A stretch of DNA of 45,008 nt from Amphritea sp. (GTDB lineage: Bacteria; Pseudomonadota; Gammaproteobacteria; Pseudomonadales; Balneatricaceae), in the NCBI RefSeq assembly GCF_016744155.1, contig NZ_JADGEW010000030.1, positions 1-45,008 on the forward strand, read 5' to 3'. The notes under the pieces were generated by a model that searched no databases, was not told where the DNA came from, and worked only from the letters and a program-made list of their open reading frames with translations. Position 1 is the first letter of the stretch. Each line of letters opens with the position of its first letter. Shown here one piece after another: positions 1-45,008 of the stretch. The position numbers and the translations under genes were made by a program.

Positions 1-388
1 TAATTCGGTCACATAATTTAACCATCCACACTTCCTTAGGCTGATTCTTTATTCGATTAATGCTGTCTTTCATCTGCTCTGATTTTGATGAAAGCTCTGT
101 ATTTTTTGTTAGTGCCAGGACACCCTTCGCAACATCACTACCAAATTTGCATTTAATGTCGTCATAGTTAGCCGAAGTATCTTCAATTGTGTCATGTAAC
201 AATGCACATAAAACAAGAAGATTGGGATTCTTAATACTTGTATGAGCAACAGCTGTAGTTGCTTCCATCGCAACCAGCCCAAGGTGGTTTATATAAGGTA
301 TATCACTGCCTGGTAATTTCTGACCATTGTGTATATTAGAGGCAAAATTCCATGCCTCCTGATATTTATCTTGATTCCATACTTTCAT
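1..388 (-). CDS. MESH1/SpoT-like HD-domain hydrolase, 3' end outside window
   Basis: The frame opens at ATG 386-388 behind an AAGGT ribosome site and runs off the left edge, so only about 129 N-terminal residues are seen. The peptide has the layout of the RelA/SpoT HD hydrolase domain: an early YINHLG segment (metal-binding His), LLHDTIEDT around residue 70 (the HD pair), and VKLCDRI near the end, matching the KLADR-type motif. Family knowledge: small stand-alone members (MESH1/SAH) hydrolyse (p)ppGpp or related nucleotides with Mn2+. The gene begins directly after an attC site and so is a cassette gene. The fold is clear; the substrate is inferred. Confidence 0.75.
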   Translation of the reverse strand, partial: MKVWNQDKYQEAWNFASNIHNGQKLPGSDIPYINHLGLVAMEATTAVAHTSIKNPNLLVLCALLHDTIEDTSANYDDIKCKFGSDVAKGVLALTKNTELSSKSEQMKDSINRIKNQPKEVWMVKLCDRI

Positions 389-404
389 GATTTACCTTTT
401 ATAG

Positions 405-481
405 ACCTAACGCCATACATAAGGGGGCGCAGCTTGCTGTGTTCCAGCCCCGTAGGGGCGATCTTGATCTGATTGTTATGA
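405..481 (-). other. attC recombination site a
   Basis: Read on the minus strand, the site opens with CTCATAACAA (R'' side) and closes with GGCGTTAGGT (R' side). The interior can fold through a GGGGC/GCCCC stem. It lies between the stop codon of the broken AbiGi-like gene and the start of the HD gene, as expected for an integron cassette junction. Confidence 0.8.
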
Positions 482-527
482 GGAAAACCTCACTTCGGCT
501 TCTTTCTCATACTCAAAATCGTTAGTC

Positions 528-557
528 CGTAGGTTGGGGGGAGGAACGAATCCCAAC
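528..557. repeat. Palindromic TTGGG...CCCAACCTACG repeat, copy 1
   Basis: It is an inverted relative of the two copies at 22704-22803. The core is TTGGGATTCGTNCCTC followed by CCCCAACCTACG, able to fold into a hairpin. Here it lies inside the broken AbiGi-like cassette gene. Confidence 0.6.
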
Positions 558-591
558 AAGACAGAAGCGAAGTAACACCTCAAACTACAAA

Positions 592-615
592 ATCAATGAC
601 TCTGACCCCATTGAT
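592..615. repeat. GGGGTCAGAGT short palindromic element
   Basis: The core ACTCTGACCCC is bracketed by the inverted repeat ATCAAT/ATTGAT. The same core occurs in opposite orientation at 3511. It interrupts the AbiGi-like reading frame. Similar ends are often seen on small non-autonomous elements in marine gammaproteobacteria (from memory). Confidence 0.6.
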
Positions 616-870
616 TCTTGTATTCCCCACTCTCTTTTCATTCCTATCCCATATCGGCCATAGAATTCAGTATGGCTTTCTAACTTACGTAGAGGTATAT
701 CGCAAAAGCAAACCATTGCATTTAAAAAGAACTTCTCATCGCTGCACCAACTTATATCTTCATAACAGAATCTTGGCCAAAATCCGTTTTCCATTATCAG
801 AAATAATGTTTCTAAATCGCTAGTAAAGTGAAATAAACTCTTCGTTCTCATGTACGGTGTATTCCTTGAT

Positions 871-942
871 TGCTAACGCCTCGCTCACCGGAATTTTGGG
901 AGCGCAGCGAGTAAAATTTCTGTGTGTAGCGACTTGTTATAT
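871..942 (-). other. attC recombination site b
   Basis: Minus-strand reading runs from ATATAACAAGTCGC to GCGAGGCGTTAGCA. The outer boxes pair (TAACAAGTCGC against GCGAGGCGTTA) and the interior has ACTCGCTGCGC and GGTGAGCGAGG arms. It sits just after the stop of the macro-domain gene. Confidence 0.85.
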
Positions 943-948
943 GCCTTT

Positions 949-1473
949 TTACAAAACTTCTAATTTTTCAAGGTACTTCTGGTACAGGCTATGTTCGAAG
1001 ACATAAAAATATATGCTAATTTCCAACCCCAAGTAAGGCTCCAAACTGGAAAACGCGATATCTATTGCCTCATCATATGGGTAACCGTATTTACCACATG
1101 AAATTGCTGGAAAGGCTATCGATTTACACCTATTCTTTAAAGCTAACTCAATACTGTTCACATAGGCTAGTCTTAGAAACTGCTCCGGATTTTCATGCTG
1201 ACTAAATATTGGACCAACAGTGTGAATTATATATTTACAGTTTAAGTTTCCTGCTTTCGTTATTCGAGCTTCGCCTGTAGGACATCGAACACCGTCAACA
1301 ACATCAAGCGCTAAACATTCTTGTAAAACTGTTTCGCCAGCAGACTTATGGATTGCTCCATCAACACCACTTCCACCAGACAGGCTAGTTTTAGCAGCGT
1401 TAACGATTACATCAACTGTAGCTTTAGTTATGTCACCCCAAACAATATTAAACTTAGCCGTACCATTTATCAT
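949..1473 (-). CDS. Macro-domain protein (ADP-ribose binding)
   Basis: The protein is 174 residues, essentially a lone macro domain. Visible landmarks are the N-terminal GDITKATVDVIVNAA strand-loop, the GGSGVDGAIHKSAG phosphate loop around residue 33-46, and a FPAISCGKYGYP segment near residue 120. Family members bind ADP-ribose, and many remove ADP-ribose or deacetylate O-acetyl-ADP-ribose. The usual Asn-Ala-Ala-Asn is NAAK here, with Lys at the second Asn position, so activity may be altered. It is the distal gene of a two-gene cassette, 2 bp after the preceding gene, and its stop lies just before attC b. The start ATG is unambiguous. Confidence 0.85.
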   Translation of the reverse strand: MINGTAKFNIVWGDITKATVDVIVNAAKTSLSGGSGVDGAIHKSAGETVLQECLALDVVDGVRCPTGEARITKAGNLNCKYIIHTVGPIFSQHENPEQFLRLAYVNSIELALKNRCKSIAFPAISCGKYGYPYDEAIDIAFSSLEPYLGLEISIYFYVFEHSLYQKYLEKLEVL

Positions 1474-1475
1474 AG

Positions 1476-2006
1476 TTATTCCACACCAAAATCTTTTGAC
1501 AGTGCTGACATAAGATTATCGTTTGCTTGATCTAGTGTTGCCTCATTAAAAACACCATCGTAATGAATTTCAAAGTCATCATTCCATGAGCCAAGTCTTT
1601 TGTATTTATCTACTTCTGCAACTATCCCTGCATCTATATTGTGTCCGCGATTTGTGACAAAACAAGCCTCCATAAAATCATCGTAGTTTTTCAGCATGTC
1701 TTTCGACCAATAGGGTTTAGTCGAATGAATTTTCTGATCTACTTTTCTCTTGTATTCAAGAACATCCATTGGTGTTAAAGCTTTCCAATTACCTACTCGC
1801 TTAATGTAAGAGTATATGTTGTTTAGATCTTCTTGAATTTCAGTATAGATATCTGCTCTTTTTTGAATTATTGCATGATTTAGTTGTAAGCGGCTTTTTA
1901 ACTTCTCTAACGATTTATTAAGCCAAATCCCTGATAATAGGAGTACAAAAATTGGTGAAAGAACAGCAAATATAGGAGCCAGTTCTTTCCAAGGTGGTAA
2001 ATCCAT
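1476..2006 (-). CDS. Unknown N-terminally membrane-anchored cassette protein
   Basis: This is a 176-residue protein that I do not recognise. Residues ~10-28 form one hydrophobic segment (IFAVLSPIFVLLLSGIWL). A charged helix that could be a coiled coil follows (SLEKLKSRLQLNHAIIQKR), then a soluble domain with many aromatic and acidic residues. The topology suggests a single-pass anchor with most of the protein in the cytoplasm. It is followed after 2 bp by the macro-domain gene in the same cassette, so the two are probably cotranscribed and perhaps functionally paired. Confidence 0.7.
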   Translation of the reverse strand: MDLPPWKELAPIFAVLSPIFVLLLSGIWLNKSLEKLKSRLQLNHAIIQKRADIYTEIQEDLNNIYSYIKRVGNWKALTPMDVLEYKRKVDQKIHSTKPYWSKDMLKNYDDFMEACFVTNRGHNIDAGIVAEVDKYKRLGSWNDDFEIHYDGVFNEATLDQANDNLMSALSKDFGVE

Positions 2007-2049
2007 TGAATATCCTCATTCTAAATCTTAGTGCATAACCGCATCAGGT

Positions 2050-2109
2050 ATATAACGCCTCAATAAAGGGCACGCGTTAGCGCGTCCTTGCTTGAGCACC
2101 TTGTTAACT
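2050..2109 (-). other. attC recombination site c
   Basis: Minus-strand reading runs from AGTTAACAAGGTGCTCAAGC to TTGAGGCGTTATAT. The arms GTGCTCAAGCAAGG and CCCTTTATTGAGGC pair imperfectly around a GACGCGCTAACGCGT centre. The stop codon of the next cassette gene lies inside its R'' box. Confidence 0.85.
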
Positions 2110-2409
2110 GTTGCGGTTAAATAACTTACCAAAAAATGAAAAACCTAATTTTGCTTTTACATACTTTGCTGAATGAGGAGTATCTTTTTCGGTAAACCAT
2201 TTATTGGTTTTTAGGTTTAGCATTTTCATAGTGACCCGTATCTCAGATTCCTTTTCAGGGGAGATAGGCTCGTTTACTAGAATTTGTGCAGAGGAGCGAG
2301 CCCCCATAACTTCGCCTGCGGGTTTTGTGGTGATAATGAGTGTGTACCCGCTTAGACCATTATCTAGTTCATCTTTGTAAGCTATGACGAATCTCTTTGC
2401 TTCCTGCAC
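2104..2409 (-). CDS. Small cassette-encoded protein of unknown function
   Basis: The protein is 101 residues with no signal peptide or membrane segment and no motif I recognise. It looks like a small soluble alpha/beta protein (FVIAYKDELDNGLSGYTLIIT near the N-terminus, a Lys-rich C-terminus). The TAA stop is built into the TTAAC box of attC c, which is typical of cassette genes and supports the reading frame. It is alone in its cassette. Confidence 0.7.
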   Translation of the reverse strand: MQEAKRFVIAYKDELDNGLSGYTLIITTKPAGEVMGARSSAQILVNEPISPEKESEIRVTMKMLNLKTNKWFTEKDTPHSAKYVKAKLGFSFFGKLFNRNS

Positions 2410-2423
2410 GTTATGCTCCTGAC

Positions 2424-2478
2424 AGTTAACGCCTAATTCAGCTGCGCCGTAGGCATCTGCTGGAATTTCTTGTTAGGC
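2424..2478 (-). other. attC recombination site d
   Basis: At 55 bp this is the shortest site in the row. Minus-strand reading runs from GCCTAACAAGAAATTCCAGC to GCTGAATTAGGCGTTAACT, with a near-perfect outer inverted repeat and a CTACGGCGC centre. Confidence 0.85.
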
Positions 2479-2486
2479 TCTGATTT

Positions 2487-3278
2487 CTAAGACACCGTTT
2501 TGGCAATAGTTAAAACATCTTGATCAGGTATGTCAATCAGCCCCATCAAGTTAAAAACATCTGCCCCCATTCCTTGGATTGTTGTAGCTCCGGGCTTTAC
2601 ATCTGTTGGACCAAAAGCGACATCCCCACCAAAATTTATTAGCCCTCGGCTGTAAAGATCAAGAAATTCATAAAGAACTTGATAAAGCTCTTTCGGAAAT
2701 GAGTCTTGTCCCCTGTAATCCTGCTGTCTTATATTTAACTGACTTCTAACTGCTGAAAGCTTCAAAATACATAGCTGTCTGTAGGTAAGCTGCTCTGCAG
2801 TTTTTATAATTTGATGACCTAGTTCTACACTTATTGTTTTATCAAAAGAGATATTAGACAGGAGATTACCCATGAATGGGATTTTTCTCTCTTCGGGTTC
2901 TTTCTGTGCCTTGAGAATTACACTTTCTACTATTTCTTCGCCTTTGGAGCGATTACTATTTGGTGTGGTTGTGAAAAAATTGTCTTCTCTGGTTTTTTCA
3001 CCAGCATTGATTCTCTTATCAATATTTGATGCTGCAATTGCTAAAACACCACCAGCTCTTACTTTTTCTCTTGGTGCCAAAACCCTATCACTTACTTCAG
3101 TTCCAATATGTTTTAATGCAACGGCAACTGCAGCTCCACCTGCGCCACCCGCAGCTGCACCAATAGGCCCTCCAGCTAAAAAACCTAATGCACCTCCGAG
3201 TGCACCTCCAGCTATTTCTGCGCCACTTGACATTAAGCCTTTAATTTTTTCATTTTCATTGCTTTCTTCATTTGTCAC
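2487..3278 (-). CDS. Unknown cassette protein with glycine-zipper segment
   Basis: The protein is 263 residues. Residues ~18-55 are an Ala/Gly-rich hydrophobic stretch with repeated GxxxG spacing (AGGALGGALGFLAGG, then IGAAAGGAGGAA). This is the kind of glycine-zipper found in membrane-inserting proteins. The rest is soluble: a charged linker to ~115, then a helical region containing TAEQLTYRQLCILKLSAV (~165-182) and a C-terminal YSRGLINFGG segment. I cannot name the family. Such an architecture is compatible with a membrane-acting effector, but that is inference. It is alone between attC d and attC e, and the ATG start is good. Confidence 0.7.
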   Translation of the reverse strand: MTNEESNENEKIKGLMSSGAEIAGGALGGALGFLAGGPIGAAAGGAGGAAVAVALKHIGTEVSDRVLAPREKVRAGGVLAIAASNIDKRINAGEKTREDNFFTTTPNSNRSKGEEIVESVILKAQKEPEERKIPFMGNLLSNISFDKTISVELGHQIIKTAEQLTYRQLCILKLSAVRSQLNIRQQDYRGQDSFPKELYQVLYEFLDLYSRGLINFGGDVAFGPTDVKPGATTIQGMGADVFNLMGLIDIPDQDVLTIAKTVS

Positions 3279-3318
3279 TGCAACTTTCCTTAGAGGTATT
3301 TCAAGTATTCGCTTAAGA

Positions 3319-3418
3319 GCCTAACGCCTTGCTAAGCGGACTAAAATTGTGGGTTATAATGTGGAGCGAAGCGAAACGTAACCCACTGCTTTAGTTCCGT
3401 TTAAGTAACTTGTTAGGC
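3319..3418 (-). other. attC recombination site e
   Basis: This is a 100-bp site. Minus-strand reading runs from GCCTAACAAGTTACTTAAAC to TTAGCAAGGCGTTAGGC. A long inner inverted repeat (AGTGGGTTACG against TTATAACCCAC) surrounds TTTCGCTTCGCTCC. It is the right-most recognisable attC in the window. Confidence 0.85.
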
Positions 3419-3510
3419 CCATTCGTCTCGATTGTAAGGCAAAGATATAATGCCTCTTATTGGTTGAGGTAATGGAACATTCGGATCAGGTTTAATATCC
3501 GAGAATCAAT
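3413..3510 (-). pseudogene. 3' remnant of a sixth cassette gene
   Basis: On the minus strand an open frame enters from the inverted-repeat element at 3511, reads DIKPDPNVPLPQPIRG then IISLPYNRDEWA, and stops at TAA 3413-3415, inside attC e. Ending in the R'' box is what a cassette gene does, so this is the last ~30 codons of a gene whose upstream part is gone. I do not recognise the family. Confidence 0.55.
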
Positions 3511-3624
3511 GGGGTCAGAGTAATTGATTTTATTCTTAGCGTGGAAATGCTCGACAACGTATCGTCTATCGGCTGACAATCTTTGAAATGGGCATTAAGA
3601 AGATTCATTCTCACTCTGACTCCC
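3511..3624. mobile_element. Small element with GGGGTCAGAGT terminal inverted repeats
   Basis: The left end is GGGGTCAGAGT (3511-3521) and the right end ACTCTGACTCCC (3613-3624), inverted copies with one extra base. The ~114 bp between them holds no gene. It looks like a MITE or transposon relic and cuts the sixth cassette gene. No clear target duplication is visible. Confidence 0.55.
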
Positions 3625-3736
3625 TGAGCTGGTGTGTTCTTTTCCTTGATTGCCTAATAATTACATAGAAACTCATGAGATAATAGAGCTTCAAGCCACT
3701 GTTCAAATCTTGCCCCACAAGTCGCGTAGCGATACC

Positions 3737-3792
3737 CGAGCGACGAGCAAGTGACGCTTTTTGTGACGTTCGAACAACGAGCACGGTTTTTT
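3737..3792. repeat. GAGCGACGAGCAAGT...CGAACAACGAGC repeat, copy 1
   Basis: This ~55-bp sequence recurs nearly unchanged at 7064-7119 and in part at 5287-5320. It is preceded at 3721-3733 by GTCGCGTAGCGAT, the first hairpin of the CTAG-rich element described at 4471. The rest of 3625-3897 holds no gene I can support. Confidence 0.65.
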
Positions 3793-3798
3793 TAAAGA

Positions 3799-3825
3799 CT
3801 AAAGGGATCAGAGCCCTTTAACTGA
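3799..3825. repeat. 27-bp CTAAAGGG...CCCTTTAACTGA repeat, left copy
   Basis: It is an interrupted palindrome, AAAGGG/CCCTTT, matched by a second copy at 4425-4451 in the same orientation. The two flank the YcxB-like gene. Confidence 0.6.
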
Positions 3826-3897
3826 TTAAGCTTCATTAGCCAGATTTGCTACACTAGCGTTCCTACAACATTGCCCCTCACCATCGCCAGGCCAAGC

Positions 3898-4404
3898 ATG
3901 ACAGACACCGCTCACCCTAACAGCAGCACCAGTACCGATCAGAGCAGCTACTATATCCTCAATCGTGAATACTTCACTGAGTGCTTTGACGAATCTGCCA
4001 ATACTACTATCAGCCTCAAAACATACCGTCAGGTGATTTTACTGGTCATTCTTGCCAGTGTATTTTTTGCCGTAGAGTCTGCAGCCTATATTGCATGGTT
4101 TCTACTCACCCTCGGCGCTGTTGAACTGCTATCTATTCGCTATAAACGTGGTTGGTGGGTAACCCGTCAAATGCTCAGTAGCAGGGCCGGTAGCCGGGTC
4201 AATATTCGGATTGATGATCAAGGTATCTATAGCGACAGCACCCACCACCAGCAAAGTATCCTCTGGAACGATATTGATGAATTAAAGACCACTGAGAAGG
4301 GCTTTATAGTCATCCATAAGGGCGGTACTAACTACCTTTCAAGAAAAGGCCTGGATAAGGGTTATTTGGATTTATTAGCCGAAAAATCAAGCACTATGTT
4401 CTAA
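3898..4404 (+). CDS. YcxB-like two-helix membrane protein
   Basis: The start chosen is ATG 3898 behind CCAGG rather than the TTG at 3871, giving 168 residues. After a Ser/Thr-rich N-terminus, residues ~45-85 form a hydrophobic hairpin (VILLVILASVFFAV and AAYIAWFLLTLGAVELL), so two membrane helices. The remainder resembles the YcxB-like C-terminal domain: VNIRIDDQGIYSDS, then SILWNDIDELKTTEKGFIV and a C-terminal YLDLL. Function of the family is unknown. The gene stands alone on the plus strand between two copies of a 27-bp repeat, with no visible promoter of note. Confidence 0.65.
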   Translation: MTDTAHPNSSTSTDQSSYYILNREYFTECFDESANTTISLKTYRQVILLVILASVFFAVESAAYIAWFLLTLGAVELLSIRYKRGWWVTRQMLSSRAGSRVNIRIDDQGIYSDSTHHQQSILWNDIDELKTTEKGFIVIHKGGTNYLSRKGLDKGYLDLLAEKSSTMF

Positions 4405-4424
4405 CACCACCAACTATGATGGAA

Positions 4425-4451
4425 CTAAAGGGGTCTGCCCCCTTTAACTGA
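4425..4451. repeat. 27-bp CTAAAGGG...CCCTTTAACTGA repeat, right copy
   Basis: It has the same orientation as the copy at 3799 and a longer palindrome (AAAGGGG, TCTG, CCCCCTTT). It lies 20 bp after the YcxB-like stop codon and could act as a weak terminator. A T-tract is lacking. Confidence 0.6.
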
Positions 4452-4470
4452 CCCATGAGATTACAGAGCA

Positions 4471-4531
4471 TCAAGTCGCGTAGCGACGTTCTAGCAAGTG
4501 GCGAAGCCACGTCTAACCACTAGCGACTGCT
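4471..4531 (-). repeat. CTAG-rich double-hairpin element, copy 1
   Basis: Two small perfect stems, GTCGC-GTA-GCGAC (4475-4487) and GTGGC-GAA-GCCAC (4498-4510), are joined by GTTCTAGCAA and followed by CACTAGCGACTGCT. A further partial tail (CTAGCTACTGCTCC) follows at 4538-4551. It lies 50 bp beyond the stop of the MOSC gene. Confidence 0.8.
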
Positions 4532-4581
4532 CCAAAACTAGCTACTGCTCCAAATCTTCACACTCAACTAATGCTCAACGT

Positions 4582-5265
4582 TTAAGCATGACCTAATAAT
4601 CGAAAATTCCAATTTTCAACTTCACCTGTTTCCATACGCTGTACAACTTTTTGCATCCAACTATCAGACAATCTAGCTTGCTGTTTCAGTCTACACAAAC
4701 CCTCTTGATCGAGTGGGTTTCCAAAGTACATATCACATACTTCACGAACCGTTAGCGCGTCAGGAACGCGCTCTATCAGTTGAAGAGGCTTATCAACATT
4801 CACTATTCCGGGCTCGATCACTCGATATAACCACCCGCATCGACTGATCTCCTGCATATGAAGTGAAAAGTCTTCTATGCCCCAACGTGTATTGAGTTTA
4901 TAGCAGGGTGAGCGAGGCTGGCTTATCTCAATGACGGCATCGCCCCAGCTAAAACGATCGCCGATGCAAACGTTCTGCTCTGTCATACCCGTAGAGCTAA
5001 GATTCTCTCCCATTCCCGGCGCATGCCATTGAACCCCTGCCCCATATCGCTTGCACCAATATTTGTAGTGTTCAGATGGATACTGATGAAGGGCACGCTC
5101 TAAGCCACCATGGTGATTTTTATCCGCACAGGCGTCACCTTCTAGGCCTTCAATAGACAGGTAAATATCACCTTCAACAGGCGATTTCTCCATCCCTGTC
5201 TCTAGGCCAAAGCTTTGCTTTACCTTTCCTTGGAATATGTTATTGAGAAAGTTGTCCTTGATCAT
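4582..5265 (-). CDS. yiiM: MOSC domain protein, YiiM-like
   Basis: The 227 residues are close to the ~224 of E. coli YiiM. The MOSC core spans ~20-160: GDACADKNHHGGLERALHQY, then GMGENLSSTGM, then QPRSPCYKLNTRWG with the conserved cysteine (~127) thought to take part in cofactor or sulfur handling. Residues ~165-215 form the C-terminal three-helix (3-alpha) domain. YiiM-type proteins are molybdenum-cofactor-dependent reductases of N-hydroxylated compounds in E. coli; activity here is inferred from family. It is a single gene followed by CTAG element copy 1. Confidence 0.88.
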   Translation of the reverse strand: MIKDNFLNNIFQGKVKQSFGLETGMEKSPVEGDIYLSIEGLEGDACADKNHHGGLERALHQYPSEHYKYWCKRYGAGVQWHAPGMGENLSSTGMTEQNVCIGDRFSWGDAVIEISQPRSPCYKLNTRWGIEDFSLHMQEISRCGWLYRVIEPGIVNVDKPLQLIERVPDALTVREVCDMYFGNPLDQEGLCRLKQQARLSDSWMQKVVQRMETGEVENWNFRLLGHA

Positions 5266-5286
5266 TCTGACTTAATATCCCATGTG

Positions 5287-5320
5287 AATGTGACGATCGA
5301 ACAACGCGCTACGGCTTTTA
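5287..5320. repeat. Partial copy of the CGAACAACGAGC repeat
   Basis: GTGACGATCGAACAACGCGCTACGGC matches the right half of the repeats at 3737 and 7064, with a few changes. It lies just upstream of the MOSC start, between it and CTAG element copy 2. Confidence 0.5.
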
Positions 5321-5327
5321 GTCCTTC

Positions 5328-5391
5328 CCTAGCAGTCGCATTGCGACGTTCTAGCAAGTGGCGAAGCCACGTCTAACCACTAGCTACTGCT
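5328..5391 (-). repeat. CTAG-rich double-hairpin element, copy 2
   Basis: The stems are GTCGC-ATT-GCGAC (5335-5347) and GTGGC-GAA-GCCAC (5358-5370). The first loop differs from copy 1 while the stem is kept. The element runs into the end of the VOC gene, which takes its last codons and its TAG stop from it. Confidence 0.8.
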
Positions 5392-5787
5392 CTTATTTGA
5401 GGCCTGATGAAGTTCTATGACGTTATCGTCCGGGTCTCTGATAAAGAAGAATTTTGCACCATTAATCTCTACCCGTTCAGTGATTGTTATTCCCAGATCT
5501 TCAATTTTCTTAGACACGACCTCTGCGTCAGTTATCTCCAACGCGATATGCGTGTAGCCAGGATATTTTATATCCTGTTTCATTAGAATATTATCCTCAG
5601 GTGCGTCATCAGATGCGTTGAGAATGAAATTAATATTGATGCCTGATGGATGCTCTACGATAGCCGCGGGCTCTGGACCAACCGGGCCTGCAATGAATTT
5701 AAATCCTAACTGCTCGTAGAATTTTCTAGAGATATCTAAATCTCTAACCCGAAGTCCAATATGATTAATTCGTGTGATCTCTTTCAT
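5380..5787 (-). CDS. VOC (glyoxalase/bleomycin resistance fold) family protein
   Basis: The 135 residues form two beta-alpha-beta-beta-beta modules: INHIGLRVRDLDISRKFYEQLGF at the start and YTHIALEITDAEVVSKKIEDL from ~75. Putative metal ligands are His10 (NHIG), His78 (THIA) and Glu near FIRDPDDNVIELHQ (~125), the usual pattern. The substrate cannot be told; such small VOC proteins include lyases, dioxygenases and isomerases. The start ATG has AGGAC upstream. The C-terminus (NKSSS, TAG) is encoded by the edge of CTAG element copy 2, so the native end has probably been altered by the repeat. Confidence 0.85.
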   Translation of the reverse strand: MKEITRINHIGLRVRDLDISRKFYEQLGFKFIAGPVGPEPAAIVEHPSGININFILNASDDAPEDNILMKQDIKYPGYTHIALEITDAEVVSKKIEDLGITITERVEINGAKFFFIRDPDDNVIELHQASNKSSS

Positions 5788-5829
5788 TGAGTCCTGCCTT
5801 TATTTACAGTTTGCCGCTTTTAATCTTTT

Positions 5830-5894
5830 CCTAGCGAGTCGCGTAGCGACGTTCTAGCAAGTGGCGAAGCTACGTCTAACCACTAGCGACTGCT
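5830..5894 (-). repeat. CTAG-rich double-hairpin element, copy 3
   Basis: The stems are GTCGC-GTA-GCGAC (5838-5850) and GTGGC-GAA-GCTAC (5861-5873), and the tail is CACTAGCGACTGCT. The tail overlaps the 3' end of the YheT-like gene and provides its TAG stop. Confidence 0.8.
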
Positions 5895-6880
5895 TCATCA
5901 GTAGCAACGGCTTTATTTATCGTCAGAAAATGGAGTATGCGTTGCTCTAGATAGTAGCGTGGTTTGAATGGAGAGCCCCCATCAATAAAGCCGACATGAC
6001 CACCATGTTGATGCAGCTCATAAGTCACATCTGCGGAGCACTGGTTAGTTGAAGGGATGACATCTGCATTCATGAACGGGTCATCAGCGGCGTGTATCAC
6101 TAACGTTGGCCGTTTAATTTGCGTCAGATAAGGTAGCCCGCTAGCTTTCGCATAGTAATCATCAACACCCTCGAAACCATGTAATGGTGCCGTCACCCGG
6201 TGATCAAATTGATAAAATGTTTTCAGTGTACTGACTTGCTTCTGCGTGACTGATGCTTGATCAACAATGGTTCGATGATTAAATTTTTCGGTGAGTTTCT
6301 CTCGAAGCTGCTTAATCAGATGCCATTGGTAAAGGGTCGAAAAACCTTTTTCTAGTCGTTTGGCACAGGATGATAATTGCAGAGGAGCCGAGACAACAAC
6401 GGCGCGGCCTATGGCGCTATCACCCTGCAACTCTCCTAGATACTTAGCCAATACATTCCCCCCTAGGCTATAACCAACAGCGCACAGCTTTGCTTGGGGG
6501 TAATGCTGTTGGAGATACGCTAAGGAGCCTCTAATATCTTGAGTATCTCCACTATGATAACTGCGAGCCAAACGGTTCGGTTCGCCAGAACAACCACGAT
6601 GATGATGCACAACAGCGCATAAACCTAACCGATGACAATCTCGCAATAAGCGGCGTACATAATGGGAATCAGAGCTCCCTTCCAGGCCATGCAAAATAAC
6701 GATAATGCTGCTGGCGTTCTGGGGGTCACCCAACCAATCAAGATCGATAAAATCACCATCGCTTAATTCCAGGCGTTGGCGGGATAGCGCTGGGGACTCT
6801 ACCTTTGCAAACACAGGTAAAATCGTCTGCACATGTGGACTTTTTGCCCACCAGGGGGGTAAAAAAGATCGGATCATCAT
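5876..6880 (-). CDS. YheT-like alpha/beta hydrolase
   Basis: The 334 residues are close to E. coli YheT (340). The N-terminus has FLPPWWAKSPHVQTILP, typical of this family. The alpha/beta core holds LHGLEGSSDSHYVRRL (oxyanion region, ~62), HHHRGCSGEPN, and the nucleophile elbow GYSLGGN (Ser at ~140). A later HAADDPFM (Asp, ~268) and HGGHVGFI (His, ~296) complete the triad. The family is related to esterases and lipid hydrolases and its substrate is unsettled. The last residues (AVASG, TAG) come from CTAG element copy 3. The start is ATG-ATG with a weak ribosome site. Confidence 0.88.
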   Translation of the reverse strand: MMIRSFLPPWWAKSPHVQTILPVFAKVESPALSRQRLELSDGDFIDLDWLGDPQNASSIIVILHGLEGSSDSHYVRRLLRDCHRLGLCAVVHHHRGCSGEPNRLARSYHSGDTQDIRGSLAYLQQHYPQAKLCAVGYSLGGNVLAKYLGELQGDSAIGRAVVVSAPLQLSSCAKRLEKGFSTLYQWHLIKQLREKLTEKFNHRTIVDQASVTQKQVSTLKTFYQFDHRVTAPLHGFEGVDDYYAKASGLPYLTQIKRPTLVIHAADDPFMNADVIPSTNQCSADVTYELHQHGGHVGFIDGGSPFKPRYYLEQRILHFLTINKAVATDEAVASG

Positions 6881-6946
6881 AAATTGGCTGTTATTTGAGG
6901 GAAGCGCATAGGATAACAGATCATCAAGCCGCTACTTCAGAGCTTT

Positions 6947-7030
6947 TACCACCGAGGACACAGAGAGCACAGAGAAAAGCGGATAGAGGCTAGTTAACGG
7001 TCCTTCTCCGTGTTCTCGGTGGTGATATTT
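6947..7030. repeat. ACCACCGAG imperfect inverted repeat
   Basis: The left arm ACCACCGAGGACACAGAG and right arm CTCCGTGTTCTCGGTGGT face each other across about 45 bp. The same arms are known to me as a widely scattered repeat in gammaproteobacterial intergenic DNA. It fills the space between the YheT-like and peroxidase genes. Confidence 0.6.
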
Positions 7031-7063
7031 TTAGGTGTTAAAGTTGGTTTTTGATGGCTTTTT

Positions 7064-7119
7064 CGAGCGACGAGCAAGTCACGTTTTTTGTGACGTTCGA
7101 ACAACGAGCCACGGTTTTA
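7064..7119 (-). repeat. GAGCGACGAGCAAGT...CGAACAACGAGC repeat, copy 2
   Basis: Nearly identical to 3737-3792, here with a perfect GTCAC-GTTTTTT-GTGAC stem. It touches the stop codon of the peroxidase gene, so again a repeat sits at a 3' end. Confidence 0.65.
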
Positions 7120-8673
7120 CTTCTGCCTCTCAACGCTAACTTTCACCCGTCGCTTGGTATTACGGTCGGACAGATCCTGAAACGATTTTGTCGCCTCGAT
7201 TCGCTCCATACCGTAAGCGGTGAAGTGTTTGTCACAGAAGTTCTCCTTAGCCAGTAAAGGATTCGTGTATATCTGAGTCAGCGCATCGTAGGCAACCATT
7301 GCGGTCTGTAGCTCGCCTGTCAGCGTGCTGCTGCCGTCTTCTGCGAACAGCCCTACCGTGAGTTCCAGATTATCGATATCGCTGTAGAGCGCTTTGAGGC
7401 TTCTATTGAGGTTAGCATCATCCGTCAGTTGATCGAACGACTCTAGCCGAGACAGACCAAATTTGACGCGATAGTCATTAAAAGACCCTAATCGCCAATC
7501 TCGCCCTTTGTTGATCATCGCTTGCTCTGCCGGCATTAAAAACCCGGGGACATTATCCAGTGAAATTTTGCCGGCCACCTGCAGTGTTGATGCTTCTAAC
7601 AGATTGCTCAGACCTTCATTGGTTAGCAGATCAAAGTTTTTAACCAGACTCTCGTCTCTACCCGCTATCTTTAACGCATCAGGTACCAGCCCATGCCATC
7701 GGTAGAGTAGATTGAATTCAGCGGCTATCCAGGGAGTACGGTACCACTGCTGCTTCTCAACGAATGAAGTGTCCATCACCAAGACATCGAGTCCAGCAAT
7801 GTGATTTACATAATCTTCGATGATAAGTTTCATCAGGATAACGGTATTGATTATGCGAGCGGTGTGGAATAACCGATCATCATCCCAGCTGGGGTTTCTG
7901 CTGGCCAGCTGATCACAGATACCGTTGTGCTCCCTCAGAAACAAGGTACTCATCACCATATGCCCAACGATTGAGTTACCTCTTTCTAAACCTGTCGCAA
8001 ATAACTTCGCTTTCTGTGAATCACTTAACCCACCGAAAATAGACTCCATCCACTCTTTATCGGCTATGTAAGGTAGGTTTTTGTAACGATCTTTAACCTG
8101 CCAGACACCATCGCCATCAAGCTCACCAAGCGTGTCCGGGTATTCTTCCCCCTCTTTCATCTGGCTACGCAGCTTGCCGCCCTCACCTGAACGAAGCATC
8201 AGTGCAACGGCTTCGTTAGACCCATATATCTGGGCAAGGTCGATATTGTGGTTTGAAGTTGTCTGTCTAAAGTCGAGATGACTGGAACGGAAAAAACCGT
8301 CGGTGAACCACTGAGCAACAAACATAAAAAAGACTGATGACCTGTCTTTCTTCATCCCATGTTTTCGCTCGAATAACGCCGTCACTTCACCGAAAGGGAA
8401 TTCAGTCGTCCCTTCATTTGAGGGTAAGGCTTTCATGAAGCGATCATCTGCTGGGGCAAGATGCCGATCGAAGTAGTTTTTATCCGTGACCGTGTGCCAG
8501 GTCAGATAGTTACTGGGGGATGAATCAACTTTATCGAGGGGCGACCACAAGCTATAACTATGGGGCCTGGGTGTTGTGGCTGACGCCAACTTATTAGAAG
8601 CGACTCGATTGGCAAGGTTAGCAACGCCAGGTATTCGTTTGGCAAACCCTAGTAGTGTGTTCAGCGTAGACAT
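7117..8673 (-). CDS. Cyclooxygenase-like animal haem peroxidase family protein
   Basis: The start chosen is ATG 8671-8673 behind AGGGAG, giving 518 residues rather than the upstream start at 8712. Residues ~120-500 follow the prostaglandin H synthase catalytic domain. FLREHNGICDQL matches the conserved LREHN helix. EFNLLYRWHGLVPD matches the COX EFN-LYHWHPLLPD segment that carries the cyclooxygenase tyrosine (codon 7702-7704) and the proximal haem histidine (7693-7695). NIDLAQIYG is also conserved. The distal histidine position reads Asp (QWFTD, codon 8299-8301). There is no signal peptide and no EGF module. A fatty acid oxygenase is inferred, and a fatty acid desaturase lies next along the strand. 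Confidence 0.85.
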   Translation of the reverse strand: MSTLNTLLGFAKRIPGVANLANRVASNKLASATTPRPHSYSLWSPLDKVDSSPSNYLTWHTVTDKNYFDRHLAPADDRFMKALPSNEGTTEFPFGEVTALFERKHGMKKDRSSVFFMFVAQWFTDGFFRSSHLDFRQTTSNHNIDLAQIYGSNEAVALMLRSGEGGKLRSQMKEGEEYPDTLGELDGDGVWQVKDRYKNLPYIADKEWMESIFGGLSDSQKAKLFATGLERGNSIVGHMVMSTLFLREHNGICDQLASRNPSWDDDRLFHTARIINTVILMKLIIEDYVNHIAGLDVLVMDTSFVEKQQWYRTPWIAAEFNLLYRWHGLVPDALKIAGRDESLVKNFDLLTNEGLSNLLEASTLQVAGKISLDNVPGFLMPAEQAMINKGRDWRLGSFNDYRVKFGLSRLESFDQLTDDANLNRSLKALYSDIDNLELTVGLFAEDGSSTLTGELQTAMVAYDALTQIYTNPLLAKENFCDKHFTAYGMERIEATKSFQDLSDRNTKRRVKVSVERQK

Positions 8674-9040
8674 ATCTGACTCCCTTCTATCGTCGTTGGT
8701 AAACTTAGGCAATCAGTTCAACTAGCGACAAAGCTCATCGAACAAAGCTCTTTGATAAGCGCTCATCACAAGAGCCTCCCCCTCATCAAAAACACATAAT
8801 TTTTACGCATGTTGTTTTAATGTTAATCGGGCATATAGTCAGGCCGGATAACGTTTCCAAGGCGTTACAACAGTCGAGTTTAAAGAAAACTCACTTGGCG
8901 CTTAGCTGCATTTGATTGTATTAAAACAAGAGTTTTAAATAAGAATAGTCGCGAACTATCAGAAAACAACCATCACCCATGCACTAGCAATCGCTTGTAA
9001 ATTACCACTGCCCGACCTATGAAGCCCTGATCTTTAGACG
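8674..9040. other. Intergenic region upstream of the peroxidase gene
   Basis: About 370 bp without a supportable gene. It is AT-rich, presumably holds the peroxidase promoter, and shows no clear operator. Confidence 0.5.
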
Positions 9041-9066
9041 AAAAAAAAGAGCGCCTAAGCGCTCTT
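9041..9066 (-). terminator. Rho-independent terminator after the desaturase gene
   Basis: On the minus strand AAGAGCGC-TTAG-GCGCTCTT is followed by a run of T. The stem is shared with terminators at 17956 and 21756. Confidence 0.85.
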
Positions 9067-9073
9067 CATCATT

Positions 9074-9117
9074 TTCTAGCCAGTGGCGAAGCCACATTTA
9101 GCATCTAGCAACTGCCT
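9074..9117 (-). repeat. CTAG-rich element, copy 4 (second hairpin only)
   Basis: It keeps CTAGCCA, the stem GTGGC-GAA-GCCAC (9083-9095) and the tail CTAGCAACTGCC, but lacks the GTCGC hairpin. It lies between the desaturase stop and its terminator. Confidence 0.7.
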
Positions 9118-9122
9118 TTATA

Positions 9123-9941
9123 TCAGCCACCCAAAAACATTCGAGTGAATATTGATTTTTGGTAAAGGGCCGCAGGGATTTTATCTTCAATTTCCGCATG
9201 GAGTGCAGGCAATTTAGACCAATGAACACCTTGTTTATGGTGGTGTGCAGTATGGTAGCCCAGGTTACCGGTCAGACGATTGAAAAGCGGGTCAAGATTG
9301 TTGTAGGACGCTTCAAATTCATTTTCTGTATCAAGACCTGAATGATGCTCGTATGTCACATAAGCGGTGAACAGGAGGCTGGTGATCATCGGCAAGACAA
9401 ATAGCATTAAACCAGCGACTGGTTTATACCAAACAAGTATTGCAACGACGATGAATGTTAGCGCCGTATAAATAAGAAAGGGAGATAACTGCTTAGGGTA
9501 CTTTTTACCGACGCTATAGCCCCGTGTGTAAGCTGTCAGGGCGACAATGAGCGTGTACTCGATCACACCCATTCGGGTTCCGTCTTTGCGCTTCCAGCGA
9601 CTCTCATCCTGCTCTTGATCGAGAAAGTTCAAATGGTGGCCCAATACATGGTGCAGGCGCCAAAGGTGTGTAGTAACCCCTGTGTGCAAGGCGTAAACGA
9701 ACTCTAAACCACGATTGAGAAAAGTTTGTCTAAATGTGAAAAGGTGTTGGTGGTGGTGATTCCAGGCACAGATAATTCCCTTGGGAATTAGCATCAACAG
9801 ATAATAGCCGCTCAGAATGGCTATATTGCTGACTGTAAAATACAAAACAAAATCAATAACGGTCAGGGCGAGAACGATAAAGACAGGCCAACGGTCCTGC
9901 TTATATCTGAATCCACTCAATTTTTTTAGTTTCTCAAGCAT
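9123..9941 (-). CDS. Fatty acid desaturase family protein
   Basis: The start chosen is ATG 9939-9941 behind GAAGAGA (272 residues); the longer frame begins with TTG. Three histidine clusters typical of membrane di-iron desaturases are present: WNHHHQH (~60), HHVLGHH (~98) and HTAHHHKQG (~240). Hydrophobic stretches lie at ~20-55 and ~160-205, giving about four membrane helices with the His boxes on one side. The family introduces double bonds or hydroxyl groups into acyl chains or carotenoid-like lipids; the position cannot be predicted. It is a single gene with its own terminator. Confidence 0.85.
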   Translation of the reverse strand: MLEKLKKLSGFRYKQDRWPVFIVLALTVIDFVLYFTVSNIAILSGYYLLMLIPKGIICAWNHHHQHLFTFRQTFLNRGLEFVYALHTGVTTHLWRLHHVLGHHLNFLDQEQDESRWKRKDGTRMGVIEYTLIVALTAYTRGYSVGKKYPKQLSPFLIYTALTFIVVAILVWYKPVAGLMLFVLPMITSLLFTAYVTYEHHSGLDTENEFEASYNNLDPLFNRLTGNLGYHTAHHHKQGVHWSKLPALHAEIEDKIPAALYQKSIFTRMFLGG

Positions 9942-10507
9942 TCTCTTCACACATAGTTCCAGTAAAAAAAGCAATATTTATCAGCACGTTAGCAAAACTT
10001 CATTGCCTCTTTCATATTGCCTACACCTATCATCCTGTTTCGGTAACCAGCTGCCCTACAACCTCTTCGAAGAAATTGCATCGAGGCCTCTGGTTTATTT
10101 CAGACGATAACACGGCAAAATAGGGTAGAAACATAAAGTAAAATCAGGGATCTGTAAATAACCAAATAGCTGCTTCAGTCATTAGTTAGGTAAGGCGCAC
10201 TGCCCGCTTGTTGCCACACGGAATATAATGGATGCGACAACTACGGTCCAAAACGAGTAAGAAATGAGGTTAGAGCAAAGGATAGAAAATACGCACGCCG
10301 CATTTATTGCTTGTTCGTAGCCCGATAATCACTTAGCACCCGCCATTGGCTATGTTGCAACTTATCATTAACCTCAAAGGGTGTGATCGGATGGTAGAAC
10401 CAATATATATCTTCACCAAAGTGGTCATTTAATCCATTAGGTTCTAATGATTATTGGCATCAGGCTTTGCTACTCTACAGGCTAATCAGTTGTAATCAGG
10501 CGGAGTC
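9942..10507. other. Intergenic region between divergent desaturase and GGDEF/EAL genes
   Basis: About 565 bp. I see no gene with support on either strand and no recognisable repeat. It presumably holds both promoters. Confidence 0.5.
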
Positions 10508-13051
10508 ATGAAGCTTTCAGACATTTCCCTTGGTATTGCGAATCTTTCGGAAGCGACTTCTTCCAAGATTGGTCAGGAGTACTTTGAGGCCTTGGTTGAG
10601 TATCTCAGCAACGCCTTAAAGATTGATATGGTTTTTATCGGAGAACTTACAGCCAACAAATCTGCCATCCAAACAAAAGCGGTATATGCCCATGGCAGCT
10701 TATCTGAAAACATTACTTATGAGCTGTCAGGAACCCCATGCGATGGGGTAATTGGCCAGAGTGCATGTTTTTATCAGGAGGGTATTCAGCGCTCCTTTCC
10801 TACAGATACCTTGCTTAAAGACCTAAGGATAGAAGGTTACGTTGGAGCACCCCTCTTTTCCCTTACAGGAGCTCCTTTCGGCTTGATTGTGGCTTTACAT
10901 AGTAAGCCGATACTCAATGAAGGCTTTATTCAGACGTATTTCGATTTGGTAGTCGGGCGTGTAGCCGCAGAATATGATCGCCTTAACATCATGGAGCGGT
11001 TAATCGATCAAGAGAAGCAATACCGTGATCTTGTAGATTGTTCTTCTGACTTCATTTGGGAGGTAAATGAAAACGTAGAATACAGTTTTTCTAGTTCTTC
11101 CCCAGATGGACTCCTAGGATATACCGCTGCAGAACTCGTTGGAAAAAAGCCGTTCGATTTTATGCCCAAGGAAGAAGCAGAAAAAGTCAGGCTTTCTTTC
11201 ACATCAATCTGGGAGCAAAGAGAGACCTTTTCTGGCCTTGAGAATATTAATATTCATAAAGACGGGACACTCGTATACATAGAAACCAGTGGTGTTCCGA
11301 TTTTTGACTCTCAAGGCATATTCAAAGGTTACCGAGGTGTAGATCGTAATATTTCAGGGCGGAAGAAGAAAGAGATAGAATTAAAGCTTGCGGCTACCGT
11401 TCTTGAAACGGCAACTGAGGCCGTGATGGTTACTGATATCGATAATCACATCATCAAAGTCAATAAAGCATTTACAACCATTACCGGCTACACAATAGAT
11501 GAAGTCCTGGGGGAAACACCTTCTGTTCTCAAATCAGGACGCCATGATGCATATTTCTATATCGAAATGCTTAAAACCCTTCAGCGATGCGGCGAATGGG
11601 AAGGCGAGATATGGAATAGAAGAAAAAATGGAGAGATTTATCCTGAATGGTTAACTGTTTCTGCAATACAGAATGATCAAGGGGACATAGGCGGCTATGT
11701 CTCACTCTTCAGTGATATTACAAAAAGGAAAGAATACGAAGAGAAGATAGAGTATCAAGCGAATTATGATGCTCTCACTGGTCTGGCTAACCGCCATTTA
11801 TTGGCCGATCGTTTTTCAAGAGCAATCGACCGCGCCGATAGAAAAAATAGCCGAGTTGCCCTCCTCTTCATTGACCTCGATCGCTTCAAACAGGTAAACG
11901 ATAGCCTTGGCCATACGTTCGGTGACAAGCTATTACAAGAGGTCTCCTCCAGGCTCTACAGCCATGTTCGAAAATCAGATACTACAGCCAGGTTAGGAGG
12001 TGACGAATTTGCTGTTATCTTTCCTGACGTGCCCGATATTCATCATGTAGAAGACTCCATCCGGAATATTCTTAACAACCTGTCTAAGCTATATAAAATT
12101 GAAGGTAACGAAGTTTATCTGTCAGCCAGCATTGGGGTAACGGTCTATCCAGATGATGGAATTACCATCGATGATCTCCTGAGAAACGCTGATAGCGCAA
12201 TGTATAAGGCTAAGGAAAATGGGCGTAACTCTTTTCAATATTATTCTGGTGAAATGCACAAAGATGCAGAAAAACGACGCCTACTTGAAAACTCCTTACG
12301 CAGAGCCGTAAATCAGAATGAGTTTGTTCTTTATTACCAACCTATAGTCGATTCTACTACAAAAAACATCGTCGGCAGTGAAGCGCTTATTCGCTGGAAA
12401 AGCCCTGATATGGGGATTGTAAGCCCCGCAGAATTCATTCCACTGGCGGAAGACACCGGTTTAATTTTAACCATTGGCGAATGGGTCTTGAACGAAGCCT
12501 GTCGTCAGATCTCCTCCATACTGCCCACCTGCCCTGAAGATTTCTTTGTCTCTATCAATGTTTCAAGTTATCAATTTAAGAAAAACAATATTCCTTTATT
12601 AGTAGGTAAAGCATTAGAACGCTTCGGTCTCAGCCCGAACAGGCTTGTTCTTGAGATTACTGAAAGTCTTATGTTGAACGATGACAAATGTATATTAGAA
12701 CAATTAGAGGAACTCAGACGCATGGGAGTGGGAATTTCTATCGATGACTTTGGCACGGGCTATTCATCGTTAAGTTATTTACATAAGTACCCTATATCAA
12801 CGCTAAAGATCGATAGAGCTTTTGTTAACGATTTAACCTCAAATAAACAAAGCCGGGCCTTGGTCACTGCAATCATTGCGATGTCTAAAAGCCTTGGGCT
12901 GAAAATGGTAGCCGAAGGCATTGAAGAGGAGCAACAGGCAGCTATTCTTTCACAAGAAGGCTGTACGTTCTTTCAGGGTTTTTTGTTCAGTAAGCCTTTA
13001 CCCTTTGACGAGTTTCTGTGCTTTATTCGTGAGTCAGAACAGGCTATTTAA
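10508..13051 (+). CDS. GAF-PAS-PAS-GGDEF-EAL cyclic di-GMP signalling protein
   Basis: The 847 residues start at an ATG behind GGCGGAG. Order: GAF-like domain ~18-160, PAS ~168-285 (with a PAC-like end SGRKKKEIE), second PAS ~290-415, GGDEF ~425-580, EAL ~595-845. The GGDEF motif is intact (ARLGGDEFAV), with an RKSD inhibitory-site motif five residues upstream. The EAL side is also intact (GSEALIRW, DDFGTGYSSL, VAEGIEEEQ). No membrane helix is seen, so this is a cytoplasmic sensor that could both make and break c-di-GMP. It is monocistronic as far as can be seen. Confidence 0.92.
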   Translation: MKLSDISLGIANLSEATSSKIGQEYFEALVEYLSNALKIDMVFIGELTANKSAIQTKAVYAHGSLSENITYELSGTPCDGVIGQSACFYQEGIQRSFPTDTLLKDLRIEGYVGAPLFSLTGAPFGLIVALHSKPILNEGFIQTYFDLVVGRVAAEYDRLNIMERLIDQEKQYRDLVDCSSDFIWEVNENVEYSFSSSSPDGLLGYTAAELVGKKPFDFMPKEEAEKVRLSFTSIWEQRETFSGLENINIHKDGTLVYIETSGVPIFDSQGIFKGYRGVDRNISGRKKKEIELKLAATVLETATEAVMVTDIDNHIIKVNKAFTTITGYTIDEVLGETPSVLKSGRHDAYFYIEMLKTLQRCGEWEGEIWNRRKNGEIYPEWLTVSAIQNDQGDIGGYVSLFSDITKRKEYEEKIEYQANYDALTGLANRHLLADRFSRAIDRADRKNSRVALLFIDLDRFKQVNDSLGHTFGDKLLQEVSSRLYSHVRKSDTTARLGGDEFAVIFPDVPDIHHVEDSIRNILNNLSKLYKIEGNEVYLSASIGVTVYPDDGITIDDLLRNADSAMYKAKENGRNSFQYYSGEMHKDAEKRRLLENSLRRAVNQNEFVLYYQPIVDSTTKNIVGSEALIRWKSPDMGIVSPAEFIPLAEDTGLILTIGEWVLNEACRQISSILPTCPEDFFVSINVSSYQFKKNNIPLLVGKALERFGLSPNRLVLEITESLMLNDDKCILEQLEELRRMGVGISIDDFGTGYSSLSYLHKYPISTLKIDRAFVNDLTSNKQSRALVTAIIAMSKSLGLKMVAEGIEEEQQAAILSQEGCTFFQGFLFSKPLPFDEFLCFIRESEQAI

Positions 13052-13487
13052 TGATATTGAAGTTTTCATACGAAGACGGCTTCTGGCGCAAAACCAATCA
13101 AAGGTTTGTTCTTGTTCTGCCCAAAACAATTAGGCTGCTTACCCGACCAAAGCAGACGGAGAAAGCATCTGTTTTTAGTTTCAGCTTCGCACCAAAATAA
13201 AATTGCCAGTTTCTATTATGTAATTGATACAACTCCACCACCCCTCTACAAGAGTAAACTCCTCAGCTGCTTCGATAGCCATGTTCATGCAGGCTATTTA
13301 GAACAATCACCAGACGTATAAAGCCAACTCCAAACCTACAAGCCAGTAGTGATTCCAGAGTCCCCATTTTTAGATGACAGGCTCTCTGCACTTATCCACG
13401 TAGACTTTGCATCATCAGTAAATGATGAATGTAAAAAAACGATATACAAAAATAATAATGGCCAGCTAAGTAAGCTAAGAGGATTAT
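13052..13487. other. Intergenic region before the flavin monooxygenase gene
   Basis: About 435 bp. Short open frames here lack ribosome sites and family features. The last part, AT-rich and ending in AAGAGGATT before the ATG, probably holds the monooxygenase promoter. Confidence 0.5.
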
Positions 13488-15416
13488 GTGATGCAGTATC
13501 ATCTCAATGGTTTTAAACCCGGCAACTACCAGATTCCAGATGAAGCTCGAGAACCATACGTTCAGCCACCTATTGCAGATCTTCCAAAAGAAGTAGATGT
13601 GTTAATTATCGGCTGTGGCCCTGCAGGCTTAGCGATGGCAAGGCAGTTATCAGAATTCGCCGGCATTAAAACCTGTATTGTTGATTTAAAAGACGGCCCT
13701 CTGTTGTTTGGCCAGGCGGATGGAATATCTTGTCGCACAATGGAGATTATGGAAGCATTTAACAACAGCGAAATGCTTGTTAAAGAAGCTTATCCGCTGA
13801 ATCAGAATGCATTCTGGGAGCCTGACAACGAGCAGCCCAATAACATAAAGCGTACTCACAAAGTTCCCGATGCAAGAATTGGCCTCTCTGAGTTTCCGCA
13901 TGTGGTAGTTAATCAGGCACGATTACACGAGTTATTGCTAGATGGCATGGAGGAGTCAGTCACACACCTTGTTCCCCATTACAGTCGTCGATTGCTTGAG
14001 TTAGAGGTTGATGCCAGCCTTACCCAGGATCTAGACGCACACCCTATTACGGCATCCTTTGAGCGTAACGATTCCTCATCATCCAAAGTCGAAACGGTTC
14101 GAGCGCGATATGTTGTAGGAACCGATGGAGCAAGAAGCGCTGTTCGCAAGGGCCTATCGATAGTTTTAGAGGGAGATTCAGCGAATAAGGCCTGGGGCGT
14201 CATGGATGTATTATGTGTTACAGACTTCCCCGACATTAGAGTTAAGAGCTTTATTCAGTCAAAAGAAAACGGTGCGGTGATGATCGTCCCCCGTGAAGGT
14301 GGCTACTTGGTAAGGCTATATGTAGAGCTCGACAACCTGGGTAAAGATGAAAGAGCGTCAAGTCTCGATCTTACCGTCGACGATGTTATTGCCAAGGCTC
14401 AACTCATCATGAACCCATATAAATTCGAAGTTAAAGAAGTGGCGTGGTGGTCAATCTATGAGGTTGGACAACGCGTAGCAGACAGGTTTGATGACACGCC
14501 TGCTGATAATACAGAAGGTCTTATTCCCCGCGCATTTGTTGCTGGCGATGCCTGTCATACACACAGCCCTAAAGGCGGCTGGGGTTTGAATACTTCACTG
14601 CCAGACACCTTCAATCTGGGTTGGAAGCTGGCTGCTGTTTTATTGGGTAAATCTCAGCCAAAACTGCTGCAGACTTATGCGTCAGAGCGTCGAAAAGTTG
14701 CGTATCAGCTAATTAACGCAGATAAAGAGATGTCAAAATTGATGGCAACTCGTCCTACGTCCAGTAATGGTGCAGCCCAGACTGAAACAAATACGGCCGA
14801 TATTGAAAAATTCATAGCCCGGCAGAATGGTTTTATTGCTGGTACCTCTATCGAGTACAACCCTTCATACATCTGTACGGGTGCAGAGAATCAGAAATTG
14901 GCTAGTGGATTTAAGATTGGCCAACGATTTCATTCAGCCGAGGCTATCCGGGTTGCAGATGGTAGAAGACAGCACTTAGGGCATCTGAATAAAGCTGATG
15001 GTCGCTGGCGCATTTTCATCTTTGGCAATAAACAAAACCCGGTAGATGCCTCTTCTGAGTCATACAAGCTGATACAGTTCTTAGCCAACGCTGAGTCTTC
15101 ACCCGTACGAAAATATACACCTGATGCTACCGATATAGATTCTGTGATTGATTGCTATGCTGTATTTCAGCAACAAGATCTATTAATGGAGGAGATGCCT
15201 GATTACCTATGGCCAGCCAAAGGAAAGTACGGACTGAGAGATTACGAAAAGGTTTTTCATGCTGAAGAAGGTAACGATATATTTGAGCAACGCGGCATAG
15301 ATCGCTCTAGCGGCTGTATGATTGTGGTGCGACCCGATCAACATATTGCCAATATATTACCCCTCAATGCCTATGATGAATTGAGTGACTTTTTTGATGC
15401 CTTTATGATTTCATAA
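13488..15416 (+). CDS. FAD aromatic monooxygenase, 3-hydroxybenzoate 4-monooxygenase (MobA)-like
   Basis: The 642 residues match the length and course of Comamonas MobA (639) from start to end. FAD-binding GxGxxG is at ~44 (IIGCGPAGLAMA). The DG motif region is VVGTDGARSAVRKG (~205), and the second FAD motif FVAGDACHTHSPK is at ~348. The C-terminal thioredoxin-like domain of the phenol hydroxylase group follows (~460-640, ending GCMIVVRPDQHIANILPL). The loop after HTHSPK reads GGWGLNTSLPDTFNLGWKL, whereas MobA has GQGMN. The expected reaction is NADPH-dependent ring hydroxylation of a phenol or hydroxybenzoate. No other aromatic catabolism gene is adjacent, so the substrate is uncertain. Confidence 0.85.
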   Translation: MMQYHLNGFKPGNYQIPDEAREPYVQPPIADLPKEVDVLIIGCGPAGLAMARQLSEFAGIKTCIVDLKDGPLLFGQADGISCRTMEIMEAFNNSEMLVKEAYPLNQNAFWEPDNEQPNNIKRTHKVPDARIGLSEFPHVVVNQARLHELLLDGMEESVTHLVPHYSRRLLELEVDASLTQDLDAHPITASFERNDSSSSKVETVRARYVVGTDGARSAVRKGLSIVLEGDSANKAWGVMDVLCVTDFPDIRVKSFIQSKENGAVMIVPREGGYLVRLYVELDNLGKDERASSLDLTVDDVIAKAQLIMNPYKFEVKEVAWWSIYEVGQRVADRFDDTPADNTEGLIPRAFVAGDACHTHSPKGGWGLNTSLPDTFNLGWKLAAVLLGKSQPKLLQTYASERRKVAYQLINADKEMSKLMATRPTSSNGAAQTETNTADIEKFIARQNGFIAGTSIEYNPSYICTGAENQKLASGFKIGQRFHSAEAIRVADGRRQHLGHLNKADGRWRIFIFGNKQNPVDASSESYKLIQFLANAESSPVRKYTPDATDIDSVIDCYAVFQQQDLLMEEMPDYLWPAKGKYGLRDYEKVFHAEEGNDIFEQRGIDRSSGCMIVVRPDQHIANILPLNAYDELSDFFDAFMIS

Positions 15417-15436
15417 GGCAAAATTTAAATACTAAA

Positions 15437-15468
15437 GCGCCTCTTAAAAGAGTAATTTTAGGAGGCGC
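15437..15468 (+). terminator. Strong hairpin after the monooxygenase gene
   Basis: Arms 15437-15449 and 15456-15468 (GCGCCTCTTAAAA against TTTTAGGAGGCGC) pair over 13 bp with one G-T wobble, around loop GAGTAA. No T-run follows, so it is a terminator-like or 3'-stabilising stem. The rest of 15417-15781 holds no gene I can support. Confidence 0.55.
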
Positions 15469-15781
15469 CACCAGCTTTTCGACATTGTTAAAACACAGAT
15501 GTACAAACTGTTATGCCAAGTTTTACGTATGCTTTTTATATGTAATTTCACTGCTAATGGCGATTCTTACTTCAACATAGATGGCGTCCATTTATGCCAC
15601 GAAGAATACTCTGGCATAGCTGACGTTAATGACCAGCAAAACTGGTCAGCGGGTCAACGTCGATTAATGACTCCCTCAGCTGTAGTGTTGACCGAGGACG
15701 TCACGATTAAGCCCCTGCAGGAGATAATTCAGTTATAGAGCTATTCTTGGCGTTATAGTGGAATTAGAGGTGAAGGTGTAG

Positions 15782-16534
15782 ATGCAAGGCTCACGAGATA
15801 TTTGGCAGGATATACCTGAGTTGATTGCGGGCTGTATAGACCGGCTCGGCAGCGGTGAGTTTTATCCTCGGTTCTTTCAAATGATGAAAACCCTCGCCCA
15901 GATCGATCAATATATGGTGTTTGAGTTCTCACCAAATGGCGATTACGCCACCTGCCGTCTGGCCCATAATGTGGATCGTCCTGATCAGGGACTCGAACTG
16001 GCATCACTTTACCTGGATGGAGCCTATCTGGATGACCCGATGCTGAAAGAGCTGAAGGAGTCCGTACTCTCTCAAACTGACGTATCACCGTACCGCCTGC
16101 TGGAAAAAAGAGAGCTTCCTCACGTTTATCGAAGACGTTTTTTTAACGTCCCAAATTTCGACACCAAATTCTCATTAGTCGTGCTGGACCGGGAAAGCCA
16201 ACATATCTTTTATGTGAACTTCTATAGCAAGAAGGAGGATGGCTTTGCCGAAGGTCAGCTGGACTCACTGAAGCTGATATCCTCACTGATAGGGTCATTG
16301 CTGCTAAAGCATTTCCGTGATGAGCGAAAACAACGTGGTGTGATTAAATCCCTACTCGCCTCCGGCCTTTCAGAACGGGAAGCTCAGATCTGTAATATGA
16401 TTCTTAAGGGCCATACCGCAAAATCGATTGGTAATGAGCTTGGATTGTCGGAATCAACCATCACCACCTACAAAAAACGAGCGTTTAAAAAACTACAGAT
16501 CAATCGAAAATCTGAATTAGTCCGGTTCGTATGA
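15782..16534 (+). CDS. LuxR-family (GerE HTH) transcriptional regulator
   Basis: The 250 residues start at ATG 15782 after GAGGTGAAG. The C-terminal ~60 residues are a LuxR-type helix-turn-helix: LSEREAQICNMILKGHTAKSI, then GNELGLSESTITTYKKRAFKK and LQINRKSELV. The N-terminal ~170 residues look like a GAF/PAS-type sensor fold and lack the residues typical of acyl-homoserine-lactone receptors. It converges on azlCD, with 100 bp between stops. Regulation of the transporter is possible but inferred. Confidence 0.88.
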   Translation: MQGSRDIWQDIPELIAGCIDRLGSGEFYPRFFQMMKTLAQIDQYMVFEFSPNGDYATCRLAHNVDRPDQGLELASLYLDGAYLDDPMLKELKESVLSQTDVSPYRLLEKRELPHVYRRRFFNVPNFDTKFSLVVLDRESQHIFYVNFYSKKEDGFAEGQLDSLKLISSLIGSLLLKHFRDERKQRGVIKSLLASGLSEREAQICNMILKGHTAKSIGNELGLSESTITTYKKRAFKKLQINRKSELVRFV

Positions 16535-16633
16535 TCAGAACCTAACAATGTTCGGCTTTTGAAATGGCAATACAAAGACAATAAGGAGCAAGCTGGACTT
16601 AAATTCTATTCCGGGAGCGCTCTAATTTGATAA

Positions 16634-16942
16634 TCATATCTGCCGATACAGCGCCGCTGCGAGTATTCCTAAAGCGATCGATGGCAGTGGTTTCTTCAGG
16701 AGCAACATGCTGATTGCCGTGGTCAATAAAGCCAACCGGGCGCCGTTGTCTCCGTTAATCGCTAAAGGTGTTAACAGCGCCACCAATACTGAGCCCGACA
16801 TCGCACTGATGAACTGTCGTATTCGATAGCTAATGGGGACGAACGACATCACATAGACCCCACCCCAGCGTGTTACCAGAGTCACCGCCGCCATCACTAA
16901 AATGATGATAAGGGCACCAAAGCCTGTCGTCTCTATAGTCAT
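16634..16942 (-). CDS. azlD: AzlD family branched-chain amino acid exporter small subunit
   Basis: The start chosen is ATG 16940-16942, which overlaps the azlC stop (ATGA), giving 102 residues; an upstream GTG-type extension is less likely. Four hydrophobic segments fill the chain (ALIIILVMAAVTLVTR, then a SGSVLVALLTPLAI stretch, ALLTTAISMLLL, ALGILAAALY). AzlD is the small partner of AzlC and together they export branched-chain amino acids and analogues across the inner membrane. Confidence 0.88.
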   Translation of the reverse strand: MTIETTGFGALIIILVMAAVTLVTRWGGVYVMSFVPISYRIRQFISAMSGSVLVALLTPLAINGDNGARLALLTTAISMLLLKKPLPSIALGILAAALYRQI

Positions 16943-17712
16943 TGTTGTTTTTCCATCCATATGGCACCGAGTATTCCCCCCGCCAGAGCTCCAACCACAA
17001 CATGACTATTGGCCGGTAGATACCAGTAAGCCATAAGCGATGAGAATGCAGCCACTATCCAGATAATGAGTACACGCAGGTTCTTTTGCCCTCCAAACAC
17101 CATCGCCAACAGAAAGCAGCCCATCACCATATCCAGCCCCAGACTTACGGGGTCATTAATGGCACTACCAAAAAATAAACCCAGCCAGGTGCCTAATACC
17201 CAAAAAATCCAGAGCGAAATACCACCGCCGAATAAAAGCCCCATAGCCGGCTCGCCGCGGCTAAAGGCTTGCATAGACATAGCCCAGTTAGGGTCTGTGA
17301 CAAACAACATAACGCCATAGCGTTTTACGGGAGGAAGATGGCGCAACCAAGGGTACAGCGTCGCCCCCATAAGAAGATGTCGGGCATTGATAGCAAATAT
17401 AGTAATTGCCAGCGGGATTATGGCAACTTGAGTCCCCCAGAGTTCCAAAGCTGAAAACTGTGAAGCACCGGCAAAGACAAGCGCACTCATGCCGATGATT
17501 GAAGAATCATCCAGACCTACCTGAGTAGCCGCCAACCCAAAGGCTAATCCGAACACCGCCACAAAAAGAGAAATAGGCACTAACTGCTTAAAGCCAGCCC
17601 ATACATTTTGGTAAGTAAGTTCGTGTAAATTCGCATCAAAATCTGACAACAGACGCCGCCCCTTTAACTCATTTTTTACAGTCGATACCCAGCATAATAA
17701 TCTCAAATTCAT
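16939..17712 (-). CDS. azlC: AzlC family branched-chain amino acid exporter large subunit
   Basis: The 257 residues include the AzlC signature region GLAFGLAATQVGL (~60), FAGASQFSALELWG (~82) and INARHLLMGATLYPWL (~110), with GDPNWAMS-like VTDPNWAMSMQAF at ~138. Six or more hydrophobic helices are present. The N-terminal ~45 residues are polar and the true start could lie downstream of 17712. Translationally coupled to azlD by a 4-bp overlap. Confidence 0.9.
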   Translation of the reverse strand: MNLRLLCWVSTVKNELKGRRLLSDFDANLHELTYQNVWAGFKQLVPISLFVAVFGLAFGLAATQVGLDDSSIIGMSALVFAGASQFSALELWGTQVAIIPLAITIFAINARHLLMGATLYPWLRHLPPVKRYGVMLFVTDPNWAMSMQAFSRGEPAMGLLFGGGISLWIFWVLGTWLGLFFGSAINDPVSLGLDMVMGCFLLAMVFGGQKNLRVLIIWIVAAFSSLMAYWYLPANSHVVVGALAGGILGAIWMEKQQ

Positions 17713-17955
17713 GCTGAAGAATTTATTGCTAGTGATGGCTAAAGGAAAGGCTTGTTTTCACCGATAGCAGCTAAGAGCAACCGGAGTTAGCTTACGCTTT
17801 TTCCGCCGGTTATAAAAACGCTTAATGAACCAAATATATTTGATCTGCTTTGTGCTCGGTCTTTGTCGTTTATTCCGTTAGCTCTTTCTCTTTTCAAGAG
17901 ACCGACAAGCCTTCAGAACAGCCTCAGCCATTCCCGCAAGAACCCCGAAAGCGAT
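17713..17955. other. Intergenic region upstream of azlC
   Basis: About 240 bp between the azlC start and the terminator of the PhzF gene. No gene is seen. The azlCD promoter should be here. Confidence 0.45.
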
Positions 17956-17978
17956 AAAAAAGAGCGCCTGAGCGCTCT
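17956..17978 (-). terminator. Rho-independent terminator after the PhzF gene
   Basis: On the minus strand AGAGCGC-TCAG-GCGCTCT is followed by TTTTTT. It is the same stem as at 9041 and 21756. Confidence 0.85.
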
Positions 17979-17986
17979 AATTCTTT

Positions 17987-18046
17987 CTAGCGCATTGCAC
18001 AGACTTTCATGCACCTGAGGAGGCAACATTTGCCACTAGCAGCAGG
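17987..18046 (-). repeat. Degenerate CTAG-rich element at PhzF 3' end
   Basis: CTAGCGCATTGCACAG, then GGCAACATTTGCC and CACTAGCAGCAGG keep the outline of the 4471 element (CTAG, small stem, CACTAGC tail), but the stems have diverged. It lies between stop and terminator, as in copies 4 and 5. Confidence 0.45.
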
Positions 18047-18048
18047 TT

Positions 18049-18954
18049 TTAATAATCGATACTGAGGCTTTTTGACACCTTTCCATTACCACCAGCCATA
18101 AGGTTTTGAATCTCACCATTTTCAACAGCAAGCTCTACCCTGATCAGGCTTGGAGATGCGGGTTCCATAAACTGACCCTGTTCGATTTGAAAAGTCTCTT
18201 TTTTTATGTCCAGGAAATCACGGAGCACACAGGCCAGCGGCCCTGCTGCCATCCCGGTAGCCGACTCCTCTTCTATGGCATAGCGTGGTGCAAACATCCG
18301 AGTTATTGCGTCTTTGTTGGTTGCATTGCGATCAGTTGTGAATACGTAGTAACCGATCAAATCTAATTTTTCACTGATACCCGAGATTAGATCGAAGTTG
18401 GGTTTTAAGTCGCTTAGCGTTGCCCCCTCCTTCACCCCAACGACGATAAAACTATTTCCGGTGTTCACCAAGATAGGACTACCATCCAGCTCGCTTTCAG
18501 TTAGCCCGAGAGACTCCAGCAGGTCAGCCTTTGTTACATCATCTTTTTCCCAATCTCTCGGTAGCCGATACTTAGGTGCCAACTGCTCCATATAGGCAGC
18601 GCCTTTCTTGATCGAAATCTTGCGTGGACCATCGACGGTTTCTTTGGATGTATCCCCTTCACACACACGCCCAAGTTCTGCTAGGTAAGAGAACGTTGCA
18701 ACAGTAGCATGACCGCAATGGGCGATCCGACGGTTGGGGGTGAAGAAGTCGAGTTTAACCCCCTCCGTTTCTGACGAAGAAACAAACGCGGTTTCTGAAA
18801 GACCGATGTTCGCCGCTATCCTGAGCATTTCGTTTTCGTTCAGTTCATCGGCATCCAATACGACGCCTGCAGGATTGCCGCCAATGCCGCCGGTGACAAA
18901 GCCATTGACAATATGAGCCGAAATAGTTTTCGTAGTTATATGAGTTTTGTTCAT
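18049..18954 (-). CDS. PhzF-family isomerase-like protein
   Basis: The start chosen is ATG 18952-18954 (301 residues); the frame extends upstream to 19029 but the added part is not PhzF-like. The N-terminal half has FVTGGIGGNPAGVVLD (~13), NIGLSETAFV with the catalytic-type glutamate (~46), and NRRIAHCGHATVA (~68). The C-terminal half has EEESATGMAAGPLACVL (~225). PhzF proteins have two diaminopimelate-epimerase-like lobes; PhzF itself isomerises DHHA in phenazine synthesis, and most relatives have unknown substrates. No phenazine genes are nearby. It is divergent from a LysR gene that may control it. Confidence 0.88.
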   Translation of the reverse strand: MNKTHITTKTISAHIVNGFVTGGIGGNPAGVVLDADELNENEMLRIAANIGLSETAFVSSSETEGVKLDFFTPNRRIAHCGHATVATFSYLAELGRVCEGDTSKETVDGPRKISIKKGAAYMEQLAPKYRLPRDWEKDDVTKADLLESLGLTESELDGSPILVNTGNSFIVVGVKEGATLSDLKPNFDLISGISEKLDLIGYYVFTTDRNATNKDAITRMFAPRYAIEEESATGMAAGPLACVLRDFLDIKKETFQIEQGQFMEPASPSLIRVELAVENGEIQNLMAGGNGKVSKSLSIDY

Positions 18955-19054
18955 GCTATTCTCAGAGTTAATTATTGATATAGTTCGTATTAACAAACTT
19001 AAAGCAACTAACATGACATAGGAACTCATATGAACATGAGCTTAGCTCATTAAT

Positions 19055-19972
19055 ATGGATAGCAACGAAACGATTGCCAAGCTGATTAACGCCTCCCCTA
19101 TGCTGGCCGCTATTGGTGAAGAGATGAGCTTTACTCGAGCTGCCGAACGGCTAAAGGTAAACCAGTCGGCTATTAGCCATAGAACCAAATCATTGGAAGA
19201 CGCACTGGGCCACAAGCTCTTTGATCGCACCACCCGGCAGCTGCGATTGACTGAAGTTGGAGAGATTCTGTGTCATGCCGCTTCAGATACTATGTCCAGA
19301 TGGGATATCGCACTCGATAAACTAGAACGCAGCCAGTCGACAAACCTGATACATCTGTCTTTGCCCTCATCACTGGCGATGAAATGGTTAATCCCAGTAT
19401 TGCCGAATGCGCAAGCCAAGGGTTTGAACATATCAGTGGATGTGAACGAGGAAACAGTCAACTTCCACGCCAATGAAGCCGACGCAGCTATCCGGTTTGG
19501 TCAGGGTCCGTATCCAGGGCTGCATGCTACACGCCTCTCCCATAGCTGGATTCAACCTGTTGTGAGCCCTGCCTATCTTGATGGCCGAACCAATGATGAG
19601 ACCCTTTTAACCAACCCAGAAACCACATTCCTTGCTGATCGTCGCGGCGAAACCGATAAGACCGATTTTAGTTGGGATTATTACTACGAAGAGATTGAAT
19701 CAGTAAATAAAGACTTTAAGCCGCAGTACCATTTTGATCGTGCAGATCTGATGTTGCAGGCAGTTATTGGTGGCATGGGTATTGGTCTGGGTCGAACACT
19801 ACTTGTCGAAGGCGATATTGAGGCAGGGTATCTCAAAACGTTGGGCGCACCGGTCCGTATGAAGTCAGGTTACTGGCTCGTCTGCTCAGCCAGTTTTGCC
19901 GAAACAAACCGATTCAAAGGGCTACGTGATTGGCTCAAAAACGAGATACTAACAACTACAAAAACCGATTAG
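19055..19972 (+). CDS. LysR-family regulator (GcvA-like), divergent to PhzF gene
   Basis: The 305 residues carry an N-terminal winged HTH (~12-70: EEMSFTRAAERLKVNQSAISH, then RTKSLEDALGHKLFDR). A substrate-binding domain follows (~95-295) with the GcvA-type DAAIRFGQGPYPGL segment. The ~100-bp gap to the PhzF start is the likely shared operator region. Confidence 0.88.
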   Translation: MDSNETIAKLINASPMLAAIGEEMSFTRAAERLKVNQSAISHRTKSLEDALGHKLFDRTTRQLRLTEVGEILCHAASDTMSRWDIALDKLERSQSTNLIHLSLPSSLAMKWLIPVLPNAQAKGLNISVDVNEETVNFHANEADAAIRFGQGPYPGLHATRLSHSWIQPVVSPAYLDGRTNDETLLTNPETTFLADRRGETDKTDFSWDYYYEEIESVNKDFKPQYHFDRADLMLQAVIGGMGIGLGRTLLVEGDIEAGYLKTLGAPVRMKSGYWLVCSASFAETNRFKGLRDWLKNEILTTTKTD

Positions 19973-20060
19973 CAGGTCTAATTAACCTCTAGGTTTCGAA
20001 AAACTAAAAACTGTAGCGAGGCTGCCAGCGCAAGGTCGACGAGAGAAATTTTTTGATTTG

Positions 20061-20549
20061 TTACGCGCTTCTTTCATTGTTGGTAAACATACTCTTTTTG
20101 CCAGCGTATCTGTTATACAGATCACGGTGGGCGGCCAGAGAAAAAGTATCTGTCCTTTCAGGGTACCGAGCTATCCAGTCCAGCAGCATGGCTAAATTCG
20201 CATCTTGTTCTTTCTTAGTGGCATATTTATGGGGCTCCCATGGCCTGCTCTTGGCATTTGCTATGCAGGCATCAATCGGCAGATTCATAAATATAACTTC
20301 ATCAGACTCTGGCAACGCCATCTCAAGCAGATCTGAATAGCAGCCTTCAATGACCCAAGCTTCGTTAGATTCCATAAATTTAGAAATCTCTTTCTGAGAA
20401 TCCACTAACGGTTTTCTTGAAGGAGGCGTTGTAGGCAGCCATGCAAGCAGATCTAAATCCAGGTGAGCTAACCCACGCTTAACGCACAACTCTTTCGCGA
20501 GAGTCGATTTACCAGCGCCGGAGTTTCCAAATACCAAAATTTTCTGCAC
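20061..20549 (-). CDS. P-loop NTPase, small nucleotide/AAA kinase-like
   Basis: The 162 residues open with a Walker A loop VFGNSGAGKSTLAKEL. AHLDLDLLAWLP follows, then WVIEGCYSDLL (~68) and VIFMNLPIDACI (~85, Walker B-like strand). The layout is that of the adenylate-kinase-like or FlaR/topology-modulation-like small kinases. The substrate is unknown. The start ATG is clear and the gene is 60 bp downstream of the short Rho gene on the same strand, so cotranscription is possible. Confidence 0.8.
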   Translation of the reverse strand: MQKILVFGNSGAGKSTLAKELCVKRGLAHLDLDLLAWLPTTPPSRKPLVDSQKEISKFMESNEAWVIEGCYSDLLEMALPESDEVIFMNLPIDACIANAKSRPWEPHKYATKKEQDANLAMLLDWIARYPERTDTFSLAAHRDLYNRYAGKKSMFTNNERSA

Positions 20550-20609
20550 TCTTACACCTCAAAAAAACGCTTAGCACTTTGTTATGTAAGTTAAGAGTTC
20601 TACCATCAT

Positions 20610-21560
20610 TTATGTTGGTGAAAAGTCCTTCAACAGCTCGGCATTCGTTGGGTACTTTTCTAATAACTCAACAAGCTTGCGGGCACCTTCCAACGGTTTA
20701 AGATTGGTAAGACTTCTACGCAAAACTCTTACGCTTTGAATCTCTTTAGAATTGAGAAGAAGTTCCTCACGGCGCGTGCTACTTTTTGAAATATCCAACG
20801 CGGGGAAAACCCGGTGGTTCGCCACCTCGCGCGATAATACGATTTCCATATTACCGGTACCCTTGAACTCCTCAAATATCACCTGATCCATCCGGCTTCC
20901 GGTATCAACCAGTATGGTCGCCAAAATCGTTAGCGAGCCACCATTCTCAATTTTTCTCGCAGCGCCAAACAGTTTACGTGGTATTTCCAGGGCTCGAGCG
21001 TCAACCCCACCTGACATTGTACGGCCGCTACTCTTACGCTCTGCATTATGAACCCGTGAGAGCCTCGTGAGTGAGTCTATGACAATCATGACATCATGAC
21101 CTTCCCCAACTTGCTTACGGGCGGTGTTAAGAAGCTCATTAGCCACACGAACATGCTGGGCATAACTTTCATCGGAGGATGAAGCGTGAACTTCTGCCTT
21201 TACGTTGCGCTTAAAATCAGTCACTTCTTCAGGGCGCTCATCGATGAGCAATGCGTATAGCTTTATCTCGGGGTAAGCTTCTCCCACGGCCTGGCATATA
21301 TGTTTCAACATAGTGGATTTACCAGAACCTGGAGGAGCAACAATCAAACCTCGCTGTCCCATTCCAATGGGCGTGATCAAATCCATCGCTCGCATGGAGA
21401 GTTCCTTAGAACCTGCCTCTAGGCGAATACCGGGTGTAGGATGGATAACTACGCCATTTGCAAAACGCTTGAGTGGGTCACCATCAAACTGGTCCACTGC
21501 ATCTACGGGTACCGCATTTTTATTCTTTTTCACCTTCAAGCTTAATGTTTTTCGCGTCAT
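20610..21560 (-). CDS. Short Rho paralogue lacking the N-terminal RNA-binding domain
   Basis: The 316 residues compare with ~419 for E. coli Rho. After a Lys-rich leader (MTRKTLSLKVKKNKN) and ~25 linker residues, the chain aligns with Rho from the end of its OB-fold onward. It shows GQRGLIVAPPGSGKSTML (Walker A, ~72), LLIDERPEEVTDF (catalytic Glu region, ~105), VMIVIDSLTRLSR (Walker B, ~155), GGVDARALEIP (Q-loop, ~188), EEFKGTGNMEIVLSR (R-loop, ~232) and SSTRREELL (arginine finger, ~262). The ATPase and secondary RNA site look intact. The cold-shock-like primary RNA site is absent, and no frameshifted remnant lies upstream. Confidence 0.9.
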   Translation of the reverse strand: MTRKTLSLKVKKNKNAVPVDAVDQFDGDPLKRFANGVVIHPTPGIRLEAGSKELSMRAMDLITPIGMGQRGLIVAPPGSGKSTMLKHICQAVGEAYPEIKLYALLIDERPEEVTDFKRNVKAEVHASSSDESYAQHVRVANELLNTARKQVGEGHDVMIVIDSLTRLSRVHNAERKSSGRTMSGGVDARALEIPRKLFGAARKIENGGSLTILATILVDTGSRMDQVIFEEFKGTGNMEIVLSREVANHRVFPALDISKSSTRREELLLNSKEIQSVRVLRRSLTNLKPLEGARKLVELLEKYPTNAELLKDFSPT

Positions 21561-21755
21561 GATATCTGTTTATAGCTCTAGAGAATTAAGTGTTTATCGA
21601 CCAGTTAACAATAGTCCAACGAAGGCTCTTGTGACGTTAAATTCTGAGTAACTCGAATGAATATAATTTAACCTATTTATTCATAGTCCTCCCCATTATG
21701 CAGGAAAGATTTCAGGCAGACCTCAGCCTTAAAAATATTGGCACACCCGAGAGAC

Positions 21756-21780
21756 AAAAAAAGAGCGCATGAGCGCTCTT
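21756..21780 (-). terminator. Rho-independent terminator after thrH
   Basis: On the minus strand AAGAGCGC-TCAT-GCGCTCTT is followed by TTTTT. It is the same stem as at 9041 and 17956. Confidence 0.85.
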
Positions 21781-21788
21781 AATTCTTA

Positions 21789-21832
21789 TCTAGCGAGTCG
21801 CGCAGCGACGTTCTAACAACAGGCAACCACTC
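21789..21832 (-). repeat. CTAG-rich element, copy 5 (first hairpin only)
   Basis: CTAGCGA, the stem GTCGC-GCA-GCGAC (21797-21809) and GTTCTAACAACAGG are present. The GTGGC hairpin is missing. It lies directly between the thrH stop and its terminator. Confidence 0.7.
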
Positions 21833-22450
21833 TTAAAGAGTGAGTTCGCGGTTACTCGCCTTGATGAACTCTTTCTTCAGATCTTCAAAGGACTGTACCG
21901 CTGGGAACTGCGGGAATTCATCGATAACATTTTGTGGTGAATGGAACAGTACACCCGATTCAGCCTGAGTCAGCATGGTGGTGTCATTGTAAGAATCACC
22001 CGCGGCAATCACACGGTAGTTCAACAGTTGAAAGGCACGAACAGACTGGCGCTTTGGGTCTTTCTGACGCAGTGTGTAGTCAGTAATACGACCACTCTCG
22101 TCCACTTCTAGTTTATGACACAGAAGAGTCGGATAACCCAGCTGCTTCATTAAAGGTGCGGCAAACTCATAGAAGGTATCTGACAGGATCACGACCTGGA
22201 AACGTTCACGCAACCAATCGATAAATTCGACGGCACCTTCCAGCGGTGACAAACGGTCAATTGTCGCCTGAATTTGCGGCAGTGTCAGTCCATGCTCATC
22301 CAGAATACGCAGACGCTGCTTCATCAGCACATCATAGTCAGGAATATCACGGGTGGTCGCTTTAAGCTCTTCAATTCCGGTTTCTTCAGCGAAAGCGATC
22401 CAGATCTCAGGGATCAGTACACCTTCCAGGTCAAGACATGCGAGTTCCAC
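21833..22450 (-). CDS. thrH: ThrH, phosphoserine phosphatase / homoserine phosphotransferase
   Basis: The 205 residues are the same length as Pseudomonas ThrH and alike throughout. HAD motif I is shifted to the start: LACLDLEGVLIPEIW (nucleophile Asp7). Motif II is VILSDTFYEF (~108), and motif III/IV is QKDPKRQ with VIAAGDSYNDTTML (~150). ThrH can remove phosphate from phosphoserine and transfer it to homoserine, linking serine and threonine synthesis. The start is GTG behind AGGAG. Confidence 0.95.
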   Translation of the reverse strand: MELACLDLEGVLIPEIWIAFAEETGIEELKATTRDIPDYDVLMKQRLRILDEHGLTLPQIQATIDRLSPLEGAVEFIDWLRERFQVVILSDTFYEFAAPLMKQLGYPTLLCHKLEVDESGRITDYTLRQKDPKRQSVRAFQLLNYRVIAAGDSYNDTTMLTQAESGVLFHSPQNVIDEFPQFPAVQSFEDLKKEFIKASNRELTL

Positions 22451-22812
22451 AAGCGACTCCTGTGTTTTTAGTTATTTAGCAAAAAGCGCTATCAAATTAT
22501 GTGCGCCAGATTCTACCGGAATGAAGCACTACTCAACAAGTAGCTAAGAAAGCTATGTACAAGGGACTTGCTCATAGCTTTCTTTTGAATATTGGATTTC
22601 AAAGAGACTTAGCATTAAAGGTCTGTCAGGGAATAAAGCTACTTGGGCAGTTAAATACGCTGTTAATCGCTCATATGGAAACTCAAGATTGTTCAATAGA
22701 TCGCGTTGGGATTCGTGCCTCATCCCAACCTACGAACTGCTCTAATCGTTCAGATAAACACTTGATTGATCACGCTGGGGTTCGTACCTCACCCCAACCT
22801 ACGAAGCTCATT
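22451..22812. other. Repeat-bearing intergenic region between thrH and the GFA gene
   Basis: About 360 bp with no supportable gene; open frames here run through repeats. It holds the duplicated CCCAACCTACG palindrome and the thrH promoter region. Confidence 0.5.
22704..22803. repeat. Two tandem TTGGG...CCCAACCTACG palindromes
   Basis: Copies at 22704-22734 and 22773-22803 have the same orientation, 69 bp apart. Each can fold (TTGGGATTCGTGCC/TCATCCCAA type). The second differs by paired changes (GGGG/CCCC) that keep the stem. A third inverted copy is at 528. Confidence 0.7.
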
Positions 22813-23289
22813 CTAGCAACCGCGAGGCGACGCTTCAGGCTTATATCGACTCATATCGCTTGCATAATCTTCGGTCCAGTCACCTGCACCGTCAAAGATA
22901 CGATGTTCTTGCGGCAGAATAACCCAGGGTAGCTTTCGCTTAATCCAGATATGCGCACTTACCTGAACAGCCTCTGGATTATCGAGAGTACCTACATAAA
23001 GAGTTCTAATGCGGGGACGAGCAGAATTCTGTGCAAACAATGCTGAGCCACAGGTTATACAAAACCAGCTTGTCAGTTCATTACCCGAATCTGCAACCCT
23101 AATTCTGCTACCGGCGCTCCCCTGAGAGATAGTCAGGGCTTCAGCCGGTACCTGCATACAGATATTAAATGCACTCGACGAAAGTTTTTGGCAGGCACGG
23201 CAATGACAGGTATAGGCAACGAATCCCGGTGCTGTCAGTTCATACTTCACCTGACCGCACTGACACTCCCCTCGCATTGGTTTTAACAT
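22813..23289 (-). CDS. GFA-family (Mss4-like fold) zinc protein
   Basis: The 158 residues carry the zinc ligands of the family: GECQCGQV (~8), CHCRACQK (~30) and FCITCGSALF (~77). The family is named for a glutathione-dependent formaldehyde-activating enzyme, but most members have no shown activity. The last residues (ASPRGC, TAG) coincide with CTAGCAACCGCGAGGCGACG, which looks like another altered CTAG element. It is divergent from the MFS gene. Confidence 0.85.
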   Translation of the reverse strand: MLKPMRGECQCGQVKYELTAPGFVAYTCHCRACQKLSSSAFNICMQVPAEALTISQGSAGSRIRVADSGNELTSWFCITCGSALFAQNSARPRIRTLYVGTLDNPEAVQVSAHIWIKRKLPWVILPQEHRIFDGAGDWTEDYASDMSRYKPEASPRGC

Positions 23290-23433
23290 GATTCATGTAT
23301 CTCATTTACTTGTAGTCTAATTTGGCTAAGACGAATAACGATCTAACTCTCGCATATTTTCACACATCGCTCCAGACGTATTCTGGCTCGATGATAAGCC
23401 AGAAACAGCACTCAAGCCTTCCTATTTTCTTAT

Positions 23434-23459
23434 AATTTAATTAACATGCTAATTAAATT
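23434..23459. promoter_or_regulatory. Perfect 10-6-10 palindrome upstream of the MFS gene
   Basis: AATTTAATTA-ACATGC-TAATTAAATT lies 54 bp before the exporter start and 144 bp before the GFA start. The symmetry and position suggest an operator for a dimeric repressor (TetR or MarR type), with no such regulator gene adjacent. A role as a cruciform or AT-rich promoter element is the alternative. Confidence 0.55.
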
Positions 23460-23513
23460 GGTCTTGTCAAAATAACTGCCTTCATAACCTGAAAGGCCGT
23501 TTGTAGGAAGAAG

Positions 23514-24713
23514 ATGTTTAAGCCTCAATCGATTTCAGTCATTATCATTCTCGCAGCAGCCGTTGCATTGGGGCCACTGTCGACGGACATGTATCTGCCA
23601 AGCCTGCCAGGGTTGACCGGGGTATTTGATACGACGATCGATCGAGTACAGGTGACGCTTTCAGTCTATCTTTATGGTTTTGCCTTCGCTCAATTAGTCT
23701 ACGGCCCTTTGGCGGATCGTTTTGGCCGCAAACCCATCATGCTAGGCGGGCTGGTACTGTTCATTTTTAGTTCTATCGGTTGCGTTCAGTCAACCACCAT
23801 TGATGAACTGATAGTGTTTCGTTTCCTTCAAGCCCTTGGCGCTTGCGGTGGACAGGTATTGGCCCGAACAATGGTGCGTGATATTCATGGCCCCGTTAAT
23901 GCTGCGAAAGCTCTCTCAATGATGGGCAGTATTATGGCGCTTGCGCCGGTGGTAGCCCCCATTATTGGTGGCTGGATGATTCTCTGGTTCGAATGGACCT
24001 CAACTTTTATCTTCCTCACCATCTATGGCGTTTTAGCCTTCATACTGATTGTGTTTAAAGTGCCCGAATCCCTGGCTGCTGAAAACCGTAACTCACTCAA
24101 CCCCTGGACCATCCTGAAAAACTTTGGCTCTCTCTTGAGGCAGCCTGTCTTCATGGGTTATACGCTAAGCTGTAGCTTCATTTTTTCCGGCTTATTCGCC
24201 TTTCTCTCAGGTGCACCTTTTGTCATCATCGACTACTTTGGGTTTCCGGCTGAACACAGTGGTATCTTCTACGCTATCGCCTCCTGCGGCTTCTTAACCG
24301 GTACTATCATTGCCCAGCGCATCGGCTCCCGCGTGGGTATTAATGGCGTTATCAAGCGAGGTGCCTTATTTGCCGTTATCTCGGGAATCACTATGCTCGT
24401 ACCCGCCCTGTTTAACTTTCACAACCTCTGGCTAACGGCGTTAACTCAGGTCGTCTATATGGTAGGTGTCGGTATGATAATGCCCCAGGCAATGGCAGGC
24501 GCGCTCATACCTTTCCCTAAAATCACCGGCACAGCCTCTTCTCTGCTTGGTTTCACCCAGTCAGTGATTGCCGCCACTACGGGCATGTTGGTTGGGCATT
24601 ACCATAGTGGCACACCGACCACCATGGCAGTGACGATTGCGTTAATGGGGGCCCTCTCTTTGCTAAGCTTCTTACTACTTGTTAAACCCGCTATAAGCAA
24701 AAACCAACTTTGA
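23514..24713 (+). CDS. Bcr/CflA-family drug resistance MFS transporter
   Basis: The 399 residues have 12 predicted membrane helices. The N-terminus has ALGPLSTDMYLPSLPGL, typical of Bcr/CflA exporters. The loop 2-3 motif A is GPLADRFGRKP (~64), and motif C-like MALAPVVAPIIGGWM is at ~142. Proton-driven efflux of drugs or small metabolites (sulfonamide, bicyclomycin, cysteine in known members) is expected; the substrate is unknown. A GAAGAAG ribosome site precedes the ATG, and a palindromic operator candidate lies upstream. Confidence 0.92.
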   Translation: MFKPQSISVIIILAAAVALGPLSTDMYLPSLPGLTGVFDTTIDRVQVTLSVYLYGFAFAQLVYGPLADRFGRKPIMLGGLVLFIFSSIGCVQSTTIDELIVFRFLQALGACGGQVLARTMVRDIHGPVNAAKALSMMGSIMALAPVVAPIIGGWMILWFEWTSTFIFLTIYGVLAFILIVFKVPESLAAENRNSLNPWTILKNFGSLLRQPVFMGYTLSCSFIFSGLFAFLSGAPFVIIDYFGFPAEHSGIFYAIASCGFLTGTIIAQRIGSRVGINGVIKRGALFAVISGITMLVPALFNFHNLWLTALTQVVYMVGVGMIMPQAMAGALIPFPKITGTASSLLGFTQSVIAATTGMLVGHYHSGTPTTMAVTIALMGALSLLSFLLLVKPAISKNQL

Positions 24714-24832
24714 GTTTTAACCAAGGTCAAAGTTTTAATAAGGGTTTATCTTTATGAATATTCATGTGAAAGTAACGCCTGCAGTACGACTATTCACTAC
24801 TCTATTTTGTATCTTTTCGCTGGAGAATATTT

Positions 24833-25378
24833 ATGTTGATCTATCCAAACTCATCTTGTTTGCTGGTTGTTGATATACAAGAAAAACTGGCCCCAGCGAT
24901 ACATGAAGCCGAAGCTGTGGTCGCCAACGCACGCTGGTTAGTAGAGGTAGCGAAACTCGCCAAAGTACCCGTCTTAACATCGGAGCAATACCCGAAAGGT
25001 TTAGGCCGGACCGTTAAGGAACTGCGGGATGTATTACCTGAAGACGGCTATATGGAAAAGCTTCACTTCTCCTGTATGTCTGACCCGGGCTGTAACGAGA
25101 AGATCAATAGCCTTCGCCCTAATCAGGTAATCATTGTAGGAATGGAAGCCCATGTCTGTGTTTTGCAGACAGCCATTCAAATTAAACAGCAGGCACGGGA
25201 AGTATTTGTTGTATCCGATGCTGTCTCTTCACGTAACCCCGCTGATAAGGCGATGGCGCTTGAACGAATGCGCCATTGTGGAATTCATATTGTAACCAAA
25301 GAAATGGTTGGGTATGAGTGGATGCAGACATCAGGCACTCCTCAATTTAAAGAATTCAATATCAACTACGCGCGCTGA
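24833..25378 (+). CDS. Isochorismatase-like cysteine hydrolase
   Basis: The 181 residues carry the catalytic triad of the family: Asp in LLVVDIQEKL (~14), Lys in MEKLHFSCM (~83), and Cys in GMEAHVCVLQTA (~111) after the conserved cis-peptide region. Family members hydrolyse isochorismate, nicotinamide or other small amides; this one is nearest in look to the YcaC group and its substrate is unknown. GGAG lies 8 bp before the ATG and a terminator follows. Confidence 0.88.
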   Translation: MLIYPNSSCLLVVDIQEKLAPAIHEAEAVVANARWLVEVAKLAKVPVLTSEQYPKGLGRTVKELRDVLPEDGYMEKLHFSCMSDPGCNEKINSLRPNQVIIVGMEAHVCVLQTAIQIKQQAREVFVVSDAVSSRNPADKAMALERMRHCGIHIVTKEMVGYEWMQTSGTPQFKEFNINYAR

Positions 25379-25415
25379 TATTGCAGCACTAATTTAATAC
25401 TGGCCCACCAACTAA

Positions 25416-25442
25416 GCCACCTTTTAACAGGGTGGCTTTTTT
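25416..25442 (+). terminator. Rho-independent terminator after the hydrolase gene
   Basis: GCCACC-TTTTAACAG-GGTGGC followed by TTTTTT. Confidence 0.85.
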
Positions 25443-25466
25443 GTATCTGTAGCATTCACTGAAACG

Positions 25467-26381
25467 CTAAAGTTTTATCCGCTCAGACAGATCAGCGGCT
25501 GCCCCTTGAATAATATCAACCAGACTTACCGCTGCTTTTGAGAGCGGATAACGTTTGCGGGTTAGAATTCCTACCGGGCGAGACATAACCGGCGTATCAA
25601 GCTCACGGCATATAGCGCCTAACTCCCGCATCTGCTGAATACAGAGTGAAGGGACGGCACTCACCCCCAACCCGGTAGCCACCATTCGGCCGATAGTCGC
25701 CAGTTGATGCGTTTCAAATTCAGGTGATACCTGCAACCCCAATTGACGCAACTTAGCTTCGATCAATAAGCGAATACTGGAGGGTCGCTGCAGTGCGATG
25801 AAGTCATTATCTAACAACGCCTGCCAGGCAACCGTTTCTTGCAGAGCCAATGGATGATCAGGATAGACAACCGCAACAAATCGATCATCAAATAAAGGTG
25901 TAAAACTCAGATCATCAAACCGGCCTGGATCGAAGGTTATACCCACTTCAACCTGACCATTTCGTACCATATCTACGACGTCCTCAGCGATAACATCATT
26001 CACTGTTACGCTGACATTTGGATAAAGCGAGCGATAATCACTGATAATACTAGGCAGTAAACTACTGGCGAATGACGGCATCGCCGCGAGTACTACGCGC
26101 CCACGATTAAGCGCAAAACGCTGCGTCAGATCATCCAGTGCTGCATCATAATCATGAATAATTTTTTGTGCGACCGGATAGAACTCTTCACCCTCAGGAG
26201 TTAGTGCAATCGCCCGGGTAGTTCGGCTGAATAACGCGCCACCCGCCTCTTCTTCAAGATTTTTAATGGTAATACTCAGCGCTGGCTGAGACAGATGTAC
26301 CTGAGCACAAGCTTCAGTAAAACTCTGTGTTCGGGCAACCGCGACAAAAGCTCGCAACTGCTTCAGGGTAATATTGGCCAT
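25467..26381 (-). CDS. LysR-family regulator, divergent to scoAB
   Basis: The 304 residues have an N-terminal winged HTH (ITLKQLRAFVAVARTQSF, then AQVHLSQPALSITIKNLEEE) and an effector-binding domain (~90-300). It is read away from scoA across a 227-bp gap. By the usual LysR arrangement it probably controls acetoacetate use; the effector is unknown. Confidence 0.88.
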   Translation of the reverse strand: MANITLKQLRAFVAVARTQSFTEACAQVHLSQPALSITIKNLEEEAGGALFSRTTRAIALTPEGEEFYPVAQKIIHDYDAALDDLTQRFALNRGRVVLAAMPSFASSLLPSIISDYRSLYPNVSVTVNDVIAEDVVDMVRNGQVEVGITFDPGRFDDLSFTPLFDDRFVAVVYPDHPLALQETVAWQALLDNDFIALQRPSSIRLLIEAKLRQLGLQVSPEFETHQLATIGRMVATGLGVSAVPSLCIQQMRELGAICRELDTPVMSRPVGILTRKRYPLSKAAVSLVDIIQGAAADLSERIKL

Positions 26382-26499
26382 TTCGCGTTATCCAACTAAT
26401 CATATCCAACCTATATATAAACAAAATTTATAAATAGTTTAAATCATTAAATTTGCTAAATAATACAACCTATAAGAAACTTAACCTATTCGCGAAACA

Positions 26500-26542
26500 G
26501 GTATCCGGTGTTCCGGGAACGGAATAGTCCCAGCCGGATACC
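26500..26542 (+). promoter_or_regulatory. Leader hairpin upstream of scoA
   Basis: GGTATCCGG (26500-26508) pairs with CCGGATACC (26534-26542) over 9 bp. The loop contains the small palindrome GTTCCGGGAAC, and five T follow. It could be a leader attenuator or part of the regulator's operator. In the same gap CAACCTATA occurs twice (about 26405 and 26466), a candidate LysR binding repeat. Confidence 0.45.
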
Positions 26543-26608
26543 ATTTTTCAAAGTGCCTAAAAAGTGCGGATCTAAGATAACAAAAACCAAAAATGCGGAG
26601 TTACACCG

Positions 26609-27310
26609 ATGTCAGGTTTCAATAAAGTTGTAAACAGCTATGAAGAAGCGATGGAGGGCCTTGAAGATGGCATGACAGTCATCGCCGGGGGTTTTGGCCT
26701 TTGTGGTATCCCAGAAAACTTGATCGCACAGATCAAGACAATGAAAACCAAGGACCTTACCGTTGTCTCTAATAACTGCGGTGTCGATGGCTTTGGTCTG
26801 GGCATCCTTCTCGAAGATCGTCAGGTCAAAAAGATGATCTCTTCCTATGTCGGTGAAAACGCGCTGTTTGAAAAACAGTTGTTAGCAGGTGAGCTAGAGG
26901 TTGAACTAACACCTCAGGGCACCCTGGCTGAGAAAATGCGTGCTGGTGGTGCAGGTATTCCAGCATTTTATACTGCCACTGGTTACGGCACTCCCGTCGG
27001 TGATGGTAAAGAAGTTCGCGAATTCAATGACCGTAAATACATTATGGAAGAGTCCATTACCGGAGATTTTGCCATTGTAAAAGGCTGGAAAGCTGATACT
27101 TACGGCAATGTGGTTTACCGTGATACCGCTCAAAACTTCAACCCGATGGCAGCGACAGCTGGCAAGATCACTGTGGTAGAAGTTGAAGAAATTGTCGAGC
27201 CTGGTGAATTGAACCCAGCCGAAATTCACACGCCTGGCATCTACGTCAATCGTGTAATTAAAGGCACTTTCGAAAAGCGTATTGAGCAGCGCACTGTGCG
27301 TCAGGGCTGA
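26609..27310 (+). CDS. scoA: 3-oxoacid CoA-transferase subunit A
   Basis: The 233 residues match ScoA/AtoD-type alpha subunits: [19 protein letters not shown] (~21-40), [34 protein letters not shown] (~112) and a C-terminal [18 protein letters not shown]. With subunit B it moves CoA from succinyl-CoA to acetoacetate, forming acetoacetyl-CoA. CGGAG precedes the ATG, and scoB follows after 74 bp. Confidence 0.93.
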
Positions 27311-27384
27311 TACGACACTCCGGTAAACATATTTAATTTCGGATAGCAGCTAAGTTTGCGCTATCAGGAAGAAGAGGAAAGACA

Positions 27385-28044
27385 ATGGCACTCTCACGTG
27401 AACAGATAGCACAGCGTATTGCCCGCGAACTACAAGACGGTTTTTACGTTAACCTGGGTATTGGTATCCCAACGTTGGTGGCTAACTATATTCCGGACGG
27501 AATAGAAGTAATGCTGCAATCAGAAAACGGCTTGCTAGGAATGGGCCCTTTCCCTACTGAAGATGAGATCGATGCAGATATGATCAACGCGGGTAAGCAA
27601 ACCGTTACTGCAGCGACTGGCGCATCTATATTCTCATCTGCTGAGTCGTTTGCGATGATTCGTGGCGGCCATGTAGACCTAACAGTGCTAGGCGCATTTG
27701 AAGTTGATGTTAACGGCAACATCGCTTCCTGGATGATTCCCGGCAAACTGATCAAAGGGATGGGCGGCGCGATGGACCTGGTAGCCGGTGCTGACAACAT
27801 CATCGTCACCATGACCCATGCATCAAAGCACGGCGAATCCAAACTGCTGAAAGAATGCTCCCTGCCCCTAACCGGTTCTGGCTGCATCAAAAAGGTACTA
27901 ACTGACCTTGCCTATATGGAAATAAAAGATGGTGCTTTTCACCTGAAAGAACGCGCTCCAGGCGTTTCAGTTGAAGAGATCATTTCTAAGACTGAAGGCA
28001 AGCTGGTTGTTCCTGACGAAGTACCAGAGATGACATTTTCTTAA
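27385..28044 (+). CDS. scoB: 3-oxoacid CoA-transferase subunit B
   Basis: The 219 residues include VNLGIGIPTLVANYIP (~22) and SENGLLGMGPFP (~51), where the glutamate is the catalytic residue that carries CoA. GGHVDLTVLGAFEVD (~93) and the C-terminal PGVSVEEIISKTEGKL are typical. It works as an A2B2 or AB enzyme with ScoA. A bidirectional terminator follows at 28130. Confidence 0.93.
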   Translation: MALSREQIAQRIARELQDGFYVNLGIGIPTLVANYIPDGIEVMLQSENGLLGMGPFPTEDEIDADMINAGKQTVTAATGASIFSSAESFAMIRGGHVDLTVLGAFEVDVNGNIASWMIPGKLIKGMGGAMDLVAGADNIIVTMTHASKHGESKLLKECSLPLTGSGCIKKVLTDLAYMEIKDGAFHLKERAPGVSVEEIISKTEGKLVVPDEVPEMTFS

Positions 28045-28129
28045 AGGCAGCCGCTAGTTGTTAACGGCTAGAGAAAGCCTTTCCGATAGTGAGCAATAAG
28101 CTATCGAGTCAATAACAACTGGTTGACAC

Positions 28130-28164
28130 AAAAAAGGCTGATGCTTAACGCATCAGCCTTTTTT
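28130..28164. terminator. Bidirectional terminator between scoB and the cytochrome gene
   Basis: AAAAAA-GGCTGATGC-TTAAC-GCATCAGCC-TTTTTT, symmetric, serves both convergent genes. Confidence 0.9.
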
Positions 28165-28182
28165 ATTGAATGAATCCTGAGT

Positions 28183-28512
28183 TTATTCCGGCGCGGGCAG
28201 CTGATAAAACTCCCTATTCATATAGGCCGCCACATCGGCTACGTCCTCCGGAAACCAACCAACATCTAGGTTGGTATTACAGCCTTCAACCATCGCTTCA
28301 AGCTTAGCGTAGGTTGTTGCTTTTCGATCGCTTCGAGAAAAAAAGTCAGTGTCATGGCAAGTTTCGCAGTCAATATCAGTGCGATGCTCCCCCTGATAGG
28401 TGCGCTCAATCTGCACTTCATCGTATAGCTCTTTCCCAGTATCAGGATCAGCAGCCAATACCGGTCCGCAGGTTAAACAGATTGCTGTCGCAGCAAGTAA
28501 GATCTTTTTCAT
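28183..28512 (-). CDS. Secreted monohaem cytochrome c, SHP/DUF1924-like
   Basis: The start chosen is ATG 28510-28512 behind GGAGGACTC (109 residues). A signal peptide covers ~1-20 (KKILLAATAICLTCGPVLAA). One haem site, CETCH, lies at ~49. The C-terminal part VEGCNTNLDVGWFPEDVADVA resembles the end of Rhodobacter SHP, where an Asn next to Cys is the unusual haem ligand. The second cysteine of that SHP loop is replaced here. SHP-type cytochromes bind oxygen or act on reactive oxygen species; the role here is inferred. It is 89 bp downstream of dsbD on the same strand. Confidence 0.75.
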   Translation of the reverse strand: MKKILLAATAICLTCGPVLAADPDTGKELYDEVQIERTYQGEHRTDIDCETCHDTDFFSRSDRKATTYAKLEAMVEGCNTNLDVGWFPEDVADVAAYMNREFYQLPAPE

Positions 28513-28601
28513 AGAGTCCTCCATAGACTTTTTATTATTTTTAGGGAGGCGCTATAAACCTGCTTTGCTGTACTTGTATTAACTCAGTACAGCACTCCCT
28601 A

Positions 28602-30473
28602 TCAATTCAGTACAGCGATATGGTTTACAAATACTTGTGGGTCTATTACCCCGATCAAAGTCATGTTGGGTTGTAATTCACCCGCCCGATCGTAAAAGAT
28701 CAGCGCGGGTGGGCCGATGACACTGTAAAGGCGATTTAACTCTTTTGCCGCCTCATCATTAGCTGTCACATCTACCTTAATTCGTGAGAATCCACTTAGC
28801 CCAGCCTGCACTGCGCTATCGGCAAAAGTGACATAATCCAGCTCAACGCAGGAAATACACCAATCGGCGTAGAAATCCAGCATCACGGGTTGTTGTTTTG
28901 ACTTCGCTTCGTCAAGCAATAGATCGAGTTGTTGCTTACTGGTAACTCTGGCAAAACTCATTTCTGAAGAGGCCTGAACCTGACCGCCCCCAGCAAAGCC
29001 TTTCAACGGCTGTAACAGGCTTTTCCCACCCGTCAAACCACCAATAAACAGAATGCCTCCATAGAGCAGTAATACGACGCCTATCCCCTTCCAGAAATAA
29101 CTCCAGCCGACGGCTTTATCTTTTAACCTGTCCAGCGCCTTCATATGCACAGCCGCCACCAGCAGTATCACGGCGTAAAGTAGTAACGCGATATTATCGG
29201 CAATAACCCTATCCAGCATCCACACAGCCAACAACAACAGCATGACACCGAAGCCCGCTTTAACACTTTCCATCCAGGCACCGGCTTTAGGTAATAACTT
29301 ACCCGCAGATGCGCCAATCACCAACAGCGGCACTCCCATACCGATACTCAGACTAAACAGCGCTGCGCCACCCAATAATGGGTCACCACTCTGACCGATG
29401 TAGATAAGCGCACCCGCCAGAGGAGCGGCCATGCAGGGCCCTACAATCAATGCTGACAAGAAACCCATTATCGCGACACCCATCACAGTGCCGCCTTTCT
29501 GGCTACTGCTGAGGTTATTTAAACGGCTCTGTAAACCTGAGGGCAGCTGCAGCTCATAGAAGCCGAACATCGATAGCGAAAGCAGAACAAAAATCAAGCT
29601 GAAGACGCTAATAATCCAAGCATTCTGAAACGCTGCTTGTAAGTTTTCACCGAACAATCCAGCAATGACACCCGCAACGGTATAGGTCAGCGATACCGCT
29701 AATACGTAAACCAGCGACAACATGAAACCGTGTGCCGCTGTGGTTTTATGCCCGTGTCCCGCAATAATACTGGAGAGAATCGGAATCATCGGGAACACAC
29801 AGGGTGTTAGCGCTAACGCGAGGCCAGCGACAAAGAAAGCGCCAAGTGTCAGCAACAAACTACTACCCGAAATAAGCGCAGCAAATCGATCTTGTTCACT
29901 GAGTTGGGTTGAAGCGAGCTGACTAGCCTGCGCAGGAATCACCCTAGAATCATTTTGGGGTGTGCTTGTGGCGCTAACGGACTGAGTTTGTAGCGGTACC
30001 TGACTCAGATTGATGGTCTTGGTTACCGGCGGGTAGCATATTCCTCCGTCCCAGCAGCCCTGGTAATTAATAGTGACCACGGAGTCGACTGGTTGGCCAG
30101 TGGTACTTGTGAGGTCGACATTCACTACGGCCTGATTATGGAAAACCCAGACCTGACCAAACAGAGGGTCTTGTTTCTGAGTAGCCTGAGAATAATCACG
30201 ACTTAATTCATTAATTTCTGGCCCGTAACTTAGCTCAATTTTGTCACGATAAAGATAATAGTCATCCGGAATCGTCCAGATCAGTTTGACACTGCCGCCA
30301 TTCTGCTCAGAATCAAAGACAAATGCCTGCTCAACCTGAAGAGGCCCATCCTGAGAAGAAAAAGGGTTGGCGTTATCAAACAGCCCCGCCCTCGCGGGCA
30401 AGCTGAACTGCAGCAGTGCTAACACCAGCACTGCTATCATAGAAACTGTTAGACGATGTAAAACTACAGGCAC
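28602..30473 (-). CDS. dsbD: Thiol:disulfide interchange protein DsbD
   Basis: The 623 residues begin with a signal peptide (~1-30, ending PARAG). The periplasmic alpha domain holds GCWDGGICYPPVTK (~138, two cysteines). The membrane beta domain has eight helices, with cysteines in LALTPCVFPMIPILS (~223) and IVGPCMAAPLAGAL (~345). The C-terminal thioredoxin domain has DFYADWCISCVELDY (~535). DsbD carries electrons from cytoplasmic thioredoxin to periplasmic DsbC and cytochrome c maturation partners. All six cysteines are in place. A cytochrome c gene follows. Confidence 0.95.
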   Translation of the reverse strand: MPVVLHRLTVSMIAVLVLALLQFSLPARAGLFDNANPFSSQDGPLQVEQAFVFDSEQNGGSVKLIWTIPDDYYLYRDKIELSYGPEINELSRDYSQATQKQDPLFGQVWVFHNQAVVNVDLTSTTGQPVDSVVTINYQGCWDGGICYPPVTKTINLSQVPLQTQSVSATSTPQNDSRVIPAQASQLASTQLSEQDRFAALISGSSLLLTLGAFFVAGLALALTPCVFPMIPILSSIIAGHGHKTTAAHGFMLSLVYVLAVSLTYTVAGVIAGLFGENLQAAFQNAWIISVFSLIFVLLSLSMFGFYELQLPSGLQSRLNNLSSSQKGGTVMGVAIMGFLSALIVGPCMAAPLAGALIYIGQSGDPLLGGAALFSLSIGMGVPLLVIGASAGKLLPKAGAWMESVKAGFGVMLLLLAVWMLDRVIADNIALLLYAVILLVAAVHMKALDRLKDKAVGWSYFWKGIGVVLLLYGGILFIGGLTGGKSLLQPLKGFAGGGQVQASSEMSFARVTSKQQLDLLLDEAKSKQQPVMLDFYADWCISCVELDYVTFADSAVQAGLSGFSRIKVDVTANDEAAKELNRLYSVIGPPALIFYDRAGELQPNMTLIGVIDPQVFVNHIAVLN

Positions 30474-30749
30474 GGTAACCCCTTAAATTATAAGCAATAT
30501 CGGACAGCTTTATGGACAGCAATCTATCGGAGGAGTTCGATAAACGATGCAAAAAACGATCAAACAAACTTATCTATATATCTTAATAACCTTAAAGAAT
30601 ATAAAAGATCAATAGCTTTAAGACGATTGTATCATCTGATCAGTTTGCTCAGCACTTAAACCTTTCCTCTGAATATGTTACAAAGTACCTCCTTTACGAA
30701 CGCGCTAACGGGTGTACAGAGTAAAGGCTGTGCACTTTAGGAAATTGAG

Positions 30750-31817
30750 ATGTCTGATAACCGAGTCGAAAACCTCAATATTGAGAGTAATACGGTTCTG
30801 GTCACACCTGACCAGCTAAAAACTAAGCTTCCCCTGTCTGAATCTGCAACGGCTACTGTTATGGAAGGCCGCCAGGTAATAAAGGATATTATAAAGGGTG
30901 AAGATAAGCGCTTGTTTGTGGTGGTGGGCCCCTGCTCTATCCATGACACCAAAGCCGCAATCGAATATGGCCACAAGCTTAAACAGCTTGCTGAGCAAGT
31001 ACAGGACACTCTCTATCTGGTAATGCGCGTCTATTTTGAGAAGCCCCGTACCACCGTTGGCTGGAAAGGCCTGATCAACGACCCGCATATGAATGACTCT
31101 TTTGAGATCGAAGAGGGTTTACATATAGGCCGTGAACTACTGATACAACTTTCAGAAGCCGGATTGCCGCTAGCGACAGAAGCACTAGACCCAATCTCAC
31201 CTCAGTATCTGCAAGACCTTATATCCTGGTCGGCTATTGGTGCACGTACGACTGAGTCACAGACACACCGCGAGATGTCCAGCGGTCTTTCTGGAGCTGT
31301 TGGCTTCAAAAATGGCACTGATGGTGGCCTTACCGTTGCGATCAACGCTTTGGAATCTGTTTCCCATCCGCACAATTTTCTCGGTATTAACGAAGAAGGC
31401 CAATGTTCCATCGTGCGTACTAAAGGCAATGAATACGGCCATGTAGTACTGCGCGGCGGTAACGGTAAGCCTAACTATGATTCTGTGAATGTTGCTCTGT
31501 GTGAGCAGGCGCTTGATAAAGCCGGCTTAAAGAACAACCTGATGATCGATTGCAGCCATGCAAATTCCAATAAAGACCCGGCATTGCAGCCACTGGTAAT
31601 GGAAAATGTCACTCATCAGATTATGGATGGTAATAAATCTATTATTGGTCTTATGGTTGAATCTAACCTGGGTTGGGGCAATCAGAAGATGACTGCTGAC
31701 CCTGCCGATCTCCAGTATGGTGTTTCTATCACCGACGCTTGCATTGACTGGGATACTACTGAGAAAACCTTACTCGATATGCATGCCAGATTAAAAGATG
31801 TTTTGCCAACTCGCTAA
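30750..31817 (+). CDS. aroG: 3-deoxy-7-phosphoheptulonate (DAHP) synthase, class I AroFGH type
   Basis: The 355 residues are close to E. coli AroG (350). Landmarks: VVVGPCSIHDTKAAIEYG (metal Cys, ~67), RVYFEKPRTTVGWKGLINDP (~100), SWSAIGARTTESQTHR (~160), VGFKNGTDGG and IDCSHANSNKDP (~273). It condenses phosphoenolpyruvate and erythrose 4-phosphate at the start of the shikimate pathway. Which aromatic amino acid inhibits it cannot be read safely, so the symbol is nominal. It is divergent from dsbD and a terminator follows. Confidence 0.93.
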   Translation: MSDNRVENLNIESNTVLVTPDQLKTKLPLSESATATVMEGRQVIKDIIKGEDKRLFVVVGPCSIHDTKAAIEYGHKLKQLAEQVQDTLYLVMRVYFEKPRTTVGWKGLINDPHMNDSFEIEEGLHIGRELLIQLSEAGLPLATEALDPISPQYLQDLISWSAIGARTTESQTHREMSSGLSGAVGFKNGTDGGLTVAINALESVSHPHNFLGINEEGQCSIVRTKGNEYGHVVLRGGNGKPNYDSVNVALCEQALDKAGLKNNLMIDCSHANSNKDPALQPLVMENVTHQIMDGNKSIIGLMVESNLGWGNQKMTADPADLQYGVSITDACIDWDTTEKTLLDMHARLKDVLPTR

Positions 31818-31835
31818 GTTGAGTAAAGCCTTGAA

Positions 31836-31861
31836 AAAAGAGACCTTCGGGTCTCTTTTTT
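31836..31861 (+). terminator. Rho-independent terminator after DAHP synthase
   Basis: GAGACC-TTCG-GGTCTC with A-run before and TTTTTT after. Confidence 0.9.
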
Positions 31862-32106
31862 ATTATCTGGCAACACAGAATCACTAACTTTCTATGCTGC
31901 AGTGCGGTAATAATACTACAGCACACTATCTTTTAGTCGATAGTTCACATCTGAGTCCGTCTTAATACTTCAGTATTGGTAAATTTATAACGTATAATGC
32001 ACCGCGGAATAAAAAATTAGAAAGGCTTACGCAAAGATGTGACAGACAGCCACAAGCTGCTCTGTTAAGCCTCTGGCTTATCAGCCAAAAATACAAAGGG
32101 GATGAA

Positions 32107-34335
32107 ATGACTACAACTAATCAAACTATTTACTGGACCCTTACCGACGAAGCTCCATCACTGGCTACATGTTCTTTTCTACCGATAGTTAGAACATTTA
32201 CCGGCGCAGCAGGCATCGACGTTAAGATCAGCGACATATCTCTGGCAGGCCGTGTACTGTCAACTTTCCCCGACAATCTTACCGACGATCAAAAAGTTGA
32301 AGATGGCCTGAGCTTTCTGGGTAAACTGACCCAGGACCCACATGCCAACATTGTTAAACTACCAAATATCTCTGCTTCTATTCCCCAGCTGAGAGCTTGT
32401 ATCGAAGAGCTACAATCTCAGGGTTACGATATCCCTACTTACCCTGAAGCACCTAAGTCTGATGCAGAGCAAGCGATCCAGGCCCGCTACTCCAAAATTC
32501 TGGGTTCTGCTGTAAACCCTGTACTGCGTGAAGGTAACTCTGATCGCCGCGCACCAGGTGCAGTAAAAGCCTTCGCTCGTAAATTCCCCCACTCTATGGG
32601 TAAGTGGAGCAAAGCATCCCGTACCCATGCCGATTACATGCGCGATGGCGACTTTTTCTCTAGCGAGCAATCTTTCACAATGGAAGAAGCTGGCGATGTA
32701 CGTATCGAATTCGTAGCACCTAATGGCGACGTTACTGTTAAGAAAGAATTGAGCCTTGAAAAAGCCGAAATTCTAGACAGCATGCGTATGAGCTGCAAAG
32801 CACTACGTGATTTTTTTGAAGAATCCCTAAACGATGCACAGGAAACTGGCGTCATGTGGTCTCTGCACGTTAAAGCGACCATGATGAAGGTATCCCACCC
32901 GATCGTATTCGGCCACGCGGTTACTGTTTTCTACAAAGAGTTATTTGAAAAATACGCAGATCTGTTTGAAGAGTTGGAAGTTAACCCGAATAACGGTATC
33001 GGCAGTGTTTACGACAAAATCGCTAATCTGCCTCGCTCTAAGCGCGAAGAGATCGAAGAAGCGATTCACGCCTGCCACGAGCACCGCCCTGAAATGGCGA
33101 TGGTTGATTCCGTTAAAGGCATCACTAACCTTCACGTACCTTCCGACGTAATCGTTGACGCATCTATGCCAGCAATGATCCGTAACGGCGGTAAGATGTG
33201 GGGCCCGGATGGCCGACCTAAAGATACTAAAGCGGTAATGCCAGAAAGAACCTACGCACGTATCTATCAGGACATGATTAATTTCTGTAAAACCAACGGT
33301 GCATTTGATCCGACTACCATTGGTACCGTACCAAACGTTGGCCTGATGGCTAAGAAAGCTGAAGAATACGGTTCTCACGACAAAACGTTTGAGACTGAAG
33401 ACGGCGTAATGCGCGTTGTTGCTGCTGACGGCACTATACTGACTCAGCACGATGTTGAGAAAGGTGATATCTGGCGCGCATGCCAAACCAAAGATGAGCC
33501 TGTCCGTGACTGGGTTAAGCTGGCCGTGACTCGTGCACGTCAGTCTGACACCCCTGCTATTTTCTGGCTGGATCAAGAGCGTGCTCACGATCTTGAGCTA
33601 TCCAAGAAAGTTAAAGAGTATCTGAAAGATCACGATACTGACGGTCTGGACATCTCTATTAAGTCCTACAGCCAGGCAATCCGTTTCACTATGGATCGCC
33701 TGATCCGTGGCAACGATACTATCTCCGTAACCGGTAACGTACTACGTGACTACCTGACTGACCTGTTCCCAATTCTTGAGCTGGGTACCTCTGCTAAGAT
33801 GCTATCTGTTGTACCTATGCTTAAGGGCGGCGGTATGTACGAGACTGGTGCTGGCGGTTCTGCACCTAAGCATGTTCAGCAGGTGGAAGAAGAGAACCAC
33901 CTTCGCTGGGACTCTCTGGGTGAATTCCTGGCACTAGCGGTATCTCTAGAAGAGATGGGTATCAAAGAAGATAACGGTCGCGCTTCAGTCCTGGCTAAAT
34001 GCCTTGATAAAGCGACCGGCACTCTGCTTGAAAACAACCAGTCTCCGTCTCGTAAAACTGGTGAACTGGATAACCGGGGTAGCCACTTCTATCTTGGCAT
34101 GTACTGGGCACAGGAAGTTGCAGGTCAGACCGAAAACCCTGAACTGGCAGCTATCTTCGCTCCACTGGCAAAAACGCTTACTGACAACGAAGCTAAGATT
34201 GTTGCTGAGTTAAGCGCTGTACAGGGTACACCTGCAGAGTTAGGTGGTTACTACCACGCTACACGCGATCGAGTGAAGAAAGTTATGCGTCCAAGTGAAA
34301 CCTTGAATAACGCTTTAGCTTCACTTAATTCTTAA
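32107..34335 (+). CDS. icd: Monomeric NADP-dependent isocitrate dehydrogenase
   Basis: The 742 residues are typical of the monomeric (Azotobacter/Corynebacterium) IDH, not the dimeric E. coli type. Landmarks: [19 protein letters not shown] (~85), [19 protein letters not shown] (~140), [15 protein letters not shown] (~178), [13 protein letters not shown] (~270) and [18 protein letters not shown] (~598). It oxidises isocitrate to 2-oxoglutarate and CO2 in the cytoplasm, making NADPH. AAGGGGATGAA precedes the ATG; a TATAAT box lies at 31993 without a good -35 partner. The codon choice is that of a highly expressed gene. Next to ndh and near acnB. Confidence 0.95.
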
Positions 34336-34366
34336 TACCCAAAACAAGGTATAAAGAATATTAAAA

Positions 34367-34391
34367 AACCGGGCAATAGCCCGGTTTTTTT
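34367..34391. terminator. Terminator between icd and ndh
   Basis: AAAAAACCGGGC-AATA-GCCCGGTTTTTTT, usable by both convergent genes. Confidence 0.9.
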
Positions 34392-34422
34392 ACGTCCAAT
34401 AAAAGACGCTTTACTGGCGAAA

Positions 34423-35712
34423 CTAGTGGAGTTTCATCTTAGGCTTAACGCTGCTGCCGATTTTTTGTGCAAAATACACAGCTGACGCTTTCACCCAGCC
34501 GTGAATGGCTATCTGGTGCATACGGTACAAAGAGACATAAACCAATCGGGCCATTCGCCCCTCAATAAACATCGATCCTTTGGTCAGATTTCCCATCAGA
34601 CTCCCCACCGTGCTGTAGCGGCTTAAATTCACCAGTGAGCCATGATCTTTATACAAGTACTCCTGTAACGGCTTACCCTGCTCTGTCATAAGGATATTCT
34701 TATATACCAGGCTCGCCATCTGATGCGCCGACTGTGCCCGAGGCGGTACCCAGCTACCATCCGGCTGTTCGCATGCACAACAATCACCAATCACAAAGAT
34801 AGAATCATCAACCGTACTTAACAAACTTGGCTTTACGACTATCTGCCCGTTTCTGTTCGTCTCAAACAAACCAATCGCTTCTATAAAATCTGGCGCTTTA
34901 ACCCCTGCCGCCCAAACCTTAAGGTCAGCCTTGATTGGATCACCATCCAGTGTAATAAAACTACTTTCGTCGGCGCTGGTTACCCGTACATTTTCATGAA
35001 TGGTAATACCCAGGATATTCAGCTCTTTCTTAGCAGCTGCTGCAATCCGCTGAGGTAAAGCGGGCAAAATCCTGGGGCCCGCTTCAATCAGATCGATTTT
35101 AAGCCTTTTAGCCGACATATCCGGCATACCGTAGACCTTCAACAGATCCGCAACATGATTAAGCTCAGCGGCCAACTCAACACCGGTAGCACCACCGCCA
35201 ACGATAGCTAAACGCAGCTCTGCTTCGGTAGACTTTTGGTTGATGCGCAAAAACTGATTTAGCAAAGCCATGTGAAAACGCTCTGCCTGGTGATGAGAGT
35301 CAAGGAAGTAGCTGTGCTCAGCAACGCCTGGAGTGCCAAAATCATTACTCACACTTCCTACTGCCATGACCAGAGTATCGTAAGCAATCTCCCTTTCTGG
35401 CAGCACCTCTTTACCATCATCATCATGCAGTGACTGTAAACGTATAACCTTACTAGCGTTATCTAACCCAATCATTGCACCTAATTGAAACTGATAATGG
35501 TGAACCGCTGCGTGAGCACGATAGATTACGCCATCGCTGTTTATATCCAGCGAGCCCGTTGCGATTTCATGGAGTAATGGCTTCCATATATGCTGACGAT
35601 TACGATCAATCAGAATAATTTGAGCTCGCTTCTTTTTACCTAGCTTATGACCCAACCGTGTCGCCAGCTCAAGACCACCAGCACCACCTCCTACGATTAC
35701 AATTGTTTTCAT
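34423..35712 (-). CDS. ndh: Type II NADH dehydrogenase (NDH-2)
   Basis: The 429 residues hold two dinucleotide-binding folds: IVIVGGGAGGLELATRLG at the N-terminus for FAD and LAIVGGGATGVELAAEL (~169) for NADH. ALPQRIAAAAKKELN and VFVIGDCCAC-like IFVIGDCCACEQPDG (~302) are family features, as is AQSAHQMA (~325). A C-terminal amphipathic part (~380-429) binds the membrane. It passes electrons from NADH to ubiquinone without pumping protons. Confidence 0.92.
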   Translation of the reverse strand: MKTIVIVGGGAGGLELATRLGHKLGKKKRAQIILIDRNRQHIWKPLLHEIATGSLDINSDGVIYRAHAAVHHYQFQLGAMIGLDNASKVIRLQSLHDDDGKEVLPEREIAYDTLVMAVGSVSNDFGTPGVAEHSYFLDSHHQAERFHMALLNQFLRINQKSTEAELRLAIVGGGATGVELAAELNHVADLLKVYGMPDMSAKRLKIDLIEAGPRILPALPQRIAAAAKKELNILGITIHENVRVTSADESSFITLDGDPIKADLKVWAAGVKAPDFIEAIGLFETNRNGQIVVKPSLLSTVDDSIFVIGDCCACEQPDGSWVPPRAQSAHQMASLVYKNILMTEQGKPLQEYLYKDHGSLVNLSRYSTVGSLMGNLTKGSMFIEGRMARLVYVSLYRMHQIAIHGWVKASAVYFAQKIGSSVKPKMKLH

Positions 35713-36008
35713 TTTGGAACCTCAAAAAAGTGAGGTTAATGCTCTGATTAGAGCATTAACCTGACTTATCTGGGCTTATTCAGGTGGCAACAGTACAAGA
35801 TAACTAGACCATCTGTTAACTAATTTTTATATATATCTATAGTACAAACAAACAGATACTTGAGGACATGCCTCTTAGGACCCCTAAGACTAGGCAGAAA
35901 AGCTTATAAGAAATAGCGTCTATAAAAGAGCGAGAAACTGATGCTAGCAGAGAAGGCTCTCGTACTATTAAGAGGAAATAACAGGGGATTGAACTTTAAA
36001 AATTCAGA
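35713..36008. other. Intergenic region upstream of ndh
   Basis: About 295 bp. GAGCATTAACCTGACTT and a nearby GGTTAATGCTCTGATTAG form an inverted repeat just before the ndh start (about 35725-35770), which may be regulatory. No gene is supported. Confidence 0.45.
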
Positions 36009-36034
36009 CAAAAAAAACGCCCCTTTCGGGGCGT
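36009..36034 (-). terminator. Terminator of the roadblock/PAS/PhnD-like operon
   Basis: On the minus strand ACGCCCC-GAAA-GGGGCGT is followed by a run of T, starting 5 bp after the last stop codon. Confidence 0.92.
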
Positions 36035-36038
36035 ATTC

Positions 36039-36785
36039 TCAATCGATAAGAGTATCAATCAAATCGATCATAAACTCGGTTTGCTCCGAGTCCATCGGCT
36101 CCCAGTGGCTGACGTCCATACTCTCCAGCACACTCTTACCTTTTTCGTTATCCTGCATAGTCAGCATAGCCTGCTGAATAGCGGGAATATACTCGGCCAT
36201 TCGTGGCCCGACCAGCAAAGAGTGATGCACAACACTAATCTGGCTACTAACCAACACCCGCATTTTAGAGCGAATCAGATCAGACATCTCATCGTAGGCT
36301 TCTTTTAGAAAGAAACCAGCATCCGCGCCACCATTGAGCAAATTCTTCGCTACAACAATATAACTGCTATGCTCTTTTATCTCTGTATTACTTTTATCCA
36401 GATCAGCAGATTCCAGCATGATCATACCCATAGTATGAACATCAGGATCATCTGTTGTTGCTATCCGTGCACCTGCTTTAAGATCCTCAACCGTTTGAAA
36501 ACCGGACTCAGCGTTAACCGCAATCACCGTCTCGTCTGATTTACTGGCAGGCCGCGCTATCGCTTGAAAGCCAAGTTCACGGACCAACATAGACGCATCG
36601 TATGGGTTAGCATAGATAAGATCGAATTTATCAGCGCGAATATCATTACGCTGCGCTTCAAAACTATCATACAGCTCCAGATGAATACCTGTTTCCAGTT
36701 GACGCTGAAGCCAGGTATTAAAAAAATACCATCCAGAGATATGGTCAGGCGCAAAATCAGGGCTGACCGTCAAATTGAAAGTCAT
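36039..36785 (-). CDS. PhnD-like substrate-binding domain protein without signal peptide
   Basis: The start chosen is ATG 36783-36785, 8 bp after GAGGAG (248 residues), rather than the GTG at 36794. The chain follows the phosphate/phosphonate-binding (PhnD, PF12974-type) fold: MTFNLTVSPDFAPDHISGWY, KFDLIYANPYDASMLVRELG (~55), DLKAGARIATTDDPDVHTMG (~103) and NGGADAGFFLKEAYDEM (~150). There is no signal peptide or lipobox, so the protein should stay in the cytoplasm. No ABC transporter genes are near. It is the last gene of a six-gene run, 5 bp after a PAS gene. A sensory rather than transport role is inferred. Confidence 0.75.
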   Translation of the reverse strand: MTFNLTVSPDFAPDHISGWYFFNTWLQRQLETGIHLELYDSFEAQRNDIRADKFDLIYANPYDASMLVRELGFQAIARPASKSDETVIAVNAESGFQTVEDLKAGARIATTDDPDVHTMGMIMLESADLDKSNTEIKEHSSYIVVAKNLLNGGADAGFFLKEAYDEMSDLIRSKMRVLVSSQISVVHHSLLVGPRMAEYIPAIQQAMLTMQDNEKGKSVLESMDVSHWEPMDSEQTEFMIDLIDTLID

Positions 36786-36790
36786 GGCAG

Positions 36791-37261
36791 TCACTCCTCA
36801 GCCAACAAAGTTTTATACAGTGCTTCACTCTCTTCGATCTTACTTCGTGAGGGCTTGCGTCGGACTGAGGTATAGCCCACCAGTTTTCCATTACGAATAT
36901 TTGGAATAACCGTGGCCTTTACCCAGTAATAGGCGCCATCTTTTCGTAAATTTTTAACGTAACCATTCCACTTTGTGCCCTGATCGATCGTATCCCAGAG
37001 CCCCTTAAAAGCTATTGCCGGCATATCAGGGTGGCGTAGAATATAATGGTTAATACCGATCAATTCTTCTTCACTGTATCCGGACATGTCGATAAATGCC
37101 TGATTCGCATGGGTTATAATCCCCTGCGGATCAGTACGTGACACGATCAACTTGCCATCAGGGTATGGAACTTCCCTGTCTGTAATAGCCGCCGTACGCG
37201 CAGTACCATCAAAATACTTTATTTCGACGTTACGAACTTCACCTGTGTCTTGCTCAGACAT
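36791..37261 (-). CDS. Single PAS-domain protein (Aer-type PAS)
   Basis: The 156 residues form one PAS domain, ~25-140: LIVSRTDPQGIITHANQAF, then IDMSGYSEEELIGINHYILRH, then WNGYVKNLRKDGAYYWVKATV. It is the PAS type found at the N-terminus of the Aer redox receptor, which binds FAD. There is no membrane helix, kinase or methyl-accepting part, so it must act through a partner. The C-terminus SEALYKTLLAEE could be a short coiled coil. Stop and the next start are 5 bp apart, so it is probably made together with the PhnD-like protein. Confidence 0.85.
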   Translation of the reverse strand: MSEQDTGEVRNVEIKYFDGTARTAAITDREVPYPDGKLIVSRTDPQGIITHANQAFIDMSGYSEEELIGINHYILRHPDMPAIAFKGLWDTIDQGTKWNGYVKNLRKDGAYYWVKATVIPNIRNGKLVGYTSVRRKPSRSKIEESEALYKTLLAEE

Positions 37262-37343
37262 ACTTCAAGCCTTCTTCGTTCGGAAACCACTTATTGCTCA
37301 GTCAATGACTGCTTTAACAATAATCAGCAACCTACGTTAACGA

Positions 37344-37706
37344 TTAAAGGATCTTACCGATCGCCTCTGCCGCACGCTTAACATCCAGGAAAATCAAACC
37401 CAGACGCGCATTTGGCTTTGCAACAACAGTCAGCACTGAATCCTGGTTTGCATGGGTCATCAGGATATATCCCTCATCACCTTTAACCAGTACCTGCTCA
37501 AGTTCTCCGCGAGCCAGCTCTTTAGCTGTACGCTCACCTAGAGAAAGCATGGCAGCACTCATCGCACCAACACGGTCTTCATCCATACTAGATGGCAACA
37601 ACGCCGCAATCATAAGACCATCTGTAGAGATAACTGCAGAGGCTTCGATATCAGCTGATGTACCGTTGAGATCACTCAAAATTGAGGTAAGCATCTCAGA
37701 ACGCAT
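37344..37706 (-). CDS. Roadblock/LC7 domain protein (MglB-like)
   Basis: The 120 residues are one roadblock/LC7 domain: LTSILSDLNGTSADIEASAVI, STDGLMIAALLP, AMSAAMLSLGERTAKEL, then VLVKGDEGYILMTHANQDSVL and a C-terminal ARLGLIFLDVKRAAEAI. Roadblock proteins form homodimers that bind Ras-like GTPases; MglB is the GTPase-activating partner of MglA. No GTPase gene is in this window. GAAGGAG precedes the ATG. Confidence 0.9.
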   Translation of the reverse strand: MRSEMLTSILSDLNGTSADIEASAVISTDGLMIAALLPSSMDEDRVGAMSAAMLSLGERTAKELARGELEQVLVKGDEGYILMTHANQDSVLTVVAKPNARLGLIFLDVKRAAEAIGKIL

Positions 37707-37760
37707 AGAACACTCCTTCGGTAATGTCTCCCTTTATGGGAGCTATTTAGAATCAAAAAA

Positions 37761-38396
37761 TTAATAATCGAGATAACGACGTGCCAAACAACTCAGTAAT
37801 TCAGCAAATGCCTGCTGATTAAGTCTTGGCATATCCGAGATCACCAGACTAAAACGCTGATGACCAATATGAACAACCCAGAAGCCCACCTGACTCTGCC
37901 CTGCAGCATTCATAATGCCCCAGGAGTCGCCAGCCAGCTCAAGGTCGTTAGTTATAACTTTCTGATGACGCTCTTGCAGTGATATCAGATCTGCTGCCAG
38001 TGCTGCCAACGTTTCGGCCTGCTCTGATGGGTAGCCTGTAGAAGAAAGACAGAAGCCCTGATCGTCTGCGAGCAATGCTTTACCACTATCAGACAACTGC
38101 ATTAACAGATCAGGCAGAGTGTCTTCTAAGGGCCCTCGCTTAATTTCAGGCAGCGTCTCTGTAAGACAGACAAAGCCCCTGTCTAATAACTGCTGAAATA
38201 ACCCCATTGCCTGCACTTCATCCAGATCCGCCAGTTCAGAAACAAGCTCAAGGGAGTACAACAGTTCAAAATCGGTCGATAGCAATTGCAGCAACATCGC
38301 CCGCGCGTCATCCGGGGTCGAATTCAGTGTTGCAAAAAAAGCACCGCTAGGAGTTATAGCGATATAACGAATGGAGTCCTGATTAAAATCTCCCAC
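37761..38396 (-). CDS. Unknown protein, possibly roadblock-fold C-terminus
   Basis: The 211 residues start at GTG. I do not recognise a named family. The second half (~95-211) reads like a roadblock fold: a long helix LEDTLPDLLMQLSDSGKALL, a DDQGFCLSSTGYP strand-turn, helix AETLAALAADLISLQERHQ, then strands SWGIMNAAG and GFWVVHIGHQRFSLVIS and a last helix. It precedes the roadblock/LC7 gene by 54 bp in the same operon, so a heterodimer is plausible. The N-terminal 90 residues are a separate helical region. Confidence 0.65.
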   Translation of the reverse strand: MGDFNQDSIRYIAITPSGAFFATLNSTPDDARAMLLQLLSTDFELLYSLELVSELADLDEVQAMGLFQQLLDRGFVCLTETLPEIKRGPLEDTLPDLLMQLSDSGKALLADDQGFCLSSTGYPSEQAETLAALAADLISLQERHQKVITNDLELAGDSWGIMNAAGQSQVGFWVVHIGHQRFSLVISDMPRLNQQAFAELLSCLARRYLDY

Positions 38397-38492
38397 CTAC
38401 TATTCTCCGTATACCTTCATAAATTATCTTACGCCCCCATGATTCACAAAATATCTACGAATCAACATTTAGGACTCTAACTACACCACAAC

Positions 38493-39788
38493 TTATTTAA
38501 ATGCGCCCACAGCATTGGCCGCAGTCATAAAAGAAAAAACGTAACGCTGATGAATTTTCAGTACCTTGACCACTTCCAGAGCAGACAAACTATGCCGCCC
38601 CCATAAACTACCTATAGTCGTCGCATGAGGAATAGCAAGCAATTGATTAAAATCAAGTTTCTTTGACAGCCGCAGAGGTTTTTCAGGGTCAATACTACGG
38701 TTCAAGCGACCTTTTGAAGTCCAGAGCGCGAGCTTCCACATTAGCTCGTCACTATCGACAACTGTCACCGTTGAGCCCGCTACACTAGGACGATCAGCAT
38801 CCAGATCAGGACGCACCTTCAGCGTTAACTCCTGATAACCAAAACGTGTCAGCGCCAGAGGCACTAACAGCTCTTCACTAAAATCGAATAAAAAGTTCTT
38901 CTGCTCTGGCAGATACGCAAGAGTGCCGGGTAAACCGGTAATCTCAACGGGCACTTTCTGAGCCTCGCCCTCAGCAATCACTTCCTGAAGGATAGCCAGC
39001 AAGGTTGAATCATCTTTGAAAAATACTCGGCGACGCTGATCTGGCTCATGCATATTCACATCAGGGGCATTACCACAGCACTCATATACCATTTGATAGG
39101 ATAGCTTAGCTCTGACGTCCTGGGGCTTCTTTTCGGGTGTTTTCTGCGGTGCTGGCGTCGCTACCTTAATAGCCTCTAATTTAGACGGCGCTACGACAGG
39201 TTTCTGAGCACCTGTTTTTTTAACAACAGCTTCAGGTGGCACCACTGGGGATTCTGAGGGAGCTGAATTTGTGTCATTCAGCTGAAAACGCTGGCGTACC
39301 TGCTGAGAAAGCTCATCCCGATCAGTCGTTAAAGAGCTGTAATCAGACATTGCCTGACGACCCGCTGCAACACGCTTTTGATATTCTTGAAACGCTTTCT
39401 CCCCTTCATTACTTAGGCTGGGAGAGCTGTTCATATCTTTTTTAGCCGGTACAAATTTTTCAACAGCCTGCTTAATCGCTTTAATAAGCCGCTTGCCTTC
39501 CAAAGGCTTACTTAATGTTTCAAAACCATCAAACGAGTTTTCGGTCGCAGTAACAGCAATGATCGGACGACTGGCTTTGTATTGTTCAATAACGGGTTTA
39601 ACCGCAGGGTGCTCCATATCGATGATCAAGACTTCAGCCTGTTCAGTCGGTACCATACGGTATGCCTCCTGATGCTGCATAAAGAACAGATCAATCGCTG
39701 ATTTGGATTGCAGCTCAAAGCCAACGACACCCAGCTTGATAACTTTGCTTGCTGCACGTTTGCTTAGTTTGATATGAGATACTCCCAC
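38493..39788 (-). CDS. Pseudo-receiver protein with long linker and C-terminal unknown domain
   Basis: The 431 residues start at GTG. Residues ~15-112 resemble a CheY-like receiver: VIKLGVVGFELQSKSAIDLF, VLIIDMEHP (Asp at the usual site), PIIAVTATE and LSKPLEGKRLIKAIKQAV (Lys-Pro of strand 5). The acidic pair after strand 1 is not evident, so it may be a pseudo-receiver. Residues ~113-235 are a low-complexity linker rich in Pro, Lys and Ser. Residues ~240-431 form a second domain ending IPHATTIGSLWGRHSLSALEV and LKIHQRYVFSFMTAANAVG, which I cannot name. Part of the roadblock operon. Confidence 0.65.
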   Translation of the reverse strand: MGVSHIKLSKRAASKVIKLGVVGFELQSKSAIDLFFMQHQEAYRMVPTEQAEVLIIDMEHPAVKPVIEQYKASRPIIAVTATENSFDGFETLSKPLEGKRLIKAIKQAVEKFVPAKKDMNSSPSLSNEGEKAFQEYQKRVAAGRQAMSDYSSLTTDRDELSQQVRQRFQLNDTNSAPSESPVVPPEAVVKKTGAQKPVVAPSKLEAIKVATPAPQKTPEKKPQDVRAKLSYQMVYECCGNAPDVNMHEPDQRRRVFFKDDSTLLAILQEVIAEGEAQKVPVEITGLPGTLAYLPEQKNFLFDFSEELLVPLALTRFGYQELTLKVRPDLDADRPSVAGSTVTVVDSDELMWKLALWTSKGRLNRSIDPEKPLRLSKKLDFNQLLAIPHATTIGSLWGRHSLSALEVVKVLKIHQRYVFSFMTAANAVGAFK

Positions 39789-39827
39789 GACTATTCCCGC
39801 CCTGTTTAAGTCAGTTTTACTAATTGA

Positions 39828-40280
39828 TCAATGCAGCGAAAAACAGCCATTGCACAGAACAGATTTCTGAGAATTCAGCGATAGCAGCCTGGAGTTGTCA
39901 CCATCATCCAAAACAGCTTTGAACAATTCCAAGTCATCAGGGTTAAGTAGCGGAGCACCCTGATCAAGCAAACGCTGCCTTAACGCAAGGCCTCGCCCGT
40001 CTAGAGTCAGAAACAGATCCATCAACGCTCCCGTGAGCTCGACACCATCATGACAAAGAACAGAAAGGTACACCCGCTGAACGTGGCTGCGGAGGTTATT
40101 AGATGTAGACGCAACCAAGCGATTGAAGTGATGAAGCAGTACGGACTTGTGAGGCCCATCATAGATCAGCCCCTTACCTTCAAGTGCGGTAAAAAGAGTC
40201 TCAATATTGAGGGCGTTTAGCCCCTCAAGTTCTGCATTCAGTTCCCAGCCAGAAACAGCTGCCCAAATAGGTGAATTCAC
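39828..40280 (-). CDS. Unknown first gene of the roadblock operon
   Basis: The 150 residues start at GTG behind GAGGTCGGG. The protein appears largely helical and soluble, and the C-terminus carries VLCNGCFSLH with two cysteines. I do not recognise a family. It lies 39 bp before the pseudo-receiver gene and has no gene in front of it on the same strand for 430 bp, so it probably opens the operon. Confidence 0.6.
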   Translation of the reverse strand: MNSPIWAAVSGWELNAELEGLNALNIETLFTALEGKGLIYDGPHKSVLLHHFNRLVASTSNNLRSHVQRVYLSVLCHDGVELTGALMDLFLTLDGRGLALRQRLLDQGAPLLNPDDLELFKAVLDDGDNSRLLSLNSQKSVLCNGCFSLH

Positions 40281-40709
40281 AAGCCCGACCTCTACTACTT
40301 AAGTTTTTCTCTCATCCGTCGAATACGTCAATAACCGGAATAACATAGCTAGCAACAAAAGATAATATATAAACGTGTGTTTGAGAAATGAAACACTACA
40401 CATTTTAAGTAATGAAATCGCATCATACCCATATTGTTATCGGTTGCACCTCAATCGAGGTATAACGTTGATCTGCATCATATAGGCGAAATTATACAAA
40501 CGTATGAAAACCCATAGAAAAAGTAGAATTATCACCTAGCCTAGGCAGGCTAGCATTAGCAGGTAAAGGGTCTGAAAATATTAACTTTTGAGGCCATTTA
40601 GGCTAAAGCTCACCTGCCATTTCAAGATCGGAATGCCTATACTGATTGATAGTCGGGCTGTAGTTCATCTGTATCTCGCCGGACATAGATAACCAATGAG
40701 GGGTGTATT
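40281..40709. other. Divergent promoter region, roadblock operon / acnB
   Basis: About 430 bp, AT-rich near the middle, no gene seen. It should hold the promoters of both the roadblock operon and acnB. CTAGCCTAGGCAGGCTAG (about 40536-40553) is a striking CTAG-rich near-palindrome in it. Confidence 0.5.
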
Positions 40710-43304
40710 GTGCTTGTAGCTTACCGTGAACATGCAGAAAGACGCGCCCAAGAAGGCGTGCCAGCTAAACCATTGGATGCTGATCAGACAGCCTCTCTAG
40801 TTGAACTATTGAAAAATCCGCCGGCTGGCGAAGAAGCATTTATCCTGGACCTGCTGGAAAATCGTGTTCCTGCTGGTGTTGACCAAGCTGCTTATGTAAA
40901 AGCTGGTTTCCTTGCCGCTATTGCTAAAGGCGAAGCCTCATCCCCACTGATTGATAATGTAAGAGCGGTAGAATTATTGGGCACTATGCTCGGCGGTTAC
41001 AATATCCAGCCACTGATTGCAGCTCTGGATGTCGATGCTCTGGCACCTACCGCAGCTAAAGCACTGTCTCACACGCTATTGATGTTTGATGCATTCCATG
41101 ACGTTAAAGAGAAATCTGACGCAGGTAACCTCCACGCTAAACAAGTTCTTGAATCATGGGCTAATGCCGAGTGGTTTACTGCTAAGCCTGAAATTGCTGA
41201 GAAGATCACCGTTACTGTATTCAAAGTAACCGGTGAAACAAATACTGATGACCTGTCTCCCGCTCCGGATGCTTTCACCCGTCCAGACATCCCACTGCAC
41301 GCTAATGCGATGCTGAAGATGGCTCGTGATGGAATTGTTCCTGAGACGCAGGGCTCTGTAGGCCCGCTGAAGCTAATCGAAGAGGTTAAAGCTAAAGGAT
41401 ACCCTGTTGCGTACGTAGGTGATGTTGTAGGTACCGGCTCTTCACGTAAATCAGCAACTAACTCGGTTCTGTGGTTCTTCGGTGATGATATCCCGAACGT
41501 GCCAAACAAGCGTGCTGGCGGATATTGCTTCGGTAATAAGATTGCACCTATTTTCTTTAACACCATGGAAGATGCAGGCGCCCTGCCTATCGAAATGGAT
41601 GTTGAGAAAATGAACATGGGTGACGTTATAGACGTTTACCCATATGAAGGTGTTGCTAAAAACGCTGAAACTGGCGAAGTACTGAGCGAATTCAGCCTGA
41701 AAACGCCAGTGCTGTATGACGAAGTACGCGCCGGCGGCCGCATCCCTCTGATCATCGGCCGAGGCCTGACTGACCGTGCACGTGAAGCGCTGGGTTTAAG
41801 CCCTACTGAGCTGTTCCGTAAGCCCGATCAACCTACTGACACTGGCAAAGGCTACTCTCTTGCTCAAAAGATGATTGGTAAAGCTTGTGGTATCGAAGGT
41901 GTTCGCCCTGGTACATACTGCGAACCTAAGATGACGACTGTTGGCTCTCAGGATACTACTGGTCCTATGACCCGTGACGAACTGAAAGACCTGGCTTGCC
42001 TTGGCTTCTCTGCTGACCTGACGATGCAGTCTTTCTGCCACACTGCTGCTTATCCAAAGCCTATTGATGTAAACACTCATCATACTCTGCCAGATTTCAT
42101 CATGAACCGTGGCGGTGTATCTCTGCGCCCTGGTGACGGTGTAATCCACTCTTGGCTGAACCGCATGCTGCTACCAGATACTGTTGGTACCGGTGGTGAC
42201 TCTCACACCCGTTTCCCAATCGGGATCTCTTTCCCTGCAGGTTCTGGCCTGGTTGCTTTCGCAGCAGCTACCGGCGTTATGCCTCTGGATATGCCTGAGT
42301 CTGTTCTGGTTCGCTTCAAAGGCGATAAGCTTCAGCCCGGTATTACTCTTCGCGACCTGGTTAACGCTATTCCTTACTACGCTATCAAGCAGGGTCTGTT
42401 GACCGTTGCTAAAGCTGGTAAAACGAATATCTTCTCCGGTCGAATCCTTGAAATCGAGGGCCTGCCTGACCTGAAAGTCGAGCAAGCATTTGAACTGTCT
42501 GATTCGGCTGCTGAACGTTCAGCTGCTGCCTGTTCAATCAAACTGAACGAAGCACCAATTAAAGAATACCTAAGCTCAAACATCACCATGCTTAAGTGGA
42601 TGATCGCGGAAGGTTATGGTGACCCACGTACTATCGAGCGTCGTATCGTTGGTATGCAGGAATGGATGGCTAACCCTGAGCTAATGGAAGGCGATGCTGA
42701 TGCAGATTATGCCGCCGTTATCGAAATCGATCTGGATGATGTCAAGGAGCCAATCCTGGCCTGCCCTAACGATCCGGATGACGTTAAGCTGCTGACTGAC
42801 GTTGCAGGCACACAGATCGATGAAGTATTCATCGGTTCTTGTATGACCAACATTGGCCACTTCCGCGCTGCAGGCAAGCTACTTGAAGCCGCCGGCACTA
42901 CTACGCCAACCCGTCTGTGGATCGCTCCACCGACTAAGATGGACGCAGCACAGCTGACTGAAGAGGGTTACTACAACATCTTCGGAAAAGCAGGCGCGCG
43001 TATGGAGATGCCAGGCTGTTCTCTATGTATGGGTAACCAGGCACGTGTAGGCGACAACACTACCGTTGTTTCTACTTCTACCCGTAACTTCCCTAACCGT
43101 TTAGGTACTGGCGCTAACGTTTACCTGTCTTCTGCTGAACTGGCTGCTGTAGCAGCTCTGACCGGCAAAATACCTACAGTTGCTGAGTATATGGAGTACG
43201 CGTTAAAGATCGACAGCATGGCTGAAGATGTTTACCGCTACCTGAATTTCGATCAGATCAAGACTTATCAGGATGCAGCTTCAAACGTTATCGCTACTGC
43301 ATAG
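40710..43304 (+). CDS. acnB: Aconitate hydratase B
   Basis: The 864 residues match E. coli AcnB (865) from end to end. Order: N-terminal HEAT-like helical domain ~1-160, swivelling domain ~165-380 ([36 protein letters not shown]), then the catalytic domains. The [4Fe-4S] cysteines are in [12 protein letters not shown] (~711) and [10 protein letters not shown] (~770). It interconverts citrate and isocitrate and hydrates 2-methylaconitate. The start is GTG with GAGGGG upstream. A terminator follows at 43386. Confidence 0.97.
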
Positions 43305-43385
43305 CCGTTAAATAGCCTGATAAAAACCGCCTGTTGGTGCAATAGTGTTCACTTAAGCATTTGAGCGATAGAGGGCTTGATAGAA

Positions 43386-43418
43386 AATTCGATGTTGATA
43401 GCAACATCGAATTTTTTT
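43386..43418 (+). terminator. Rho-independent terminator after acnB
   Basis: TTCGATGTTG-ATAG-CAACATCGAA followed by TTTTTTT. Confidence 0.9.
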
Positions 43419-43861
43419 ATGCCTGTTCAGCAATCCCTGCTGGACAAATGTTTTTGGATCACTGATCTGTTGCTTAGAGTCTCACAACAGGGCAAGCAGC
43501 GTCACTGGCTGATGCCAGAACAATAAGTCTGGTCAAAGAAGAGATTTAACGCTATGGGCAACATGATCGATTAGTCCAAATGAAGGCCTCTCCACAGGCG
43601 CGCAAGAAGAATCCTGATCTATCTGAATACTGGGAAAGACGGGGCTTAAAGTAGCTCTGACATCACTTCCTGCAGATACCTACAGTGTTAAAGCAATCTG
43701 CCAGCATATTGCTGTGCTGGTAATAGTAATGGCTGGTACACAACCCGTATCAGGCACAGGGCCACGACTGGAGTAGTGTTGATGCTGCGGTAGGTTCGGC
43801 GAAAGAACGGCTTAGGATGATTTAAATAGCTTTGTTCAGAATAAACAAGCTAACCCGTAAA
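43419..43861. other. Gene-free region between the two aconitases, possible gene debris
   Basis: About 440 bp without a supportable gene. On the plus strand 43558-43653 is an open stretch, with the last 20 or so codons reading MKASPQARKKNPDLSEYWER and ending TAG, preceded by in-frame stops. This has faint likeness to the C-terminal part of group II intron maturases, but it is too short to assign. Confidence 0.35.
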
Positions 43862-43892
43862 CAAAAAAAGCCCTGAATAATCAGGGCTTTTT
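43862..43892 (-). terminator. Terminator after the second aconitase gene
   Basis: AAAAAAAGCCCTGA-ATAA-TCAGGGCTTTTT, with T-runs on both strands; it serves the minus-strand gene ending at 43913. Confidence 0.88.
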
Positions 43893-43912
43893 GTTAGTCA
43901 CGTTATCAGTAA

Positions 43913-45008
43913 TTAGATACGTGCAGCTGGGATAGCTGTAGGCGCAACACTCAAGTCTTCACTCGGTGGAGCGAAAGTAGTCAGGTTAATACCCTCAACC
44001 GCTTCTTTGTACTCTTCCAGAGTCGGGAAGCGACCCAGGACACAAGACAGTACAACCATTGGAGTAGAGCCCAGCAGAGACTCACCTTTCTTCTCTGCAG
44101 TATCTTCTACAACACGGCCCTGGAACAGACGGGTAGAAGTAGCCAGCACGGTGTCACCCGCTTCTGCTTTTTCCTGGTTACCCATACACAGGTTACATCC
44201 AGGGCGCTCCAGGTACATAATATTTTCGTACTTGGTACGCGCTGCTTCTTTTGGATTCTCGTCAGAGAATTCGAAGCCGGCGAATTTCTCCAGCAATTCC
44301 CAGTCGCCTTCTGCTTTCAGTTCGTCAACGATGTTGTAAGTCGGTGGCGCAACAACCAGTGGCGCTTTAAAGGTAATAGGACCTTTCTTCTCCAGGTTAC
44401 GCAGCATCGCAGCGATGATCTGCATATCGCCTTTGTGAACCATACAAGAACCAACGAAGCCCAGATCTACCTTACGGCCATCATAGTATGAAGCAGGACG
44501 GATAACATCGTGGGTGTAACGCTTAGAGACATCTTCGTTGTTTACGTCTGGGTCAGCAATCATTGGTTCATCGATTACGTCCAGATCAACTACAAGCTCA
44601 GCATAGTAGTTAGCGTTGTCGTCCGGAGCCAGAGCAGGTGCTTCGCCGGATGTCACTTCAGCAATACGCTTGTCAGCCAGATCGATCAGACCTTGCAGCA
44701 TACCCGCTTCGTTTTCCATACCTTTGTTGATCATGATCTGGATACGGGACTTAGCCAGTTCCAGAGACTGGATCAGCGTGTCGTCAGTAGAAATACAGAT
44801 GGAAGCTTTCGCTTTCATTTCTGCAGTCCAGTCAGTAAAGGTGAAAGCCTGGTCAGCAAGCAGAGTACCAATTTGTACTTCGATTACACGACCCTGGAAT
44901 ACGTTTTCGCCACCGAACTTCTTCAGCATTTGTGCTTGAGTCGCGTGTACGATGTCACGGAAGTCCATGTGAGGCTTCATAGAACCTTTAAAGGTTACCT
45001 TCACAGAC
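43913..45008 (-). CDS. Second AcnB-type aconitase / 2-methylisocitrate dehydratase, 5' part outside window
   Basis: The frame stays open to the right edge; the GTG at 45002-45004 is an internal valine, not a start. About 365 C-terminal residues are seen. They belong to the AcnB branch, with iron-sulfur cysteines in GFVGSCMVHKGD (~195 in view) and ERPGCNLCMGNQ (~275), and the C-terminal LGSTPMVVLSCVLGRFPTLEEY. Sequence is quite unlike the acnB at 40710 and carries extra segments (for example FAGFEFSDENPKEAARTK). It resembles the divergent AcnB form known from Bacteroidetes and some marine gammaproteobacteria. Either aconitase or methylcitrate-cycle function is possible. Confidence 0.88.
   Translation of the reverse strand, partial: SVKVTFKGSMKPHMDFRDIVHATQAQMLKKFGGENVFQGRVIEVQIGTLLADQAFTFTDWTAEMKAKASICISTDDTLIQSLELAKSRIQIMINKGMENEAGMLQGLIDLADKRIAEVTSGEAPALAPDDNANYYAELVVDLDVIDEPMIADPDVNNEDVSKRYTHDVIRPASYYDGRKVDLGFVGSCMVHKGDMQIIAAMLRNLEKKGPITFKAPLVVAPPTYNIVDELKAEGDWELLEKFAGFEFSDENPKEAARTKYENIMYLERPGCNLCMGNQEKAEAGDTVLATSTRLFQGRVVEDTAEKKGESLLGSTPMVVLSCVLGRFPTLEEYKEAVEGINLTTFAPPSEDLSVAPTAIPAARI

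Follow-up and report, generated by a model that had tools for sequence, protein, structure and literature searches.

Which signals reach an operon that joins roadblock proteins to a PAS protein and a PhnD-like protein, and on what does such an operon act? This question is raised by six genes of an Amphritea genome, encoded on the minus strand at positions 40280-36039 of the window (the whole 45,008-nucleotide stretch of DNA that was analyzed) and termed, from gene 1 to gene 6, P1, P2, P3, ROB, PAS, and PhnD. A sequence-only reading had proposed that they form an undescribed cytoplasmic system that reads redox state and a small ligand and acts on a GTPase encoded elsewhere, perhaps in polarity or motility.

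Organization and Conservation of the Operon

All six open reading frames and the small gaps between them (39, 96, 54, 82, and -4 nt from gene 1 to gene 6) were found where the sequence-only reading had placed them, as was the single terminator: an intrinsic terminator-like hairpin matching the consensus (36017-36034, minus strand; a 7-pair stem with 6 G-C pairs, followed by a T run) lies directly past the stop codon of gene 6. Because the scan returned 10 terminator-like sites versus 6.5 in shuffled sequences, it proves little on its own. Each of 10 same-genus loci has all six genes in the same order and on the same strand, and dN was far below dS for every gene in every one of these loci, indicating strong purifying selection. 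The six genes were likewise kept in order in 32 of 36 loci from Amphritea's family, which in this analysis comprises Amphritea, Marinobacterium, Neptuniibacter, Nitrincola, and others. The four exceptions include a locus that starts at a contig end (L166), two that lack PAS and PhnD (L174 and L197), and one in which the P2 frame starts ahead of P1 (L196). The conservation of the six-gene operon exceeds chance, and the expectation that its genes travel together was borne out by this neighborhood comparison.

Properties of the Encoded Proteins

Gene 1 (39828-40280, minus strand) encodes P1, a helical protein of 150 amino acids whose window copy had no Pfam or NCBIfam match up to an E value of 1. 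In relatives whose operon includes a GTPase gene (see below), P1 is mostly longer and has a TPR-like C-terminal part that is absent from the Amphritea window copy. Lengths were 157-308 amino acids in 35 GTPase-bearing loci versus 148-190 amino acids in 35 GTPase-less loci, and weak TPR matches, all under the curated cut-offs, were obtained for four of the four long P1 proteins scanned. Gene 2 (38493-39788, minus strand) encodes P2, a protein of 431 amino acids (369-643 in family loci where it is neither cut nor split) whose window copy had no Pfam match. The AlphaFold model of P2 (pLDDT 83.2, pTM 0.52) predicts a pseudo-receiver N-terminus, a long helix, a disordered linker, and a C-terminal domain with a three-helix, winged-helix-like unit at its end, this unit being read from helix order only and not confirmed by a structural match. 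The best Foldseek matches were receiver domains (4.1e-4), which points to a receiver fold at the N-terminus and agrees with the earlier description of gene 2 as a pseudo-receiver with a long linker. Among relatives, the phosphoacceptor aspartate column holds D in 47, N in 19, and G in 4 sequences, strand 1 does not end in an acidic pair, and K (57) or R (14) precedes P (71). The middle domain (about 260-345) may resemble PATAN.

Gene 3 (37761-38396, minus strand) encodes P3 (211 amino acids), which matched Pfam Robl_LC7 at 2.4e-4 with 21.2 bits, under the cut-off of 23. When P1, P2, and P3 were compared by hhalign with profiles of roadblock and other families, no match exceeded 2% probability, probably due to shallow alignments, and P3 was therefore assigned by structure prediction. 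Its AlphaFold model (pLDDT 88.2, pTM 0.83) had MglB and other roadblock chains as top Foldseek matches (best 4.8e-5), suggesting an N-terminal half that is winged-helix-like, as judged from helix and strand order, and a C-terminal half that is an MglB-type roadblock, as had been suspected for half of this protein. Gene 4 (37344-37706, minus strand) encodes ROB (120 amino acids), recognized as a roadblock/LC7 protein both earlier and here (Pfam Robl_LC7, 7.6e-17). ROB is the most conserved of the six proteins: it is 100% identical to the window copy in 7 of the 10 other Amphritea loci compared, three of them in genomes without a detected GTPase and at dS of 1.5-2.1, the remaining four at dS of merely 0.23-0.57. 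In Thiothrix, Sphaerotilus, Methylocaldum, and others, identity is still 76-84%. Where ROB occurs alone, outside the operon, a PAS gene can lie directly ahead of it (L190 and L208) or a protoglobin-like gene directly behind it (L204 and L214), and two loci (L210 and L227) have a protoglobin gene inside the operon.

Gene 5 (36791-37261, minus strand) encodes a PAS protein of 156 amino acids that matched Pfam PAS_3 (2e-16) and, over residues 28-152, the solved PAS domain of an aerotaxis receptor (8dik, 1.2e-35), in line with its prior naming as a lone Aer-type PAS protein. A total of 59 alignment columns, including the motif RHPDMP, are at least 95% the same among 57 relatives, and the protein is probably a flavin-based redox sensor of the Aer type. 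Gene 6 (36039-36794, minus strand, overlapping gene 5 by 4 nt) encodes a protein of 251 amino acids with a strong match to Phosphonate-bd (PF12974, 1.1e-41) and with residues Y61, A62, N63, P64, D66, P117, and E128 invariant in 55 of 55 relatives. The N-terminus is not strongly hydrophobic: peak 15-residue hydropathy was 0.63 in the window copy and -0.19 to 1.35 (median 0.23) in the 55 relatives, consistent with the claim that this PhnD-type protein has no signal peptide. It is probably a cytoplasmic ligand sensor. Of the 38 GTPase-bearing loci, 16 lack PAS and PhnD, as do two family loci; the core of the operon can therefore do without both.

A Ras-like GTPase Inside and Outside the Operon

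That an MglA-like GTPase might join the operon in other genomes had been anticipated, and a small Ras-like GTPase is indeed encoded between genes 2 and 3 in 38 of 74 loci with ROB and P3. All 36 GTPase-less loci among the 74 belong to Amphritea's family; the window has no GTPase among its six genes, and in none of the 36 is one encoded between P2 and P3. A further 11 loci with ROB and P3 lie outside the family, with the GTPase present in five and absent in six. Among the latter, four loci from a single other genus (L072, L074, L075, and L077) lack both P2 and the GTPase and keep ROB, PAS, PhnD, a P1-like protein, and P3; four of the five P3-bearing genomes of this genus encode a more distant GTPase elsewhere. 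The P-loop, GTPGQ (G3), and DAR (G5) are present in 43 of 43 operon GTPases, with a canonical [NT]KxD in only two of the 43. Loci L127-L138 include, by gene order, two- or three-gene GTPase-roadblock loci.

Within Amphritea's family, GTPases of the operon type were found at other loci in 41 of 62 genomes with ROB versus 0 of 54 without it (Fisher 9e-16, not corrected for kinship). As all 41 family genomes with the GTPase have ROB, the two appear to be tied together. The GTPases of the family usually carry an added C-terminal domain. Among 17 such long GTPases, GTPGQ was present in 17, DAR in 16, [NT]KxD in none, and the full P-loop in 14; for the three remaining proteins, the stretch compared starts within the P-loop or past it. 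The 17, from 11 genomes, form one group in the tree (100/99), and this group clusters with the 43 operon GTPases, apart from 26 others (100/96). A topology with the operon GTPases as one group that excludes the family GTPases was not rejected by the AU test (p 0.31), and thus closest kinship is claimed rather than nesting. In one genome (G214) the sole match is a short GTPase placed with the others in the tree, and in another (G386) it is a short frame outside the tree set. The added domain is possibly roadblock-like, and is called only that because Robl_LC7 matches (0.0017-0.0027) were under the cut-off in three of eight stretches tested and lacking in five, including the copy from the window's own genome; as with P1 to P3, no hhalign match of this domain to the profiles used exceeded 2% probability, probably again due to a shallow alignment.

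The proposal that the operon acts on a GTPase encoded elsewhere thus has a candidate in 41 of the 62 ROB-encoding family genomes, among them the window's own, which encodes a GTPase of the same lineage away from the operon, on contig C25 at about 87164-87694. It is not shown for the other 21, Amphritea atlantica included, since neither the operon profile nor PF03029 found such a GTPase there, and the operon may consequently work without one. PF00071 was matched in each of the 25 genomes searched with it; most of the matching frames are long (about 300-870 amino acids) and, from their length, are taken to be housekeeping GTPases. An 873-amino-acid PF00071 frame (1.2e-14) in one of the 21 genomes (G339) may be another Ras-like protein.

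Possible Association with the Cell Pole and Type IV Pili

Of the 38 GTPase-bearing loci, 20 have a FimV-type gene downstream of ROB or PhnD in the same orientation. A curated FimV cut-off was passed in 15 of 15 loci scanned; no FimV neighbor was found in the 36 family loci. These FimV/HubP genes in the operons of relatives make the suggested link to polarity or motility likelier. Within the family, PilB scored above its cut-off in 57 of 62 genomes with ROB versus 29 of 54 without it. This distribution fits a pilus output, although PilB also occurs without ROB, including in three genomes of the same genus (G001, G003, and G012).

Relationship to Group 3 MglA Systems

Group 3 MglA systems of beta- and gamma-Proteobacteria have been described computationally (Wuichet and Sogaard-Andersen, 2014; PMC4316618). 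Judging from domains and motifs, the core of the operon and its relatives (P2, the GTPase, and two roadblock proteins) matches these systems. As far as the available text of that paper goes, they share with the operon a protein with a receiver-like N-terminus, a variable linker, and a C-terminal winged helix, corresponding to P2, and one or two MglB homologs, corresponding here to ROB (by Pfam) and P3 (by Foldseek); with the GTPases of relatives they share GTPGQ and DAR and a G4 lysine that is mostly missing. The novelty claimed for the locus was therefore only partly right. P1, PAS, PhnD, and the FimV/HubP genes of relatives go unmentioned in the available text, and the words "PAS" and "periplasmic" do not occur in the main text. 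What appears new relative to that text is the steady company of P1, a PAS protein of the Aer type, and a PhnD protein without a leader, together with the FimV/HubP genes downstream in relatives; literature searches found no paper in which PAS and PhnD are combined with a roadblock operon. A further difference is that in Amphritea's family the GTPase is encoded away from the operon and in most cases carries an added domain. Group 3 is defined by a coupled Ras-like GTPase of at most 240 amino acids and, because the window operon has no coupled GTPase, it is filed as a derivative of Group 3 rather than as a full member.

Possible Functions of the Operon

The explanation that we favor, and consider rather probable, is that the six genes make up one half, that of the sensors and roadblock proteins, of a Group 3 MglA/MglB-type small-GTPase switch with PAS and PhnD inputs and a polar or pilus output. 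ROB and the winged-helix-roadblock protein P3 would form a platform that controls a Ras-like GTPase, and both the Aer-type PAS protein, through the redox state of a bound flavin, and the cytoplasmic PhnD-like protein, through a small and probably anionic ligand, would feed this platform by direct contact with ROB, with P2 as a scaffold or output adaptor. The sensor genes that adjoin ROB outside the operon as well speak for such inputs. The ancestral form probably had the GTPase gene between P2 and P3 and often a gene for the polar landmark FimV/HubP downstream and, because FimV/HubP is often downstream in the GTPase-bearing form, the output would most likely lie in positioning type IV pili or another polar machine or in setting their activity. 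We infer that in Amphritea's family the GTPase left the operon, as opposed to the two having always been apart, and that it is now encoded elsewhere in the genome, in most cases with an additional domain that may be a roadblock; in some species it has apparently been lost altogether. Ras-like GTPases and roadblock partners occur in many bacteria, and the accessible portions of the literature found do not describe the inputs and outputs of Group 3 systems. The operon names candidates for both: flavin redox state, oxygen (via the protoglobin of relatives), and a small ligand as inputs, and poles marked by FimV/HubP as an output.

The switch might instead control a set of genes rather than a polar machine, an option that we regard as possible but doubtful. 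It draws on the winged-helix-like C-terminus of P2 and N-terminus of P3, both read from helix or strand order in models, and the available text of PMC4316618 already suggests a transcriptional output for Group 3 systems. However, Pfam returned no DNA-binding domain match in the six proteins, the Foldseek matches listed were mainly receivers for P2 and roadblock-type chains for P3, and the FimV/HubP neighbors point to the cell pole. It is also conceivable, if somewhat unlikely, that in Amphritea's family the roadblock proteins work with PAS and PhnD in a GTPase-independent complex to which GTPases elsewhere are accessory. The 21 genomes in which two profiles found no GTPase are consistent with this, as is the ROB sequence, in which three GTPase-less Amphritea do not differ from the window by a single amino acid despite dS of 1.5-2.1, and as are the four loci of the other genus that keep ROB, PAS, PhnD, P1-like, and P3 proteins without the GTPase. 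Against it, the GTPase was found in no family genome without ROB, most P3-bearing genomes of the other genus have a distant GTPase elsewhere, and the PF00071 matches leave room for another partner.

Should GTPase-free complexes of roadblock, Aer-type PAS, and PhnD proteins exist in part of the family and separately in another lineage, which we consider possible but less likely than not, MglB-type proteins would be able to outlive the switch thought to be their client. The family thus offers a natural experiment, with the GTPase gone from the operon and in places not found while ROB is nearly frozen, and the need of a roadblock protein for a GTPase becomes directly testable in Amphritea or Marinobacterium. 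That neither the GTPase nor a TPR-like part of P1 is present in the operon could also signal a decaying Group 3 remnant without function, yet the purifying selection on all six genes and their maintained order in 32 of 36 family loci render this highly improbable. Equally remote is a role in phosphonate or phosphite uptake with the PhnD-like protein as part of a transporter: gene 6 does match PF12974, but a signal peptide was not seen in it or in most relatives, none of the six genes was identified by Pfam as encoding a permease or ATPase, and the transporter subfamily TIGR01098 scored 24.9 bits against a cut-off of 112.05.

Comparison with Other Roadblock Systems

As a derivative of a Group 3 switch, the operon can be compared with several other systems. 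Actinobacterial conservons differ from it in having a histidine kinase input in place of soluble PAS and PhnD-like proteins. Neither a kinase domain nor DUF742, which we take to be CvnC, was matched by Pfam in the six proteins. Going by the available text of PMC4316618, conservons (CvnA-D) are similar in uniting roadblock, a DAR-motif GTPase, and a sensor in one operon, and some have lost the GTPase gene. The mgl locus of Snodgrassella likewise has a Group 3 mglA and two coupled mglB genes, and mutation of a third, orphan mglB of this system is reported to alter type IV pilus-dependent motility; in contrast to the Amphritea operon, its GTPase is still coupled to mglB, and PAS and PhnD are not mentioned in the available text (PMC11112851). 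Finally, the MglA/MglB/RomR module of Myxococcus also combines a roadblock protein, a Ras-like GTPase, and a receiver-domain protein, although the GTPase is of Group 1 with an intrinsic arginine finger and mglA lies away from its partner genes, according to the parts of PMC4316618 available. The polarity module of Myxococcus additionally includes, per the available text of PMC7519303, the TPR effector SgmX, a further point of likeness.

Organization and conservation of the operon

The six minus-strand genes P1, P2, P3, ROB, PAS and PhnD, named in order of transcription (40280-36039), are separated by 39, 96, 54, 82 and -4 nt and are followed by a terminator-like hairpin (36034-36017). Pfam assigned ROB to Robl_LC7, PAS to PAS_3 and PhnD to Phosphonate-bd, and gave a Robl_LC7 match under threshold for P3 and no match for P1 or P2. 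The AlphaFold model of P3 (29 sequences; pLDDT 88, pTM 0.83) comprises a winged-helix-like half followed by a roadblock half, the top Foldseek matches of the latter being MglB and other roadblock chains. The model of P2 (26 sequences; pLDDT 83, pTM 0.52) runs from a receiver fold, recognized by Foldseek, through a long helix and a disordered linker to a C-terminal domain with a final three-helix unit. P2 is considered a pseudo-receiver, because the alignment lacks the acidic pair and its phospho-acceptor column varies among relatives (D in 47, N in 19, G in 4). The PAS protein matched the PAS domain of an aerotaxis receptor (8dik) at 1.2e-35, and no signal peptide was seen in the hydropathy of PhnD.

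The operon is a real, conserved system. ROB is encoded by 12 of 16 same-genus genomes and is 97-100% identical to the ROB of Amphritea records; in the 10 same-genus loci compared, all six genes keep their order and strand, with dN far below dS. Directly downstream on the same strand lies an NDH-2-like pyridine nucleotide-disulphide oxidoreductase gene (34423-35712, minus), with a hairpin nearby (35762-35733). This gene is probably outside the operon, since, of these 10 loci, only L081-L084 have it and L090 shows a weaker, partial match. The gene at 40710-43304 (+), which we take to be of aconitase type, is transcribed away from the operon in many loci across the window's family (L064-L068, L083-L090) and is an old neighbour.

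A Ras-like GTPase in the operon of relatives

The sequence-only reading had asked whether an MglA-like GTPase joins these genes in other genomes, and it does, with exceptions. An additional gene of 175-182 aa lies between P2 and P3 in L069, L070, L076, L078 and L079 (four other families, f14, f18, f45 and f36), and the four products scanned are Ras-like GTPases (PF03029, 1.8e-9 to 2.6e-13). A scan of a genome collection with ROB yielded 80 loci, the best 80 of at least 532 relatives, and 74 of these encode ROB and P3 together. The others carry ROB alone (L190, L204, L208, L214), a contig that ends with ROB and on which no ROB frame was called (L192), or ROB-PAS-PhnD followed by P1-P2, with P3 not seen (L224). 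Among the 74, the operon GTPase is present in 38 (Thiothrix, Leucothrix, Sphaerotilus, Methylocaldum, Rhodocyclaceae and others) and absent from 36, which belong to Amphritea, Neptuniibacter, Neptunomonas, Marinobacterium, Nitrincola, Pontibacterium, Motiliproteus and Oceanospirillales/Oceanospirillaceae bins and agree in contig position with family genomes holding ROB. GTPGQ and DAR motifs occur in all 43 operon GTPases. P1 measures 148-190 aa in the family (35 loci) and 157-308 aa in GTPase-bearing loci (35 loci, most exceeding family P1); the part lost in the family looks, weakly, like a TPR in sequence.

The Group 3 MglA system described in PMC4316618 comprises a receiver/linker/winged-helix protein, MglA and one or two MglB, and the operon core of relatives (P2, GTPase, roadblock proteins) corresponds to that core. 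The operon is a derivative of a described but little-characterized kind. It is distinguished by its constant members PAS and PhnD, whose union with a Group 3 core was found in no report in the open-licence literature, supplementary tables aside, and by the apparent departure of the GTPase from the operon.

The GTPase in family genomes

ROB is encoded by 62 of 116 family genomes and an operon-type GTPase by 41, every one of which also has ROB; none of the 54 genomes lacking ROB encodes such a GTPase (Fisher 9e-16, kinship ignored). For 39 of the 41, one or more matches fall in open frames at least 316 aa long, G214 and G386 having short frames only (176 and 228); the window's own genome holds one relative, a 334-aa protein on contig C25. 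The added C-terminal part of these long GTPases matched Robl_LC7 under cut-off (0.0017-0.0027) in three of eight stretches and gave no such match in five, the own-genome copy included. In an IQ-TREE phylogeny of 86 GTPases (17 long family proteins from 11 genomes, 43 operon GTPases and 26 others), the long proteins form one group (100/99) that joins the operon GTPases against the others (100/96), a set that includes two short family GTPases. Nested and sister placements of the long proteins relative to operon GTPases are both compatible with the data (AU test, p 0.31). On the simplest reading of these sequences, the GTPase left the operon and acquired an extra domain at some earlier stage in the history of the family. 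The long gene is multi-copy in some genera, with two adjacent copies in L122 and three in one genome (L123, L124, L125); the L124 copy has a gene for a HAMP/HK-sensor-domain protein two genes away.

Neither the operon GTPase profile nor PF03029 gave a match in 21 of the 62 ROB-encoding family genomes; the PF03029 scan of 28 genomes returned 0 matches for these 21, four for four positive controls and 0 for three genomes lacking ROB. ROB is identical in amino-acid sequence in seven of the 10 same-genus loci, including three without the GTPase (L082-L084; dS 1.5-2.1); identity in the other four says less, because dS is only 0.23-0.57. Outside the family, the operon GTPase is absent despite P3 from L071 and from five loci of one genus (L072-L075, L077); in L072, L074, L075 and L077, P2 is also absent and ROB, PAS, PhnD, a P1-like protein and P3 are present, and a more distant GTPase is encoded elsewhere in four of the five genomes of that genus that have P3. 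A roadblock sensor complex no longer in need of a GTPase is a possibility. G339, which has no operon-type GTPase, contains a Ras-like stretch within a frame of 873 aa (G339:C5:1178156-1178611; PF00071, 1.2e-14).

Putative output and sensors

In 20 of the 38 GTPase-bearing loci, FimV-type profiles identified a same-strand gene behind ROB or PhnD, and the curated cut-off of FimV_core or FimV_Cterm was exceeded in all 15 loci scanned; these profiles found none behind the operon in the 36 family loci. PilB was above cut-off in 57 of 62 family genomes with ROB versus 29 of 54 without. These gene associations point to, without proving, the cell pole and type IV pili. In Snodgrassella, mutation of a Group 3 orphan mglB is reported to alter pilus-dependent motility (PMC11112851).

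Of the 36 family loci, 34 carry both PAS and PhnD. The pair occurs in 21 of the 38 loci with the operon GTPase; of the remainder, 16 have neither gene and L225, in a contig of 3330 bases, has PAS only. Protoglobin was identified by Pfam within the operon of L210 and L227. The lone ROB copies come from three assemblies in which the operon is found as well (L183, L195, L203), and have a PAS gene immediately 5' (L190, L208) or a protoglobin-like gene immediately 3' (L204, L214). These arrangements make ROB the probable docking point for sensors. A second, more distant PhnD-like gene lies between P3 and ROB in L183 (8708), L195 (3457) and L203 (2068), and in the Motiliproteus locus L197 (10522-11346), without PAS and PhnD, a response-regulator-domain gene directly follows ROB.
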